Source of the DNA: Chitinophagaceae bacterium
Lineage (GTDB): Bacteria; Bacteroidota; Bacteroidia; Chitinophagales; Chitinophagaceae
Direction of reading: 5' to 3'
Length of the DNA stretch: 64,000 bases
Assembly: GCA_020403425.1 (NCBI GenBank)
Contig: JADBXR010000019.1
Coordinates: 1 to 64,000 of the forward strand
Part shown: in pieces, positions 1 to 64,000 of the stretch
Position numbering within the stretch: position 1 is the first letter of the stretch
Layout of the letters: each line of letters begins with the position of its first letter
Translations under genes and position numbers: made by a program
Notes under the pieces: model-generated
The model's database searches: none
What the model was told of the DNA's origin: nothing
Seen by the model: only the letters and a program-made list of their open reading frames with translations

Positions 1-261
1 AAAATACTCTTGCGCAAGGGCAATCTTTAGAGCAGGTTCGTACAGATGTTCACGACCTTTTTGCTTTTGGGGAACCTTCATAATTAATCAAGTTTACATA
101 TTTAGTTCGAAATATGTAAAGTGATTTCAGGAAGAGACAGGAAGAGACAGAACCTGCTGAGAATCAGTACCAACGAAACAGAATAGGGTTTGTGAATAGG
201 CGTTATGGGCCGATCGAGATGAGAGGGGTTGGGTAGGTTCTAACAGCCGCGGCTTGGCACC

Positions 262-300
262 CTGGCGAGAAAATTGGCTCGCAGGGGCGCCATGGCGCAG
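262..300. repeat. Degenerate copy of the CTTTGCGCCTTTGCG-type palindromic repeat (family E)
   Basis: ctggcgagaaaattggctcgcaggggcgccatggcgcag aligns without gaps to 63260-63298 (30 of 39 identical by eye). Confidence 0.55.
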
Positions 301-374
301 TTGGGTTCATAGGTTGGGGTACTACCTGAAACCGTTAGCATTTGAACAGGTTACGGATGGGTCATACATGATCG

Positions 375-1241
375 CTAAAGCACTACAGTTGTCGGCTTTA
401 CGGCGGTTATCAATAATCCGTTACCGGTGGAATGGGGCCTGCTATGATCGATCAACATCAGCAGCAGGATAAATGGCGAAATGGCCAGTAATACCATTGT
501 GTACAGGATCTTGTACAACCAACCTGACGACATGATCAATAACAGCAGGCTATTGGTGATCTCGTGACTGAGCCTTCCACAGTATCCATACGTATACTGC
601 AGCTGCTGTATCTGCCAACCAGCTTCCTGCACTTTGTTCCTGATCTCTTCGGACCGGTAGATCCTTTTTCTGTCGTTGATCGTCTCGTAATGTTCACGGC
701 TGTTCAACAGGCGCTGGTACAAGGAGGTATGTATCTTTCCATTCACGGGTACATATAACAACATTTTGCCACCAGGCTTCACGATCGACAGCATATTCCG
801 CAGTGCCTGCGCGTCATCCCTGATGTATTGTAATACGCCTATGCAGCTCAGGACATCTGTTGTTTCCTGTTCCTGCCATGTTTCAATGTTGCCGACCAGC
901 AAACGCATGTTCCGGCCTGGGGCCAGCCGTTGCAGGAAATCAATATTGGATCGCCGCATATCCATGCCGGTGCAATGTAAGGACCGGTAACTGCGGCTGA
1001 CCGGGATCAAATATTGTCCTTCACCGCAGCCGATATCCATCCATGATCCGCTTTGTCCCAGCAACCTGATCTCCCGCCTGATGGCTGGCATCACATACCA
1101 TTTCCGGAAATGGAAGAAATAATTGACCATATACAGGATGTATATGAGCCGGGGATAGCGCATCAGCCATAGAGGATATTCGAAATTGGAGATATTATGT
1201 GTCAATGTTGTAGGCTGGCTCCTGTCTATGTTCCCCTCCAT
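375..1241 (-). CDS. Class I SAM-dependent methyltransferase
   Basis: Motif I WMDIGCGEGQYL, downstream DVLSCIGVLQYIRD; C-terminal hydrophobic segments. Confidence 0.85.
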   Translation of the reverse strand: MEGNIDRSQPTTLTHNISNFEYPLWLMRYPRLIYILYMVNYFFHFRKWYVMPAIRREIRLLGQSGSWMDIGCGEGQYLIPVSRSYRSLHCTGMDMRRSNIDFLQRLAPGRNMRLLVGNIETWQEQETTDVLSCIGVLQYIRDDAQALRNMLSIVKPGGKMLLYVPVNGKIHTSLYQRLLNSREHYETINDRKRIYRSEEIRNKVQEAGWQIQQLQYTYGYCGRLSHEITNSLLLLIMSSGWLYKILYTMVLLAISPFILLLMLIDHSRPHSTGNGLLITAVKPTTVVL

Positions 1242-1374
1242 AAGCTATGATTCTGGTAGCGTACTGATTTATAATCTGTAAGTTACCTATAATTCATCGC
1301 CCTTCTCTTCAAAATAAAAAGTGGTGTCAGCATAGTAACAGACCCTGACCAAAACTTTGGTTACACACTTCCTG

Positions 1375-1797
1375 TCATCCGGCGATCTCGATCAACAGCT
1401 CTCCGGGCGTATAAACGGGTAATACAGGAATGCCTTGTTTTTGTAACTGCTTGTCTCGTGATATGAAATAATCCAGTTTATGGTGTACGGCTGTATAGTA
1501 TTGTAAGGCATCTTCTATATCGGTTATCTTTGAATGAAGGGCATTCAATACAATTTCGTGTGGCAGATCGATCACCGTTACATCTGCCATAAGGGTCAAC
1601 AGTAATTCTTTGGCTTTGGCATTACCGTAGGCTTTCGTTAACCAGTAGCCAACAATATGTACAATTGAAGGCGTAATGAACGCCTGAATGGTTCCGTTCA
1701 CTGCCCATTCAATGATCCTGCGGGATTCTTCATACGCCTCACGCTTTAAGGTGAGGTCCAGCAATATGTTCGCATCAAGAAATACTTTAGAAGCCAT
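1375..1797 (-). CDS. PIN-domain toxin (VapC-like) of a type II toxin-antitoxin pair
   Basis: MASKVFLDANILLDLTLKRE...DYFISRDKQL PIN-like acidic residues; overlaps the upstream small ORF; ORF track start 1809, ATG at 1797 preferred. Confidence 0.8.
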   Translation of the reverse strand: MASKVFLDANILLDLTLKREAYEESRRIIEWAVNGTIQAFITPSIVHIVGYWLTKAYGNAKAKELLLTLMADVTVIDLPHEIVLNALHSKITDIEDALQYYTAVHHKLDYFISRDKQLQKQGIPVLPVYTPGELLIEIAG

Positions 1798-2029
1798 ACT
1801 TCTTCGCATTTTCTTTATAGTACAGTTCCTTTAGATCTGCTTCTTCTGCAATAACAGGTTTGTCCAGTTTTTCAACCAGATGCAGGATATTCTTACGCTT
1901 GGAGGGTTTGGTAACGGTCTTAAAATAACCTTCCACCAGTTCAGAGACACTCTGCTGTTGTTTTGCGGCATAGTTCTTTACATTTTCAAGCAAACTATCC
2001 TCAATGGTCAGGTTCAATCTCGCTTTCAT
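1787..2029 (-). CDS. DUF6364-like / ribbon-helix-helix-type antitoxin
   Basis: MKARLNLTIEDSLLENVKNYAAKQQQSVSELVEGYFK; directly upstream of and overlapping the PIN gene. Confidence 0.75.
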   Translation of the reverse strand: MKARLNLTIEDSLLENVKNYAAKQQQSVSELVEGYFKTVTKPSKRKNILHLVEKLDKPVIAEEADLKELYYKENAKKYGF

Positions 2030-2313
2030 AGGTCAAATATACGCATGATTTTAATTTATGCGTATTATTTTCGGGGGACCTATTTTTGACGAAACATAGC
2101 AGCATCTCAAAATAGCTTCATTTATCCTTATTATATCATTATTTACCATATATGAGCCCAGGCGCCTTCTTACTATGAATTTGCTGTTATAGACCTGCAA
2201 ACGCTTTCAATGTGCATATGGGTGTTCATTGTGTTGGGGTGCTTTTATGTACAGCTTCCGCAATTTTCTGCAGTTAACAACCTTATGCGATAGTAAAGGC
2301 AAAACCATTTGCC

Positions 2314-2511
2314 ATGCTTGATTTCAATTTGTATTCTGAGTTTTACAAACAACCTATACTGTTAACAGAAGAAGAGAAGCAAGACCCGTTACCTGTTACA
2401 ATCAGGCAATTCTTTGAGGATGTGAGGCTTGTCGAGGTGAGGATACACCTATATAATCTGTTGGAGGTGACATTAACAACGTCCAATACTATTTATAATG
2501 ATAAAGACTAA
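2314..2511 (+). CDS. Possible small protein of unknown function
   Basis: 65-aa ORF with protein-like composition (LTEEEKQDPLPVTIRQFFEDVRLVEVR) in an otherwise non-coding gap. Confidence 0.4.
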   Translation: MLDFNLYSEFYKQPILLTEEEKQDPLPVTIRQFFEDVRLVEVRIHLYNLLEVTLTTSNTIYNDKD

Positions 2512-2538
2512 TAAATGACCAAAGGTTCGATTGTTATA

Positions 2539-3378
2539 TTATGGTTTTTCAGAAATAAAAATACTAAATCGAAAAATTCTACTTCGCTCTTCTCGCCATG
2601 AAGGTAGATTAAACTTAAATGACTCTGTTGTCACATCTTTAACTGTCCCGGTTTGGCCAACCGGCATATCTTCAACTGAGGTAATGAGGAATGGCGGCTT
2701 TTTAAACTGTGGAAGTTTATCACCATTTAGAGTCTTCATATCTTTAAAGTAATATTTTGTATAGTAACTCTCTTCACTTTTTGCTGTGTCCATGATCCTG
2801 GTATCAAAGAATAAACTATCAACTAGATAGAAATTTTGTTTTAAAATATTTTTTGCATTGATATCCGTTATTCGACCTTGTACATTTTTAACTTTATCAT
2901 CAACAACAGCTTGTTGGGAAGATAACATTTCTAGATTATGCTTATATCCTTCAAGCGTATTTTGAGTATTTTGCAATTGAGAAGTAGTCTTTTGAAGCAG
3001 ATGCATTGAAGATGCGGAGATAGTCTGCAAGCTTTTGTCAGTTGCGCTAATTCTTTTGTTAATGGCGGTATCAAAATAACTAATGATTGAATCCGTCCTT
3101 TTGGACATCATCGCATTTTTTATTGTAAAATCATCCTTTAGAGCTTTTTCAACATTTTGTAAACTATTATAGCCGAAAATTACGAGCACAGTTCCCACGA
3201 GAGAAACCGTTGCAACAAAAAACTCTTGCTTATATTTAAGTTCATAATATCTAGGATCATCTAGATTTCGATCTGTCTTACTACGATTTTTCAATTGCCG
3301 AATAGAAGCTAAATTCCAAATTAGCAAGATTAATAAGGAAACGCCTATAATAGTAAGTAATAAAATACCGAAATCCAT
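2539..3378 (-). CDS. Membrane protein of unknown function, two N-terminal TM segments and a coiled-coil
   Basis: 279-aa ORF, hydrophobic FGILLLTIIGVSLLILLIWNLA and FFVATVSLVGTVLVIFGY, then heptad-rich region; AT-rich. Confidence 0.65.
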   Translation of the reverse strand: MDFGILLLTIIGVSLLILLIWNLASIRQLKNRSKTDRNLDDPRYYELKYKQEFFVATVSLVGTVLVIFGYNSLQNVEKALKDDFTIKNAMMSKRTDSIISYFDTAINKRISATDKSLQTISASSMHLLQKTTSQLQNTQNTLEGYKHNLEMLSSQQAVVDDKVKNVQGRITDINAKNILKQNFYLVDSLFFDTRIMDTAKSEESYYTKYYFKDMKTLNGDKLPQFKKPPFLITSVEDMPVGQTGTVKDVTTESFKFNLPSWREERSRIFRFSIFISEKP

Positions 3379-3651
3379 GATACTGCGATTGTTGGTTAAC
3401 GAGCAATAGGGGTAAGATCCAATATACAGAATCCTTTTAATTTTTTATAGAGACCACTTCAAAATCGCAAATACAATCAACTCAACTGCATCATTGCGTA
3501 TCATACTGTATCATTGTTACCCATAATTCATCCCTCACTTCCCAAATCAGGTACAATAAAAAAGTAGTCACAGAAAAGTGAACAAGAATGGCTACTGAAA
3601 AGTAGTGAGGCCTACAAAGTGACTGATACTGAGTCAATTAATCTTTCTTCA

Positions 3652-3690
3652 GAAGATCCCTCCTTCGTCGGGATGACGGTGGGCCTAGGG
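3652..3690. repeat. Intergenic 'GATCCCTCCTTCGTCGGGATGACG'-type dispersed motif
   Basis: agatccctccttcgtcgggatgacggtgggcc; resembles a motif seen in many bacterial intergenic regions; single copy here. Confidence 0.3.
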
Positions 3691-3797
3691 TTGACCAGTT
3701 TTGCAGTCATGGTTGGTTCCGGTCAGTATTCGCGTGATCAGGTGATGAGACTCAACCAGTTATAACGTCGATGGCAGGGTGACCTCTTTTCAGTAGA

Positions 3798-5180
3798 TCA
3801 TTTCCCGATACAGAACTTCGAAAAGATATAATCCAGCTGGTCCTCATTGGTGATCTGGCCGGTGATGGTGCCCAGGTAATGCAGGCACTGGCGGATATCA
3901 ATGGCCAGCAGGTCGCCGGGTACTTTGTCTTCCAGTCCCCGCTGCACATCGGCCAGGGCTTTGGCCAGATGCTGCAAAGCCTCGTAGTGGCGGGCATTGG
4001 TAACGATGGTGGACTCGGCATAGATATCGCCATCAATGGCTTTGCTCACCAGCGCCTCTTTCAGGTGCTCGATATGGGTATGTTCTTTGGCGGAAATGAA
4101 TACCGTATCTGCAAATGCGGCAAAACGCTGCTGTGCAGCTGCGTTCTGTCCGTCCACCTTATTGCCCACCAGCAGGTAGCAGATCTGTTCTTTCTCAAAA
4201 GTATCCACCACCTGCTGCAGGTCCGTTTCGGTGATCTCATTCACATCAAAGAGGTACAGCACGATATTAGCGGAGCGCATCTTTTCTAGACTCTTCTCCA
4301 CGCCGATGCTTTCGATCACATCATGCGTATGTTCGCGTATGCCCGCCGTATCGATCAGCCGGAACAGGATGCCTTTGATGTTCAGGATCTCTTCGATGGT
4401 ATCACGCGTGGTTCCGGCAATATCACTTACGATGGCGCGGTTCTCGTTCAGTAAGGTATTGAGCAGCGTGGATTTACCTGCATTGGGTTTACCGATGATG
4501 GCCACCTGTACCCCGTTCTTGATCACATTACCCAGCTGGAAGGAACTGATGAGCTGGTGCGTGGATACCGCCAGCTGGCTCACCAGGCTCTGCAAAGCGG
4601 CCCTGTCGGCGAACTCCACATCTTCCTGCGAAAAATCGAGTTCCAGTTCTATCATGGCCGAAAAACGGATGAGCTGCTCACGCAGTTGCTGCAGGTCCGA
4701 CGAAAAGCCCCCGCGCATGCTGTGCAATGCGGCCCTGCGACTGGCTTCCGTATTACTGGCGATCAGGTCGGCCACGGCTTCGGCCTGGGTAAGGTCCAGT
4801 TTTCCATTGAGGAAGGCCCGCTGGGTGAACTCACCCGGTTTGGCCATTCGCACGCCTTTACTGGTAATGGCACGGATGATGTTCTCCTGTATGAAAGGCG
4901 AACCATGACAGCTGATCTCGATCACATCTTCTCCTGTGTACGATCTGGGGCCTTTGAACAGTGACAGCACCACTTCATCCAGCAATTGTCCCTGGTGCTG
5001 CAGCAGCCCCACCTGTATGGTATGTGACTGTTGTTTGAACAGGTCCTTCGAGGGGAACATCTCATCCAGTACCCGGAAAGTATCTTTTCCGCTGACCCGT
5101 ATCACCCCGATGGCCCCCACACCCGGCGGTGTAGCCAGCGCCACGATCGTATCGTCCCATCCCCGCAAGTGTGTGCTCAT
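3798..5180 (-). CDS. mnmE: tRNA uridine-5-carboxymethylaminomethyl(34) synthesis GTPase MnmE
   Basis: GKPNAGKSTLLN, DIAGTTRDTIEE, DTAGIRE, GNKVDG; C-terminal FSKFCIGK; start corrected to MSTHLRGWDDTIVALATPPG. Confidence 0.96.
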   Translation of the reverse strand: MSTHLRGWDDTIVALATPPGVGAIGVIRVSGKDTFRVLDEMFPSKDLFKQQSHTIQVGLLQHQGQLLDEVVLSLFKGPRSYTGEDVIEISCHGSPFIQENIIRAITSKGVRMAKPGEFTQRAFLNGKLDLTQAEAVADLIASNTEASRRAALHSMRGGFSSDLQQLREQLIRFSAMIELELDFSQEDVEFADRAALQSLVSQLAVSTHQLISSFQLGNVIKNGVQVAIIGKPNAGKSTLLNTLLNENRAIVSDIAGTTRDTIEEILNIKGILFRLIDTAGIREHTHDVIESIGVEKSLEKMRSANIVLYLFDVNEITETDLQQVVDTFEKEQICYLLVGNKVDGQNAAAQQRFAAFADTVFISAKEHTHIEHLKEALVSKAIDGDIYAESTIVTNARHYEALQHLAKALADVQRGLEDKVPGDLLAIDIRQCLHYLGTITGQITNEDQLDYIFSKFCIGK

Positions 5181-5197
5181 AGTGCCTGTTTTCGAGG

Positions 5198-5205
5198 CAA
5201 AAATA
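5198..5205 (-). promoter_or_regulatory. Candidate Bacteroidota -7 box TATTTTTG upstream of mnmE
   Basis: caaaaata on + strand; matches TAnnTTTG; no clear -33 TTG. Confidence 0.4.
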
Positions 5206-5215
5206 GAACAATGGG

Positions 5216-5417
5216 AGGGAATGGCAGAATGATAGAATGATAGAATGAGTGAATGGGGGGAGTAGTGAGTGGTGAGTAGGGAGGGGATAATGAGTGGGCA
5301 ATGGTGAATGGGCAATGGGCAATAGGTAACGGCAGCGCAAGCCCCCCTGCCAATTCACCATTGCCCATTCACCATTGCCCCTTGCCCATTCACTCATCCA
5401 CTCATTCACTCATTCAC
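5216..5417. repeat. Family A quasi-palindromic word repeat, locus A1
   Basis: Perfect 23-bp inverted arms gggcaatggtgaatgggcaatgg (5296-5318) and ccattgcccattcaccattgccc (5358-5380), with tandem TCACTCAT/TCATTCTA words outside. Confidence 0.9.
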
Positions 5418-6242
5418 TCATTGTTCTTCCACCCTGAACGTGATCTTCTGTTTCTGCCGGTAGATGACGTGGCGGCCGTTCTGTACGGCGGGTGTCCAGC
5501 GGGGGCTTTTCTGGATGACGCGGATGGCTTCGGCCCTGGTACCGTAGCCGGGGTCGTTCTCGGCACGTACGTCGCTGATATTGCCTTCGCGGTCAACGAT
5601 GAAGGAGACCACCACCGAATAATCGGCCGGGGGAGCCCCATTCTGGGCGGCGATGTCCTGGTTGAGGTTCCTTTCCAGGTATTTGCGCCAGGCGGCGATC
5701 CCGCCCAGGAACTGGGCCTCTATCTGCACGGAGGCGAATACTTTGTCGATGTCCTCCTCCTGCCGGGGGGCTTCTACCACGCCGGTCCCTTTTTCAATGG
5801 GAGGGGCCACCACCCCTTCGTCCTTAGCGCCTTCCTGGTTGAGGGTGCCGATACGGGTATTGTCCAGCTGGTCGATCTCTTTCACTTCATCCTCTGCCGT
5901 TACCTGGTCGTCGGCCACGATCCTGGGTGGGGTCACTTTGGCCATTTCCACTTTGGGTGGCTGTTCTTTGGGGATGGGTTTGGGCTGTTCGGGTTTGGGT
6001 TCCTCCTGTTTGAAATTCTCGAGTTCCACAACGGTCACCAGTTCTGTTGGCGTCCGGTTCTTCTTGCCATTGGCCAGCAGGGAGCCCCCTACTGCCAGCA
6101 GGCAAAGCAACAGCATGGCCGACAAGGCAAACAGGATCCGTTTCTGATAGGTCTTGCGCAATTCATAGGCGCCATACAATTTATTCCTTCCATCAAAGAG
6201 GATGTCCAGAATATCCGCGGATAGGATCTGTGACTTTTCCAT
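5418..6242 (-). CDS. tonB: Energy transducer TonB family protein (copy 1)
   Basis: N-terminal TM, Pro/Lys/Glu linker, TonB C-terminal domain (FIVDREGNISDVRAENDPGYGTRAEAIRVIQKSPRWTPAVQNGR). Confidence 0.92.
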   Translation of the reverse strand: MEKSQILSADILDILFDGRNKLYGAYELRKTYQKRILFALSAMLLLCLLAVGGSLLANGKKNRTPTELVTVVELENFKQEEPKPEQPKPIPKEQPPKVEMAKVTPPRIVADDQVTAEDEVKEIDQLDNTRIGTLNQEGAKDEGVVAPPIEKGTGVVEAPRQEEDIDKVFASVQIEAQFLGGIAAWRKYLERNLNQDIAAQNGAPPADYSVVVSFIVDREGNISDVRAENDPGYGTRAEAIRVIQKSPRWTPAVQNGRHVIYRQKQKITFRVEEQ

Positions 6243-6327
6243 AGTAGTGAGTTTCTACTATGATTCTTACGAAGGGAAAAATCCACAGGTGAAAACGGTG
6301 AGTAAATTTTATGGAAATTCCATAAGG

Positions 6328-6587
6328 GGCAATGAGTGGATGAGTGAATGAATGAATGGATGTGAGTGGTGAGTGGTGAGTAGGGAGGGAATAATGAGTA
6401 GTGGCAATGGTGAATGGGCAATAGGCAATCGGCAATGGGCAATAGGCAATAGGTAGCGGCAGAGCCAGTCCCTTCCCCATTGACAATTCACCATTCACAA
6501 TTGCCCATTCACAATTCACCACTCACGACTGACGCCTCACGATCCCTCATTCACTCATCCACTCATCCACTCATTCACTCATTCAAT
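6328..6587. repeat. Family A quasi-palindromic word repeat, locus A2
   Basis: Words caatggtgaatgggcaatagg / attcaccattcacaattgcccattcac; core gcaataggtagcggcag shared with A1 (gcaataggtaacggcag). Confidence 0.88.
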
Positions 6588-6626
6588 AAAAACGCCCCGC
6601 ATTATTATTTGCGGGGCGTTTTATTT
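6588..6626 (-). terminator. Rho-independent terminator 3' of tonB copy 2
   Basis: aaaacgccccgc-attattattt-gcggggcgttttattt. Confidence 0.85.
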
Positions 6627-6642
6627 TTATCGTTGTTCAGAA

Positions 6643-7473
6643 TTATTCTTCTGATACTACGAATGTGATGCTTTGTTTGTGACGGTAGATAACGTTACGT
6701 CCGTTCTGCACCGCGGGTTTCCATTTGGGACCTTTGGTGATCACGCGCATCGCTTCTGCTTTGGTTCCGTAGCCGGGATCGTTCTCCGCTGCTACATCAC
6801 TGATGCTTCCGTCCTTGGCCACGATGAAAGATACCACTACGGTATATTTTCCCGGAGGTGCACCGTTCTCAACAGGGAGGTCCCTGTTCAGGTTACGCTC
6901 CAGGTATTTGGTCCACTGAGGCAGACCACCGGGGAATTCCGCGGGGATCTGTACTACGGTGAATACCTTATCGTAGTCTTCTTCCACTTTAGGGGCTTCT
7001 ACCACACCGGTTCCTTTTTCAACGGGAGGGGCTACCACACCTTCGTCTTTCGCACCTTCCTGGTTGATGGTACCGATCTTGGTATCTTCCAGTTTTTCCA
7101 CTTCCTTGATTTCCTCATCAGGTTTCACTTCTTCATCCTTCACGATCTTGGGAGGGGTGAATTTGGTGATCTCCACTTTGGGTGGCTCCTGTTTTGGCGG
7201 AGGTGGCGGAGGTGGTGGCTCCGGTTTTTTCTCCTCCTTGTTTACGTTCTCCAGCGACATATCGGCCACAATGATCTCCGCCTGCTTTTTCTTGGTAGAG
7301 TTCGCCACCAGCGAGCCCACCAATAAAACTGCGCAGATCAGTACCATTCCGCCTATAGAGATCTTGATACGCTTGTTATACGTTTTGCGGAGTTCATAAG
7401 CACCGTAGTCCTTATTCCTTCCGTCAAAAAGGATATCAAGAATATCAGCGGATAAAATTTTGTTTATCTCCAT
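6643..7473 (-). CDS. tonB: Energy transducer TonB family protein (copy 2)
   Basis: As copy 1, with polyproline linker PEPPPPPPPPKQEPPKVE; highly similar to copy 1. Confidence 0.93.
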   Translation of the reverse strand: MEINKILSADILDILFDGRNKDYGAYELRKTYNKRIKISIGGMVLICAVLLVGSLVANSTKKKQAEIIVADMSLENVNKEEKKPEPPPPPPPPKQEPPKVEITKFTPPKIVKDEEVKPDEEIKEVEKLEDTKIGTINQEGAKDEGVVAPPVEKGTGVVEAPKVEEDYDKVFTVVQIPAEFPGGLPQWTKYLERNLNRDLPVENGAPPGKYTVVVSFIVAKDGSISDVAAENDPGYGTKAEAMRVITKGPKWKPAVQNGRNVIYRHKQSITFVVSEE

Positions 7474-7517
7474 GATCTGGTTCTTTTGTAATTAGTTTCT
7501 TTGATGAAATTTCACGA

Positions 7518-8072
7518 TTAGTTCGCCGGTGCGGCCGCAGCCATCGCCTCCGATTTCATCACCAACTGTGCTTCAATGTCGGTGATGTCGACCAGGGCGT
7601 AACGCGTACACACGTTGATCGTCATTTCATCCAAAATATCTACCACGTTCTTGTAAGTACACTCGTCTGAGGGTTTCAGTATCACTACGAAATCCTTAAC
7701 GTCCCTTACGCTGTTCTTTTTATTGATCAGCACTTCACGGATATCATGAAAATTAGATGACTTGAAGTTAGATGCGGTATTATCCAGTTCTCCCTCATAG
7801 TAAAAGACGTTATTGTCTTTTCCTAACAGGATGGTAATCACACCCGACTGCTTGGCCTTATTCTGATCTTCCGGTTTATCCGCGTCCTTGGGCAGGATCA
7901 GCTTCATAGCTGTTGCCTGGCTCATGGTTGTGGTGAAGATAAAAAAGGTGATGAGTAGGAAGCCCAGGTCCACCATGGGCGTCAGGTCAACTCGGGTCGA
8001 CAGCTTCTTCCCTTTCTTGACCCCGGGGCCTTTTTTATGGCCACCGCCACTCGAGGTATCCATTTCTGCCAT
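7518..8072 (-). CDS. exbD: ExbD/TolR biopolymer transport protein
   Basis: LSTRVDLTPMVDLGFLLITFFIFTTTM. Confidence 0.93.
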   Translation of the reverse strand: MAEMDTSSGGGHKKGPGVKKGKKLSTRVDLTPMVDLGFLLITFFIFTTTMSQATAMKLILPKDADKPEDQNKAKQSGVITILLGKDNNVFYYEGELDNTASNFKSSNFHDIREVLINKKNSVRDVKDFVVILKPSDECTYKNVVDILDEMTINVCTRYALVDITDIEAQLVMKSEAMAAAAPAN

Positions 8073-8105
8073 GTCGGTAGAATTTAGTTTTCGTTAGCAA
8101 TTAAT

Positions 8106-8753
8106 TTACTCTTCACGCTTCTCACCTGACTGGGCTTTCTTCCACAGTTCGGTTCCTACTGGAACAGCTTCCGGATTGGTCACCATCTGGAATTTCAGGA
8201 AGTCGTTCTTTTTGAAAGCAGTGATCACGCTTTTGAAAGCAGGGAACTTGGCCAGGTTATCTCCTTTTAAGAGAAGGTTAGGTTTTTTTCCCTGGTACGC
8301 GTCCCTTACCAGTGTCATCCATTCGGTCAGCTCGTTATTGGAACTATCCTTTACAGGAATTCCTGGCAGCAGGTTACCCTTGCGCTGGTCTTCCGGAAGG
8401 GCCAGGAAAGCTTTGAGGCCGCCGAAGGAAGCACCGAAGAATGGGCTCTTTTTGAATGCTTTCACATCCAGTCCCAGGTTCTTGGTGGTATTCAGCGTAT
8501 TGGCCATGGTTTCCTTCACTTCTTCGTCATCCATTTCCAGAAACACTTTTCCGTCCTTGTCAATGATTACCTGGACAATATCCTTGGTCGGGGCCACTTT
8601 GGCGGCTACCGATTTCGGGATCGTAACAGCGATGGCCTCGGAGGGCTTGAACTTCGTTGTTAAGATAAAGAATGACAACAACAGAAAGGCCACGTCACAC
8701 ATCGCCGTCATATCGATGCTGGTACTCTTACGAGGTAATTTGGCTCTACCCAT
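8106..8753 (-). CDS. exbD: ExbD/TolR biopolymer transport protein (second)
   Basis: KSTSIDMTAMCDVAFLLLSFFILTTKFKPSE. Confidence 0.92.
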   Translation of the reverse strand: MGRAKLPRKSTSIDMTAMCDVAFLLLSFFILTTKFKPSEAIAVTIPKSVAAKVAPTKDIVQVIIDKDGKVFLEMDDEEVKETMANTLNTTKNLGLDVKAFKKSPFFGASFGGLKAFLALPEDQRKGNLLPGIPVKDSSNNELTEWMTLVRDAYQGKKPNLLLKGDNLAKFPAFKSVITAFKKNDFLKFQMVTNPEAVPVGTELWKKAQSGEKREE

Positions 8754-8820
8754 TGTTTATTATTTAATATTTCACATTAATGATTCAAAACTTGGTCAAT
8801 TCCACAAAAAATCTAAAAGA

Positions 8821-9684
8821 TTATTTGTAGTTGGCAGCAAAGCTTTGTGTTAAAGTGAAACCAGATTCATCGATACCGTAAGTGATACCATCGATACGGG
8901 TTGTGAAAATGTTGTACATGATGATCGCGATAGCTGAAGTACCGATACCCAGGGCGGTGTTGAACAGGGCCTCAGAGATACCTTTTGACAGTTCACGAGC
9001 AGCATCACCACCACCTTCATCACCGAGGGCAGAGAATGATTTGATCATACCCATTACCGTACCCAACAGACCCAACAGGGTAGCTACTGATGCGATGGTA
9101 GACAGGAACACCAGGTTCTTCTCCAGCATAGGCAGCTCCAGTGCGGTAGCTTCTTCTACTTCTTTCTGGATATTCAATACTTTCTGCTCGGTAGTGAGTT
9201 CGGTATTGGTGATCATTTCTTTGTATTTGTGCAGGCCGGACTTCATCACATTACCTACAGAACCTTTCTGCTTGTCGCAGGCAGCGATCGCTTTGTCCAC
9301 TTCTTTGTTAGCCAGGTGGAACTGTACGGTGCGTACGAACTCAGCGATGCTTCCGTTACCGGCAGCTTTAGAAACGGTCAGGAACCTTTCGATCACGAAA
9401 GTCAGTACAGTTAAGAAACAGGCGATCAGGATCGGTACGATGATACCACCTTCGTACATCTTAGGCCATGTTCCTTTAGGTCCTTTGTGATTAGGCCAAA
9501 AACCACCAGCGGGATCAGGATTGGTAAAGTTACTCGGGCTACCCAACACGAAGCGCCAGATAATGAAACCGATGATCACACATAACAGTGGCGCCAGCCA
9601 TGAAATCGAGTTACTGCTCTTCTTAGGTTGTGCAGAAGATGGGCTTTTTGCAGCAGCACCTGCAGTTGGTTTTGTCTCAGCCAT
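8821..9684 (-). CDS. exbB: MotA/TolQ/ExbB proton channel family protein
   Basis: FLSTIASVATLLGLLGTVMGMIKSFSALG; GISEALFNTALGIGTSAIAIIMYN. Confidence 0.95.
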   Translation of the reverse strand: MAETKPTAGAAAKSPSSAQPKKSSNSISWLAPLLCVIIGFIIWRFVLGSPSNFTNPDPAGGFWPNHKGPKGTWPKMYEGGIIVPILIACFLTVLTFVIERFLTVSKAAGNGSIAEFVRTVQFHLANKEVDKAIAACDKQKGSVGNVMKSGLHKYKEMITNTELTTEQKVLNIQKEVEEATALELPMLEKNLVFLSTIASVATLLGLLGTVMGMIKSFSALGDEGGGDAARELSKGISEALFNTALGIGTSAIAIIMYNIFTTRIDGITYGIDESGFTLTQSFAANYK

Positions 9685-10032
9685 GATTCAATTGATTTTT
9701 GGTTTTTTAAAAATTACAGTTGATTTAAAAAAGTTTCCGCAATTCTACTGAAAAATGTTTTGAATTAACAAAACATTCTTGGAATCAGTATAAAAAGGGA
9801 GTACAAATTAGGTATTATTTCGAAAGCGGCAAATTAAGATTTCGGCAAATAATAGGGCCCTCCCCGGGGTTTTTCATGGGAGCGTAAGATACTGCAAAAC
9901 CCCTTATCCCCCTAAGTTTTCACCGACTAAAAACCGTCTTCCACCATTCATATATCAGCCAATATAATTTGTTCTGTTTTTACCTGGTACGCTTATCTTT
10001 AAGGATTCATCTTAAACTATTTCTTACTGCTT

Positions 10033-12609
10033 ATGAAACAACAACTGTTAGTTGTGGCATTGCTGGCCGGAACCCTGGCCACTGCCCAACAGAGAGATTC
10101 GATCCCCAATGGTGGTGGAGCCAGAGGAGCACTGGGCGCGGCTTTTGGCCAGGCTGCCGGTGCCGCCAGACAAACGCCCCGTCCTTACCGTGAGATAATC
10201 ACTGATAAAGCCGTATCCAAAAAAGGTATGTTCACCGTTCACAAGGTGGAGGACAAGTATTATTTCGAGATCAGCAATGCCATGCTGGGCCGCGAGATCC
10301 TGGCCGTGACCCGTTACATCAAAGTGCCTGCCAATGGCGGTGGACGCGGTGTTTACGGTGGTGAGATCGCCAACCAGCAAACACTGGCCTTCGAGAAAGG
10401 ACCCAGCAACAACATCTTTCTGCGTGTGATCACGCTGGTGAATGCCGCTGATCCCAAGGACGATATCTACAAAGCCGTTTCCAATTCGAACCTGAATGCC
10501 ATCACGGCCGCTTTCCCGATCGCTGCTTTCTCTAAAGACAGCTCCGCTGTGGTGATCGAAGTGACCGATTTCTTCAAAGGTGACAACCAGGTGGTAAGCA
10601 TCAACAGTGGTGTGAAAAGGAACCTGGGACTGGCACAGATCGCCCCCGACAGGTCCTATATCCAGAAACTGGCCCCCTACCCGATCAATGTGGAGGTTCG
10701 CACTGTGAAGACCTTTACAGCCACTCCGGGCGGTACCAGCTTCGGCGCCATCAGTATTCCCGGTGGCGGTACCAGCGTTCCTGCTGCCAATGCAGCCGGC
10801 GCAGTTACCCTGGAACTGAATACCTCCCTGCTGTTATTGCCTGAGAAACCCATGACACCACGCATTGCCGACAAACGCGTAGGTTTCTTTACTGACGATT
10901 ATGTTCTGTTCAGCGATGACCAGCAGAAAGTGGAGAACAAGGAATTTGCCGTTCGCTGGAGACTGGAACCCAAAGACGAAGACGTAGAGAAATGGAAAAG
11001 AGGTGAACTGGTGGAACCCAAGAAACCCATCATTTACTATATCGATCCTGCCACGCCCAAACAGTGGAGGAAACACCTGATCCTGGGTGTGAACGACTGG
11101 CAGAAAGCTTTTGAGAAAGCCGGTTTCAAGAACGCCATCATGGGTAAGGAATGGCCAGAGAACGACACCACCATGAGCATGGAAGATGCCCGTTATTCTG
11201 TGATCCGTTACTTTGCTTCCAGCACCGAGAACGCTTACGGTCCTAACGTACACGACCCCAGAAGCGGTGAGATCCTGGAAAGCCATATTGGCTGGTACCA
11301 CAATGTGATGAAACTGGTGCACGACTGGTACATGGTGCAAACCGCTGCCGTTGACCCACGCGCCCGCAAAATGAAATTCGACGATGAGCTGATGGGCGAC
11401 CTGATCCGTTTCGTTTCTTCTCACGAAGTGGGCCATACACTGGGTCTGCGTCATAACATGGGAAGCAGCAGCAAGACACCGGTGGCCAAACTGCGCGACA
11501 AAGCCTGGGTGGAAGCCAACGGTCACACCGCTTCCATCATGGACTATGCCCGTTTCAACTATGTGGCTCAGCCGGAAGACAATATCAGCAAGGAAGGCCT
11601 GTACCCCCGCATCGGCGACTACGACCAGTGGGCCATGAAATGGGGTTATGGATATATCCCCGGCAATTCTGAGGAAGAAGTGAAGAAGAACAGCAGCAAG
11701 CTGATCACCGAGACCCTGAAAGCCAATCCGCGCACCTGGTTCGGTACTTACGAATCCGGTAACCAGGCGGATCCCAGAAGCCAGAGCGAGGACCTGAGTG
11801 ATAACGCTGTTGTAGCCAGTGATTATGGCGTGAAGAACCTGCAGCGCATCCTGGTAAAACTGCCTGAGTGGACAAAAGAGGAAGGCGACCTGAACGACAA
11901 TATTGAAGTGATGTACGGCCAGTTACTGGGCCAGTTCCGCAGGTATGTGGGACATGTTTCCCGTAACATCGGTGGTGTATACGAGACCTTCAAGACCGCC
12001 GAGCAGGACGAACCCGTTTACGAGATCACTCCCAAAACCATGCAGCGCGATGCATTGGGCTTCCTGAACAGGCAGCTGTTCCAGACCCCGAAATGGCTGA
12101 TCGACAAGAAGATCTGGGACAAGATCAATCCTCCCGGAACCGTTGACCCGATCGCCAATGCGCAGGAATCTGCCCTGGCCGGCATTCTGTCCGGCGACAG
12201 GCTGAACCGCATGCAGTATTGCGTGGAGCGTTTTGGTGCCGATAAGGCCTATAGCGCCCTGGATATGCTCAGCGAACTGCAGGCCGACCTGTTCAGCGAA
12301 CTGAGGTCCAACAAAGCCATTGACGGTTACCGCAGGATGTTGCAGAAGAGTTATGTAGAGAAACTGGATAACCTGATCAATCCACCTGCAACGAATGCTA
12401 CCATGACCATCACGTTCCCTGGCAGCCGCCCGAACCCATATGCTACCGGTTTGACCACCCGCAGCGATGTGTACAGCATTGCCCGTGCACAGCTGGTACA
12501 GTTACGTTCCCAGGTATCAGCCGCAGCTGGCTCTGCCACCGACCGCATGAGCAAGATCCATCTGCAGGACCTGTCTGAAAAGATCAAAAAAGCACTGGAC
12601 CCCAAATAA
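10033..12609 (+). CDS. Secreted zinc-dependent metalloprotease (DUF5117/DUF5118-type)
   Basis: Signal peptide; HEVGHTLGLRHNMGSS zinc motif; 858 aa. Confidence 0.92.
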   Translation: MKQQLLVVALLAGTLATAQQRDSIPNGGGARGALGAAFGQAAGAARQTPRPYREIITDKAVSKKGMFTVHKVEDKYYFEISNAMLGREILAVTRYIKVPANGGGRGVYGGEIANQQTLAFEKGPSNNIFLRVITLVNAADPKDDIYKAVSNSNLNAITAAFPIAAFSKDSSAVVIEVTDFFKGDNQVVSINSGVKRNLGLAQIAPDRSYIQKLAPYPINVEVRTVKTFTATPGGTSFGAISIPGGGTSVPAANAAGAVTLELNTSLLLLPEKPMTPRIADKRVGFFTDDYVLFSDDQQKVENKEFAVRWRLEPKDEDVEKWKRGELVEPKKPIIYYIDPATPKQWRKHLILGVNDWQKAFEKAGFKNAIMGKEWPENDTTMSMEDARYSVIRYFASSTENAYGPNVHDPRSGEILESHIGWYHNVMKLVHDWYMVQTAAVDPRARKMKFDDELMGDLIRFVSSHEVGHTLGLRHNMGSSSKTPVAKLRDKAWVEANGHTASIMDYARFNYVAQPEDNISKEGLYPRIGDYDQWAMKWGYGYIPGNSEEEVKKNSSKLITETLKANPRTWFGTYESGNQADPRSQSEDLSDNAVVASDYGVKNLQRILVKLPEWTKEEGDLNDNIEVMYGQLLGQFRRYVGHVSRNIGGVYETFKTAEQDEPVYEITPKTMQRDALGFLNRQLFQTPKWLIDKKIWDKINPPGTVDPIANAQESALAGILSGDRLNRMQYCVERFGADKAYSALDMLSELQADLFSELRSNKAIDGYRRMLQKSYVEKLDNLINPPATNATMTITFPGSRPNPYATGLTTRSDVYSIARAQLVQLRSQVSAAAGSATDRMSKIHLQDLSEKIKKALDPK

Positions 12610-12659
12610 GATCGGACCAGCTGTTTCGCAACGGTCCTGATCTATCTGATAGATCCTTA

Positions 12660-12691
12660 AAAAAAGTCCCGCCAAATGGCGGGACTTTTTC
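12660..12691 (+). terminator. Rho-independent terminator
   Basis: aaaaaagtcccgccaaatggcgggacttttt. Confidence 0.88.
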
Positions 12692-12720
12692 ATGTTACGC
12701 CAACAGCAGCAACGATGATG

Positions 12721-12728
12721 TACCTTTG
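12721..12728 (+). promoter_or_regulatory. -7 box TACCTTTG
   Basis: TAnnTTTG 13 nt before ATG at 12742. Confidence 0.5.
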
Positions 12729-12741
12729 TACAAACGCTGTT

Positions 12742-13452
12742 ATGAAACATTATATAGGCATCTTGTTACTGCTGACCGGATTGATGGCCAACGCACAGAA
12801 GAAAAATGAACGCTGGGGTTACCTCAGGGACAGCATCACCCGTGAACCGATCGTACTGGCCAGTGTGACCAACCTGAATACGCAAAACACAGTGATGACC
12901 AGCGCCACCGGCCGTTTTAAGATAGAACTGTCAGAGAACCAGGTATTGTCCTTTGCCGCGGTAGGGTATCATTTTGATACGATCCATTACAGCAACCAGC
13001 TGCTGTTGCAGGATACCCTGACTTTGTTGCTGAGTCCACTGGCACATAACCTCGGCAATGTGACCGTTACCGCAAAAGGCATGAGCCGTTACCAGCTGGA
13101 CAGTATCGAAAGAAGAAAGGACTTTCTGCAGGACATCGTCAATTATACCATCCCCACCGTATCACAGGCCAATTCCGGTGCGGGTATCGCGTTGAACCTG
13201 GACCGGTTCTCGAAACATGAGAAGAACAAACGCAAGGCCTTTGCTTTTTTTGAGACCAATGAAAAGGAAGCCTATATCAACTATCGTTTCCCCGCTTCCC
13301 TGGTGACCCAATACAGTGGTTTAAAGAATGAGGAGCTCCAACAGTTCATGCAACTATACCGCCCCACCAGCGAATGGCTGCGCAGGAACAGGTCGGAAGA
13401 AGATGTGAAGTATTATATCAATGAGAAGCTGAAATTGTTCTTTAAAAGATAG
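12742..13452 (+). CDS. Carboxypeptidase-regulatory-like (CarboxypepD_reg) domain secreted protein
   Basis: Signal peptide MKHYIGILLLLTGLMANA; LRDSITREPIVLASVTNLNTQNTVMTSATGRFKIEL; start corrected from 12676. Confidence 0.75.
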   Translation: MKHYIGILLLLTGLMANAQKKNERWGYLRDSITREPIVLASVTNLNTQNTVMTSATGRFKIELSENQVLSFAAVGYHFDTIHYSNQLLLQDTLTLLLSPLAHNLGNVTVTAKGMSRYQLDSIERRKDFLQDIVNYTIPTVSQANSGAGIALNLDRFSKHEKNKRKAFAFFETNEKEAYINYRFPASLVTQYSGLKNEELQQFMQLYRPTSEWLRRNRSEEDVKYYINEKLKLFFKR

Positions 13453-13550
13453 GTGAGATCGTGAGTAGTGAGTAGTGAGTGGGGAGTAGGTAGTTACAAG
13501 ACAAATGCCTCCATTCACCATTGCCCATTCACCACTCCCCACTCCCTACT
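13453..13550. repeat. Family A word repeat, locus A3, between convergent genes
   Basis: gtgagtagtgagtagtgagtggggagtagg ... ccattcaccattgcccattcaccactccccactccctactcat. Confidence 0.85.
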
Positions 13551-14832
13551 CATAGCGCAAGGCTACGATCGGGTTCAGGCGGGCGGCTTTCATGGCGGGG
13601 TAGATACCTGCGGCCAGACCTACTACGGAACAGATAACGATACCGATGAGTACCCACATCCAGGGAACCACGAAACCGGTCTTCAATACGATGGAGAACA
13701 GATTACCTACCAGCACACCCAGGAGGATCCCGAACAGTGCGCCCAGCAGGCTGATGATCATACTTTCGAAAAGGAATTGCTGACGTACGTTCTTGCTCTT
13801 GCCGCCGATGGCTTTGATCAGTCCTACTTCCTTGGTACGTTCATTCACCGCAACCAGCATGATATTCATCAGACCAATGGCTGCACCGATGAGGGTGATC
13901 AGGCCAATGGCGCCGGCAGACCCGGTGATACTGCTAAGGAACCCGATGAACATTTCTGCGAACTTATCGCTGCGCTCGATCACAAAATTGATCTCTTCCA
14001 CCGGTTCCAGTTTTCGTACGGCGCGGAAAACGGATGTGGCCTCATCTGATGCCACATCAAGTTCCTTCACATTGCTCACCATCACACCTACCAGATAGGA
14101 AGGATTGGCATTCTCGAAACGGCGCACATTGGTGTAGGAAGTGAGGATCATATCATCCTGTCGCATCATGGCACTGGAGCCCTTACTTTTCAGGAGGCCG
14201 ATGACGCGGTAAGGCAGGCTGCCCACACGGATCACTTTATCGATACATTTCTCGGGTTTGTCGCCAAACAGTTTGGTGGCCACATTGCTGCCCAGCAAAC
14301 ATACGCTGCGGCCACTTTCAATATCGAGGCTGTTCAGGTTACGTCCTAACTGGACTGAATAACCGTTCACGGAAAGATAGTTCTCATCGCCGCCCCACAA
14401 AGTGATCTGCGGGTTGGTCTTCTTATCACCATAATGCACTTCCTGTGCACCTGGGCCACGACGGTAGATGCTGACCTGTGCGCCGGGATAGTTGAAGTTC
14501 TTCTTGAAGAATTCGGCTTCCTCTTTACGAATGGGTTTATCGAGATTGGATTTCTTTTCGCGCTTGCCTCTTTTTGTTTTGGTGAATGCCTGTCTGTTAC
14601 CTCCGCCCATCCTGACCCTTGAGTCTTTATAACGGATACTGAAAGCGTTGGCGCCCATGGAGGTGAAACTCTCCCGCAGGCTCTGGTTCATGGCCTCAAT
14701 GGCCGTGATGATTCCGATCAGGGCCATGATACCGAAGGCAATAATGGCCACAGTGATACCGGTACGCAATTTATTGCTGCGAACGGTGCGCCATGCCAGC
14801 GTAAGGGAATCCAGGGTAGTCATGCCTTTCAT
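13546..14832 (-). CDS. ABC transporter permease (MacB/FtsX type)
   Basis: WRTVRSNKLRTGITVAIIAFGIMALIGI; C-terminal NERTKEVGLIKAIGGKSKNVRQQFLFESMIIS...PAMKAARLNPIVALRYE. Confidence 0.92.
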   Translation of the reverse strand: MKGMTTLDSLTLAWRTVRSNKLRTGITVAIIAFGIMALIGIITAIEAMNQSLRESFTSMGANAFSIRYKDSRVRMGGGNRQAFTKTKRGKREKKSNLDKPIRKEEAEFFKKNFNYPGAQVSIYRRGPGAQEVHYGDKKTNPQITLWGGDENYLSVNGYSVQLGRNLNSLDIESGRSVCLLGSNVATKLFGDKPEKCIDKVIRVGSLPYRVIGLLKSKGSSAMMRQDDMILTSYTNVRRFENANPSYLVGVMVSNVKELDVASDEATSVFRAVRKLEPVEEINFVIERSDKFAEMFIGFLSSITGSAGAIGLITLIGAAIGLMNIMLVAVNERTKEVGLIKAIGGKSKNVRQQFLFESMIISLLGALFGILLGVLVGNLFSIVLKTGFVVPWMWVLIGIVICSVVGLAAGIYPAMKAARLNPIVALRYE

Positions 14833-14916
14833 ACAGGTTCCTCCAATGATCAACCTTATAAAGATAATTGAGATTGCCGAACATGTCCATCCCCGGGCAA
14901 GAAATGTGAAGAGCGG

Positions 14917-16302
14917 TTAAAAATAGAACCAGTTCAGGACCAATGATGGGAATATGCCGACCAGGATCACCAGTGCGGCCACTACCAGCAGGCCCAGTTT
15001 GAATGGTCCGGTGATCTCCTCTGTTTCGGGTTCGCCATCTTTGAAGTACATGGCCTGGATCACGCGGAAATAGTAGTATACGCTTACCGCTGCAAACAGC
15101 ACCGCGATCACTACCAGCCACAGGGATCCTCCGGCCTTTACGGCAGAGGCCAGCATATAATATTTGGCAAAGAAACCGGCTGTCAGTGGGATACCGGCCA
15201 ATGACAAGAGGCAGATGGCCGTAGACAGCGCCAGTACCGGCTGTGTTTTGGCCAGGCCATTGAATCCTTCAAAAGTGTAATCCTTCATCTTGATGAGCAC
15301 CGCAAAAATGCCGATCGTAGCCAGGCTATATGCTACGGAATACAGGAGGATGCCTTCACGGGCCAGGTCATTGGCACCGTATAAGGAGAACAGCATGAAA
15401 CCTGCCTGCGCGATGGAGGAATAGGCCAGCATGCGTTTCACACTCTGCTGAAATACCGCCGTGATATTTCCGACAAGCAAAGTAGCGATGATCACGAACG
15501 ACAGCAGGATCTTCCAGCTGGGGCCCAGTAATTCGGTATGCTGGTCGAACAGGCGCACAAATGCAATGAATCCGGCCGCTTTTACAATGGTGGCCATGAA
15601 GGAAGTGAATACGCCGGGGGCCCCATCGTACACATCGGGTGTCCAGAAATGGAAGGGCGCTGCGGATACTTTGAAACACATGGAGACGAACAGCAGGATC
15701 ATACCCGCGATCTCCAGGAATGAGGTTTTGGGCATCAGTGCGCTTTCGGGCACTTTGCTCTCTCCCAGTATGAAACTTCCGGTACCGCCATAGATCAGGG
15801 TAACACCCATCAGCATGATACCTGTAGAGAAACATCCCATCAGGAAATATTTGAGGGAAGCTTCGTTGCTTTTCAGGTTGCGCTTATCGGCGCCGGTAAG
15901 TATGTATAATGGAATGGTCAGGATCTCGATACCCAGGAACAGGATAAGCAGGCTGTTGAAGGCCGACAGAATGGAAACACCACACAATACAAAAAAGATC
16001 AGGGCATAATAGTCCGCGCTGTACGAGCCGATCTTCTCAACCGCTTTACCGCTCAGTAACACATAGATCAAAGTGGCAGCAATGGCAATGGTGTTGAAGT
16101 ACATGCCGAATTGCTCAAAATTGAACATGTTATGGGTGTCCACCTTGATCACCCAGATGCCATAACTGTTCAGCAGGTTGGCCAACAGCAACAGCAGCAG
16201 TCCACCGGCAGCTATTACCGTATGGTATGAGCGGTTCTTTACAATGATGCCACTGAACATCATGACCACACCCAATAAAGCAGAAACTATGATTGCATTC
16301 AT
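14917..16302 (-). CDS. nuoN: NADH-quinone oxidoreductase subunit N
   Basis: Multi-TM proton-pumping subunit; terminal position in the nuo operon. Confidence 0.94.
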   Translation of the reverse strand: MNAIIVSALLGVVMMFSGIIVKNRSYHTVIAAGGLLLLLLANLLNSYGIWVIKVDTHNMFNFEQFGMYFNTIAIAATLIYVLLSGKAVEKIGSYSADYYALIFFVLCGVSILSAFNSLLILFLGIEILTIPLYILTGADKRNLKSNEASLKYFLMGCFSTGIMLMGVTLIYGGTGSFILGESKVPESALMPKTSFLEIAGMILLFVSMCFKVSAAPFHFWTPDVYDGAPGVFTSFMATIVKAAGFIAFVRLFDQHTELLGPSWKILLSFVIIATLLVGNITAVFQQSVKRMLAYSSIAQAGFMLFSLYGANDLAREGILLYSVAYSLATIGIFAVLIKMKDYTFEGFNGLAKTQPVLALSTAICLLSLAGIPLTAGFFAKYYMLASAVKAGGSLWLVVIAVLFAAVSVYYYFRVIQAMYFKDGEPETEEITGPFKLGLLVVAALVILVGIFPSLVLNWFYF

Positions 16303-16353
16303 AAAACAAACTTATCTTGAAACCGCAGCATCGGCTACGGATCTATTTCATTA

Positions 16354-17787
16354 TTAACGATTAGCCAGTATTGCCTGAACGGTATCTTTGGTAAGGTCGA
16401 TCATCGGTTGCGGGTACACACCCAGTGCAATGATGATGATCACCAGTATCGCCAGCATCCACTGCACATTGCCTCCGATCTCCCTGGCATTTGCTGTAAC
16501 CCCGGTTGTGCTTCCGTACAATACCTTCTGTACCATGTTCAAGGTATACACGGCTGCCAGTATGATACTGATACAGGCCACTGCCGCGATCCAGATATTA
16601 TAACGGAACAAGCCATTGAACATCAGGAACTCTCCCACGAACGCATTGGTGAGCGGCAGGGCGATGTTCGCAAACGCCATTACCACCAGCAGAATGGCCA
16701 TGGCAGGGGCTTTCTGTGCCAGTCCGCCCAGGTCACTGAACTTACGCGTTCCTAACTGCTGCTCGATCACATCGGCCACGATCCAGAGTCCGATCACATT
16801 GATGCCGTGATTGAACATCTGTATCATCACTCCTTCCAGGCCTGTCTGCTGATGGGCAAATACCGCAGCACTCATCAGCCCGATATGCGCAATGGAAGAA
16901 TACGCGATCAAACGCTTGATATCATCCTGGCGGATAGCGATCAATGATGCATACAGCATACCGATCACTGAAAGGATGATGATGAGATGCGCATATTGTG
17001 CAGAAGCATGCGGGAACACCGGCAGCAGCCAGCGCAGCAGCGCAAAAATGCCCATCTTCACCATAACGCCGCTCAGGATCATGGTAACAGCTGTAGGCGA
17101 TTGCTCATACGCATCGGGCTGCCAGGTATGGAAAGGGAACACCGGCATCTTGATCGCGAAAGCGATGAAGAACAACCAGAAGATCAATGCCTCCTGGCCG
17201 GCGCTCAGTTTGATATGGTAGAAAGATTGTAAAGCGAAAGAATGGTCGGCCGACTGGAAATACAGGTACAGGATACCCGCCAGCATCAGCAGTGAACCCA
17301 GGAATGTGTACACAAAGAATTTGAAAGTGGCCGCGATCCTCTTTTCACCACCCCAGATCGAACAGAGGAAATAGACCGGCACCAGCGCCAGCTCCCAGAA
17401 GAAATAGAATACCAACGCATCTGCCGCCAGGAATACGCCCAGCAGGCCTGTCTGCGACAGCAGCAGCAAAGCATAGAAACTGCCCGGGTTCTTATACTGG
17501 TTCCTGGCAGTTGCGATAATGATCACAGGGAAGGCGATAGTGGTGAGTAACACCAGCATCTTGCCCATGCCATCGGTCATCAGGCTGAAACGGCTGCCCA
17601 ATTGGGGTAACCAGGCCGCATCATAAGAAAGGTCATGTGCAGGCAGGAAAAAGATACCGGCTACTGCAACGGCCAGCGTGATCGCCGAAGACAGCAGCGC
17701 CCAGTTTTTGGCAGCATTCTCTCCCTTCAGGAAAAAAGCGGCCAGTCCGGTAATCAATGGGATCAATATGAGTGAAACAGGGATCAT
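16354..17787 (-). CDS. nuoM: NADH-quinone oxidoreductase subunit M
   Basis: KMPVFPFHTWQPDAYEQSPTAVTMILSGVMVKMG. Confidence 0.96.
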   Translation of the reverse strand: MIPVSLILIPLITGLAAFFLKGENAAKNWALLSSAITLAVAVAGIFFLPAHDLSYDAAWLPQLGSRFSLMTDGMGKMLVLLTTIAFPVIIIATARNQYKNPGSFYALLLLSQTGLLGVFLAADALVFYFFWELALVPVYFLCSIWGGEKRIAATFKFFVYTFLGSLLMLAGILYLYFQSADHSFALQSFYHIKLSAGQEALIFWLFFIAFAIKMPVFPFHTWQPDAYEQSPTAVTMILSGVMVKMGIFALLRWLLPVFPHASAQYAHLIIILSVIGMLYASLIAIRQDDIKRLIAYSSIAHIGLMSAAVFAHQQTGLEGVMIQMFNHGINVIGLWIVADVIEQQLGTRKFSDLGGLAQKAPAMAILLVVMAFANIALPLTNAFVGEFLMFNGLFRYNIWIAAVACISIILAAVYTLNMVQKVLYGSTTGVTANAREIGGNVQWMLAILVIIIIALGVYPQPMIDLTKDTVQAILANR

Positions 17788-17813
17788 ATGCTTTCTTTAA
17801 CGCAACAAGCTGT

Positions 17814-19739
17814 TTAAAATAATTTACTGATAAAACGAACAATGGTGGCATCGTTGAACCATATCAGGAAGAACACCACCATGCACAACACCATGATGAG
17901 GATATAATTGCCCACCTGTCCGCTCTGCACCAGACGCAACTGACGTGAACCATAGCCCACCAGCTTACCCACACCGTTCACCAGTCCGTCGATACCACTC
18001 TTCTCAATGATGTTCTTGAAGAATCCGGCAATGCTGTGCAATGGATTCACCACCACGGCATCGTAGAGTTCATCGATATACCATTTATTCTCAAGTACCT
18101 TACCCAGACCGCTGGCTGCTGCCTCATCACTGGCCTGGTATTTTTTATAACTGTTGATGGCAAGCAGGATCACCACAACGATGGCGGCGGTGGAAGCTCC
18201 CATCATCAGGTATTCCTGTGAAGCGGATAGATGGTGTTGCTCTGCCAACTTAGCTGATTCGGCAAAGATCGGCGCCAGGAAATGCTCCAGGCTATGCGCA
18301 TGCTCGGCAAACACTTCGGGTATACCTACCCATCCACCAACGACGGATAGAATGGCCAGTACGATCAGTGGGAATGTCATCTGCCAGGGACTCTCATGCA
18401 GGTGGTGTTCCTGTTCGTGGGTACCCCTGAACTGTCCGAGGAAAGTGAGGGTGTACAAACGGAACATATAAAAGGCGGTCATCAAAGCACCTGCCACCCC
18501 AATAAAGTAATAGAGCGGATTCTGAGCAAATGCCGCGGTCAGGATCTCATCTTTCGAGAAGAAACCTGAGAACGGAGGGATACCGGCTATGGCCAGGCAA
18601 CCCAGCAGGAATGTAATATGTGTGATGGGCAGGTATTTTTTCAGTCCGCCCATTTTGCGGATATCCTGTTCATGGTGCATGGCATGTATCACAGAGCCGG
18701 CAGCCAGGAACAACAGGGCCTTGAAGAAAGCGTGCGTCATTACATGGAACACGGCACCGGTATAGGCACCTACGCCCAGGCCCAGGAACATATATCCCAG
18801 CTGGCTAACAGTTGAGTATGCCAGCACTTTTTTAATGTCGTTCTGTTTCAGCGCAATGGTGGCGGCAAAAATGGCCGTTGCCAATCCGATCACGGCCACC
18901 AGCGTTTGGGTTGCGGGCGCCATGGTATAGAGGATATTACTGCGCGCGATCATGTAAATACCGGCAGTCACCATCGTTGCGGCGTGGATCAGTGCCGATA
19001 CCGGTGTGGGACCGGCCATCGCATCAGGCAACCAGGTATACAGCGGGATCTGCGCGCTCTTACCCATGGCTCCTACGAATAATAACATGGTGATGGCAGT
19101 AATGTCGAAACTACTGAGTTTGGACACATTGGCGAATACATCACCATAGCTGGCAGTGCCCAGTTTCAGCAACAGCCAGAACAATGCCAGCAGGAAACCG
19201 AGGTCGCCAATGCGGTTCATCACAAAGGCTTTTTTGGCGGCGTAGTTATAATTGTCGTTCTTGAACCAGAACCCGATCAGCAGATAAGAGCAGAGACCCA
19301 CGCCTTCCCAGCCGATGAACATGATCACATAGTTGGCGCCCAGCACCAGCAGTAACATGGAGAACACGAACAGATTCAGATAGGCAAAATAGCGTCCGAA
19401 ATGCTGTGGCTCCTCTTCGTGCATATAGGCGGAAGAATACAGGTGTATCAGGAAACCGATACCGGTGATGATCAGCAGGAAGAGAGATGACAACTGGTCT
19501 ACCTGGAAAGCGAACGGTATGGTGAAGCTATCCACCTTAATGAAGTTGAACAGGGTGACCACGCTGCCACCGGTGGCCTTCACATCAAAAAAGATCAGCA
19601 GGCTCACCACAAAGGAAGCCAGGATGGAACCGCTGCCCACGATACCGATCAATGATTTTGACATCGACTTCCTGCCAAGCCCGTTGATCAGGAATCCCAG
19701 CAGGGGAAACAATGGAACTAAATAAACAAGTTTGCTCAT
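17814..19739 (-). CDS. nuoL: NADH-quinone oxidoreductase subunit L
   Basis: AQIPLYTWLPDAMAGPTPVSALIHAATMVTAGIYMIAR; 641 aa. Confidence 0.97.
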   Translation of the reverse strand: MSKLVYLVPLFPLLGFLINGLGRKSMSKSLIGIVGSGSILASFVVSLLIFFDVKATGGSVVTLFNFIKVDSFTIPFAFQVDQLSSLFLLIITGIGFLIHLYSSAYMHEEEPQHFGRYFAYLNLFVFSMLLLVLGANYVIMFIGWEGVGLCSYLLIGFWFKNDNYNYAAKKAFVMNRIGDLGFLLALFWLLLKLGTASYGDVFANVSKLSSFDITAITMLLFVGAMGKSAQIPLYTWLPDAMAGPTPVSALIHAATMVTAGIYMIARSNILYTMAPATQTLVAVIGLATAIFAATIALKQNDIKKVLAYSTVSQLGYMFLGLGVGAYTGAVFHVMTHAFFKALLFLAAGSVIHAMHHEQDIRKMGGLKKYLPITHITFLLGCLAIAGIPPFSGFFSKDEILTAAFAQNPLYYFIGVAGALMTAFYMFRLYTLTFLGQFRGTHEQEHHLHESPWQMTFPLIVLAILSVVGGWVGIPEVFAEHAHSLEHFLAPIFAESAKLAEQHHLSASQEYLMMGASTAAIVVVILLAINSYKKYQASDEAAASGLGKVLENKWYIDELYDAVVVNPLHSIAGFFKNIIEKSGIDGLVNGVGKLVGYGSRQLRLVQSGQVGNYILIMVLCMVVFFLIWFNDATIVRFISKLF

Positions 19740-19825
19740 ATCAATCAGTCTGAACGTTCAAAGCTGGCAGCGAAACACGGAACATGATATGCGTTCTGTG
19801 CCTGGCATTCGGCATTGGGCGTTGT

Positions 19826-20161
19826 TTAGTTTTTTAATCTGTTCAAAAAGTTAATATCCACTGAATGCGTATTCCGGTACATCATGACGATGATGGCCAG
19901 TCCCACACTCACTTCCGCTGCGGCCACCACCATGATAAAGAATACGAATAACTGACCTTCGATACCGGTGGTGGTAGCAGTGTTGCCCACAGCTGCTGTG
20001 GCATGGTGCATTTTTGAGAAAGCCACCAGCAACAGGTTCACTGCGTTCAGCATCAGCTCCACACACATGAATACGATGATCGCATTGCGCCTTGTCAGCA
20101 CACCAATGATCCCGATGCTGAACAGGGTCAAACAGAGGTAGATATAATATTGTATCGGCAT
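19826..20161 (-). CDS. nuoK: NADH-quinone oxidoreductase subunit K
   Basis: [30 protein letters not shown]. Confidence 0.96.
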
Positions 20162-20261
20162 TTTCTTCGCTTGGTGCGGAACGCTTTGGGCGCACCGCAG
20201 TTTTATAATCTTTATATAGTTTCACCGCGTTCGGCCGGGGCCTTGCGCAGCAGGTATTTCT

Positions 20262-20765
20262 TTAGTTTTTCTTACCTATCACCACTGCACCTACCATGGC
20301 ACTCAGGAACAGTACACTGGTGATCTCGAACGGCACCACATATTCGCTGAACAGCACTTTACCCAGGTTCTTGATTAGGCCGGTATCCCCTTCGGCCATC
20401 ATGGCCTTACGTCCGCCCATTTCAACGGCCTGGCGCACCAGCGAGATCAGCATCATCAAAAAACAACCTCCCGAGATCACACCGGCCAGTTTCATCCAGA
20501 TATGTTTCTGGGGCTCGGTCTCCGAATTCAGGTTCATCAGCATGATCACAAAGAGGAACAATACCATGATGGCGCCCGCATACACGATGAGGTTCACAAT
20601 GGCCAGGAACTGCGCGTTGAGCAGCACATAGTGACCGGATATGGCAAAGAATACAGCGATCAGCCACAGCACACTATGCACCGGGTTCTTGCTCACCAGC
20701 ACCATGATGGCACTGAAAACGGCAAGTGCGCTGAGGAAAAAGAATAATATTTCTATCGTACTCAT
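20262..20765 (-). CDS. nuoJ: NADH-quinone oxidoreductase subunit J
   Basis: NPVHSVLWLIAVFFAISGHYVLLNAQFLAIVNLIVYAGAIMVLFLFVIMLMNL. Confidence 0.96.
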   Translation of the reverse strand: MSTIEILFFFLSALAVFSAIMVLVSKNPVHSVLWLIAVFFAISGHYVLLNAQFLAIVNLIVYAGAIMVLFLFVIMLMNLNSETEPQKHIWMKLAGVISGGCFLMMLISLVRQAVEMGGRKAMMAEGDTGLIKNLGKVLFSEYVVPFEITSVLFLSAMVGAVVIGKKN

Positions 20766-20842
20766 AATTAATCAGTAGTTAGTCAATTAATAAGGAGTGA
20801 TCAGGATCGGTTACCCAATTACTCATCACCAATTATTAAGTA

Positions 20843-21403
20843 TCAATTCGTTGTTGATGCAGTTGTTTTCTCTCCTTTCCCCAATGCCTTCGCATATGCT
20901 TCCGGTTCTGTTTTCGGATCCGGGATCAGCAGGTCGCTCTTGCCATAGATGAATCCTTTGCGCGTAAAGTTGGCCGGTGCAAAGGTCTCACTCAGGTAGA
21001 TGGCATCCTTCGGACAGGCCTCTTCGCACAGACCACAGAAAATACAACGCAGCATGTTGATCTCGTACCTGGCCGCATATTTCTCTTCGCGGTATTTGTT
21101 CTCTTCGCCAGGCATACGCTCTGCAGCTTCCATGGTAATGGCTTCGGCAGGACAAGCCACAGCGCACAGACCACAGGCGGTACATCTTTCACGGCCTTCC
21201 TCATCACGGTTCAGCACGTGCAGGCCACGGAATACGGGACTGAACGGGCGTTTCTGTTCAGGATAATGAATCGTGGGCTGTTTCTTGAACATATGGCTGA
21301 ACGTGATGGCCATACCCTTAAAGATAGCCGGCAGGTACAAACTCTCCAGGAAACTGATGGGTTTGCGACTTACCTCTTTTGATCTGTTCGTTAATGCTTG
21401 CAT
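20843..21403 (-). CDS. nuoI: NADH-quinone oxidoreductase subunit I
   Basis: Two 4Fe-4S motifs CTACGLCAVACP and CIFCGLCEEACP; start adjusted to MQALTNRSKEV. Confidence 0.96.
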   Translation of the reverse strand: MQALTNRSKEVSRKPISFLESLYLPAIFKGMAITFSHMFKKQPTIHYPEQKRPFSPVFRGLHVLNRDEEGRERCTACGLCAVACPAEAITMEAAERMPGEENKYREEKYAARYEINMLRCIFCGLCEEACPKDAIYLSETFAPANFTRKGFIYGKSDLLIPDPKTEPEAYAKALGKGEKTTASTTN

Positions 21404-21520
21404 GTTTATCTTTCTTTTGGCAGGCCAGGCCTGCAAAATGATGTATCGTTTTTAGCCGCTCCGGATCACAGAACTCGGATGCTGCATTCGTTGATCCGGG
21501 ATCTGTTCATCCGCAAATAC

Positions 21521-22573
21521 CTATTTGCCCTGCAACCACAGGATCACCGCGCCTGTGATCAGCATATTCACCAATGCCAGTGGGATCATTTTCTTCCATC
21601 CCAGGTTCATCAGCTGGTCATAACGGAACCTCGGAACCGTCCAGCGGATCCACATGAATACAAAGATGAAGATCACGATCTTGACCAGTAAAGCGAGTAC
21701 ACCCAGTCCTGCCGCCAGGTTGGGCGCCAGTGTGGACTCATCCAGGAACGGGATATCAAAACCACCAAAGAACAGGGAAGCCATGATGGCGCTGCTCATG
21801 ATCATGTTCACATATTCTGAGAACAGGTAAAAACCCAGTTTCATGGAGGAATATTCCTGGTGGTAACCAAAGTTCAGCTCATTCTCTGCCTCAGGCAGGT
21901 CGAAAGGAGTACGGTTACACTCAGCCAGTGCACAGATGAAAAAGATCAGGAACCCCAGTGGCTGGTAAGCTACGTTCCATAAATGGCCGGGAGCCATCTG
22001 CTGGTCCACGATGGTCTTCAGACTCAATGAGCCGGAGAGCATCAGCACAGCGATAAGCGATAAGCCCATGGCCAGCTCATAACTGATGGCCTGTGATGCG
22101 CCACGTAATGCCGCCATCAATGAGAACTTATTGTTTGAGGCCCAGCCACCGATCATGATACCGTACACACCCATGCTCACCACACCGAACACATAGAGGA
22201 TACCGATATTGATATCCGCCACCTGCAGATCGATGGTCCTGTCGAAGATATGTACCTGGCTGCTCCAGGGTATCACGGCACAGGTCATCAGGGCAGCCGT
22301 CATGGCCAGTCCCGGACCCAGTACGAACAAGAATTTATTAGCGGTATTCGGAATGATCTCTTCTTTCATGATCAGTTTCAGACCATCCGCAAAAGGTTGG
22401 AACAGTCCGAACGGGCCCGCACGATTCGGTCCCGGCCTGTCCTGCAGGATCGCCGCCACTTTACGTTCTGCGAATGTGGTATACAGGGCAATACCCAGGC
22501 TCGCAAATACGATGATCGCGATCAGGATCAGTTTTTCGATCAGTAATATCCAGTCAATAGCAAGTAGTGTCAT
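21521..22573 (-). CDS. nuoH: NADH-quinone oxidoreductase subunit H
   Basis: ERKVAAILQDRPGPNRAGPFGLFQPFADGLKLIMKE; ALAECNRTPFDLPEAENELNFGYHQEYSSM. Confidence 0.97.
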   Translation of the reverse strand: MTLLAIDWILLIEKLILIAIIVFASLGIALYTTFAERKVAAILQDRPGPNRAGPFGLFQPFADGLKLIMKEEIIPNTANKFLFVLGPGLAMTAALMTCAVIPWSSQVHIFDRTIDLQVADINIGILYVFGVVSMGVYGIMIGGWASNNKFSLMAALRGASQAISYELAMGLSLIAVLMLSGSLSLKTIVDQQMAPGHLWNVAYQPLGFLIFFICALAECNRTPFDLPEAENELNFGYHQEYSSMKLGFYLFSEYVNMIMSSAIMASLFFGGFDIPFLDESTLAPNLAAGLGVLALLVKIVIFIFVFMWIRWTVPRFRYDQLMNLGWKKMIPLALVNMLITGAVILWLQGK

Positions 22574-22587
22574 GTGTTATATAGCTA

Positions 22588-23706
22588 TTAGTCGTTCTTC
22601 TTATTAAAATCAGCGGAATGCGCCGGTCCGTTGATCAAACTCAGTTCGATATTCGGGCGGTTCACTTCACTCACCGAGTGTATGTCCATCAGCAGTTTCG
22701 GCTGTCGGCCATCATGCACTGCGGTGAAGGTCTCTTTGGGTTGGGTAGTACCGATCTTTCCGGCATAATGTCCCTGTGAGATCACGGAATGACGGTTGAT
22801 CTCGCGCGGGCCCTCTATCACCCAGTCGCTGGTCTTCTTCTTATCAAAGCGGCAGGTATTACAGATCCAGGCGGTTTTGCCGTCCTCTGTATTTTCCACC
22901 TCACCCCATTCATCCTTACGGGCGGTAACGCGGAACACTTCATCGCCCCGGTTCCATAAAGTGACCTTACCGGAACAGTTGGGACAATCGCGGTGTGCAT
23001 TCATCGGTTTCAGGAACCATACTCGGTTCTTGAAACGGAAGGTCTTATCGGTCAGTGCACCTACCGGACAAACATCGATCACGTTGCCGATAAAATCATT
23101 ATCGAGGTTCTTTTCAATGAACGTGGCGATCTCTGCATGGTCGCCCCTGTCCAGTACGCCATGCTCCCTTTTATTGGTAAGCTGGTCGGCCGTGAATACA
23201 CAACGGTAGCAGAGTATGCAACGGGTCATGTGCAGCTGGATATAGGGACCCAGGTCATGTTTCTTGAATACCCGTTTCTGGAACTCGAAACGCGTTCCTT
23301 CCGAACCGTGTTCATAACTCAGGTCCTGCAGGTGACATTCACCGGCCTGGTCGCAGATAGGGCAATCCAGGGGGTGATTGATCAGCAGGAATTCCACCAC
23401 ACCGGCACGGGCGTCCAGCACTTTCGGGCTGGTGATATTTTTCACTTCCATCCCATCCATCACCGTGGTACGGCAGGATGCCACCAGCTTGGGCATGGGG
23501 CGCGGGTCTTTTTCTGAACCTTTGCTCACTTCTACCAGGCAGGTACGGCATTTACCACCACTACCCTGCAATTTGCTGTAATAGCACATAGCGGGCGGTG
23601 CCACTTCGCCACCGATCTTACGGGCTGCATTCAGGATGGTGGTCCCGGCAGGCACCTCGATGGTGATGTTGTCGATGGTCACTTTCAATAAGGGTTGCTC
23701 CGACAT
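22588..23706 (-). CDS. nuoG: NADH-quinone oxidoreductase subunit G, short form (2Fe-2S/4Fe-4S region only)
   Basis: CYYSKLQGSGGKCRTCLVEV; CPICDQAGECHLQDLSYEHG; CILCYRCVF; ends shortly after CNTCRFDKK; 372 aa. Confidence 0.92.
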   Translation of the reverse strand: MSEQPLLKVTIDNITIEVPAGTTILNAARKIGGEVAPPAMCYYSKLQGSGGKCRTCLVEVSKGSEKDPRPMPKLVASCRTTVMDGMEVKNITSPKVLDARAGVVEFLLINHPLDCPICDQAGECHLQDLSYEHGSEGTRFEFQKRVFKKHDLGPYIQLHMTRCILCYRCVFTADQLTNKREHGVLDRGDHAEIATFIEKNLDNDFIGNVIDVCPVGALTDKTFRFKNRVWFLKPMNAHRDCPNCSGKVTLWNRGDEVFRVTARKDEWGEVENTEDGKTAWICNTCRFDKKKTSDWVIEGPREINRHSVISQGHYAGKIGTTQPKETFTAVHDGRQPKLLMDIHSVSEVNRPNIELSLINGPAHSADFNKKND

Positions 23707-23743
23707 AATTCAAAATTCAAAAGTCAAAATTCAAAAGCCAAAA
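23707..23743. repeat. Family B word repeat arm flanking the four-helix-bundle gene
   Basis: aattcaaaattcaaaagtcaaaattcaaaagccaaaa; inverted relative to 24131-24164. Confidence 0.85.
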
Positions 23744-23759
23744 TCACTACTTGGCTTTT
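23733..23759 (-). terminator. Hairpin enclosing the stop codon of the four-helix-bundle gene (terminator-like)
   Basis: aaaagccaa (23733-23741) / ttggctttt (23751-23759), 9-bp stem, 9-nt loop; T-rich downstream on the minus strand. Confidence 0.45.
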
Positions 23760-24130
23760 AGAATAATAGAAGCGAGGATTTTTGATATCTCATCCGCTTC
23801 TTTTATCAGTCCATTAATCTTCTCTTTATCTACACCCATTGTATCCCTGATAAGACACAACCAGTATTTGGTTTCGTTGGCCGACTTCAATGCAATTACG
23901 AGATAGTTCTTCCAATCTTTTATAGAACTGCCAGCTCTGGCCTCTACAACATTTGCACCGATCGAAGTACCACTTCTCAATAACTGATCAAATAAAGAAC
24001 TATATATCCTGTCATAATCACAACGCCCGACAAACACAATGATCTCCTTCGAAAAGAAAAAACACCTGTGCCTGATATCAAATGGTCTCTGCTCTTCATT
24101 CAATTCAAAGTTGTCAAATTCGTCCTCCAT
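23747..24130 (-). CDS. Four helix bundle protein (S23 / 23S rRNA intervening-sequence protein family)
   Basis: RPFDIRHRCFFFSKEIIVFV...LFDQLLRSGTSIGANVVEARAGSSIKDWKNYLVIALKSANETKYWL; start corrected to MEDEFDNFELNEEQ. Confidence 0.9.
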   Translation of the reverse strand: MEDEFDNFELNEEQRPFDIRHRCFFFSKEIIVFVGRCDYDRIYSSLFDQLLRSGTSIGANVVEARAGSSIKDWKNYLVIALKSANETKYWLCLIRDTMGVDKEKINGLIKEADEISKILASIILKAK

Positions 24131-24164
24131 ATTTTTGAATTTTGAATTTTGACCTTTGAATTGA
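24131..24164. repeat. Family B word repeat arm flanking the four-helix-bundle gene
   Basis: atttttgaattttgaattttgacctttgaattga. Confidence 0.85.
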
Positions 24165-25520
24165 TCACCCAACCGGCACATGGATCGGATCCGCATAATG
24201 CGCCAATCCAAAATTCCTTTTCTGCGCTTCTTCCGGATGGGTCACATGCCATTCGAACTCATCCCGGAAATGCCTGATGGCTGCTGCTACGGGCCAGGCC
24301 GCCGCATCGCCCAACGGGCAGATCGTATTTCCTTCTATCTTACGCTGGATATCCCATAACAGGTCGATATCGCTCGACTTGCCCTGTCCTTTATCCAGGC
24401 GCAGTAATAATTTCTCCATCCAGCCGGTACCTTCCCGACAGGGTGAACACTGTCCGCAGCTTTCGTGACGGTAGAAGCGTGCAAATGTATAAGTGTTCTT
24501 CACCACACACTGGTCTTCATCCAGTACAATGAACCCTCCCGAGCCCATCATGGTCCCGGTGGCAAAACCACCGTCGCTCAGGCTCTCGTAGTTCATATAA
24601 CGGGTCTCACCCTTGGCTGTTTTCAATAACAGGTTAGCTGGCAGAATAGGTACGGAAGAACCACCGGGGATACAGGCTTTCAGCCTTTTACCGTTGGCAA
24701 TGCCGCCACAATATTCATCGCTGTAGATGAACTCTTCCACAGAGATGGTCATATCGATCTCGTATACACCGGGTTTATTGATGTTGCCACAAGCGGAGAT
24801 CAGCTTGGTACCGGTGGATTTACCCACACCGATCTTGGCATATTCCTCTCCACCCATATTGATGATGGGCACCACGGCTGAAAGCGTTTCCACATTATTC
24901 ACCACCGTTGGACGCATCCACAATCCCTGGATGGCCGGGAACGGAGGTTTGATGCGCGGGTTACCACGCTTACCTTCCAGTGATTCGATCAGCGCGGTCT
25001 CTTCTCCGCAGATATAAGCTCCGGCACCACGTTGTACATGTATCTCACAATCAAAACCGCTTCCCAGGATATTTTTTCCCAGGAACCCGTTGGCCCTGGC
25101 CTCGCCAATGGCCTGTTCCAGGATATCCACGATCCACGCATATTCACCGCGGATATAGATATAGGTATCATTACTGCCCAAGGCAAAAGAAGCCACGATC
25201 AGTCCTTCGATCAGCAGGTGCGGGATGTTCTCCATCAGGTACCTGTCCTTGAAGGTTCCCGGCTCGCTCTCATCGGCGTTACATACCAGGTGACGGGGCA
25301 CTCCTTCCGGTTTGGCGATAAAACTCCACTTCATACCGGCAGGGAAACCGGCACCGCCCCTTCCACGCAATCCGCTCTTCTTCACTTCCTCCACAATGGC
25401 TTCGGGACTCATGGTCTTCAGGGCTTTCTCCACACTGCGGTAACCACCTTCGCGGCGGTACACTTCGTAGGAGCGGATGCCTTCAACATGTGCTTTCTCT
25501 AATAATAATTTTACACCCAT
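24165..25520 (-). CDS. nuoF: NADH-quinone oxidoreductase subunit F
   Basis: GRGGAGFPAGMKWSF; GAGAYICGEETALIESLEGKRGNPRIKPPFPA; ESCGQCSPCREG. Confidence 0.97.
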   Translation of the reverse strand: MGVKLLLEKAHVEGIRSYEVYRREGGYRSVEKALKTMSPEAIVEEVKKSGLRGRGGAGFPAGMKWSFIAKPEGVPRHLVCNADESEPGTFKDRYLMENIPHLLIEGLIVASFALGSNDTYIYIRGEYAWIVDILEQAIGEARANGFLGKNILGSGFDCEIHVQRGAGAYICGEETALIESLEGKRGNPRIKPPFPAIQGLWMRPTVVNNVETLSAVVPIINMGGEEYAKIGVGKSTGTKLISACGNINKPGVYEIDMTISVEEFIYSDEYCGGIANGKRLKACIPGGSSVPILPANLLLKTAKGETRYMNYESLSDGGFATGTMMGSGGFIVLDEDQCVVKNTYTFARFYRHESCGQCSPCREGTGWMEKLLLRLDKGQGKSSDIDLLWDIQRKIEGNTICPLGDAAAWPVAAAIRHFRDEFEWHVTHPEEAQKRNFGLAHYADPIHVPVG

Positions 25521-25597
25521 ATTGAAAAGTCAAAAGTCAAAAGTTAAAAGTCAAAAGTCAACCCTTAATTTTTTACTTTTTAATTTTTACTTTTTAA
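25521..25597. repeat. Family B word repeat between nuoE and nuoF
   Basis: aaaagtcaaaagtcaaaagttaaaagtcaaaagtc ... ttttttactttttaatttttactttttaatt. Confidence 0.85.
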
Positions 25598-26110
25598 TTA
25601 ATTATTGGCTGCAGCGTTTTTCGTACACTCTGCAATGATCGCGTCCACTTTTTCTTTTGTCAGGTGTTCGCGGTAATGTTTGCCCAACTGCATCATCGGT
25701 GCATAACCGCAGGCGCCCAGACACTCCACCGTTTTTAAAGTGAACAGACCATCTGCGGTCGTCTCACCTGGTTTAATACCCAGTTTCTCGCCGATATACG
25801 CAACGATATCATCACTGCCACGCAGCATACAGGGACCTGTCTGGCACACCTCGAACAGGTATTTGCCCACTGGTTTCAGGTTGTACATGCTGTAGAAAGT
25901 GGCCACTTCGTATACTTCAATCGGTGTGATGTTCAGCAACTCTGCCACATAATCCATCGTTTCGGTACTCAGCCATCCGCCAAAAGAATCCTGTGCCAGG
26001 TGCAGTACCGGCAACAAAGCACTTTTCTGCTTGCCTTCCGGGTAACGTGCCACGAGGCGTTTTACTTCCGCTAACTGTGTTTCTGAAAATTTCGACATAC
26101 TATTCTTCAA
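25598..26110 (-). CDS. nuoE: NADH-quinone oxidoreductase subunit E
   Basis: CQTGPCMLRGSDDI; VECLGACGYAPMMQ. Confidence 0.96.
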   Translation of the reverse strand: MKNSMSKFSETQLAEVKRLVARYPEGKQKSALLPVLHLAQDSFGGWLSTETMDYVAELLNITPIEVYEVATFYSMYNLKPVGKYLFEVCQTGPCMLRGSDDIVAYIGEKLGIKPGETTADGLFTLKTVECLGACGYAPMMQLGKHYREHLTKEKVDAIIAECTKNAAANN

Positions 26111-26205
26111 ATTTGGAAATTTGAAAATTTGAAAATTTGAAAATGAAAACCGGCAGGCTGGCAGCCTTCCATTTTCGAATTTTCAAATTGCCACATTCTC
26201 AAATC
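26107..26205. repeat. Family B-like word repeat between nuoD and nuoE
   Basis: ggaaatttgaaaatttgaaaatttgaaaatg ... cattttcgaattttcaaattgcc, inverted arms. Confidence 0.85.
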
Positions 26206-26212
26206 ATATGTT

Positions 26213-27442
26213 TTACGCATCCATCTCTCCTGCGATCAGGTTCAGGCTACTCATTGTCACGATCGCATCGCTCAGCATACCGCCGGTCACCAGTTCCGGA
26301 TAAGCCTGGTAATAGATAAAGCAGGGTCTGCGGAAATGCAGGCGGAACGGGGCACGTCCTCCATCACTGATCAGGTAAAAACCCAGTTCACCGTTGGCGC
26401 CTTCCACTGAATGATACACTTCACCTTTGGGCATATCCACCTCACCCATGATGATCTTGAAATGCCAGATCAGGGCCTCCATCTTGGTGTATACGTCCTC
26501 TTTTTTAGGCAGGTAGTATTCGGGAACATTGGCATGATATACTTCTGCCTCCTCTCCTTTGAACTCCTGTATCTTCTGGTAAGCCTGCTGGATGATGCCC
26601 AGGCTCTGCCACATTTCCTCGTTACGCACCAGGAAACGATCGTAATTGTCGCCGGTTTTACCAACCGGTATGCTGAAATCAAAATCTTCGTAACTGCTGT
26701 AAGGTGCATGCACCCGCACATCGTAGTCAACACCGGCCGCACGCAGGTTCGGACCAGTGAACCCGTAGTTCATGGCACGCTCCGCGCTGATGGCTCCGGT
26801 ACCCATGGTACGGTCCATGAAAATGCGGTTGCGGGTGAACAGGTTCTCGAACTCCTTCAATACGGAAGGATACTCTTTTAAGAATTTCTCGAGTTTCGTA
26901 AACGCTGTATTTGAGAAATTCCTTTCAAAGCCGCCAATACGCCCAATATTAGTAGTAAGACGGGACCCACATACTTCTTCATATATCTCATAGATTAATT
27001 CTCGGTACTGCATCACATACAGGAAACCGGTATAGGCGCCGGTATCCACCCCTACGATGGAGTTACAGATCAGGTGATCCGCGATCCTCGCCAGCTCCAT
27101 GATGATCACCCGCAGGTAATCCACCCGCTTGGGTGTTTTCACGTTCAGCAGTTTCTCGCAGGTAAGATGCCATCCCATGTTATTGATGGGACTGCTGCAA
27201 TAATTCAAACGATCTGTCAGCGGCGTGATCTGGTACAAAGGTCTGCGCTCAGCGATCTTTTCAAAAGCACGGTGAATATACCCTACCGTGGACTCTGTAG
27301 ATACGATACGCTCCCCGTCCAGTTCCATGATATTCTGGAACACACCGTGTGTGGCAGGGTGCGTAGGACCCACGTTCAGCGTGGTGGTCTGTTTCTCTAT
27401 CGAGCCTTCCGGCAGTTTGATATGTTGGTGATGCTCTGTCAT
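26213..27442 (-). CDS. nuoD: NADH-quinone oxidoreductase subunit D
   Basis: LNVGPTHPATHGVFQNIMELDGERI; YHSVEGANGELGFYLISDGGRAPFRLHFRRPCF. Confidence 0.97.
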   Translation of the reverse strand: MTEHHQHIKLPEGSIEKQTTTLNVGPTHPATHGVFQNIMELDGERIVSTESTVGYIHRAFEKIAERRPLYQITPLTDRLNYCSSPINNMGWHLTCEKLLNVKTPKRVDYLRVIIMELARIADHLICNSIVGVDTGAYTGFLYVMQYRELIYEIYEEVCGSRLTTNIGRIGGFERNFSNTAFTKLEKFLKEYPSVLKEFENLFTRNRIFMDRTMGTGAISAERAMNYGFTGPNLRAAGVDYDVRVHAPYSSYEDFDFSIPVGKTGDNYDRFLVRNEEMWQSLGIIQQAYQKIQEFKGEEAEVYHANVPEYYLPKKEDVYTKMEALIWHFKIIMGEVDMPKGEVYHSVEGANGELGFYLISDGGRAPFRLHFRRPCFIYYQAYPELVTGGMLSDAIVTMSSLNLIAGEMDA

Positions 27443-27529
27443 TATATATTCTGCTATATATCTTTAATCAACTTCGTTGTGCCTGTCCCGACTTTGGCGT
27501 GATCACTCACCGGTATATCCGGTTCGCTT

Positions 27530-27617
27530 ATCATTGATTCACGGATTATCGGATGACGGATTTACGGATGGTAATCTTTTGTAATTCGCAAATACGTCAT
27601 ACGCCGATTCGCCAATC
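27530..27617. repeat. Family C word repeat between nuoC and nuoD
   Basis: cacggattatcggatgacggatttacggatgg ... taattcgcaaatacgtcatacgccgattcgccaatcc, inverted arms. Confidence 0.85.
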
Positions 27618-28163
27618 CTATCCCCGCCCAAACATCTCGTCATCCTTGTCCACCCGCGTCTGGTCTTCCAGCGGGAACTCCTTGCGCATGGGGAAATAGT
27701 CCATCTCGTCCACATTCAGGATGCGCTTCAGGTTCGGGTGCCCCACAAAATTCACTCCGAAGAAATCATAGGTCTCACGCTCCATCCAGTTAGCGCTGTT
27801 GAACAATTTTGATGCGGTGAACACATCCGGAGTCTGGATATTGGTGAACACTTTGAAACGCAGGCGCACATTCTCAGCCAGGTTGTGCAGGTGGTATACC
27901 ACGGCCAGTTCACGACCGGCCTGGTCGGGATAGTTGACTGCACAGAGATCGGTCAGGAAACGGAAACCCAGTTCCTCGTCATCGTTCAGGAACTGGAGTA
28001 CTTTCAGGTTATTCTCTTTGGCTGCTTCAAAGCTGAGCAGGCCATACGACTCTTCGAAACCGAAGACCAGGTCTCCGAATTTCTCGGTGAGCCGTTGTTG
28101 AATTCTTTCGTTGGTTAAGGCCATTTCTATCAGGTTCAAGTCATCCGGCGTACCGGGTAACAA
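27618..28163 (-). CDS. nuoC: NADH-quinone oxidoreductase subunit C
   Basis: NWMERETYDFFGVNFVGHPNLKRILNVDEMDYFPMRKEFPLED. Confidence 0.95.
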   Translation of the reverse strand: MLPGTPDDLNLIEMALTNERIQQRLTEKFGDLVFGFEESYGLLSFEAAKENNLKVLQFLNDDEELGFRFLTDLCAVNYPDQAGRELAVVYHLHNLAENVRLRFKVFTNIQTPDVFTASKLFNSANWMERETYDFFGVNFVGHPNLKRILNVDEMDYFPMRKEFPLEDQTRVDKDDEMFGRG

Positions 28164-28221
28164 GGATTTACACTATTATAAGGCTACGGGCCGTTTCATG
28201 CACCCGTATGCCGACATACTG

Positions 28222-28809
28222 TTATTCTATTCCGTATCCGTTCATCAGTGCCTTGTACTGCTCACTGTTCCTGCGGCGGATACTTTCCTGTCCCACCAGC
28301 TCCTGCACTTTCATAAAACCATCCAGGATGGCTTCCGGGCGGGGCGGACAGCCGGGCACATAAACATCCACCGGGATGATCTGATCGATCCCCTGTAATA
28401 CGCTGTAGCTGTCAAAGATACCGCCACTGGAAGCGCAGGCACCCACGGCGATCACCCAGCGGGGTTCCGCCATCTGCAGGTATACCTGGCGCAGTACCGG
28501 TCCCATTTTTTTGGCAATGGTCCCCATCACCATGAGCAGGTCGCACTGGCGGGGAGAAAAACCCACCCTTTCGGAACCAAAACGGGCCAGATCATAGTGA
28601 GATGCCATGGTTGCCATGAACTCGATACCACAGCAGGAAGTGGCAAAAGGCAGGGGCCACATAGAATTCTTGCGGGCCAGGCCCACCACATCGCTCAGTT
28701 TGGTAGTAAAGAAACCTTCTCCTGAATAACCCTCGGGCGCATCTACCATAGAAACCGCCTCTCTGATCATGGGTTCTTTCGGGTGAATATTGAAACGTAC
28801 AGGACGCAT
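28222..28809 (-). CDS. nuoB: NADH-quinone oxidoreductase subunit B
   Basis: ATSCCGIEFMATMASHYDLARFGSER; GACASSGGIFDSYSVLQGIDQIIPVDVYVPGCPPRPEAI. Confidence 0.97.
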   Translation of the reverse strand: MRPVRFNIHPKEPMIREAVSMVDAPEGYSGEGFFTTKLSDVVGLARKNSMWPLPFATSCCGIEFMATMASHYDLARFGSERVGFSPRQCDLLMVMGTIAKKMGPVLRQVYLQMAEPRWVIAVGACASSGGIFDSYSVLQGIDQIIPVDVYVPGCPPRPEAILDGFMKVQELVGQESIRRRNSEQYKALMNGYGIE

Positions 28810-28929
28810 ATGATAAATTGATGATTAGTAATTAATAATGGGTAATTGAGCAGATCCTGTTATAATAACCTTTAGGCGTTGCATTGGTTCAGGCCTGAAG
28901 ATCAATTGGCTGTTAATTACCTTTTTCTA

Positions 28930-29331
28930 CTAGTCTTCCCAGGTCAAAGCCCCTTTTTTGATGATATAGATGAAGCCTACCATGAAAAAAGCGACGAACA
29001 TCAGTACGGCACTGAATCCACCCCAACCCAGTTCCCGGAAATTAACCGCGTAAGGATAGAAAAAGATCACTTCCACATCAAACAAAACGAACAGGATCGC
29101 CACCAGGAAGTATTTGATGGCCATTGGCTGGCGGGCATTTCCATGGGTCTCGATACCGCTGGCAAAATTCTCCAGTTTATCGCTGGTCCGGCGTTTGGGT
29201 CCTACCCAGGCAGATACCCCAAGCATAAGCGCCACAAAACCAGCCGCAAAGATCAACTGAACCCCTATCGGAAAATAATTCGCCGCAGACTGGGATGCAC
29301 TGGCATCGGATAACAAGGAAAGCCAACTCAT
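28930..29331 (-). CDS. nuoA: NADH-quinone oxidoreductase subunit A
   Basis: KYFLVAILFVLFDVEVIFFYPYAVNFRELG. Confidence 0.95.
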   Translation of the reverse strand: MSWLSLLSDASASQSAANYFPIGVQLIFAAGFVALMLGVSAWVGPKRRTSDKLENFASGIETHGNARQPMAIKYFLVAILFVLFDVEVIFFYPYAVNFRELGWGGFSAVLMFVAFFMVGFIYIIKKGALTWED

Positions 29332-29351
29332 GTGAAATAATTAAAGTGCTG

Positions 29352-29359
29352 CAAAAATA
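29352..29359 (-). promoter_or_regulatory. Candidate -7 box TATTTTTG of the nuo operon
   Basis: caaaaata on + strand, about 20 nt before nuoA. Confidence 0.45.
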
Positions 29360-29383
29360 CACTTGTGGGGCATATAAATAAAA

Positions 29384-29418
29384 GAAAAAACTCCCCGGTC
29401 ACGGAGAGTTTTTTCTTA
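29384..29418 (-). terminator. Rho-independent terminator between the TPR gene and nuoA
   Basis: gaaaaaactccccggtcacggagagttttttct. Confidence 0.8.
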
Positions 29419-29430
29419 AGCTATCTTGTA

Positions 29431-31260
29431 TTATCCTTTGCCGGGAGTGCTGTTTCCGCCGGTATTTCCACCCTTTTTGGCAGGAACCGGAGGTTTGCTG
29501 TAGTAATCGATCCTTTTCTGGATCTCTGCTCTAGCGCCCTGTGCAAATTTATTGTTATCATCATTCGGATCGGGGTAAGCCACGATCATGCTGTCGGTAA
29601 CTTCCACCGCTTTCTGACAAACGGCCAGGTATTCGTCCACCACAGCTGTTTTACGGCCATCGGTAGTGATCTTGAAGTCAGGATTGTTCTTTAATGTAGT
29701 GATCTTCTTGATGTAGTAGTTCAGGATATAGTACTGGTTCAGGAAGATATCTTTCTTATACTTCTCCTTGTCCAGCACGGTATAGATCGAATCGAGGTAC
29801 ATCAGGTGTGTGGCAGCCAGACCGCTGGTGGTATCCGGATCTGAGGCCAGCGCCGCCCTTTTGAAGAAAGTGTACGGCTGTGGTTTACCCGGGAAATCGA
29901 TCATGTATTTTTTTGCCAGCTCAATGGTGAGCGGGTAATTCTTGGCAGTGAACGCTGTGCTGGTCAATTTGTAGTAGTCGAACTCGCTCAAAGTACCGCC
30001 TTTCAGGGCTGCCTGCTTCTGCAGCCATTCGATCTGCTTGTCGTACATCTTGGCCTTTCCGAACAGTTCCGCCGCCTGGCCCATATATGCCAGTTTATTC
30101 ACTTTGGAAGTATCGTTGCTCAATGCCTTCTCCAGGTAACCTACGGCCTGCAGTTCGCTACCGGGGAATTTAGAGAATACCTTCACGGCCAGCTCATAAT
30201 CGCCGGGGGCTATCTTGCTTACGGGCGCAGTGCTGAAATATCGGGTCAGCGCATTCTTGGCCTGTACGGAATCACCGGTCCTGTCGTAGTTGAAGGCATA
30301 CAGCACATCCAGTTTGGGCAACGCTTTGATACCCACGGCCGTTTCCAGCTCCTTTACTTTGGCCAGTGACTCCTCATTTTTTCCTGAACGGAACAGGTAA
30401 TCGGCCATTACCAGGTCCAGCATCGGGTCCTTATCGGCTGTTGCAATGTATTTATCCAGGTATTCTTTCGCGCGGTTCACGTCGCGGGAAGCATAGTAGT
30501 CGTAGTAATTGAAGTATACCGGTGGGTAAGCGGGATCGGCCTCCATGGCGCTGGCAAAGTTCTGCTCGAACAGTTCCTTGTTGTTCTGGCTCTGGTAGAT
30601 CTTACCGATACGGTAGAAGGCACGGGCATTCTTAGGGTCCCTGGCGAGGGCTTCCTGGTAGGCTTTTACCGCATCACCGCCGTTTTCACCACCCATTTTC
30701 AGGTAGTTGATCCCCATATTGATCAGGATATCCGGATCGGTCAGATCGATGGCTGCCGCCTGTTTCAGTTTTTCGATCGCATAATTATGATCGCCCTGAT
30801 CGCTGCCCACTTCTGCATTGGCGCGGCCAATAGCATTCAGGATGGCAGGATTGGGTTTACCCTTGTTCTTACCTTTCGTTTCGATGGTAGAAGTGATCGC
30901 CTGCTCAAATTTCTGCTTTACAGAGTTGATGTCCTCTTTTTCCAGGATACCCACATGTCCCATTCCCACCAGTAACCAGGCATCACTGCCCACTTCCTGT
31001 AATCCTTTCTGGTACAGTGCTTTAACCTCTGCGATCTGTTCTTTTGAAGGTTCACTTGCACCGTCTGTTGCCAGCATGGCCTGACCCAGCCAGTAGATAG
31101 CCTGCGGATCTTTCGGATTGGCATCATAAGCTTTCTGAAATGCTTCTTTTGCACTCTTGTTCTTTTCGTAATTCAGAAATTTGATCCCAGCCGGTATCTG
31201 GGCCATCAAACACTGTGCAGCAAGCATCGCTGTCAACATTAAAGAAACGGTCTTCTTCAT
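29431..31260 (-). CDS. Tetratricopeptide repeat protein, secreted
   Basis: Signal peptide; repeated TPR signatures (AYQEALARDPKNARAFYRIGKIYQ). Confidence 0.9.
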   Translation of the reverse strand: MKKTVSLMLTAMLAAQCLMAQIPAGIKFLNYEKNKSAKEAFQKAYDANPKDPQAIYWLGQAMLATDGASEPSKEQIAEVKALYQKGLQEVGSDAWLLVGMGHVGILEKEDINSVKQKFEQAITSTIETKGKNKGKPNPAILNAIGRANAEVGSDQGDHNYAIEKLKQAAAIDLTDPDILINMGINYLKMGGENGGDAVKAYQEALARDPKNARAFYRIGKIYQSQNNKELFEQNFASAMEADPAYPPVYFNYYDYYASRDVNRAKEYLDKYIATADKDPMLDLVMADYLFRSGKNEESLAKVKELETAVGIKALPKLDVLYAFNYDRTGDSVQAKNALTRYFSTAPVSKIAPGDYELAVKVFSKFPGSELQAVGYLEKALSNDTSKVNKLAYMGQAAELFGKAKMYDKQIEWLQKQAALKGGTLSEFDYYKLTSTAFTAKNYPLTIELAKKYMIDFPGKPQPYTFFKRAALASDPDTTSGLAATHLMYLDSIYTVLDKEKYKKDIFLNQYYILNYYIKKITTLKNNPDFKITTDGRKTAVVDEYLAVCQKAVEVTDSMIVAYPDPNDDNNKFAQGARAEIQKRIDYYSKPPVPAKKGGNTGGNSTPGKG

Positions 31261-31284
31261 TTTTCGTTTTTTATTATTATAGTG

Positions 31285-32211
31285 TCAATCTGCCGACTCT
31301 TTTATTTTCCCTACCCGGTTATTGAATCCCATTTTGGCCGGTACCAGGAAAGATCTTCTGAATATCAGCTGTCCCCGTTCCAGGCTCATAAAATTCATGA
31401 AACCTGTGCCCAGTCCTGCCGAATTCTCTTTCAATATGTAATACAAGGGGCGTGCCAGCGGGTATTGACCATATGCCAGTGATGCCTGCGAAGGCTTGGC
31501 AAACAGGTCCTTTTCCTCACATTTAACACATTCTACCAGCGCCGTACGTATCTTTTTCAGTTGCGCCACCTGTTTGGGGTCGTAACTGTCTCCCACCCAG
31601 CTTAGTCCTACAAAACCGATCACATTGGGGTTATTCGATACCACTTCGATCACTTCATCGCTGTTTTGAGCCGCCACCACGTTCTTTCCCAGCGGTTCAC
31701 CCCGCAGAACACTGTCCTGCAGATAGCGGATGGTGCTGGTCGCATTCTTCCCATCCATCACTGCGGTGATATTGTTCCTTCCGCTGAGGATATCTTTCAG
31801 CTGCGCGATCGTGAACACACTGTCCTTCGCGGCCCTGTTCACAATAGCGGTCACGGCATCATAAGCCAGGATCCCGTATTGGGGCTTGAAAGACAGGCTG
31901 TTCTCAAAGATCTCCGCTTCCTTATCCGTGAGGCCCTTGGCCACTATGATCATCCGGGTGCTGTCGGACTGCAGGTCCCTGAAACAGGCTGCTTCCGATT
32001 TGTAGCTGACCTCGATCCGGGTATTCGGAAAAGAGGAGTGATGCACTTTCAGCTGTTCTTCGATCACCGGCTTGAAACTCTCGTCCACGCTGATCCTGAT
32101 GAACCCCTTGGTAGGTGTATCGCGGGGATCTTCTTTTTTCCCCGATCTGTTACAAGAAACAAAGAACAATAACATGCCCCCCAAAAAACTGTATAACACA
32201 CTCTTTTTCAT
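31285..32211 (-). CDS. PstS-like phosphate/substrate-binding lipoprotein
   Basis: Lipobox-like LLFFVSCNRSG; IVAKGLTDKE, AYDAVTAIVNRAAKDSVFTIAQLKDILSG, NVIGFVGLSWVGD. Confidence 0.85.
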   Translation of the reverse strand: MKKSVLYSFLGGMLLFFVSCNRSGKKEDPRDTPTKGFIRISVDESFKPVIEEQLKVHHSSFPNTRIEVSYKSEAACFRDLQSDSTRMIIVAKGLTDKEAEIFENSLSFKPQYGILAYDAVTAIVNRAAKDSVFTIAQLKDILSGRNNITAVMDGKNATSTIRYLQDSVLRGEPLGKNVVAAQNSDEVIEVVSNNPNVIGFVGLSWVGDSYDPKQVAQLKKIRTALVECVKCEEKDLFAKPSQASLAYGQYPLARPLYYILKENSAGLGTGFMNFMSLERGQLIFRRSFLVPAKMGFNNRVGKIKESAD

Positions 32212-32450
32212 CTTACTTCATCACGCTTGAATCCTCTGTATAATCGAAAACTTCCATATAAAAGACAAAGAATACCAAAAAAATACCTGAAAAATTCGTT
32301 GTCCTCGTCCAACAGTTGCTCGATGTTCAGTTTGTCTGCGAACAACATCACGACCGCCATTCCCAGCAGTAGAACTGCGATGGTGAAATCGTATGACATG
32401 CGCATCAAATTATAGCTTTTCTTCTGTTTAGCTCTGAAATCGTTTTCCAT
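32208..32450 (-). CDS. Small two-TM protein of unknown function
   Basis: 80-aa ORF overlapping the next CDS by 4 nt; FTIAVLLLGMAVVMLFA, YFFGILCLLYGSFRLYRG. Confidence 0.7.
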   Translation of the reverse strand: MENDFRAKQKKSYNLMRMSYDFTIAVLLLGMAVVMLFADKLNIEQLLDEDNEFFRYFFGILCLLYGSFRLYRGFKRDEVR

Positions 32451-32661
32451 TTAACATTCAATTAAAACAGGGATGGGCAATTTAGGCAATAATTTTATTT
32501 GTCTGCAACAATTGTGGCCGACAATTTGAAACAATTCGCCGGTTATCTCTTTTATAGGATGCATACGCAGCAACAATTCCATAATATGAAGCCTCTAGTG
32601 GCTAACGGCCATTAGCATGCATGACGAGGCCCTGTGCAGACGATAATTGCAGCCACAACAC

Positions 32662-32669
32662 TATCTTTG
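32662..32669 (+). promoter_or_regulatory. -7 box TATCTTTG
   Basis: 5 nt before ATG of the phosphatase gene. Confidence 0.5.
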
Positions 32670-32674
32670 CGCAC

Positions 32675-33151
32675 ATGAGAATTTTGATGGTTTGCCTGGG
32701 AAATATCTGCAGGAGTCCATTGGCAGAAGGCATACTCGCGCAAAAGGCAAATGAGGCAGGACTTGACTGGGAGATAGACAGTGCGGGTACCAACGGTTTT
32801 CATATTGGGGAGCAGCCTCATGTGTTATCACAGCAGGTGGCAAAACTTCACGGGATCGATATCAGCGGGCAGCGATGCAGAAGATTGGTGAAAGAGGATA
32901 TCCATCGTTTCGACAGGATCTTTGTGATGGACCGCGACAATTATGCAGCCGTAAAAAGGATCTTCGGCGAAAGCTGGCATGCAGCAAAAAATGACAGGAA
33001 AGTGACATTTCTCCTTGACCTACTGTACCCGGGAGAACAACGGGAAGTGCCTGATCCCTGGTACGGAACCGAAAAAGATTATCATGCAGTATACGACATG
33101 CTGGAGAAGGCCTGCGATAAACTGATAGCAGCATACCGGCAGGAATCATAA
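32675..33151 (+). CDS. Low molecular weight protein-tyrosine phosphatase
   Basis: MVCLGNICRSPLAEGI; DPWYGTEKDYHAVYDML. Confidence 0.94.
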   Translation: MRILMVCLGNICRSPLAEGILAQKANEAGLDWEIDSAGTNGFHIGEQPHVLSQQVAKLHGIDISGQRCRRLVKEDIHRFDRIFVMDRDNYAAVKRIFGESWHAAKNDRKVTFLLDLLYPGEQREVPDPWYGTEKDYHAVYDMLEKACDKLIAAYRQES

Positions 33152-33216
33152 AACCGAAGATGGAAGGATGGCCGCAGCCACCTAACAGGAACTAATTACT
33201 TAATGAACGCCCACCC

Positions 33217-34587
33217 ATGAGCAAACCCGGCTTACCACAAGGAACCAGAGATTTCAGCGCAGCTGTTGTACACAAGCGCAATTATATTTTTCAGACCATC
33301 CGTTCCGTATTCGAGCGTTACGGCTTTCAGCCACTGGAAACGCCTGCCATGGAGAACCTGGATACCCTGATGGGCAAGTATGGGGAAGAGGGCGATAAAC
33401 TCATTTTCAAGATCCTGAACAATGGCCTCGACAATCCTGAAAAACACGAGCAGGCCAAAGCAGATTTTGAAAAAGTGCTCTCAGGTAAGAACACCAAGGG
33501 CATTACGGAAAGGGCATTACGTTACGACCTTACCATCCCCTTTGCAAGATATGTGGCCATGAATTACGGGCAGCTCACCCTTCCGTTCAAACGTTACCAG
33601 GTGCAGCCGGTATGGCGCGCCGACAGACCCCAGAAAGGCCGCTACCGTGAGTTCTACCAGTGTGATGCAGATGTGGTTGGCAGCAGATCACTGTTAAACG
33701 AAGTGGAACTTGCCGGCATCTACGCTACTGTATTCGAGAAACTGGGCATCGAGGTGGAGATCAAGATCAACAGCAGAAAAATATTGGCCGCCCTGGCAGA
33801 GTTATGCGGCGGCGCCGATAAGATGGTGGATATCACCGTTGCCATTGACAAACTGGACAAGATAGGGTTGGACAAAGTAAAGGCAGAACTTACTGCCAGA
33901 GGATTGTCCGATGCACAGATCGCCACCATTGAGCGGTACCTCTCCATATCCGGAAGCAACGAAGAAAAAATAGCCGCACTCAAACAACTCATCGGCAACA
34001 ATGAAACCGGTTTGAAAGGCATTGAAGAGATCGAATACGTGTTACACTACCCACTCACCACTCACCACTCACCACTCGTTACCGATTTCACCCTTGCCCG
34101 AGGACTGAACTACTACACAGGCATCATCTTTGAAGTGAAGGCAAAACAGGTGCAGATGGGCAGTATCGGCGGCGGCGGTCGTTATGATGACCTGACCGGT
34201 CTATTTGGAGTGCCCAATGTACCGGGCGTGGGGATCAGCTTTGGCGTAGACAGGATCTATGATGTGATGGAAGAGCTCAATTGTTTTCCCGATGAAGTGC
34301 AGGCCGGTACCAGGGTCCTGTTCTTTAACCTGGGCGAAGCGGAGAGCAAACAGGCATTTGGCCTGATGCAGCAATTGCGCAACCATGGCATTGCCTGCGA
34401 ACTGTTTCACGAGAACACCAAATTCGACAAACAATTCAAATACGCAGAAAAGAAGAACATTCCCTACGTGGTCATACTGGGTAGTGAAGAGTTGACCAAC
34501 AGTACCTGCCTGGTGAAAGATCTACGCAAAGGTGAACAACAAAGCCTGGCACAGGACAAACTGATCGGCTTCACTTTCACAACCTGA
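33217..34587 (+). CDS. hisS: Histidyl-tRNA synthetase
   Basis: FERYGFQPLETPAMENLD, RYDLTIPFARYVA, LARGLNYYTGIIFEVKA, GGGGRYDDLTGLFG. Confidence 0.97.
   Translation: MSKPGLPQGTRDFSAAVVHKRNYIFQTIRSVFERYGFQPLETPAMENLDTLMGKYGEEGDKLIFKILNNGLDNPEKHEQAKADFEKVLSGKNTKGITERALRYDLTIPFARYVAMNYGQLTLPFKRYQVQPVWRADRPQKGRYREFYQCDADVVGSRSLLNEVELAGIYATVFEKLGIEVEIKINSRKILAALAELCGGADKMVDITVAIDKLDKIGLDKVKAELTARGLSDAQIATIERYLSISGSNEEKIAALKQLIGNNETGLKGIEEIEYVLHYPLTTHHSPLVTDFTLARGLNYYTGIIFEVKAKQVQMGSIGGGGRYDDLTGLFGVPNVPGVGISFGVDRIYDVMEELNCFPDEVQAGTRVLFFNLGEAESKQAFGLMQQLRNHGIACELFHENTKFDKQFKYAEKKNIPYVVILGSEELTNSTCLVKDLRKGEQQSLAQDKLIGFTFTT
34048..34077 (+). repeat. In-frame heptamer array (CCACTCA) inside hisS, family A words
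   Basis: tacccactcaccactcaccactcaccactc, encodes YPLTTHHSPL. Confidence 0.85.
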
Positions 34588-34650
34588 GCCATTTTGAGCC
34601 CAGGCTCCTTTTTGGCATAGTTTTTTCATAACAGATACCAAACCGGTATC

Positions 34651-35130
34651 ATGAAAAACCCATGGATCTTCCTGGCTGTATTGGTATTGGCAGCCTGCAG
34701 CAGAAAAACACAACCGGCGGCATCGCCCGCAACGGCCAAAAACAATGCCGTGATCACCCCCTGGAAGACCGTTCCGGAAAACAGGACCGAAGTGGTACCG
34801 CCTGCCACCAATGCAACAGCAGCACCGGACCCTTTTCCGGACCCGATGATCGTGATCGATGCCAACGGAAATATCGTGACCTCACGCAGCCAATTACCGC
34901 CGGCCATTGCAGAAAAGACAAATTACCGGAGTATCACCCGTTCCTTTACGCCTGCCCAGCGAAAGAACCTGATCTATCGGTTCCAGATGGTGCCGCCGAG
35001 GGTATTGTATGTTCCCGAAAAACTGACACAGAAATCCGCCCGCGGTGTATACGTGATCTTTAAAAAGAAGTTCTGGTACTGGCAAAAAGAGGACGGATTG
35101 TTTTACCTGGATGAGACCTATTACCAATAA
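34651..35130 (+). CDS. Lipoprotein of unknown function
   Basis: Lipobox LAVLVLAACSRK; 159 aa. Confidence 0.75.
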   Translation: MKNPWIFLAVLVLAACSRKTQPAASPATAKNNAVITPWKTVPENRTEVVPPATNATAAPDPFPDPMIVIDANGNIVTSRSQLPPAIAEKTNYRSITRSFTPAQRKNLIYRFQMVPPRVLYVPEKLTQKSARGVYVIFKKKFWYWQKEDGLFYLDETYYQ

Positions 35131-35158
35131 AAAAGCCGGGATCATGATCCCAGCCTTT
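35130..35158. terminator. Bidirectional terminator hairpin
   Basis: aaaaaagccgggatcatgatcccagcctttt. Confidence 0.65.
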
Positions 35159-35184
35159 TGTATGTACTGCAAGCAATCGGTCTC

Positions 35185-35604
35185 TTAACGGGTCATCGCT
35201 GTAGTGAACAGTTGACCCTGGTGTTTTTGTATGCTGATCAGCGCAATCGTTTTGGCCTCTGCCTTAGTGCCTTCCAACTGGTAGCCCATGGCATTGATGC
35301 TTACGCCGATGATCTTTTTATTGGCATCCCTGTTGAATTTGGCCGTACCCTGGAACTGAACGATGGTATACAGGTCTTCTCCCTGCTTTTCCAATGATGA
35401 GTTCCCCTGTGAAGATGCCATCACCAGTGCACCGTCCTCGATCGTAACGGTCACATCCGGCACTACACTTCCCTCAGGAAATGTGTACTTGCCAACATAC
35501 TGTTGTAAAGCAGCGGTATCCTTTGCAGGCGCCGGATTCTGCTGCGCCTGGGCCATTGTTACCAGCCCCATGGAAAGAACGAAAAACAGCAACCATTTCT
35601 TCAT
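35185..35604 (-). CDS. Secreted protein, DUF3471-like
   Basis: Signal peptide; LQQYVGKYTFPEGSVVPDVTVTIEDGALVMASSQG. Confidence 0.7.
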   Translation of the reverse strand: MKKWLLFFVLSMGLVTMAQAQQNPAPAKDTAALQQYVGKYTFPEGSVVPDVTVTIEDGALVMASSQGNSSLEKQGEDLYTIVQFQGTAKFNRDANKKIIGVSINAMGYQLEGTKAEAKTIALISIQKHQGQLFTTAMTR

Positions 35605-35687
35605 AGTATATTTTTAGTGGTTCCAATTTAGTGTTATTTGCGATATCTCAAAATTTTCGCAACCTTAAATTTTCCTTAGTCATACGG

Positions 35688-36881
35688 TTACAGACCCTCG
35701 TATACCACAGCGGCGCCCTGTCCTACCCCAACACACATCGTGGCCAATCCGTACCTGGATCTCCTGCGCGACATTTCGTGCAGTAAAGTGGCCGATATAC
35801 GAACGCCACTGCATCCCAACGGATGGCCGATGGCAATGGAACCACCGTTCACATTTACTTTACCCTCATCCAGTTGCAGCTCTTTGATGCAGGCCAGGCT
35901 CTGCGAAGCAAAGGCCTCATTCAGTTCCACCAGGTCAAGGTCTGCCACGGAGAGTCCTGCACGCTGCAGCGCTTTCTGCGATGCAGGAACCGGGCCCATT
36001 CCCATAATGGCTGGGTCCACACCCGCCACCCCCATACTGACCACACGGGCCATGGGTTGCAGGTTAAACAATTTCACAGCTTCCTCACTGGCCAGCAGCA
36101 TGGCCGCAGCGCCATCATTGATACCGGAAGAGTTTCCGGCGGTAACAGTGCCATCTTTGGCGAATGCGGGTTTTAAACCGGCCAGTTTCTCGATCGAGGT
36201 CTGCCGCGGATGTTCATCTTCATTGAACCAGGTAATGAGGCGGTCGTTGATCATTTCAATCGCCGTGATCTCCGCATCCCATTTGCCCGCTTCCCTGGCC
36301 GCAAAATATTTCTGCTGGGATGCCAAGGCAAAACGGTCCTGTTCCTCACGACCGATATTCCATTCGCGCGCCACGTTCTCGGCGGTCTCGCCCATACTGT
36401 ACGGATGGTACATTTCTGCCAGTTTCTTATTGGTGAAACGCCAGCCGATGGTAGTGTCGTAAGTTTCTACTTTCCGGTTCCAGGCACCGTCGCTTTTAGC
36501 TGTCACAAAAGGGGCACGTGTCATACTTTCCACACCACAGGCTATGTACAGCATACCCTCTCCGCACATGATGGCACGAGCGGCATCCATAACAGCCTGC
36601 AAGCCACTGGCACACAAACGGTTAACCGTATTACCTCCCACAGATACGGGCAGACCGGCCAGTAGGGCCGCCATACGGGCCACATCGCGGTTATCTTCAC
36701 CGGCCTGGTTGGCAGCGCCTGCGATCACATCTTCAATACGGGAGACATCTATGCCTTCATTGCGTTGCAGCAGTGACACAAGGGTATGCGCCAGCAGATC
36801 GTCTGGACGGATGGAACTCAGTTTCCCACCATACCTGCCAATGGGCGTTCTCACAGCATCAATTACATAACATGTTTTCAT
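35688..36881 (-). CDS. Acetyl-CoA C-acyltransferase (3-oxoadipyl-CoA thiolase-like)
   Basis: MKTCYVIDAVRTPIGRYGGKLS; NRLCASGLQAV; VNVNGGSIAIGHPLGCSGVRI; start corrected. Confidence 0.93.
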   Translation of the reverse strand: MKTCYVIDAVRTPIGRYGGKLSSIRPDDLLAHTLVSLLQRNEGIDVSRIEDVIAGAANQAGEDNRDVARMAALLAGLPVSVGGNTVNRLCASGLQAVMDAARAIMCGEGMLYIACGVESMTRAPFVTAKSDGAWNRKVETYDTTIGWRFTNKKLAEMYHPYSMGETAENVAREWNIGREEQDRFALASQQKYFAAREAGKWDAEITAIEMINDRLITWFNEDEHPRQTSIEKLAGLKPAFAKDGTVTAGNSSGINDGAAAMLLASEEAVKLFNLQPMARVVSMGVAGVDPAIMGMGPVPASQKALQRAGLSVADLDLVELNEAFASQSLACIKELQLDEGKVNVNGGSIAIGHPLGCSGVRISATLLHEMSRRRSRYGLATMCVGVGQGAAVVYEGL

Positions 36882-36976
36882 AGTTCGTAGGAATTCCGGT
36901 TGCGTATAATCGTTAAAATACCTGCGCAAGATAGAGTTTGTGGCACAAAAATTCCCCCCTTCAGGGGCTTTGGCGG

Positions 36977-36984
36977 TATCTTTG
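36977..36984 (+). promoter_or_regulatory. -7 box TATCTTTG
   Basis: 4 nt before rlmN ATG. Confidence 0.5.
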
Positions 36985-36988
36985 CCGG

Positions 36989-38035
36989 ATGAACGCTGAA
37001 TTACCCAATATACGCCACCAGAGTATTGCCGACCTGGAGACTTATTTTACCTCCATCGGCGATAAGAAGTTCCGTGTAAAACAGGTATGGGAATGGATCT
37101 GGCAGAAACATGCGCACCGTTTCGACGATATGACGAACCTGAGCAAGGACCTGCGCGCCAAACTGGCCACCGACTTCAGCCTGCCGGCCCTTCGGGTGGA
37201 TGCTACCCAGTTCAGCGATGACGGCACCATCAAAAGCCGTTTTAAGACCTTCGACAACCATCTGATAGAAGGGGTACTGATCCCTACCGATGAACGTAAG
37301 ACCGCCTGTGTGTCCTCCCAGATCGGTTGCAGCCTGAGCTGTAAATTCTGTGCAACCGGTTACCTCGACCGCAAAAGGAACCTTACATACGATGAGATCT
37401 ACGACCAGGTGGTTCTCATCAACCAGCAAAGTGAGGCCACTTACGAAAAAAAATTGTCCAATATCGTATTCATGGGCATGGGTGAGCCGTTGATGAACTA
37501 CAGCAATGTTCTCAAAGCCATTGAAAGGATCACTGCTGAAGATGGACTGTTCATGAGTCCCAAACGCATCACCGTATCCACTGCAGGTGTTGCCAAACAG
37601 ATCAAAAAACTCGGCGATGACCAGGTCCGCTTCAAACTGGCGCTCTCATTGCACGCGGCCAATGATGCCAAGCGTAACGAGATCATGCCCATCAATGAAA
37701 GCAACAACATCAAAGTGCTGATAGAGGCGCTGAACTATTTTTACAAACAGACCGGCAACGAGATCACACTGGAATATATCCTCTTCAAGAACCTGAATGA
37801 TTCAGCAAAAGATGCGGAAGAGCTGACACGCATTTACCGACAGGTGCCGGCCGACCTGGTGAACATCATCGAATACAACCCCATTGACGCTTTCAAATTC
37901 ACCAAACCGGACGAAGAAGGCATACAGCAGTTCATGGGCATTCTGGAAGCCAATAAAGTGAACGCACGTTTACGCCGCAGCCGGGGCAAGGATATTGATG
38001 CAGCCTGCGGACAGCTGGCCAACAAAGGCAAGTAG
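36989..38035 (+). CDS. rlmN: 23S rRNA (adenine(2503)-C(2))-methyltransferase RlmN
   Basis: SSQIGCSLSCKFCATG radical SAM motif; GMGEPLMNY; start corrected to MNAELPNIRHQSIADLE. Confidence 0.96.
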   Translation: MNAELPNIRHQSIADLETYFTSIGDKKFRVKQVWEWIWQKHAHRFDDMTNLSKDLRAKLATDFSLPALRVDATQFSDDGTIKSRFKTFDNHLIEGVLIPTDERKTACVSSQIGCSLSCKFCATGYLDRKRNLTYDEIYDQVVLINQQSEATYEKKLSNIVFMGMGEPLMNYSNVLKAIERITAEDGLFMSPKRITVSTAGVAKQIKKLGDDQVRFKLALSLHAANDAKRNEIMPINESNNIKVLIEALNYFYKQTGNEITLEYILFKNLNDSAKDAEELTRIYRQVPADLVNIIEYNPIDAFKFTKPDEEGIQQFMGILEANKVNARLRRSRGKDIDAACGQLANKGK

Positions 38036-38106
38036 AATATTGAATATTGAGCAAGGAATGGTGAATGTTGATCGGAGGTGGACTTCGGCATTCATCATTA
38101 CTTGTT
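38034..38106. repeat. Family D word repeat, locus D1
   Basis: gaatattgagcaaggaatggtgaatgttgatcggagg ... cattcatcattacttgttc inverted arms; homologous to 48343-48378. Confidence 0.8.
38063..38070 (+). other. Reserved coordinate within locus D1: word gaatgttg, shared with D2
   Basis: Part of locus D1; see D1/D2 finding. Confidence 0.3.
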
Positions 38107-38162
38107 CGTCTGTTCCAGACTCCCCCGTTTTCGGCTTTATGTGACATTTATTCTTAATGCGC

Positions 38163-38170
38163 TACCTTTG
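38163..38170 (+). promoter_or_regulatory. -7 box TACCTTTG upstream of the RluB-family gene
   Basis: gctacctttgcg, 35 nt before ATG. Confidence 0.5.
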
Positions 38171-38205
38171 CGTTTCCTGTTGAAAAACAGCATAAACAAC
38201 ACTTC

Positions 38206-39348
38206 ATGAAAAAAAGAACCGACAACTTCGACAAGTTTGCCAATAAAACAAGGGGCAGCGCCATTAAAGAAGCTTTCCGCCAGGAAAAGAAAAAGATCAA
38301 ACAGGAAGCCCGCGCCGCAGGTGAAGAAATGCGGAAAAAGAAGATCGACAAAATGCGTGGCATTGTGAGGGACGAAGAGCCCAGATCTCAAAAACCCGGG
38401 TCCCGGAAACAGGACAACCCAGCCAAACAATGGGAAACACGTAACGATGGTCGACCTGCACATAGTAAGACGGGCCGCAAACCTGCTCCTGGAAAAGAGA
38501 GAAGCGGCAGAAAACCCTATGCGGAAAGGTCCCAGAAGACAAATGAAGGAAAACCGGAGAACCAGAAGGTTAGTTCTGAGTTGATGCCGCTGAATAAGTT
38601 CATCGCACATTCAGGTGTTTGCGGAAGACGCGAGGCAGCAGAGCTGGTAAAAGAAGGGAAAGTGACCGTGAATGGTGATAAGGTATTTGAACCCGGTTAT
38701 AAAGTAAGCGGTAAAGACAAAGTAGTGGTAAAAGGCAAGCCCGTTTTCCTGCAGCGTAATTCCGTATACATCCTGCTTAACAAACCCAAGGACTTCATTA
38801 CCACCGCCAATGATCCACAAGGCAGAAAGACCGTGATGGACCTGGTAAAACAGGCAACACCGGAAAGGGTATACCCCGTAGGCCGTTTAGACCGGAATAC
38901 CACTGGCGTGTTGTTATTGACGAACGATGGGGAACTGGCGCAGAAACTCACCCACCCTTCTTTCGAGATCAAAAAGATCTATGAAGTAACGCTCGACAAA
39001 CCCGTTACCAAAAAAGACCTGGAATCGATCCTCGAAGGCGTGACCCTGGAAGATGGCTTTGTGAAAGCCGACGCCGCAGGGTATGCAGATCCAAAGGACA
39101 AACATGTGATCGGCATCGAGATCCACAGCGGGCGTAACCGTATTGTGCGACGCATATTTGAACACCTGGGGTATGACGTAAAAGGACTCGACAGGGTAAT
39201 GTTTGCCAACCTCACCAAAAAAAATGTGGAGCGCGGTAAATGGCGTTTCCTGCAGGAGAAGGAAGTAAGGTTGCTGAAATTCATGAACCAGTCGTTCCTG
39301 AGAAAAAACAAAGACCCCAAACAACGGCATTCAGGAGAAGCGGAATAA
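38206..39348 (+). CDS. RluB/RsuA-family pseudouridine synthase with charged N-terminal extension
   Basis: S4 domain LNKFIAHSGVCGRREAAELV; PVGRLDRNTTGVLLLTNDG. Confidence 0.94.
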   Translation: MKKRTDNFDKFANKTRGSAIKEAFRQEKKKIKQEARAAGEEMRKKKIDKMRGIVRDEEPRSQKPGSRKQDNPAKQWETRNDGRPAHSKTGRKPAPGKERSGRKPYAERSQKTNEGKPENQKVSSELMPLNKFIAHSGVCGRREAAELVKEGKVTVNGDKVFEPGYKVSGKDKVVVKGKPVFLQRNSVYILLNKPKDFITTANDPQGRKTVMDLVKQATPERVYPVGRLDRNTTGVLLLTNDGELAQKLTHPSFEIKKIYEVTLDKPVTKKDLESILEGVTLEDGFVKADAAGYADPKDKHVIGIEIHSGRNRIVRRIFEHLGYDVKGLDRVMFANLTKKNVERGKWRFLQEKEVRLLKFMNQSFLRKNKDPKQRHSGEAE

Positions 39349-39411
39349 TCACTGAATACCTAGAATGCCGCCCTGTAACCTTTGTTAGAACCGACACACA
39401 ACTTTACGATC

Positions 39412-40122
39412 ATGCATCCCGATATCATTTTTGAGAACGACCGGTTCATAGCGGTCAACAAACCTTCCGGTCTGCTCAGTATACCCGACAGGCTTGGACA
39501 GGAGCCCTCGTTAAAAGACATCCTGAAAGAGAAGTTTGGAAATATCTATACGGTCCATCGCCTTGACCGAGATACCAGCGGCATCATTGTGTTTGCCAAG
39601 ACCGAGGAAGCCCATAAAGAATTATCCCAGCTGTTTGAAGGAAGGGACATGGAAAAATATTACGTAGGATTGGTGTATGGACAGATGGTGAACCCTTCCG
39701 GCAGTATTGACGCACCCATCATGGAGCATCCCGGCAAAACATCCAAAATGATGACACATGCCAAGGGGAAGCCCTCACTTACCGATTATGATGTGCTGGA
39801 ATCTTTCCGTCTCTATTCCTGGGTGCAGTTCCGGATCCATACCGGCCGCACACACCAGATCCGGGTGCACATGCAGCATATCGGGCATTCCATTGTGTGC
39901 GATGAGATCTATGGTGATGCAAAACCCATCCTTCTGTCATCGCTCAAAAAGAATTTCAAACTATCCAAAACGGCTGAAGAAGAGAAACCCATTCTCTCCC
40001 GCCTGGCCCTGCATTCGCATAGACTGAGTTTCAGCCTGAACGGAGAAAAATTCGAACTCGAAGCCCCCCTGCCCAAAGACCTGAAAGCAGTACTGCAGCA
40101 GCTGCGCAAATGGAAAGGATAA
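39412..40122 (+). CDS. RluA-family pseudouridine synthase
   Basis: TVHRLDRDTSGIIVFAKT; FRIHTGRTHQIRVHMQHIGHSIVCDEIYG. Confidence 0.94.
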   Translation: MHPDIIFENDRFIAVNKPSGLLSIPDRLGQEPSLKDILKEKFGNIYTVHRLDRDTSGIIVFAKTEEAHKELSQLFEGRDMEKYYVGLVYGQMVNPSGSIDAPIMEHPGKTSKMMTHAKGKPSLTDYDVLESFRLYSWVQFRIHTGRTHQIRVHMQHIGHSIVCDEIYGDAKPILLSSLKKNFKLSKTAEEEKPILSRLALHSHRLSFSLNGEKFELEAPLPKDLKAVLQQLRKWKG

Positions 40123-40124
40123 TC

Positions 40125-40193
40125 AATGATAGAATGATAGCATGATAGAATGAGTGAATGATCCACATTCTATCATGCTATCATTCTATCATT
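40125..40193. repeat. Perfect 28-bp palindromic word repeat between convergent genes (family A/F)
   Basis: aatgatagaatgatagcatgatagaatg (40125-40152) and its exact reverse complement (40166-40193), 13-nt loop. Confidence 0.95.
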
Positions 40194-41470
40194 CACTCAT
40201 TCTTATACACCGCCCCGTTCTTCATAACGAATTTCACACGGCCCATGGCTTTCACATCTTTTACCGGGTCACCGTCCACCGCGATGATATCGGCAAGTTT
40301 GTCTTTTTCGATCAGGCCCAGCCTGTCATCGCCCAACAGATCAGATGCAGATAAGGTAGCAGAACGGATAGCTTCGAGAATGGGCATACCCGCTTCTGTC
40401 ATGTACACAAATTCCATCCAGTTCTTACCATGTGCGTATACACCAGCGTCAGTGCCAAAAGCTATCTTCACCCCTGCCTTGTAAGCTTTGGCAAATGTGG
40501 CCTGTATATAGTTACCCACTACACTTGCTTTGGCACGAACGATCTCCGGATAATAACCAGGTTTCTTTGCGGAGTCTGCCGATGATTTACCGGCAATGAT
40601 GGTGGGTACCAGGTACGTACCTCTTTCTTTCATCAGCTCCATCACTTCCTCACTCATATAGGTTCCATGTTCAATGGAATTGACGCCACCCAATACGGCA
40701 CGTTTCATGCCTTCTGCACCGTGTGCATGGGCCGCTACCTTGAAACCATAATCTTTCGCGGTGGCCACGATCGCTTTCACCTCTTCCACGGTGAACTGGG
40801 CACCACTGCCGTCTTTGGCCATGCTCAGCACACCACCTGTGGCCGTGATCTTGATCACATCCGAACCTTCCTTATAACGCTGGCGCACCGCTTTGGCACA
40901 ATCATCCACGCCGTTCACCACCCCTTCTTTCGGGCCCGGATCGCCCATCAGGTCCTTACGGTAATTATTGGTGGGATCAGCATGTCCGCCGGTGGTGGCA
41001 ATGGATTTCCCAGCAGTGTATACACGGGGGCCTTTGATCCATTCCTTGTTGATCGCATTACGCAGCGATATGTTGGCACCGCTTCCGCCCAGATCGCGCA
41101 CGGTGGTGAAACCGGCCATCAGGGTTCTCTCAGCGAATACAACGGACTGAAACGCATAGTCAGGACCGTTCCAGGTAAAGCCATTGAGATAGTTGGCCGG
41201 GTTGGTCTCACTTTCCATGTGCACGTGCATATCGATCAGACCTGGCATAACGGTTGCGTTCCTCAGGTCAACCAGTTTATCGCCCGCAGCTACTGCCACA
41301 TATCCTTTCTGCACTTCGGCGATCCTGTTTCCCTGGATGATCACAGACATCTCTTTCTGCACCTGCAGGTTCTTGACATCGATCAGTTGTCCGCAATGCA
41401 GGATGGTTCGCTGAGCGAATAAAAAGTTCATCAACAGAACCGACGCCAGCAACAGGGATAATTTTCTCAT
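40193..41470 (-). CDS. Secreted amidohydrolase family protein
   Basis: Signal peptide; VMPGLIDMHVHME; VAAHAHG; NSIEHGTYM; FGTDAGVYAHG. Confidence 0.93.
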   Translation of the reverse strand: MRKLSLLLASVLLMNFLFAQRTILHCGQLIDVKNLQVQKEMSVIIQGNRIAEVQKGYVAVAAGDKLVDLRNATVMPGLIDMHVHMESETNPANYLNGFTWNGPDYAFQSVVFAERTLMAGFTTVRDLGGSGANISLRNAINKEWIKGPRVYTAGKSIATTGGHADPTNNYRKDLMGDPGPKEGVVNGVDDCAKAVRQRYKEGSDVIKITATGGVLSMAKDGSGAQFTVEEVKAIVATAKDYGFKVAAHAHGAEGMKRAVLGGVNSIEHGTYMSEEVMELMKERGTYLVPTIIAGKSSADSAKKPGYYPEIVRAKASVVGNYIQATFAKAYKAGVKIAFGTDAGVYAHGKNWMEFVYMTEAGMPILEAIRSATLSASDLLGDDRLGLIEKDKLADIIAVDGDPVKDVKAMGRVKFVMKNGAVYKNE

Positions 41471-41516
41471 GGGGTGTTATTTTACAGAAAGATAAAGATA
41501 TCCGCCTGAAACCCCA

Positions 41517-41547
41517 TAAAAAAGCCCCGATAGACATCGGGGCCGGA
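41517..41547 (-). terminator. Terminator-like hairpin 3' of the peroxiredoxin gene
   Basis: aaaaaagccccgatagacatcggggcc; T-tract on the minus strand. Confidence 0.75.
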
Positions 41548-41580
41548 ACAAGTACGAAAAATAAATAAACGATTGCCTGC

Positions 41581-42216
41581 TTATTTATTGGGCTGCGGCG
41601 TGTACCGCAGGTAAGGTTTCACCACTTTCACCCCTTTCGGGAATTTCTTCACTGCGTCATCGGTCGTCACATTCAGGCCAACGATCACGTCCTCACCTTC
41701 TTTCCAGTCGGCAGGTGTGGCCACACTGTAACCAGAGGTCAGCTGCAGTGAATCGATCACACGTAAGACCTCTACAAAATTCCTTCCGGTAGAAGCGGGG
41801 TAAGTGATCATGAGTTTTATCTTTTTATCAGGACCAATGATGAACAATGAACGCACCGTGAAGGTTTCGGATGCATTCGGATGGATCATATCATAGGCGT
41901 GGGCGATGCTTTTGTCTTCGTCAGCAATGATGGGGAAACCCACAGACACATGCTGGGTCTCATTGATATCGCTGATCCAGTTCTTATGGCTCTCCACCGA
42001 ATCAACGCTCAGTGCCAGCACTTTCACATTACGTTTCTCAAATTCTGCCTGCAATGATGCAGTACGGCCCAGCTCCGTGGTACAGACCGGCGTATAATCG
42101 GCAGGGTGAGAGAAAAGTATCCCCCATCCATTACCCAGGTATTCATGAAAATCGATCTCACCGATAGTTGTCTTTGCCTTGAAGTTGGGAGCAATATCCC
42201 CTAAACGTAAACTCAT
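41581..42216 (-). CDS. 1-Cys peroxiredoxin (Prx6 type)
   Basis: GILFSHPADYTPVCTTELGRTASL; ATPADWKEGEDVIV. Confidence 0.95.
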   Translation of the reverse strand: MSLRLGDIAPNFKAKTTIGEIDFHEYLGNGWGILFSHPADYTPVCTTELGRTASLQAEFEKRNVKVLALSVDSVESHKNWISDINETQHVSVGFPIIADEDKSIAHAYDMIHPNASETFTVRSLFIIGPDKKIKLMITYPASTGRNFVEVLRVIDSLQLTSGYSVATPADWKEGEDVIVGLNVTTDDAVKKFPKGVKVVKPYLRYTPQPNK

Positions 42217-42318
42217 GTTCTTTGATTTTGTGTGGCGAAAATAACAATTTCCTATTAAAATGATAGACTAATTTTTCAGGTAAAAAAATAACAGCTGTTA
42301 GCATATGCCTGTTGTGGG

Positions 42319-43491
42319 TTATTTATCAGCACGTTTTCCGGAACCGAGTGTCCTGGCTTTTTTGAGGGATGTTTTTCCGAATGTGTTCTTCACATCATCG
42401 ATGGCTTTATAGAGTTTGTTCTTCTTTTCCGCATCATCGAACAAACTGGCCTGCACCGGGTGCTGTGTGAGTTCACTCAAACGCACACCGAGCAACCGAA
42501 CGGGTTGTCCTTTTCGGTATAGTTTATGGAAGAGGTCGATTGCGACTGGTATCAGCTCATCATCGCGCAAAGTATAATCAATGGTTGTCTGACGGGAAGT
42601 GGTCTCAAAATCAGGGTACCGGACCTTTACAGCGATACAACCCGTGAGTTTCTCATCCTGCCGGAGTTCAAAAGCCACTTTTTCGGTCATGCGAACCAAC
42701 TCACTCAGTAAACGTTCCTCATCCGTGATGTTCTCCTCGAAGGTATTTTCCGTCGAGATAGATTTGGCCTCATGGTACGCATGTACTTCCCCAAAATGCC
42801 TGCCTTGTGATTTTTGCCATAGATCGGCGCCATACTTCCCCAACTTTTTCTCCAGCATGGCCACCGGTGTATTGGCAAGGTCGCGGATGGTATGGATCCC
42901 CATCGACTTAAGCGTAAGAAAAGTATGTTCGCCCACACCGGGAAATTTATTGACAGGCAAGGGAGCCAGGAATTGTTTCTCCATACCGGGCTGCACAAAC
43001 AGGTAGCCATTGGGTTTGGCCTCATCGGTAGCGATCTTGGCGATCATCTTATTGGTAGCAAGACCGAAAGAGATCGGCAACTGTGTTTTCTCAATGATCT
43101 CGGAGCGAAGGTCTATCGTCCATTGATAGGGATCGAAGAACCTGTCCATCCCCGTAAGGTCCAGGTAGAACTCATCGATGGAAGCTTTTTCGAACAGCGG
43201 CGCTTTGGCAGCAATGATATCGGTGACCCAGCGTGAATACCGGCTATACTCCCCACGTGTACCACGGACCACGATGGCATGGGGACATAACTTCATGGCC
43301 CGGTTCATGGGCATGGCGCTGTGCACACCGAATTTCCGGGCCTCATAACTACAGCTGGTGACCACACCCCGCTCGCGCGAGCCACCCACGATCACTGGTT
43401 TGCCTTTGAGGGAAGGGTCGTTCAATACCTCTACACTCACAAAAAATGAGTCAAGGTCAAAATGGGCAATATAACGTTGGGGACCGTTCAT
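42319..43491 (-). CDS. dinB: DNA polymerase IV
   Basis: YIAHFDLDSFFVSVEVLNDPSLKGKPVIVGG; EKASIDEFYLDLTG. Confidence 0.95.
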   Translation of the reverse strand: MNGPQRYIAHFDLDSFFVSVEVLNDPSLKGKPVIVGGSRERGVVTSCSYEARKFGVHSAMPMNRAMKLCPHAIVVRGTRGEYSRYSRWVTDIIAAKAPLFEKASIDEFYLDLTGMDRFFDPYQWTIDLRSEIIEKTQLPISFGLATNKMIAKIATDEAKPNGYLFVQPGMEKQFLAPLPVNKFPGVGEHTFLTLKSMGIHTIRDLANTPVAMLEKKLGKYGADLWQKSQGRHFGEVHAYHEAKSISTENTFEENITDEERLLSELVRMTEKVAFELRQDEKLTGCIAVKVRYPDFETTSRQTTIDYTLRDDELIPVAIDLFHKLYRKGQPVRLLGVRLSELTQHPVQASLFDDAEKKNKLYKAIDDVKNTFGKTSLKKARTLGSGKRADK

Positions 43492-43601
43492 CCTGCGGGA
43501 AAGTTAGCAAAGTTCCCTGTTTTCGCCTTCTGTAAATCACCCTTTTATGTGAACGGAAAATGACGGGAAACCCGCTATTTTAGTCACTTCAAGCATTACC
43601 C

Positions 43602-45047
43602 ATGAAAATAGTTTTCCTGGTTTTGATGAGCCTCTCATTCGGTACGCTCCGGGCACAGAGAGGTGTCGTGTATGCAAAGGAACCTGCACCGGGCGACGGC
43701 TTCCGGAAAATAGCCAAAGTACAGTTGGCGGAAGATATCCGCTTTTGGCACAAAGTGATGGAAGAATCGCATGTGAACCTCTACCACACCATCAGCAGGG
43801 AAGCGCTCGGAAAAATGGAAACAGAACTACTGAACCAGTATGCAGACAGCATTGCACAAACGGATGCGGTTCTGCTTTTGGGTAAACTTTCGGCTGCGCT
43901 CAACGAAGGGCATATCGGTATGCCTTCCAATGCCGTTACGGACAGCCAGTATGCCAACTCGCTCCGTTTCCCTTTTCTGTTGCAAAAAGCGGAAGATGAT
44001 CAATGGATCGTGGATCGGGACCTCAGCACTGAACAAAGGCTGGGCATAAACGCAGCGATACTCGAAGTGAATGGCAGGTCCGTAACAGAACTCAACCAAC
44101 AGTTCAGGGAATATTATGGCGGACTGGAAACCTGGCGCAAACAGCAGATCGCCTCTTATGTCCGAAAATTATTATTCCTGCACGGCATCGGGAGCCCTTA
44201 CCGGATCAAAGCCCGCAAGGAAGACGGTACACTGATCGATTATATGGTACAAGGATATTCCAGGCAACAGGCAGACAGCCTGAATAAGGTACTGACCGCA
44301 ACCGTCAGCAATCCCGGTGATCCGTACACTTTCACGATGCTGCCCGATAATATTGCCTATATCAATTACCGGCATATGGTATCGCCATCCACATTGCCTT
44401 TCTCCACATTCCTGTATAACAGTTTTACAAAGATCAAAGAGGCCAATGCCATCGGTCTCATCATAGACCTCCGTGAGAATGGCGGCGGTAATTCTGTCTT
44501 TGGTGATTCACTGATCGGTTATTTCTCCACCACACCCTATATGCTTTCCGGTGGAATGAAATGGAAAAGCAGTAGCCACTACAAAGAATACCAACGGCTG
44601 CTGCAACAAAGCGGAGTGAACATGGATACGCGTTTCTACAATTCCATCAAAGATGGCGACACGTATTCGTACGTGAACAAGCAAAAACGTAAGCCGCTTA
44701 ATTCAGCATTGACCTTCACAGGCAGAACAGCGGTGCTGATCGGTCCGAATACTTTTTCAAGCGCCAATATGTTGGCAGACGGCATCAGATCCTACCGGCT
44801 GGCTACCCTGTTCGGGGAACCCACCGGTGAACCGGGTAACGATTTCGGGGAGATGTACCAGTTCATGCTTCCACATTCACACATCATTGCCAGGGCCTCT
44901 ACCAAGATGTTCACCAGGGCCGATGGTGACGAGAATAATTTTGATCCGATACTGCCGGACATACTGGTAAAACCAAGCTCCAGAGATCTGAAAGAAAAAA
45001 AGGACCCGGTTCTGGAAAGCGCCGTAAATTGGTTGAAGAAGCAATAG
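43602..45047 (+). CDS. S41-family peptidase-like secreted protein
   Basis: Signal peptide; GLIIDLRENGGGNSVFGDSLIGYF; TAVLIGPNTFSSANMLADGI. Confidence 0.88.
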   Translation: MKIVFLVLMSLSFGTLRAQRGVVYAKEPAPGDGFRKIAKVQLAEDIRFWHKVMEESHVNLYHTISREALGKMETELLNQYADSIAQTDAVLLLGKLSAALNEGHIGMPSNAVTDSQYANSLRFPFLLQKAEDDQWIVDRDLSTEQRLGINAAILEVNGRSVTELNQQFREYYGGLETWRKQQIASYVRKLLFLHGIGSPYRIKARKEDGTLIDYMVQGYSRQQADSLNKVLTATVSNPGDPYTFTMLPDNIAYINYRHMVSPSTLPFSTFLYNSFTKIKEANAIGLIIDLRENGGGNSVFGDSLIGYFSTTPYMLSGGMKWKSSSHYKEYQRLLQQSGVNMDTRFYNSIKDGDTYSYVNKQKRKPLNSALTFTGRTAVLIGPNTFSSANMLADGIRSYRLATLFGEPTGEPGNDFGEMYQFMLPHSHIIARASTKMFTRADGDENNFDPILPDILVKPSSRDLKEKKDPVLESAVNWLKKQ

Positions 45048-45054
45048 CCGAATC

Positions 45055-45669
45055 ATGCCATCTGAGATCCGCCAATCCGTGAATACCACTGTAGCCATTG
45101 AACAACTAAAACAGTTCATAGACCCGATCCATCCTTTAACGGAAGAGGAATGGACCGCATTTGCATCGATCTGGCAACCTTTCTCGGCCAAACGTAAGGA
45201 ACTGCTGACAGCAGCCGGTGAAACAGAGAAATACCTCTATTTTGTTACAGAAGGGGTGCAGCGCGCTTTTTACCTGGCCGAGGATGATAAGGAGGCCACC
45301 ATTGTTTTCACCTATCCCTTTTCTTTTTCAGGTGTGGCAGATTCGTTCTTACTGCAGCAGCCTTCCAAATACCACCTGGAGACCCTTACCAAAAGCGAGT
45401 TCATCCGGACCACTTACCAACAGGTGCAGGACCTGCTGGACCGCTACCACAATTTTGAACGGCTGATCCGGAAAGCCACCAGTTATACGATGGCAGGTGT
45501 ACTGGAACGACAGATAGAACTGCAGTGTTTTTCTGCAGAGCAAAAATTCAGGACCCTTTTAAAGCGAAGTCCGCATGTGCTTACACTCATCCCACATAAA
45601 TACCTGGCCTCCTATCTGGGTATTGATGCCACTACCTTCAGCAAATTGCTCGGGACGGTGAGAGTATAA
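45055..45669 (+). CDS. Crp/Fnr-family regulator, cyclic-nucleotide-binding domain
   Basis: EKYLYFVTEGVQRAFYLAEDDKEATIVFTYPFSFSGVADSFLLQQPS; C-terminal HKYLASYLGIDATTFSKL. Confidence 0.88.
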   Translation: MPSEIRQSVNTTVAIEQLKQFIDPIHPLTEEEWTAFASIWQPFSAKRKELLTAAGETEKYLYFVTEGVQRAFYLAEDDKEATIVFTYPFSFSGVADSFLLQQPSKYHLETLTKSEFIRTTYQQVQDLLDRYHNFERLIRKATSYTMAGVLERQIELQCFSAEQKFRTLLKRSPHVLTLIPHKYLASYLGIDATTFSKLLGTVRV

Positions 45670-45784
45670 GAAAAACAGGAATGAATAAAAGAACCTATTG
45701 ACAACAGAACAATAAAATCTTGGTCTACACCAAGAATTATTCCCCGGCCCGGCGCCAGTTTTGTGGTATCAAAAACAAAATGAC

Positions 45785-46411
45785 ATGCCAGTTTACCTAT
45801 CACAAACCTTGACCGATTCGCTGATCGACCAGACAGATGCTTTTCTGAACAAAGCCGTAAGCGAGTGGCAGATGCTGCCCCATCACCAGTTCGCCTATAA
45901 GACCTCTCCGGAAAAATGGAGCGCCAACCAGTGCCTGATGCACCTGAACAGTTATGGTCGTTATTACCTGCCCAAAATAGAAAAAGCCATTGAGGATGCC
46001 ATACAGCAGCAACAGCAACCCGCTATCCGTTTTACTGCCGGCTGGCTGGGTAATTATTTCACACAGATGATGCTTCCGAAAGAGACCGGAGTTCCCGCCA
46101 AAAAAATGTCGGCTCCAAAAGAGCATACGCCCAAAAGCAATGAGGACAGCTATGCAGTGATCGCTGAATTCATTGAGCAGCAGGAAAAACTGTTACGCCT
46201 ATTACGGAAAGCCAAACAGGTTGATCTTAACAAGGTCAGGATACCCATCTCCATCGCCACCTTTATCAAACTGAAACTGGGAGACATCTTCCTCTTCCTG
46301 ATCGCCCACAACTACCGGCATATCCTGCAGGCAGAGCGTGCCTTGCAAAATGCAGGAGTTCCCTTAAAAAAGCTGGACGGGTTTGCAGTAAGGGGTGAAA
46401 TGATGAAATGA
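45785..46411 (+). CDS. DinB-family (DUF1569-like) protein
   Basis: FAYKTSPEKWSANQCLMHLNSYGRYYLPKIEKAI; HNYRHILQAERAL. Confidence 0.85.
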   Translation: MPVYLSQTLTDSLIDQTDAFLNKAVSEWQMLPHHQFAYKTSPEKWSANQCLMHLNSYGRYYLPKIEKAIEDAIQQQQQPAIRFTAGWLGNYFTQMMLPKETGVPAKKMSAPKEHTPKSNEDSYAVIAEFIEQQEKLLRLLRKAKQVDLNKVRIPISIATFIKLKLGDIFLFLIAHNYRHILQAERALQNAGVPLKKLDGFAVRGEMMK

Positions 46412-46484
46412 TGGATTACCGGATTATGGATTGGCGGATTGATCGAAGAGGCGATGGGAGCGTGTTGCCAATCCGTCAATCCAT
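46408..46484. repeat. Family C word repeat, locus C1, between convergent genes
   Basis: atggattaccggattatggattggcggattg ... gccaatccgtcaatccatt inverted. Confidence 0.85.
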
Positions 46485-46883
46485 TCACAAAAATCTTCTG
46501 AGCATCGGTTCCTCAATGCGCCGGGGGCGGCCGGTGACCTTATCAAGAAGTACCCAGACACTTTTTGCTGTGATGATCCTTTTCTGGTCGGCAGGGCGGA
46601 TGATCTCGTAGTGTCTGTCCCAGCTAACGGTACCATGTTCGCCTGTCCAGGTACGGATCAGGAGTTCATCGCCCAGCACGGCCGGGTGCAGGTAATCGAT
46701 CTCATGGCGGCGTACCACCCACACCACTTCTTTTTCCTGATCACTTAAAGCGATACTATGCCAATGTTTATCAGCCACATCCTGCATGAACTGTACGTAG
46801 ACCACATTGTTGACGTGCTCAAGTTCATCGATATGCTCCTGCATCACTTTGATGCGATACTCAAATACGGGACCTGGTTCCAT
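46485..46883 (-). CDS. Acyl-CoA thioesterase, 4HBT family
   Basis: MQEHIDELEHVNNVVYVQFMQDVADKHW; HEIDYLHPAVLGDELLIRTW. Confidence 0.9.
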   Translation of the reverse strand: MEPGPVFEYRIKVMQEHIDELEHVNNVVYVQFMQDVADKHWHSIALSDQEKEVVWVVRRHEIDYLHPAVLGDELLIRTWTGEHGTVSWDRHYEIIRPADQKRIITAKSVWVLLDKVTGRPRRIEEPMLRRFL

Positions 46884-46903
46884 GGACTGTTATGATAAAA
46901 GGA

Positions 46904-47422
46904 CTATCTGTAGATATCAAGCAGGCCATCGGGCAAAATCACATATACCTGCTTTTTCTGGTGGTCGATCCTGTCGAGTGATTCTGCATGTAAGGGTATC
47001 AGGGCTTCTTTACCGTCGAGACTGATGCGCAGCAGTACCTGGTGGGGTTGTTCTATCACTTCCTCTATCGGTCCCAGGTTCTCATCCTCATCCGTGATCA
47101 CTTCGAATCCCAGCAGGGAGATCGGCGCCGTTTTGCCGGCCAGTTTCCGGAAGTCCTCATCCAATAACCATACATTCTTTGAGGTCACTCTCGCTGCTGT
47201 CTCGCGCGTATTCACTCCTTCCAGTTTCACATAGGTCTCTTCGGTATCCTTTGCCTTCGACGACTCAACGAAATAGGGCAGATAAGACCCCTTATGTTCC
47301 TCAATGAATATGGCTTCTATATCTTTCAGCACCGTTTTTTTTCCCAATGCATGTTTCAGGATCACTTCTCCCTGCAACCCAAAGGCTGCTACGATACGTC
47401 CTATGTTGATGTAATCTTTCAT
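46904..47422 (-). CDS. rimM: Ribosome maturation factor RimM
   Basis: MKDYINIGRIVAAFGLQGEVILKHALG; PRC-barrel C-terminus; start corrected. Confidence 0.94.
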   Translation of the reverse strand: MKDYINIGRIVAAFGLQGEVILKHALGKKTVLKDIEAIFIEEHKGSYLPYFVESSKAKDTEETYVKLEGVNTRETAARVTSKNVWLLDEDFRKLAGKTAPISLLGFEVITDEDENLGPIEEVIEQPHQVLLRISLDGKEALIPLHAESLDRIDHQKKQVYVILPDGLLDIYR

Positions 47423-47444
47423 CGATATGCAAGTTACTTTAATC

Positions 47445-47487
47445 CCCCATAAAGCGGGCCTTTGCGTCTTTGCAAGCAAATTTTCCC
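47445..47487. repeat. Family E repeat, partial copy
   Basis: cccccataaagcgggcctttgcgtctttgcaagcaaattttccc, resembles 63231-63277. Confidence 0.65.
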
Positions 47488-47509
47488 TTCAGGGCCGGGT
47501 TTTACACAC

Positions 47510-47539
47510 AAAAGCCCGAAACTTTCGAATCGGGCTTTT
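47510..47539 (-). terminator. Rho-independent terminator-like hairpin 3' of rpsP
   Basis: aaaagcccgaaactttcgaatcgggctttt. Confidence 0.85.
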
Positions 47540-47565
47540 GGCTGGAATATTGTAAGTCGTACTTA

Positions 47566-48039
47566 CTAAGCTTCAGCTGGTGCTTCAGCAGCACCTTCAG
47601 AGGGGGCTTCTTCCTGCTTAACTTCCACTTTTTTTACAACGGGAACGTAAGCTTTCTTAGCTCTCTGCGTGTTCTTGTGCTCGTTAGAACGACGTGTAAC
47701 GTTAGCTTCATGCGCTTCGTGCCATGCCTGGAATTTGGTCATAGCCGCGGCCTGGTCGAACAATCCCAGGCTCACACCTCTCAGCAGGTGCTTCAGGTAC
47801 AATACTCCCTTGAAAGAGAGGATTCGGCGTACAGTATCGGTGGGTTGAGCACCTTTGTTCAGCCACTCCAGGGCCTTCTGACGGTCCAACTGAATGGTTG
47901 CTGGTACTGTAAGCGGGTTGTAAGTTCCAACCTTCTGGATGAACTTACCATCTCTTGGTGCACGGGCATCGGCCACTACGATGAAGTAGAACGGACGCTT
48001 TTTGCTGCCGTGACGCTGTAGTCTGATTTTGACTGCCAT
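47566..48039 (-). CDS. rpsP: 30S ribosomal protein S16 with Ala/Glu/Lys-rich C-terminal extension
   Basis: [42 protein letters not shown]; start corrected. Confidence 0.96.
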
Positions 48040-48342
48040 GTTAAATAGAAATTTAAAGGCGTTAAGAAATTGGTTAATCCGGCTAAGAATAACCGGACGG
48101 CAAATGTAAAGGGAAAAGAGAATTTTTCCAAGACCGTCTGTCAAGGAATTATTAAATTATTGTTTCCCAGGCGCTTGTGCAGCATTTAGGCACCCCTTGC
48201 GTCGCACAGTTCGGCTTTGGAGGGCCAATTGGGCTATAGTGTGGTATGGCATTTTCACCGCAGAGCCGGGGAGAACCGGAGGTAACGCAAAGGGTCCGGT
48301 TATCTGCCGTCCCATTCCTGCTGCGGGCAGTACCTCCCCTCA

Positions 48343-48378
48343 ACATTCATCTGTTCCTTGCTCCTCCGTTCAACATTC
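48343..48378. repeat. Family D word repeat, locus D2
   Basis: Reverse complement ggaatgttgaacggaggagcaaggaacagatgaatgttgaggggagg aligns to D1. Confidence 0.65.
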
Positions 48379-48379
48379 C

Positions 48380-49702
48380 CTACCTTTTCATACCCGGGAA
48401 CCGGCCACCCATCGGCATATTGTTCATCATCTTCATCATCTGCTTCATCTGCTCGAACTGTTTCATGAATGCATTCACTTCGGCCATATCCTTACCACTG
48501 CCTTTCGCGATCCGCTGACGGCGTGAGGGAGTGAGTGAATCGGGGTTGGCCCTTTCGAAAGGTGTCATGGAACTGATCATCGCTTCGATCCCTTTGAACG
48601 CGTCATCCTTGATATCGATGTCCTTCATGGCTTTGCCCACACCGGGTATCATGCCCATCAGGTCTTTCAGGTTACCCATTTTTTTGATCTGCTGCAGCTG
48701 GTCCATAAAATCCTGGAAATCGAACTGGTTCTTCCGGATCTTCTTCTCCAGTTTTTTGGCTTCTGCCTCATCGTACTGGGCCTGCGCTTTCTCTACCAGG
48801 CTGGTGATATCTCCCATACCCAGGATACGCTGCGCCATACGATCGGGATAGAACACATCCAGTGTATCCATCTTCTCGCCGCTGCTCACGAACTTGATCG
48901 GTTTGTTAACCGTGTACTTGATCGAGAGTGCCGCACCACCCCGGGTATCGCCATCCAGTTTGGTCAGTACCACACCGGTGAAATCCAAGCGGTCATTGAA
49001 GGCTTTGGCAGTGTTCACCGCATCCTGGCCCGTCATGGAATCCACTACGAACAGTATCTCGGCCGGATTCACGGCAGATTTGATATTGGCCACTTCTGTC
49101 ATCATCGCCTCATCAATGGCCAAGCGGCCGGCGGTATCGATGATGATCACATTCTTATTCTTTGCTTTCGCTTCCTTGATCGCGTTCTGTGCAATGGCAA
49201 CCGCGTCTTTGTTCTCCCTTTCGCTGTATACGTCCACGCCAACCTGCTCTGCCAGTACGGTCAGCTGGTCTATCGCCGCGGGGCGGTAGATATCTGCTGC
49301 CACCAGCAATACCGATTTACCTTTTTTGGTCTTCAGGTAATTGGCCAGTTTACCGGTGAACGTGGTCTTACCGCTACCCTGCAGACCCGCAACCAGTATG
49401 ATGGCCGGGTTACCCGACACATTGAACTGCGCTTCGGATCCACCCATCAGTTCGGTCAGCTCATCCTGAACGATCTTCACCATCAGTTGTCCGGGACTGA
49501 TCGCATTGATCACTTTTTCACCAGTGGCTTTTTCCTTTACCTTATCGGTGAACTCCTTAGCAATCTTGAAATTCACATCCGCATCGATCAGAGCACGACG
49601 GATATCTTTTACCGTATTGGCAATATTGAGGTCATTGATCCTTGCCTCCCCTTTGAGGTTCTTAAAGGCCGATTCGAGCTTCTCGCTGAGAGAGTTAAAC
49701 AT
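48380..49702 (-). CDS. ffh: Signal recognition particle protein Ffh
   Basis: GLQGSGKTTFTGKLANYL; DTAGRLAID; TKLDGDTRGGAALS; Met-rich C-terminus MKQMMKMMNNMPMGGRFPGMKR. Confidence 0.97.
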   Translation of the reverse strand: MFNSLSEKLESAFKNLKGEARINDLNIANTVKDIRRALIDADVNFKIAKEFTDKVKEKATGEKVINAISPGQLMVKIVQDELTELMGGSEAQFNVSGNPAIILVAGLQGSGKTTFTGKLANYLKTKKGKSVLLVAADIYRPAAIDQLTVLAEQVGVDVYSERENKDAVAIAQNAIKEAKAKNKNVIIIDTAGRLAIDEAMMTEVANIKSAVNPAEILFVVDSMTGQDAVNTAKAFNDRLDFTGVVLTKLDGDTRGGAALSIKYTVNKPIKFVSSGEKMDTLDVFYPDRMAQRILGMGDITSLVEKAQAQYDEAEAKKLEKKIRKNQFDFQDFMDQLQQIKKMGNLKDLMGMIPGVGKAMKDIDIKDDAFKGIEAMISSMTPFERANPDSLTPSRRQRIAKGSGKDMAEVNAFMKQFEQMKQMMKMMNNMPMGGRFPGMKR

Positions 49703-49762
49703 ACATCACTGATTTTATGATTGTTCGTATGATTCCGCAGAATCTTTTGTTACTGCTGATAC

Positions 49763-50149
49763 TTACAAATGGTTATTTACAAAACGTTTTATCTGAAGGC
49801 TTTCTGTTCCAAAGTTCACTAACAGTCCGACTTCCAGGTTGAATAGTTTAAGGTAGTTGATGACCTGGTTGAAATGAATCTTCTCTAATTGATTGACGGT
49901 CTTTAATTCTACCAATACTTTTTCATCCACCAATACATCTATCCTTTTCTTTCCAATCAGCTTTCCTTTATAATGAACAGGCAACTCCTTTTCGCTCTCA
50001 AAAAGCATTCCCATATCGGTTAATTCAAGTAACAAAGCCCTGTGAAAGATGTTTTCCGTAAAATTACCTCCACCAAGGTTTCTGTGTACTGTCATCGCCG
50101 CCCCAATGATCTTCTCCGTTATGCTTGCATACTTATAGTTATCTACCAT
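49763..50149 (-). CDS. GxxExxY protein
   Basis: ITEKIIGAAMTVHRNLGGGNFTENIFHRALLLELTDMGMLFESEKELPVHYKGKLIGKKRIDVLVDEKVLVELK. Confidence 0.9.
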   Translation of the reverse strand: MVDNYKYASITEKIIGAAMTVHRNLGGGNFTENIFHRALLLELTDMGMLFESEKELPVHYKGKLIGKKRIDVLVDEKVLVELKTVNQLEKIHFNQVINYLKLFNLEVGLLVNFGTESLQIKRFVNNHL

Positions 50150-50345
50150 AACCGATAAATAAAAAAGTGAATACGACAAAGGTCATACCCACTTAACTGG
50201 TTGCAAATATAAATTCAAGAAACGATTAATGCGCAGATTTTCCCGGAAACAGTATTAATCCTGCGTATATACACCTAAACCCTGACAACAATAGCCGCCC
50301 AACAGGCCCAGATCATATAAATCATAAAAAATCATACCATCTGAG

Positions 50346-51218
50346 CTATCCGAGATAAAAACGCAGGTGTTTGGACCGGTTGGTACTTCTGAGCTTCGTG
50401 ATCGCCTTGTCCTTGATCTGCCTTACCCTTTCCCTGGTGAGGTGAAATCTTTCCCCGATATCTTCCAGGCTCAGCGGATGGTCTACACCGATCCCGAAAA
50501 AATAACACACCACATCTTTCTGCCGTTCGGTAAGTGTGCAGAGACTGCGTTCTATTTCCATTCGGAGCGACTCATGGTGCACCAGGTTCTCATCGGTCTT
50601 ATCGGCATTGGGGTTTTCCATCAGGTCGAGCAGGGTGCCATCCTCACCATCAGACAAAGGGGTATCCATGCTTATGTGCCTGAAACCCACGCTCATGGTA
50701 GCGGTAACTTCCTCGATGCCGATCTCCAGCAGATCGGCCAGTTCTTCGGGTGTGGGCTCACGTTCGAATTCCTGCTCCAGCTGCTGATAGGCTTTACTGA
50801 TGCGGTTGGTAAGTCCTACCTTGTTCAGGGGTAAACGAACGATGCGGCTTTGCTCAGCCAATGATTGTAATATGCTTTGGCGGATCCACCATACAGCATA
50901 GGAAATGAATTTGAAACCACGGGTCTCATCAAATCGCAGGGCGGCTTTGATCAGGCCCAGGTTACCCTCGTTGATGAGATCCGGTAAGGTAAGCCCCTGA
51001 TTCTGGTACTGTTTGGCCACGGACACCACAAACCTGAGATTGGCTTTCACCAGCCTGTCGAGAGCCGCCTGGCTTCCTTCACGGATGCGCATGGCCAGCT
51101 GTACTTCTTCTTCGGGACTGATCAGGTCCACTTTACCGATTTCCTGTAAATATTTCTCCAGACTTTGCGACTCACGATTCGTGATAGACTTGGTTATCTT
51201 GAGCTGGCGCATACTCAT
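50346..51218 (-). CDS. rpoD: Primary-type RNA polymerase sigma-70 factor (no region 1.1)
   Basis: [71 protein letters not shown]. Confidence 0.95.
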
Positions 51219-51514
51219 AATGATCGGATTTTAGATAGTGGTTATATAGGTGATAGGAACCGAGCTTACTAGGTCATAAAAACCAAACACTACGCCACAG
51301 GGTCTGTTGTTAAGCAATTTAACAAATTCCGAAAACTTATCAAAAAATATATTTTCTACAAAATATTGATAATCAGCATATTAAATAATTCCTTTTTCAT
51401 AGACGCATTCCTGAATAGCGGAATTCATCTGTGTAACCAAAAAAACATTTGGAAGCGAAGGATTATTTAATATTATTGCAGGCCTACGACGGACTGTAGG
51501 TTAAAGAGATTGTA

Positions 51515-51901
51515 ATGAGTAAGAAGCAACTATTTACGTTGGAATTCCCGGTCAGATGTTCACCAACGATTTTATTTGAATTTTTAGCTACACCTGCAGG
51601 TTTACAGGAGTGGTTTGCCGATAAAGTAGACGAATGGGAGAATGTGTACAGCTTTTCATGGAACGGTGGTACGCCCGATAAAGCTGATGTGGTTGACAAG
51701 GAGGAAGACAAATTCATCCGTTTCCACTGGCAGCATAGCGATAAGAACGAATATTTCGAATTCCGTATCGAAAAGACAGAGATCTCCAACCAGACGATCC
51801 TGGTGATCAAGGATTTTGCGGAAAAGAACGAGATCAAGGACCAGAGCCAGTTATGGGGTTACCAGATCAAAGACCTGTTTCACCGGTTGGGCAGCGCTTA
51901 A
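51515..51901 (+). CDS. START-like / SRPBCC domain protein
   Basis: LEFPVRCSPTILFEFLATPAGLQEWFADKVDEWENVYSFSWNG. Confidence 0.85.
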   Translation: MSKKQLFTLEFPVRCSPTILFEFLATPAGLQEWFADKVDEWENVYSFSWNGGTPDKADVVDKEEDKFIRFHWQHSDKNEYFEFRIEKTEISNQTILVIKDFAEKNEIKDQSQLWGYQIKDLFHRLGSA

Positions 51902-52512
51902 TAGCAGCTGACAGCGAGCATCTGCAGCATCTCCTGGTAGGTGCGTTCAAAAAAATCAGTCAATCCATCCCATTCCTGTAATGGGATTTTTTTTGCCAGT
52001 TTCAGAAAGGGTACATCGGTCCATACGATATCCATCTGTTCGGAAAGCGGTGCATAGTTATCCGTTTCAAAATGGTGTTCCCAGGCGTCTTCCCCCACCG
52101 CCAGATACCAGCCAGCCTGCTTTTCGGGGTATAAACGGAAATATTCCTGCAATCCTGCGGCATATTGAATCTGGTATTTCCCCGACAGTTGTAAAGTGAT
52201 GCTGCAAAAATTCCCCCACCAGAAAAAATTACGGATCGCAAAACTTTCAGTTGCCGTAAAATGGCGTGGCTGGTCCAGCATCACCCAAGGTAAACCCCGG
52301 TATTGTTCCCCCTTTGATATTTTGGGAGAATGAAAACCGGATCCTGTTCCAGCCAGCATGGGGTACTGTTGCCATAATACCCGGTATTGCTCGCTCAGGT
52401 GACCAAATAGCGTGTACACTTTACCGATGATCCGGTTCTTTGTTAAAATCCAACCGGCATCGGTTACCAGTTCCCGTTCCTTTGGTGAAAGCATTACTTT
52501 TGCAGGGCTCAT
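51898..52512 (-). CDS. Conserved-looking protein of unknown function
   Basis: 204-aa ORF; stop codon overlaps that of the convergent gene through shared TTAA. Confidence 0.75.
   Translation of the reverse strand: MSPAKVMLSPKERELVTDAGWILTKNRIIGKVYTLFGHLSEQYRVLWQQYPMLAGTGSGFHSPKISKGEQYRGLPWVMLDQPRHFTATESFAIRNFFWWGNFCSITLQLSGKYQIQYAAGLQEYFRLYPEKQAGWYLAVGEDAWEHHFETDNYAPLSEQMDIVWTDVPFLKLAKKIPLQEWDGLTDFFERTYQEMLQMLAVSCY
52495..52502 (+). promoter_or_regulatory. -7 box TACTTTTG for lptF/G, inside the 5' end of the opposing CDS
   Basis: TAnnTTTG match 33 nt before the GTG start. Confidence 0.4.
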
Positions 52513-52535
52513 AAAACAATATTAAGCAAGGACCC

Positions 52536-53975
52536 GTGATTAAAAAACTCGATATACTCGTTATCCGCTCCTTTATCGGTCCTTTTATCGCCGCATTCGC
52601 CATTTCCCTCTTCGTGCTTACCATGCAGTTCTTCTGGCTGTACATCGATGACCTGGTGGGAAAAGGGCTTGACCTCTTCACCATTCTGAAGCTGGTAGGC
52701 CTGGTGACCCTGTTCTGGGTGCCTACCGCTTTGCCCCTGGCTTTGCTGTTCTCTTCCATCATGACCTTCGGGAACCTGGGAGAAACTTTTGAGCTGGTGG
52801 CCATCAAGGCAGCCGGTATCCCTTTGCTCCGTTTTATGCGGCCCCTGCTGATCATCACCATATTCATCAGTGGACTGGCCTTCCTGTTTGCCAACAACAT
52901 CATTCCGGTGACCCAGTTGAAACTGTCGGCCCTGAAGTATGATATCATCGTTTCAAAGCCTGCTTTCGACATCAAAGAAGGGATCTTTTATGACAAGATA
53001 GAAGGGTACGTGATCAAACTTGGCAAAAAGGAAAAGAACGACAGCGTGATCCACAATGTGGTGATCTTTGAAAAGAAGAACGGCCTGCAGGACAATATGC
53101 TGATCGCTGAGAGCGGGGTGATGCGGATCACCCAGGACAAACGTTTTCTGGAATTCATCCTCAAGAAAGGCTGGCGATACGAGGAAAAGGGACAGCGTTC
53201 TACCACCAATACCGAATTCACCCGCATGGGGTTCCAGGAATATAAGAAAGTGTTCGACCTGAAAAGTTTCCAGATGAACAAATCGGGCGACAGTGCTTTT
53301 TACGATCCCAAAATGCTGAGTCTCCGACAGTTGAATGGCGCCATCGACTCATTGCAAAGCCTTGATAGCTTCTATTTGAAGCGTACCGAACGGGAAGTAT
53401 CGCCTTATCTGCGTTTTACCCGTTTCCGCGATACCGGTTGGGCCCTGATTAAACCCGACTCGCTAAAAAAGATCAAACATTTTGATGAACTGATCGCTGA
53501 TTCGATCAAACAAAGCGTAACTGATGCAGCCATCAGCCAGTTACAGAGTGTCAAAGGAAATATTGCCGTATTGGAAGCCGATTACAAGGAGCGCCAGAAA
53601 TCACTCCGCCTGCATGAGATCGAGTGGCACAGGAAGTTGACTCTGTCGGCTGCCTGTATCGTGCTGTTCCTGATCGGCGCACCGCTGGGTTCCATTATCC
53701 GGAAAGGTGGACTGGGCACACCGCTGGTATTTGCGATCATTTTCTTTGTCATCTTCCACTTATTCAACACATTCGGTGAGAAATTCGTTAAATCGGAACA
53801 GGCAAGCCCGCTGATGGGCATGTGGCTCTCCACTTTCGTTCTTATTCCCATCGGCGCTTTCCTTACCTATAAGGCCATGCGCGATTCACAACTCTTCAAC
53901 CAGGAATTCTACTACCGTTCTTTCAAACAGTTGCGGAGATTTTTGGCTAATTTTAGTTTCTCTAAAAAATCCTAA
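52536..53975 (+). CDS. LptF/LptG-family permease
   Basis: MIKKLDILVIRSFIGPFIAAFAISLFVLTMQFFWLYIDDLVGKG; C-terminal permease TMs; GTG start. Confidence 0.92.
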   Translation: MIKKLDILVIRSFIGPFIAAFAISLFVLTMQFFWLYIDDLVGKGLDLFTILKLVGLVTLFWVPTALPLALLFSSIMTFGNLGETFELVAIKAAGIPLLRFMRPLLIITIFISGLAFLFANNIIPVTQLKLSALKYDIIVSKPAFDIKEGIFYDKIEGYVIKLGKKEKNDSVIHNVVIFEKKNGLQDNMLIAESGVMRITQDKRFLEFILKKGWRYEEKGQRSTTNTEFTRMGFQEYKKVFDLKSFQMNKSGDSAFYDPKMLSLRQLNGAIDSLQSLDSFYLKRTEREVSPYLRFTRFRDTGWALIKPDSLKKIKHFDELIADSIKQSVTDAAISQLQSVKGNIAVLEADYKERQKSLRLHEIEWHRKLTLSAACIVLFLIGAPLGSIIRKGGLGTPLVFAIIFFVIFHLFNTFGEKFVKSEQASPLMGMWLSTFVLIPIGAFLTYKAMRDSQLFNQEFYYRSFKQLRRFLANFSFSKKS

Positions 53976-53985
53976 ACCCTATTTT

Positions 53986-54708
53986 ATGACTACACATAAC
54001 AAAAGTCGTCGTGCGTTCATCAAGACCACGGGTGTAACCGGTATTGGGCTTACCGTGCTTCCCGGTTTCCTGCAGGCAGCACCTATTGCAGCAGGCAACC
54101 CTTTTTCGCAGCAACCTCTGCCCTATGATTACAAAGCGCTGGAACCAGTGATCGATGCCATGACCATGGAGATCCACTACTCCAAACATGCGGCGGCGTA
54201 TGCTAAAAACCTGGCAGAAGCCTGTGCCGCTGAAAAAGTGGATACGAACAGCGCCAAACTGGAAGACGTATTACGCAATGCATCCAAATATTCAGCTAAA
54301 ATGCGCAACAATGGCGGTGGCCATTATAACCACGAACTTTTCTGGCAGTGCATGAGACCGGGAGCAGCCTCCAAACCTGCAGGCAAACTGGCAACGGCCA
54401 TTGACCAGAGTTTCGGGTCCTTTGAAGCATTCAAGACACAATTCACCGATGCCGGCAAAAACCGTTTCGGAAGTGGATGGGCCTGGCTAGTGCTGACCGC
54501 AGATAAAAAACTGGCCATCGGCTCAACCCCGAATCAGGACAACCCTTTGATGGATATCAGTGATCTGAAAGGAACCCCCTTGCTGGGACTGGATGTTTGG
54601 GAACATGCCTATTACCTCAAATACCAGAACAAACGCCCCGACTACATCAATAACTGGTGGAATGTGGTGAACTGGGAATTTGTTCAGAAGAGATATGAAC
54701 TGGGATAA
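53986..54708 (+). CDS. Fe/Mn superoxide dismutase with Tat-like signal peptide
   Basis: SRRAFIKTTGVTGIGLTVLPGFLQA; LPYDYKALEPVIDAMTMEIHYSKHAAAYAKNL; DVWEHAYYLKYQNKRPDYINNWW. Confidence 0.94.
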   Translation: MTTHNKSRRAFIKTTGVTGIGLTVLPGFLQAAPIAAGNPFSQQPLPYDYKALEPVIDAMTMEIHYSKHAAAYAKNLAEACAAEKVDTNSAKLEDVLRNASKYSAKMRNNGGGHYNHELFWQCMRPGAASKPAGKLATAIDQSFGSFEAFKTQFTDAGKNRFGSGWAWLVLTADKKLAIGSTPNQDNPLMDISDLKGTPLLGLDVWEHAYYLKYQNKRPDYINNWWNVVNWEFVQKRYELG

Positions 54709-54717
54709 GATGAATGC

Positions 54718-54765
54718 AAAAGTCAAAAGTAACAAGCCAAAATACACTGGTTACTTTTGACTTTT
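54718..54765. repeat. Family B word repeat with perfect 16-bp inverted arms
   Basis: aaaagtcaaaagtaac (54718-54733) / gttacttttgactttt (54750-54765). Confidence 0.92.
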
Positions 54766-54796
54766 GATTTTTGACTTTTCACTTAAATAAAGACAG

Positions 54797-55207
54797 ATGA
54801 AAACCGTAACCAAATGGGCAGGAGGAATGGCGTTTGATGCCACAGCCGATACCGGCCAGACCGTTAGAATTGACACCACCGTAGAAGGTGGAGGAACTGC
54901 GAGTGGCATGAATCCCAAAAAAATGTTACTGGGCGCATTGAACGGCTGCAGTGGTATGGACGTAGTGGAGATCCTGAAGAAGATGAAAGTGGCTTTCAGC
55001 AAATTTGAGATAGTGGCTGAAGCCGAGCAAACAGAAGACCATCCCAAGACCTTCACCTTCATCAAAATGACATACCGCATTGATGCCAGTCCGGAAGACC
55101 TGGATAAAGTAAAAAGAGCCGTAGACCTCTCGCAGGAAAAATATTGCGGCATCTCTGCCATGCTGGCCAAACATTGCAATATCAGTCATACCATTGAATT
55201 AATCTGA
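54797..55207 (+). CDS. OsmC-family protein
   Basis: MNPKKMLLGALNGCSGMDVVEILKKMK; KYCGISAMLAKHCNI. Confidence 0.93.
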   Translation: MKTVTKWAGGMAFDATADTGQTVRIDTTVEGGGTASGMNPKKMLLGALNGCSGMDVVEILKKMKVAFSKFEIVAEAEQTEDHPKTFTFIKMTYRIDASPEDLDKVKRAVDLSQEKYCGISAMLAKHCNISHTIELI

Positions 55208-55234
55208 TTGCTGAAAAGACGGTCATTTTATACC

Positions 55235-56221
55235 ATGCCGAACAAACCGCTGTTACTCGTTGCTTTCCTGACTATGCAAGTATTGTTGCATGCCCAGGAA
55301 ACACCATCTGCTGTAAAAAACAACAACCCGGTGTTCCCGGGCTGGTACGCAGATCCCGAAGGAACGATCTTTGGCAATCGCTACTGGATCTATCCTACGT
55401 ACTCTGCTCCTTACGACAAACAGGTTTTCCTCGATGCATTCTCCTCTCCTGACCTGGTGAACTGGACCAAACATAGCCGTATACTGGACACAGCCAGCAT
55501 CAAATGGGCCAGGCGTGCCATGTGGGCACCTTCTATCATACAGTACAGGAAAAAGTATTTTCTGTTCTTTGGCGCCAACGATATCCAGAGCAACCAGGAA
55601 AAAGGGGGCATTGGTGTGGCAGTGGCCGATAACCCGGCCGGACCTTTCAAAGATCACCTGGGCAAACCATTGGTGGACCAGTTTTACAACGGCGCCCAAC
55701 CCATCGACCAGTTCGTATTTGCGGATAAGGACGGGCAGCATTACCTTATCTATGGCGGATGGAGGCATTGCAATATCGGAAAGCTCAATGCTGACTTTAC
55801 CGGTTTTGTTCCGTTCAAGGACGGCAATACTTTCCAGGAGATCACACCGGAAGGGTATGTGGAAGGTCCATTCATGTTCATCCGGAATGGCAAATATTAT
55901 TTCATGTGGTCGGAAGGCGGCTGGACCGGCCCCAATTACAGCGTAGCCTACGCCATGGCCGATTCACCCATGGGTCCTTTCAAACGCATCGGAAAAATCT
56001 TACAGCAGGATCCTGCCATTGCTACCGGTGCGGGGCATCATTCCGTGATACGTGTGCCGGGTACAGACCAGTGGTACATTGTATACCATCGCCGGCCAAA
56101 GGGAGAAACGGATGCCAATGCTCGCGTCACCTGCATAGAGAATCTGTATTTCGATGAGAATGGTTTGATCAAACCTGTCACCATCACACAGGAAGGCGTG
56201 TCAGCGAACAAGCTGAGATAA
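55235..56221 (+). CDS. Glycoside hydrolase family 43-type protein
   Basis: Signal peptide; NPVFPGWYADPEGTIFGNRYWIYPTYS; RRAMWAPSIIQYRKKYFLFFGAND; YVEGPFMFIRNGKYYFMWSEGG; start corrected. Confidence 0.93.
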   Translation: MPNKPLLLVAFLTMQVLLHAQETPSAVKNNNPVFPGWYADPEGTIFGNRYWIYPTYSAPYDKQVFLDAFSSPDLVNWTKHSRILDTASIKWARRAMWAPSIIQYRKKYFLFFGANDIQSNQEKGGIGVAVADNPAGPFKDHLGKPLVDQFYNGAQPIDQFVFADKDGQHYLIYGGWRHCNIGKLNADFTGFVPFKDGNTFQEITPEGYVEGPFMFIRNGKYYFMWSEGGWTGPNYSVAYAMADSPMGPFKRIGKILQQDPAIATGAGHHSVIRVPGTDQWYIVYHRRPKGETDANARVTCIENLYFDENGLIKPVTITQEGVSANKLR

Positions 56222-56269
56222 CCGGTCCTTTCTTCCCGATTTACAGATACCTTTGCAGAAACCTTTTTT

Positions 56270-57253
56270 CTGCAGTCAGCCAAACAGAATTTCCGTGTAC
56301 AGCTCTGGATCACCGTACTGAGCGTGGTATTGTTCCTCACCAAGATCATTGCCTATTATTTCACGCACTCACTTGCCATACTTTCCGATGCGCTGGAAAG
56401 CATCGTGAACGTGATAGCCGGTTTCATCGGCCTGTACAGCCTGTATGTGGCCGCCAAACCCCGCGACAGGGAGCATCCGTATGGCCATGGCAAGGCCGAA
56501 TTCGTTTCTGCGGCCATTGAAGGGGGCCTGATCGTTGCGGCAGGTATCATGATCATCTATGAGACCGTGATGAACTTCCTGCACGAAAGTCCCCTGCAGA
56601 AACTGGATACCGGCCTGATACTGGTGGGCGCCACTGCGGTCATCAATTACATCGCAGGTACGGTATGCATACGGATCGGCAAAAAGAATTCATCACTGGC
56701 CTTACAGGCCAGTGGCAAACATCTGCAGGTGGATACCTACTCCACCATCGGTATCATTGCCGGCCTGGTGATCATACTGGTTACCCAGCTGCTCTGGCTG
56801 GACAAAGTGATCGCTCTGGGCATGAGCGTACTCGTCATCTATAACGGCTACCGCATCATCCGTACTTCCCTGGCTGGCATTATGGATGAGGCCGACCTGC
56901 AACTGCTCGATAATTTCATCGCTGTGTTGAACCGTAACCGGCACGCCAACTGGATAGACCTGCATAACCTGCGGGTGATCAAGTATGGCGCTTTACTCCA
57001 TATCGATTGTCACCTGACCGTACCCTGGTACCTGAACGTACACGAAGCACATAAAGAGATCGATGCCCTTGCGGACCTCATCAAAAAAGAGTTCGGCGAT
57101 GCCATTGAACTGTTCGTACATACCGATGGCTGTCTGCCTTTCAGTTGTACCATCTGCACCAGAACAGATTGCAGTGTGCGCCAGCAGCCTATGAAAGAAA
57201 GACTGACCTGGAGCATGGAGAACATCCTGTCGAACCAGAAACACCAGTCATGA
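56270..57253 (+). CDS. Cation diffusion facilitator family transporter (start codon uncertain)
   Basis: LQSAKQNFRVQLWITVLSVVLFLTKIIAYYFTHSLAILSDALESIVNVIAGFIGLYSLYVAAKPRDREHPYGHGKAEFVSAAIEGG; no ATG in frame upstream; track starts at GTG 56324. Confidence 0.9.
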   Translation: MQSAKQNFRVQLWITVLSVVLFLTKIIAYYFTHSLAILSDALESIVNVIAGFIGLYSLYVAAKPRDREHPYGHGKAEFVSAAIEGGLIVAAGIMIIYETVMNFLHESPLQKLDTGLILVGATAVINYIAGTVCIRIGKKNSSLALQASGKHLQVDTYSTIGIIAGLVIILVTQLLWLDKVIALGMSVLVIYNGYRIIRTSLAGIMDEADLQLLDNFIAVLNRNRHANWIDLHNLRVIKYGALLHIDCHLTVPWYLNVHEAHKEIDALADLIKKEFGDAIELFVHTDGCLPFSCTICTRTDCSVRQQPMKERLTWSMENILSNQKHQS

Positions 57254-57312
57254 ATGTACCGGACCCGAGATGAGCAGGCATTTGTCAAGGCCATGAATCG
57301 CGAAAACCTGCT

Positions 57313-57320
57313 TACCTTTG
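57313..57320 (+). promoter_or_regulatory. -7 box TACCTTTG upstream of the M20 peptidase gene
   Basis: cttacctttgcggg. Confidence 0.45.
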
Positions 57321-57367
57321 CGGGGCAACCGTAAGATCAAACTATCCATCATATAAAATCAACGATC

Positions 57368-58735
57368 ATGAAGGTTTGGAAAGAGTACCAGGAACAGCAC
57401 AAAGAGCGTTTCCTGAACGAATTACTGGAATTATTGCGCATCCCCAGCGTTAGCGCCCGCAGCGAGCACAAAACAGATATGAACCATTGCGCCGAAGCCG
57501 TAAAACAGCGATTGCTGGAAGCCGGTGCCGATACCGTGACCATCTATCCTACAGAGGGACCTCCCATCGTTTACGGGGAAAAGATCATCGACCCTTCCAA
57601 ACCCACCGTACTCGTATATGGACACTACGACGTGCAACCCGCCGATCCGCTGGAACTCTGGAACAGTGGTCCGTTCGATCCGGTGATCAAGGACGGAAAA
57701 ATATTTGCCCGTGGTTCTGCCGATGACAAGGGACAGTTCTACATGCACGTAAAAGCGCTGGAGACCATGGTAAAGACAAATACTTTACCCGGCAACGTGA
57801 AGTTCCTGATAGAAGGCGAAGAAGAAGTGGGAAGTCCGAACCTGGCCACATTCGTTAAGGCCAACAAAACTTTATTAAAAGCCGATGTGATCCTGATCAG
57901 CGATACCTCCATGCTGAGTATGGATACACCATCCATCGATATTGGTGTACGCGGACTGAGTTATATTGAGCTGGAAGTGACCGGCCCCAACCGCGACCTG
58001 CACAGTGGCGTATACGGTGGTGCCGTGGCCAACCCCATTACCATGCTGGCCAGGATGATCGCCTCCTGTCATGATGAGAACAACCACATCACCATTCCCG
58101 GTTTTTACGACGATGTGGTGGAATCTACCCCTGCCGAGAGGGAGAAAATGGCACAGGCCCCTTTCAACGAAGAAGAATACAAGACCGACCTGGGCGTTCA
58201 AGAGCTCTGGGGCGAAAAAGGATATACCACCAATGAAAGGACCGGGATCCGTCCTACCCTGGAAGTGAATGGTATCTGGGGAGGCTATACAGGCGAGGGT
58301 GCCAAGACCGTATTGCCTTCAAAGGCATTTGCGAAGATCTCCTGTCGCCTGGTGCCCAACCAGTCATCCGTAAAGATGACCGAAAAGATCCTGAACTATT
58401 TCAAGAGCATTGCTCCCGCCGGTGTAACGGTGAAAGCAGAGGAACATCATGGTGGCGAGCCGTATATGACACCGATCGATTCGGACGCCTATAAAGCAGC
58501 GTCCAAAGCCATTCATGCCACATTCGGCAAAGAGCCCATTCCGGTTCGGGGTGGTGGCAGTATCCCTATCTGCTCATTATTTGAGAAAGAACTGGGACTG
58601 AAGATCGTGTTCATGGGCTTTGGCCTTGACAGCGACAACCTGCACAGTCCGAATGAAAAATATGACCTGGTGAACTTCTACAAGGGTATCGAGACCATCC
58701 CTTATTTCCACCAGTTCTACGCTGAGATGAAATAA
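57368..58735 (+). CDS. M20-family dipeptidase
   Basis: VLVYGHYDVQPADPLELWNSGPFDPVIKDGKIFARGSADDKGQFYMHVKAL; GEEEVGSPNL. Confidence 0.95.
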   Translation: MKVWKEYQEQHKERFLNELLELLRIPSVSARSEHKTDMNHCAEAVKQRLLEAGADTVTIYPTEGPPIVYGEKIIDPSKPTVLVYGHYDVQPADPLELWNSGPFDPVIKDGKIFARGSADDKGQFYMHVKALETMVKTNTLPGNVKFLIEGEEEVGSPNLATFVKANKTLLKADVILISDTSMLSMDTPSIDIGVRGLSYIELEVTGPNRDLHSGVYGGAVANPITMLARMIASCHDENNHITIPGFYDDVVESTPAEREKMAQAPFNEEEYKTDLGVQELWGEKGYTTNERTGIRPTLEVNGIWGGYTGEGAKTVLPSKAFAKISCRLVPNQSSVKMTEKILNYFKSIAPAGVTVKAEEHHGGEPYMTPIDSDAYKAASKAIHATFGKEPIPVRGGGSIPICSLFEKELGLKIVFMGFGLDSDNLHSPNEKYDLVNFYKGIETIPYFHQFYAEMK

Positions 58736-58749
58736 TGACAAATAAGCTG

Positions 58750-58785
58750 CTTTGGGAAAGTGTACTGACTTTCCCAAAGTTTTTT
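58750..58785 (+). terminator. Strong rho-independent terminator, 5 nt upstream of the S4 gene ATG
   Basis: ctttgggaaag-tgtactga-ctttcccaaag-tttttt. Confidence 0.88.
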
Positions 58786-58790
58786 CAACC

Positions 58791-59180
58791 ATGAGCGAGC
58801 AAAAAGAAAAACTCCGCATCGACAAATACCTCTGGGCCATCCGGTTATTCAAGACCAGGAGCCAGGCCGGTGATGCCTGCGACAAAGGAAAGGTGAAGAT
58901 GAACGGCATGGCCGTAAAAGCTTCGCGTATCGTGTGCATCGGTGATGAATATGAGGTAAAAACGGAGGCGCGCAAATGGGTGGTGAAAGTTTCGGGGCTG
59001 CTGCACAGCCGCGTGCAGTATGCAGAAGCCATCAACTATTATATTGATCTGACACCCGCCGAAGAACTGGACCGCATTCGGTTTGAGGCAGCCAGCTTCC
59101 ACACCGGTAAACGCCTGAGTAAGATCGGCCGCCCTACCAAACGCGAACGCCGCGACCTGGAAGGATTCATGGATATCTGA
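58791..59180 (+). CDS. S4-domain RNA-binding protein (Hsp15-like)
   Basis: [49 protein letters not shown]. Confidence 0.92.
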
Positions 59181-59224
59181 ACCCGCTCAACACCACGTCG
59201 GTTGCAGCCTCTGCAGGTATTCAG

Positions 59225-59232
59225 TATGTTTG
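59225..59232 (+). promoter_or_regulatory. -7 box TATGTTTG with TTG at 59202-59204 (20-nt spacer)
   Basis: ttg-N20-tatgtttg, 4 nt before trmD ATG. Confidence 0.6.
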
Positions 59233-59236
59233 CAGC

Positions 59237-59914
59237 ATGAAGATCGATATACTCACCGTGGTACCCGACCTGCTGGAAAGCCCTTTCAGTCACAGCATTC
59301 TGAAACGCGCCCGCGAAAAAGGCCTGCTGCAGGTAAATGTGCACAACCTCCGCAAATGGGCCATCAACAAACACATGCAGGTAGATGACTACCAGTTTGG
59401 CGGTGGTGCCGGCATGGTGATCATGCCCGAGCCCCTGGCCAATGCCATTGATGAACTGCAACAGGATGGCAAATACGATGAGATCATTTTCATGACCCCC
59501 GACGGGAAACCCTTTACCCAAAAGACCGCGAACAACTTATCACTGAAAGAGAATATCCTGATCATCTGCGGTCATTACAAAGGCATAGACGAACGTATTC
59601 GCCAACGTTATGTGACCATGGAGATCTCCATCGGCGATTATGTACTGAGTGGCGGTGAACTGGCCGCTGCCGTAGTGGTGGATGCCATTGGCCGGTTGAT
59701 CCCCGGCGTATTGAATGATGAGACCTCTGCGCTGTTTGATTCCTTTCAGGACAATCTGCTCGCCCCACCAGTATATACCCGTCCGGCCGATTTCCGCGGC
59801 GATAAAGTGCCCGAGATACTTACCCAGGGCGATCCCAAAAAAGTGGAAGAATGGCGGCACGAGCAATCATTGCTCCGTACCAGGGAGAGAAGACCGGATA
59901 TGTTGGAAGATTAG
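59237..59914 (+). CDS. trmD: tRNA (guanine(37)-N1)-methyltransferase TrmD
   Basis: [68 protein letters not shown]. Confidence 0.96.
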
Positions 59915-60000
59915 CGGATTACGAATTGATGGATCGATAAAAAAAGGCGGATCAACAGACTGTTAACACAATCCGCTGATCCGCCGATCCGTAATCCGGG
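59912..60000. repeat. Family C word repeat, locus C2, between convergent genes
   Basis: gcggattacgaattgatggatcg ... aatccgctgatccgccgatccgtaatccgg; internal perfect stem ggcggatca/tgatccgcc. Confidence 0.88.
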
Positions 60001-60008
60001 AATGAAGT

Positions 60009-63000
60009 TTATTTCTTCACCCCGATCACCGGCAGTTGTTTATCATTGATCATCTTGTTGAACGCTTTCAGGTCTGTGTCCATGATCTTTTTCAATTTGG
60101 TCAGCTGCACATCAGATTGTGCACCCAGGTCAGCAAATACCTCACGTGCCTGTTTGCTGGGCGGATTCTGACCGCTGGAAGCCACACCATACAGTCCGGC
60201 CAGCTTATCGTTCAGGCGTATCGGGAAGTTCAATACATCCTGTCCGCTTTTTGATTTGGTCTGGTACAATGCTTCTTCCACCGCTGTCATCTGTTTATTG
60301 ATGCTGTCGGCCATTTTTTTGATCTCCTTACTACTTTCACCTGGTTCCAGTTTGGCAGTGAACTCATTGATCTGGCTCCTCAATGAGCGGATGTTCTTGA
60401 TAGCCACCTGTACCTCACTGAACTTATCCCTTACCTGCAGCAGGAAGTCTACCTGTGCATCATAATCGGCTTCCGTCATCTTATAGTTAGGATCGGCCTT
60501 GATCACAAAAGGAACATCCACCGAGTCCTTACCATAACGGAAACGGGCACTGTACTTGCCAGGCGCCGCTTTGGCCGTACTGATCCTGCCATTCCATAAG
60601 ATCAGTCCTTCAACGGTTTCTGCCGGTGGATAATTCATATCCCATACGAACTGGTTCATGCCGCTGTTGAAATCGATCTTATCCGTAACCGCTTTCGCGT
60701 TTTTACTGAAGGTCTTGATGGGTTTGCCCTGTTTGTCAAATACGGTAATGGACACTTTGGAAGAATCATCGGCCCCTTTCAGGTAGTAGTTGAATACCAC
60801 ACCGGAAGCAGGATTCTCTCCCATATTGGGCTGTGAACCCGCCTGTCCACGCATCCTTCGACCTCCGCCTCCTTCTGTGCGATACGCGTCATTCACGGCA
60901 AATACATGCAGGTTCTTATTAAGCAGTTCGGCATCTTTCTGCTGTATCACACTCAGGTCATCCAGCACCCAGAAAGAACGGCCCTGTGTAGCAACAATGA
61001 GGTCATTCTCTTTAATGGTGAGATCGGTGATCGGAACGATAGGCAGGTTCAGCTGGAACTTTTTCCAGTTGGCGCCATCATCGTAACTGATGTACATACC
61101 ATATTCGGTACCTGCATACAACAGACCGGGACGTTTTTTATCAGCACGCAACGCCCTGGTGAAATGCATGTTATCAATACCATTGGTGATTCGTTTCCAG
61201 GTCTTACCATAGTCTTCTGTTTTGAAGATATACGGTGCAAAATCATCCAGCTTGTATTTGGTTCCCACAAAATATGCGGTTCCTTTTTTGAAGGGATCTG
61301 TTTCAATGCAGTTCCACATCATCCATTTTCCTGCTTCGGCCGGGGTCACATTCTCCCAGTTCTTTCCACCATCCTTGCTTACGTGTATCAAGCCATCATC
61401 ACTGCCTGTCCACAACAGGTCTTTCTCCAACGCTGATTCCGCTGCGGTAAAAATGGTACAGTAATATTCAACTGAAGTATTGTCCTTGGTGATGGGACCT
61501 CCGCTGGATGCTTGTCTTGATTTATCATTGGTAGTAAGGTCCGGACTGATGGTCTCCCAACTCTGTCCTTCATTCTCAGTAACAAACAGGTGGTTACCGC
61601 CTGCATACAAACGTTTGGGATTATGCGGAGAAAAGAAGAACGGGAAGTTCCACTGGAAACGGTATTTCAGCACATCGGCACCAGCTCCCATGGGATTATC
61701 GGGCCATACGTTGATCGCGCGGTTCTCTCCGGTCCTGTGGTCCAGTCTTGACAGATACCCGCCATAATTACCCCCATACACAATATCCGGATTCAGCGGA
61801 TCGGCCTGTACATACCCGCTTTCAGAACCTGCGGTGATGTCCCAGTCCCTCTCTGTGATACCTGCTCCTGAGGTACGGCTCTTGATGCGCACAGTTGAAT
61901 TGTCCTGCTGCGCCCCCAAAATTCGGTAAGGGAAGGCATTATCGGTAGATACCCGGTAGAACTGGCCGGTTGGTTGGTTGTTCATGGTGCTCCAGTTATT
62001 GGCTCCATCAAAACTCACCTGTGCGCCGCCATCGTCTGCCACGATCATGCGGTTGCCATCTTCGGGATCGATCCAGAGATCATGGTGATCACCATGTGGC
62101 GTATTCATCGCCTGGAAGGTTCTGCCACCATCGCGGCTGCGCATGAACTCAACATTGGGACAATATACCAGGTTCTCATTCTTAGGATCCACAAACACTT
62201 TGCTGTAATACCAGGCACGCTGGCGGATATTGTTATCGTTGCTGGTCAGTGTCCAGCTATCGCCGCCATCGGCACTCATGAACAGTCCGCCGTTGGCATT
62301 CTCGATGATCGTATAGATCTTATCAGTATTGGATGGGGCTACGGCCACGCCCACGATACCCCAGGTTCCTTTGGGCAATCCTTTTTTGGAGGACAGGTTT
62401 GTCCAGGTTTCGCCACCATCAACAGATTTGTACAGACCGCTTCCTTCACCGCCACTTTCCATGCTGTGCGGAGTGCGGATCACGCGCCACATACCTGCGT
62501 ACCATACCGAAGGGTTACCGGGTTCCATTACCAGGTCTGAACAACCTGTCTGGTTATTGACGAATAAGGTCTTTTTCCAGGTCTTACCGCCATCGGTGGT
62601 CTTGTATACACCACGTTCTTCATTGGGTCCGAACAAATGCCCCATCACGGCCACCCATACCGTATTCGGATCTTTCGGGTGAACAACGATGCGGATGATA
62701 TGACGGCCATCCTTCAATCCCAGGTTACGCCAGTTCTTACCGCCATCATCACTGCGCCAGATACCGCCCAAACCTTCCGCCACATTTCCGCGCATGGTGT
62801 TCTCACCTTCGCCTACGTATACCACGGTCTCATCGCTCGGAGCCACTGCTACGGCACCGATGGTGCCTCCGAAATATTTGTCAGTGATATTTTTCCAGTT
62901 ACTTCCGCCATCCTGTGTTTTCCATACACCACCACCGGTACCCCCAAAATAGAATGTGTTCCGGTTCTTGTAACTGCCGGCAACAGCGCCACTACGGCCG

Positions 63001-63170
63001 CCCCGGAAGGGCCCTACCAAACGGTAACGTTGCCTGGAGTATAGAACAGAATCGCTGTTATCCTGTTTGACCGTAACAGGTGAAGCGCTTTTGACTTTGT
63101 TCGTTTTCTGCGCGAACAAGCCCACAGACAGCAAAAGCACTGCCTGTAACAGAAGGATTGATTTTCTCAT
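60009..63170 (-). CDS. Secreted VPS10/sortilin-type BNR beta-propeller protein (glycosyl hydrolase-like)
   Basis: Repeated Asp-box motifs (SDDGGKNWRNL, TTDGGKTWKKT, SVDGGETWTNL, SKDGGKNWENV); signal peptide; 1053 aa. Confidence 0.93.
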   Translation of the reverse strand: MRKSILLLQAVLLLSVGLFAQKTNKVKSASPVTVKQDNSDSVLYSRQRYRLVGPFRGGRSGAVAGSYKNRNTFYFGGTGGGVWKTQDGGSNWKNITDKYFGGTIGAVAVAPSDETVVYVGEGENTMRGNVAEGLGGIWRSDDGGKNWRNLGLKDGRHIIRIVVHPKDPNTVWVAVMGHLFGPNEERGVYKTTDGGKTWKKTLFVNNQTGCSDLVMEPGNPSVWYAGMWRVIRTPHSMESGGEGSGLYKSVDGGETWTNLSSKKGLPKGTWGIVGVAVAPSNTDKIYTIIENANGGLFMSADGGDSWTLTSNDNNIRQRAWYYSKVFVDPKNENLVYCPNVEFMRSRDGGRTFQAMNTPHGDHHDLWIDPEDGNRMIVADDGGAQVSFDGANNWSTMNNQPTGQFYRVSTDNAFPYRILGAQQDNSTVRIKSRTSGAGITERDWDITAGSESGYVQADPLNPDIVYGGNYGGYLSRLDHRTGENRAINVWPDNPMGAGADVLKYRFQWNFPFFFSPHNPKRLYAGGNHLFVTENEGQSWETISPDLTTNDKSRQASSGGPITKDNTSVEYYCTIFTAAESALEKDLLWTGSDDGLIHVSKDGGKNWENVTPAEAGKWMMWNCIETDPFKKGTAYFVGTKYKLDDFAPYIFKTEDYGKTWKRITNGIDNMHFTRALRADKKRPGLLYAGTEYGMYISYDDGANWKKFQLNLPIVPITDLTIKENDLIVATQGRSFWVLDDLSVIQQKDAELLNKNLHVFAVNDAYRTEGGGGRRMRGQAGSQPNMGENPASGVVFNYYLKGADDSSKVSITVFDKQGKPIKTFSKNAKAVTDKIDFNSGMNQFVWDMNYPPAETVEGLILWNGRISTAKAAPGKYSARFRYGKDSVDVPFVIKADPNYKMTEADYDAQVDFLLQVRDKFSEVQVAIKNIRSLRSQINEFTAKLEPGESSKEIKKMADSINKQMTAVEEALYQTKSKSGQDVLNFPIRLNDKLAGLYGVASSGQNPPSKQAREVFADLGAQSDVQLTKLKKIMDTDLKAFNKMINDKQLPVIGVKK

Positions 63171-63230
63171 AATCGCTAGAATTGGGAGAGTAAGTTACTT
63201 TAGTATTCCATCAGAAAAAAATCGGATTCA

Positions 63231-63298
63231 TCCCCCATAAATGGCCGCGCCTTTGCGCCTTTGCGAGAAAGTTTGCCCGCAAAGGCGCAAAGGCGCGG
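63231..63298. repeat. Family E repeat with perfect 21-bp inverted arms
   Basis: ccgcgcctttgcgcctttgcg (63245-63265) / cgcaaaggcgcaaaggcgcgg (63278-63298), 12-nt loop. Confidence 0.95.
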
Positions 63299-63317
63299 TA
63301 ACTATGTGTAACGGCAC

Positions 63318-63989
63318 TTATTTTACATGGTACCACTTTTCCTCCAGCCCTTCGTTGATGTTCACCGTCATGTTCTCCAGCTCCGATTCTACCGGTCCGA
63401 AACTCAGCACCGCTTTTACCGGGTACTGGATGCCTTTGAATTCTTTATATTCCTTCACCAGCAGACTGGCTTTGGTATCTTTTCCCAACCTACTGCCAAA
63501 GGCTTTCATCATGGGGCCAAAACCTGTCAGGTTAAGCGCCATATCGCCCGTGGCTTCCACCTGTTTTACCAGGAAGGTCTGGGCATCTATGTAATACATC
63601 ACGGTTTGTCCCGTCTTCAAGGTCAGTTTCACTTTATAACAGGTCACTTTATTCACTTTGGCCGTTCCATTGAGTTCGGCCGTATGTCCTTTGGCAGCAT
63701 AGTTCACCAGTTCACCAAAAGCACCTGCGCAGTCAAGTTCATATTGCTGGGCATTCACTTCTGCCGTACTCATACGGGTGATATTGGGTTCGGAGCCGCT
63801 AGACATGCCGCCAAAACCACCTCCGGGCGGACCACCAAAACCACGCATAGCGGGAATATAGATCACACCGGAAGTATCTGTTACCATCGTATAACTATCG
63901 CCCATCCCCATGACACCCCCTATCTGCCTGCGGAAGAGTTTTCCTTTTTCCCTGACCAGCGTAAGCGGCAGTTCAATGTTCTGCCCCAT
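63318..63989 (-). CDS. LolA-like / outer membrane lipoprotein-sorting-type protein, probably truncated by the window edge
   Basis: GTAKVNKVTCYKVKLTLKTGQTVMYYIDAQTFLVKQVEATGD; ORF probably continues past 64000. Confidence 0.65.
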   Translation of the reverse strand: MGQNIELPLTLVREKGKLFRRQIGGVMGMGDSYTMVTDTSGVIYIPAMRGFGGPPGGGFGGMSSGSEPNITRMSTAEVNAQQYELDCAGAFGELVNYAAKGHTAELNGTAKVNKVTCYKVKLTLKTGQTVMYYIDAQTFLVKQVEATGDMALNLTGFGPMMKAFGSRLGKDTKASLLVKEYKEFKGIQYPVKAVLSFGPVESELENMTVNINEGLEEKWYHVK

Positions 63990-64000
63990 GACACCCAGTT

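What the first reader, a model, noticed from the sequence alone, without database searches (positions are those of the whole stretch)
23707..24164. Four-helix-bundle (IVS-protein family) gene bracketed by inverted word-repeat arms, inserted between nuoF and nuoG
Seen: the 14-gene nuo operon is interrupted at one point by a 128-aa four-helix-bundle gene. It is flanked by aattcaaaattcaaaagtcaaaattcaaaagcc (23707-23740) and tttttgaattttgaattttgacctttgaatt (24132-24162). These arms are inverted, so the whole gene could be the loop of one long RNA stem. A second 9-bp hairpin (23733-23741/23751-23759) encloses the gene's stop codon. Established: this family includes ORFs found in 23S rRNA intervening sequences (for example Leptospira), where the ORF sits in a loop closed by an RNase III-processed stem. 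Inference: this may be an IVS-like element in an mRNA operon, mobile or excised or processed from the nuo transcript, and not an ordinary inserted gene.
Basis: partly seen in the sequence, partly recalled or inferred. Interest (0 to 1): 0.78.

Follow-up and report, generated by a model that had tools for sequence, protein, structure and literature searches.

The report
Operon gene bracketed by heptad-word hairpin
A small helical-bundle gene in a respiratory operon sits in the loop of a long hairpin built from 7-letter DNA "words", and this turns out to be the usual layout for such genes in two bacterial phyla, each lineage with its own word, which gives this gene family of unknown function a testable role.

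Summary
The 127-aa gene (PF05635/TIGR02436) between nuoF and nuoG is bracketed by inverted arms of 7-nt words (27/30 bases complementary). At 65 independent sites of such genes, 82% have matched inverted arms versus 3.9% of mismatched flanks; in the own genome 7/9 versus 2/664 other genes. Words are mostly 7 nt, 4-5 per arm, C-poor on the 5' side. Cassettes fill the gap between one gene's stop and the next gene's start, in sense (36:3). The two arms change together at orthologous sites. The word follows the protein clade across unrelated sites (13/14 vs 4/91), and gene-less hairpins of the resident genes' words are scattered in the same genome. The nuoF-nuoG copy is not a recent insertion: 66 relatives across Chitinophagaceae and Sphingobacteriaceae carry it there, under purifying selection (dN/dS 0.07), with losses and solo arms in the window's genus. 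One Patescibacteria copy splits a P-type ATPase domain exactly. Best reading: an IVS-type cassette, known from 23S rRNA, living in mRNA operons, arms and gene forming one unit. RNase III processing and word recognition by the protein are inferred, not shown.

The parts
24133..24164 (-). 5' arm of the transcript: four heptads AATTCAA-AGGTCAA-AATTCAA-AATTCAA, C-poor, ending 2 nt before the 4HB start codon and starting at the nuoF stop
   Evidence: in 48 nuoF-nuoG loci the arm starts a median 2 nt before the end of the nuoF stop codon
23747..24130 (-). four-helix-bundle gene (PF05635/TIGR02436, S23/IVP family), 127 aa, ATG start
   Evidence: AlphaFold2 model pLDDT 87, closest folds 2RLD, 2GSC, then DGR Avd 4DWL/8UB7; dN/dS median 0.07 in orthologues
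23707..23743 (-). 3' arm of the transcript, complementary heptads (TTTTGAATTTTGACTTTTGAATTTTGAATT), ending directly before the nuoG ATG
   Evidence: 3' arm to nuoG start median 5 nt in 48 loci
24165..25520 (-). nuoF, upstream co-directional neighbour
22588..23706 (-). nuoG (372-aa form), downstream co-directional neighbour
25521..25597 (-). gene-less hairpin of the same word family (AATTAAAAAGTAAAAA / TTTTGACTTTTGACTT) filling the nuoE-nuoF junction
26106..26204 (-). gene-less hairpin of another word (ATTTGAA) in the nuoD-nuoE junction; same word type as the arms of the 4HB gene at G000:C16:5475-5771

Best explanation
The feature is one resident copy of a widespread kind of IVS-type cassette: 5' heptad arm, S23/four-helix-bundle (4HB) gene, 3' complementary heptad arm. 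Shown: arms and gene behave as one unit with a clade-specific 7-nt word; the unit sits in sense between the stop of one operon gene and the start of the next; the arms stay complementary while their sequence turns over; gene-less hairpins of the same words are scattered in the genome. Inferred: in the nuo mRNA the two arms pair into a ~30-bp stem whose loop is the 4HB message; the stem is a substrate for RNase III, as for the S23-bearing IVS in 23S rRNA, so the 4HB message is cut out and nuoF and nuoG stay intact on either side. The 4HB protein, a presumed pentamer related to Avd of diversity-generating retroelements, probably reads its own word (about one word per protomer, 4-5 words per arm) and acts in trans on hairpins of that word, promoting their spread or upkeep. 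In the nuo operon the cassette is old and vertically inherited.
For: Arms specific to these genes: 82% of 65 independent sites vs 3.9% of mismatched pairs; 7/9 vs 2/664 genes in the own genome, Fisher 1e-13. Patescibacteria sample: 66% vs 2.4%. Heptad period in 133 of 155 periodic arms, 4.3 words per arm. Sense orientation 36:3 among co-directional neighbours, p 4e-8; stop and start codons abut the arms, n = 138. Arms co-evolve at orthologous sites: own-arm match 44.8 vs 31.2 across orthologues, p 2e-8, with whole-word replacement in both arms, e.g. G000 vs G107. Word follows protein clade at non-nuo sites: 13/14 vs 4/91, p 2e-12. Resident words are dispersed in the own genome, foreign words not, p 6e-6. 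Word hairpins per Mb: 25 and 40 in G000 and G107, 0 and 2 in G070 and G077. GTGARTN arrays occur in 5 of 61 genus genomes, all with 6-13 family members. In a Patescibacteria MAG the cassette splits the PF00122 domain exactly between positions 66 and 67, both halves in one frame. The Coxiella 23S IVS also has a 28-bp terminal stem, an S23p ORF and heptamers GACAGAT before its ATG, and is cut by RNase III in the stem (PMC4990558). Fold next to Avd, free and in a DGR ribonucleoprotein.
Against: No significant G-U excess in the sense strand (105 vs 82 mismatches; 10 vs 8 in nuoFG), so selection on RNA pairing is not demonstrated. Within the nuoFG set alone, arm co-evolution is weak (p 0.04). AATTCAA arrays are frequent in G106, which has no detectable family member (24 hits); G073 also has some, so upkeep does not strictly need the gene (G106 keeps a solo arm at nuoFG). 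At least 7 of 62 nuoFG copies carry internal stops and G107's is broken. No enzyme for mobility is encoded and the genome has no RVT_1 reverse transcriptase. Arms are weaker in the phylum-wide sample (50% vs 3.1%). An armless, vertically kept member exists in the genus (set O).
Confidence: 0.6

Rival explanations
1. DNA-level mobile element only: the word arms are terminal inverted repeats recognised by the 4HB protein and host enzymes; gene-less hairpins are its MITE-like derivatives; RNA structure plays no part.
For: Unit of arms and gene, dispersed gene-less copies of resident words, clade-word link at unrelated sites, empty and solo-arm sites.
Against: Protein has no transposase or nuclease fold; strong sense bias and stop/start tiling ask for a transcript-level reason; arms are short-unit arrays that change word; no target duplication seen at nuoFG empty sites.
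Confidence: 0.22
2. Host regulatory switch: the stem covers the start regions of the 4HB gene and of nuoG, and the 4HB protein binds the arms to set the level of its own and of nuoG translation.
For: Long vertical residence at nuoFG with dN/dS 0.07 and Mantel r 0.62; arms abut both start codons in nuoFG; 3' arm kept as solo arm before nuoG in G087 and G106.
Against: The same layout occurs in dozens of unrelated operons; many close relatives do without it; broken copies exist.
Confidence: 0.22
3. Neutral repeat turnover: slippage makes heptad arrays and template switching (quasipalindrome correction) keeps both arms alike; the genes are bystanders.
For: Arms turn over as whole words in both arms at once; many hairpins contain no gene.
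Against: Does not explain 7/9 vs 2/664 genes, clade-specific words, sense bias, fixed C-poor 5' polarity 47:5 or absence of word hairpins from G070.
Confidence: 0.06

Closest known systems
23S rRNA intervening sequences with an S23p/IVP ORF (Coxiella, Leptospira; PMC4990558)
   Same: 28-bp terminal complementary stem, S23-family ORF in the loop, ~430-nt size, heptamers before the ORF start (Coxiella), insertion that leaves the host RNA functional
   Different: Here the host is a protein operon mRNA; clade-specific words, dispersed gene-less hairpins and purifying selection on the ORF; RNase III cleavage not tested
Avd accessory proteins of diversity-generating retroelements (PDB 4DWL, 8UB7; PMC10053308 notes that PF05635 resembles Avd)
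   Same: Same four-helix-bundle fold (Foldseek prob 1.00, TM 0.65-0.69 on the query)
   Different: No reverse transcriptase (RVT_1) in the genome, no template/variable repeat sought or seen; stand-alone gene in a hairpin
Intergenic heptamer direct-repeat arrays (TAACTGA in Beggiatoaceae, Cyanobacteria and five Bacteroidetes; PMC4679880)
   Same: 2-6 copies of a genome-specific 7-mer, mostly intergenic, forward to and before start codons
   Different: That paper's main text names no four-helix or S23 gene; its sets are direct repeats, here arms are inverted pairs with or without a 4HB gene between them
REP/MITE-type dispersed palindromes with a resident helper gene (from general knowledge)
   Same: Helper-bearing copy plus many gene-less copies in the same genome
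   Different: The helper is not a nuclease or recombinase; termini are word arrays whose word differs from helper to helper

Membership tests
PF05635 / TIGR02436 (S23, 23S rRNA IVP, four helix bundle protein) | profile match above curated cut-off | tested here: met
   71.3 bits vs 33.8 and 81.1 vs 24
PF05635 / TIGR02436 (S23, 23S rRNA IVP, four helix bundle protein) | four-helix-bundle fold like 2RLD and 2GSC | tested here: met
   AF2 pLDDT 87; 2RLD TM 0.73, rmsd 1.9
PF05635 / TIGR02436 (S23, 23S rRNA IVP, four helix bundle protein) | homopentamer | not testable with these tools
   only inferred: 2RLD and 2GSC each have five chains
23S rRNA IVS | lies in a loop of 23S rRNA | tested here: not met
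   lies between nuoF and nuoG
23S rRNA IVS | terminal complementary stem of about 28 bp closing an S23p ORF | tested here: met
   27 of 30 bases pair, 389-nt loop with the ORF
23S rRNA IVS | excised by RNase III | not testable with these tools
   needs RNA work
Diversity-generating retroelement | reverse transcriptase gene | tested here: not met
   PF00078 no match in the own genome; three control genomes rang
Classical transposon | transposase or recombinase ORF inside the inverted repeats | tested here: not met
   only ORF of 100 aa or more is the 4HB gene
Classical transposon | target-site duplication | tested here: inconclusive
   no duplication seen comparing with empty nuoFG sites, but the spacer has diverged
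Group I/II intron or other Rfam RNA | covariance-model match | tested here: not met
   no Rfam match at E up to 1

The most novel reading that the evidence does not exclude
PF05635 proteins are sequence-reading rings: each clade recognises its own 7-nt word, one protomer per word, and spreads or maintains hairpins of that word in trans. They form a large class of selfish or domesticated IVS-type elements in mRNA operons of Bacteroidota and Patescibacteria that use no nuclease, recombinase or reverse transcriptase of their own.
Probability: 0.3. Interest if true: 0.92.

Novelty: new variant of a known kind. Interest (0 to 1): 0.8.

Why it matters
PF05635 genes are very common small genes without a known function in Bacteroidota (116 of 148 sampled genomes) and in Patescibacteria (86 of 145). 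Linking them to inverted heptad arms with clade-specific words joins three loose ends: the S23 ORFs of rRNA intervening sequences, the unexplained heptamer repeat arrays of bacterial genomes, and the Avd fold of diversity-generating retroelements. It gives each a direct test: does the protein bind its word, and is the mRNA cut at the stem? It also means that IVS-type elements are not confined to rRNA.

Tried and rejected
Recent insertion at nuoFG: rejected by 66 orthologous copies in two families. Mobility by a reverse transcriptase of the genome: no RVT_1. Known RNA family or intron: none in Rfam. Defence gene: no PADLOC match; no convincing phage family. Selection on RNA pairing seen as G-U wobble asymmetry: not significant. 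Stop-codon hairpin as a part: not conserved. Palindrome GTATWWATAC as a family-wide element end: genus only, 15 of 60. More gene-splitting copies: of 138 flank pairs and the extra non-Bacteroidota loci only L321 is clear. A first count of dispersed words failed on a BLAST parameter and was redone. A count of broken nuoFG genes misjudged alternative starts, so only internal stops are cited.

Full report
WHAT IS THERE. The window lies on an 83-kb contig of a 3.7-Mb genome; its nearest named relatives are Chitinophagaceae, mostly uncultured. Between nuoF (ORF end at 24165) and nuoG (ATG at 23706), on the same strand, lies a 127-aa ORF (24130-23747) of family PF05635/TIGR02436. In transcript order its 5' arm is AATTCAA AGGTCAA AATTCAA AATTCAA AA (24164-24133) and its 3' arm is the complement of AATTCAA AATTCAA AAGTCAA AATTCAA AAGCCAA (23743-23707). 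An unbiased scan pairs 30 positions with 3 mismatches. The predicted RNA fold of the junction closes this stem round the gene.

IT IS A RULE, NOT AN ACCIDENT. The genome holds ten PF05635 genes. The nine intact ones are bracketed by inverted arms of a different word each: GTGAGNC, GTGAATG, TTGGGGT, CTGGATA, AATTTGA, AATGAGTG, TTGAGCAAGG, GCGCATT and here AATTCAA (the GCGCATT and AATTTGA pairs are the weakest). Aligning each upstream flank with the reverse complement of its own downstream flank gives a score of 26 or more in 80% of 125 genes, against 4.3% for mismatched flanks, 15% for direct and 3% for reversed-only comparison. Collapsed to 65 independent sites the figures are 82% and 3.9%. 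In 0.86 Mb of the own genome 7 of 9 such genes but only 2 of 664 other ORFs score 34 or more; one of those two is nuoF, which touches the present arm, and the other lies next to a family member. Among loops of 350-700 nt in word hairpins, every loop with an ORF of 100 aa or more holds a family member. The survey regions were partly chosen around known members, so densities are quoted from the C12:1-400000 stretch and from spread samples of other genomes.

GRAMMAR OF THE ARMS. The unit is 7 nt in 133 of 155 periodic arms and 8 in 18; arms hold 4.3 words at the median, mostly 4 or 5. The 5' arm is C-poor (G>C at 47 of 52 independent sites), and gene-less hairpins show the same polarity (34:9). 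With co-directional neighbours the gene is in sense 36:3. The upstream stop codon lies within -7 to +3 nt of the 5' arm start and the next ATG 0 to 11 nt after the 3' arm (interquartile ranges, n = 138). The cassette therefore fills the intercistronic spacer. The same grammar holds in a Patescibacteria sample (with a few loci of other MAGs): arms 66% vs 2.4%, period 7 or 8, G>C 16:3.

ARMS AND GENE ARE A UNIT. At orthologous sites an arm matches its own partner better than the partners of orthologues (44.8 vs 31.2, p 2e-8), with complete word changes in both arms: between one membrane-protein gene and a P-loop-protein gene the word is GAATATTGAGCAAGG in G000 and GAACAGATGAGCAAGG in G107; another site has AGTGAGAGG in G087 and AGATAAAAG in G095. 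Such changes tend to go with lower protein identity, as if whole cassettes had been exchanged. The nearest named relatives of the window protein nearly all have AANTCAA/AANTAAA arms, not only between nuoF and nuoG but at 13 of 14 armed sites elsewhere, including MAG contigs labelled Smithella and WOR-3 (possible misbinning), against 4 of 91 for other family members (Fisher 2e-12). Words of resident members recur at gene-less sites of the same genome (0-24 each, median 6 in 0.86 Mb) while words of members from other genera mostly do not (median 0, p 6e-6). Word hairpins run at 25 and 40 per Mb in G000 and G107, but 0 and 2 in same-genus genomes with no member (G070) or only an armless one (G077). 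A GTGARTN array pattern occurs in exactly five of 61 genus genomes (41-95 hits each), all with 6 to 13 members. The AATTCAA pattern occurs in ten of 61; seven of these carry the nuoFG cassette or a solo arm there (G000, G107, G103, G099, G087, G106, G095), but G106 has many arrays and no detectable gene, and G073 has some too, so arrays can exist without the gene, perhaps as relics.

THE NUO COPY IS OLD. Of the nearest relatives, 66 lie between nuoF and nuoG in sense, in Sediminibacterium, Ferruginibacter, Taibaiella, Flavisolibacter, Pinibacter, Mucilaginibacter, Pedobacter and Nubsella among others; 4HB and NuoF/NuoG divergence correlate (Mantel r 0.62, p 0.001) and dN/dS is 0.07 (54 pairs). 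In the window's genus the junction is empty in most genomes (a short spacer), holds a solo 3' arm in G087 and G106, a gene-less hairpin of another word in G093, and a nucleotidyltransferase/HEPN pair in G091. G107 keeps arms and a broken gene; 7 of 62 named loci have internal stops. The window's nuo operon has two more, gene-less, word hairpins at nuoE-F and nuoD-E.

HOW IT MOST LIKELY WORKS. Shown: unit, word specificity by clade, co-evolving arms, sense placement at the seam of two cistrons, tolerance by core operons. Inferred: the transcript folds, RNase III cuts the stem and releases the 4HB message, as established for the S23p-bearing IVS of 23S rRNA; in Coxiella that element has a 28-bp stem and tandem heptamers GACAGAT before the S23p ATG, and the cut lies at the first repeat (PMC4990558). 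Also inferred: the protein reads its word. Its model matches 2RLD and 2GSC (five chains each), then Avd alone and in a DGR ribonucleoprotein, so RNA or single-strand binding with about one word per protomer is plausible; no reverse transcriptase of the RVT_1 family is encoded. A cassette inside a Patescibacteria P-type ATPase gene leaves PF00122 positions 2-66 before and 67-181 after it, in one frame, which is what an intervening sequence should look like; whether that RNA is rejoined, the protein is made in two pieces, or the gene is dead is open. Lack of a significant G-U excess means that RNA-level selection is not proven, and DNA-level copying could also keep the arms alike.

WHAT IS KNOWN. 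Searches of the open literature found the IVS work, the note that PF05635 resembles Avd (PMC10053308), and heptamer arrays (TAACTGA) without any link to this gene family (PMC4679880); nothing found describes inverted heptad arms round PF05635 genes in operons. Subscription papers and preprints were not searchable, so priority is not certain. Verdict: an IVS-type cassette in an mRNA operon, a new variant of a known kind.

Noticed in passing
L321 (G295:C42, Patescibacteria MAG), reverse strand 956-3311: Armed four-helix-bundle cassette interrupts a P-type ATPase gene exactly between PF00122 positions 66 and 67, both halves in the same frame.
   Followed up: partly
window 34048-34080: About four CACTCAC heptads lie in frame inside the hisS coding sequence (peptide PLTTHHSPLVT): word arrays also occur in coding regions.
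   Followed up: no
window 5225-6600: Two composite clusters of several word families (AATGAGTG, GTGAGTG, GGGCAATG, AATGATAG) flank an ORF on both sides.
   Followed up: no
window 63245-63298 and L086 4620-4670: CGCAAAGG-word hairpins with a similar loop (GAGAAA..TTTGCCCGC) and reversed polarity; no resident 4HB gene with this word was seen; the same word fills the nuoFG junction of G093.
   Followed up: no
L064 705-1497: In G091 a nucleotidyltransferase/HEPN gene pair sits between nuoF and nuoG (Pfam), so this junction accepts other small gene cassettes.
   Followed up: partly
L128-L133, L141: An armless PF05635 gene is kept vertically in seven genus genomes between a phosphorylase-like gene and a dapF-like gene: a likely domesticated type.
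   Followed up: partly
L007, L009, L011, L014 upstream regions and others of the genus: Palindrome GTATWWATAC near the 5' arm; a looser form is found upstream of 15 of 60 genus members of the family and of none of 58 from other genera; eight sites in 0.86 Mb, four of them here.
   Followed up: partly
L124 (G095): Unusually long (over 100 nt) matched arms of AGATAAAAGATAAGAG words, in place of the AGTGAGAGG word of the orthologous site in G087.
   Followed up: no
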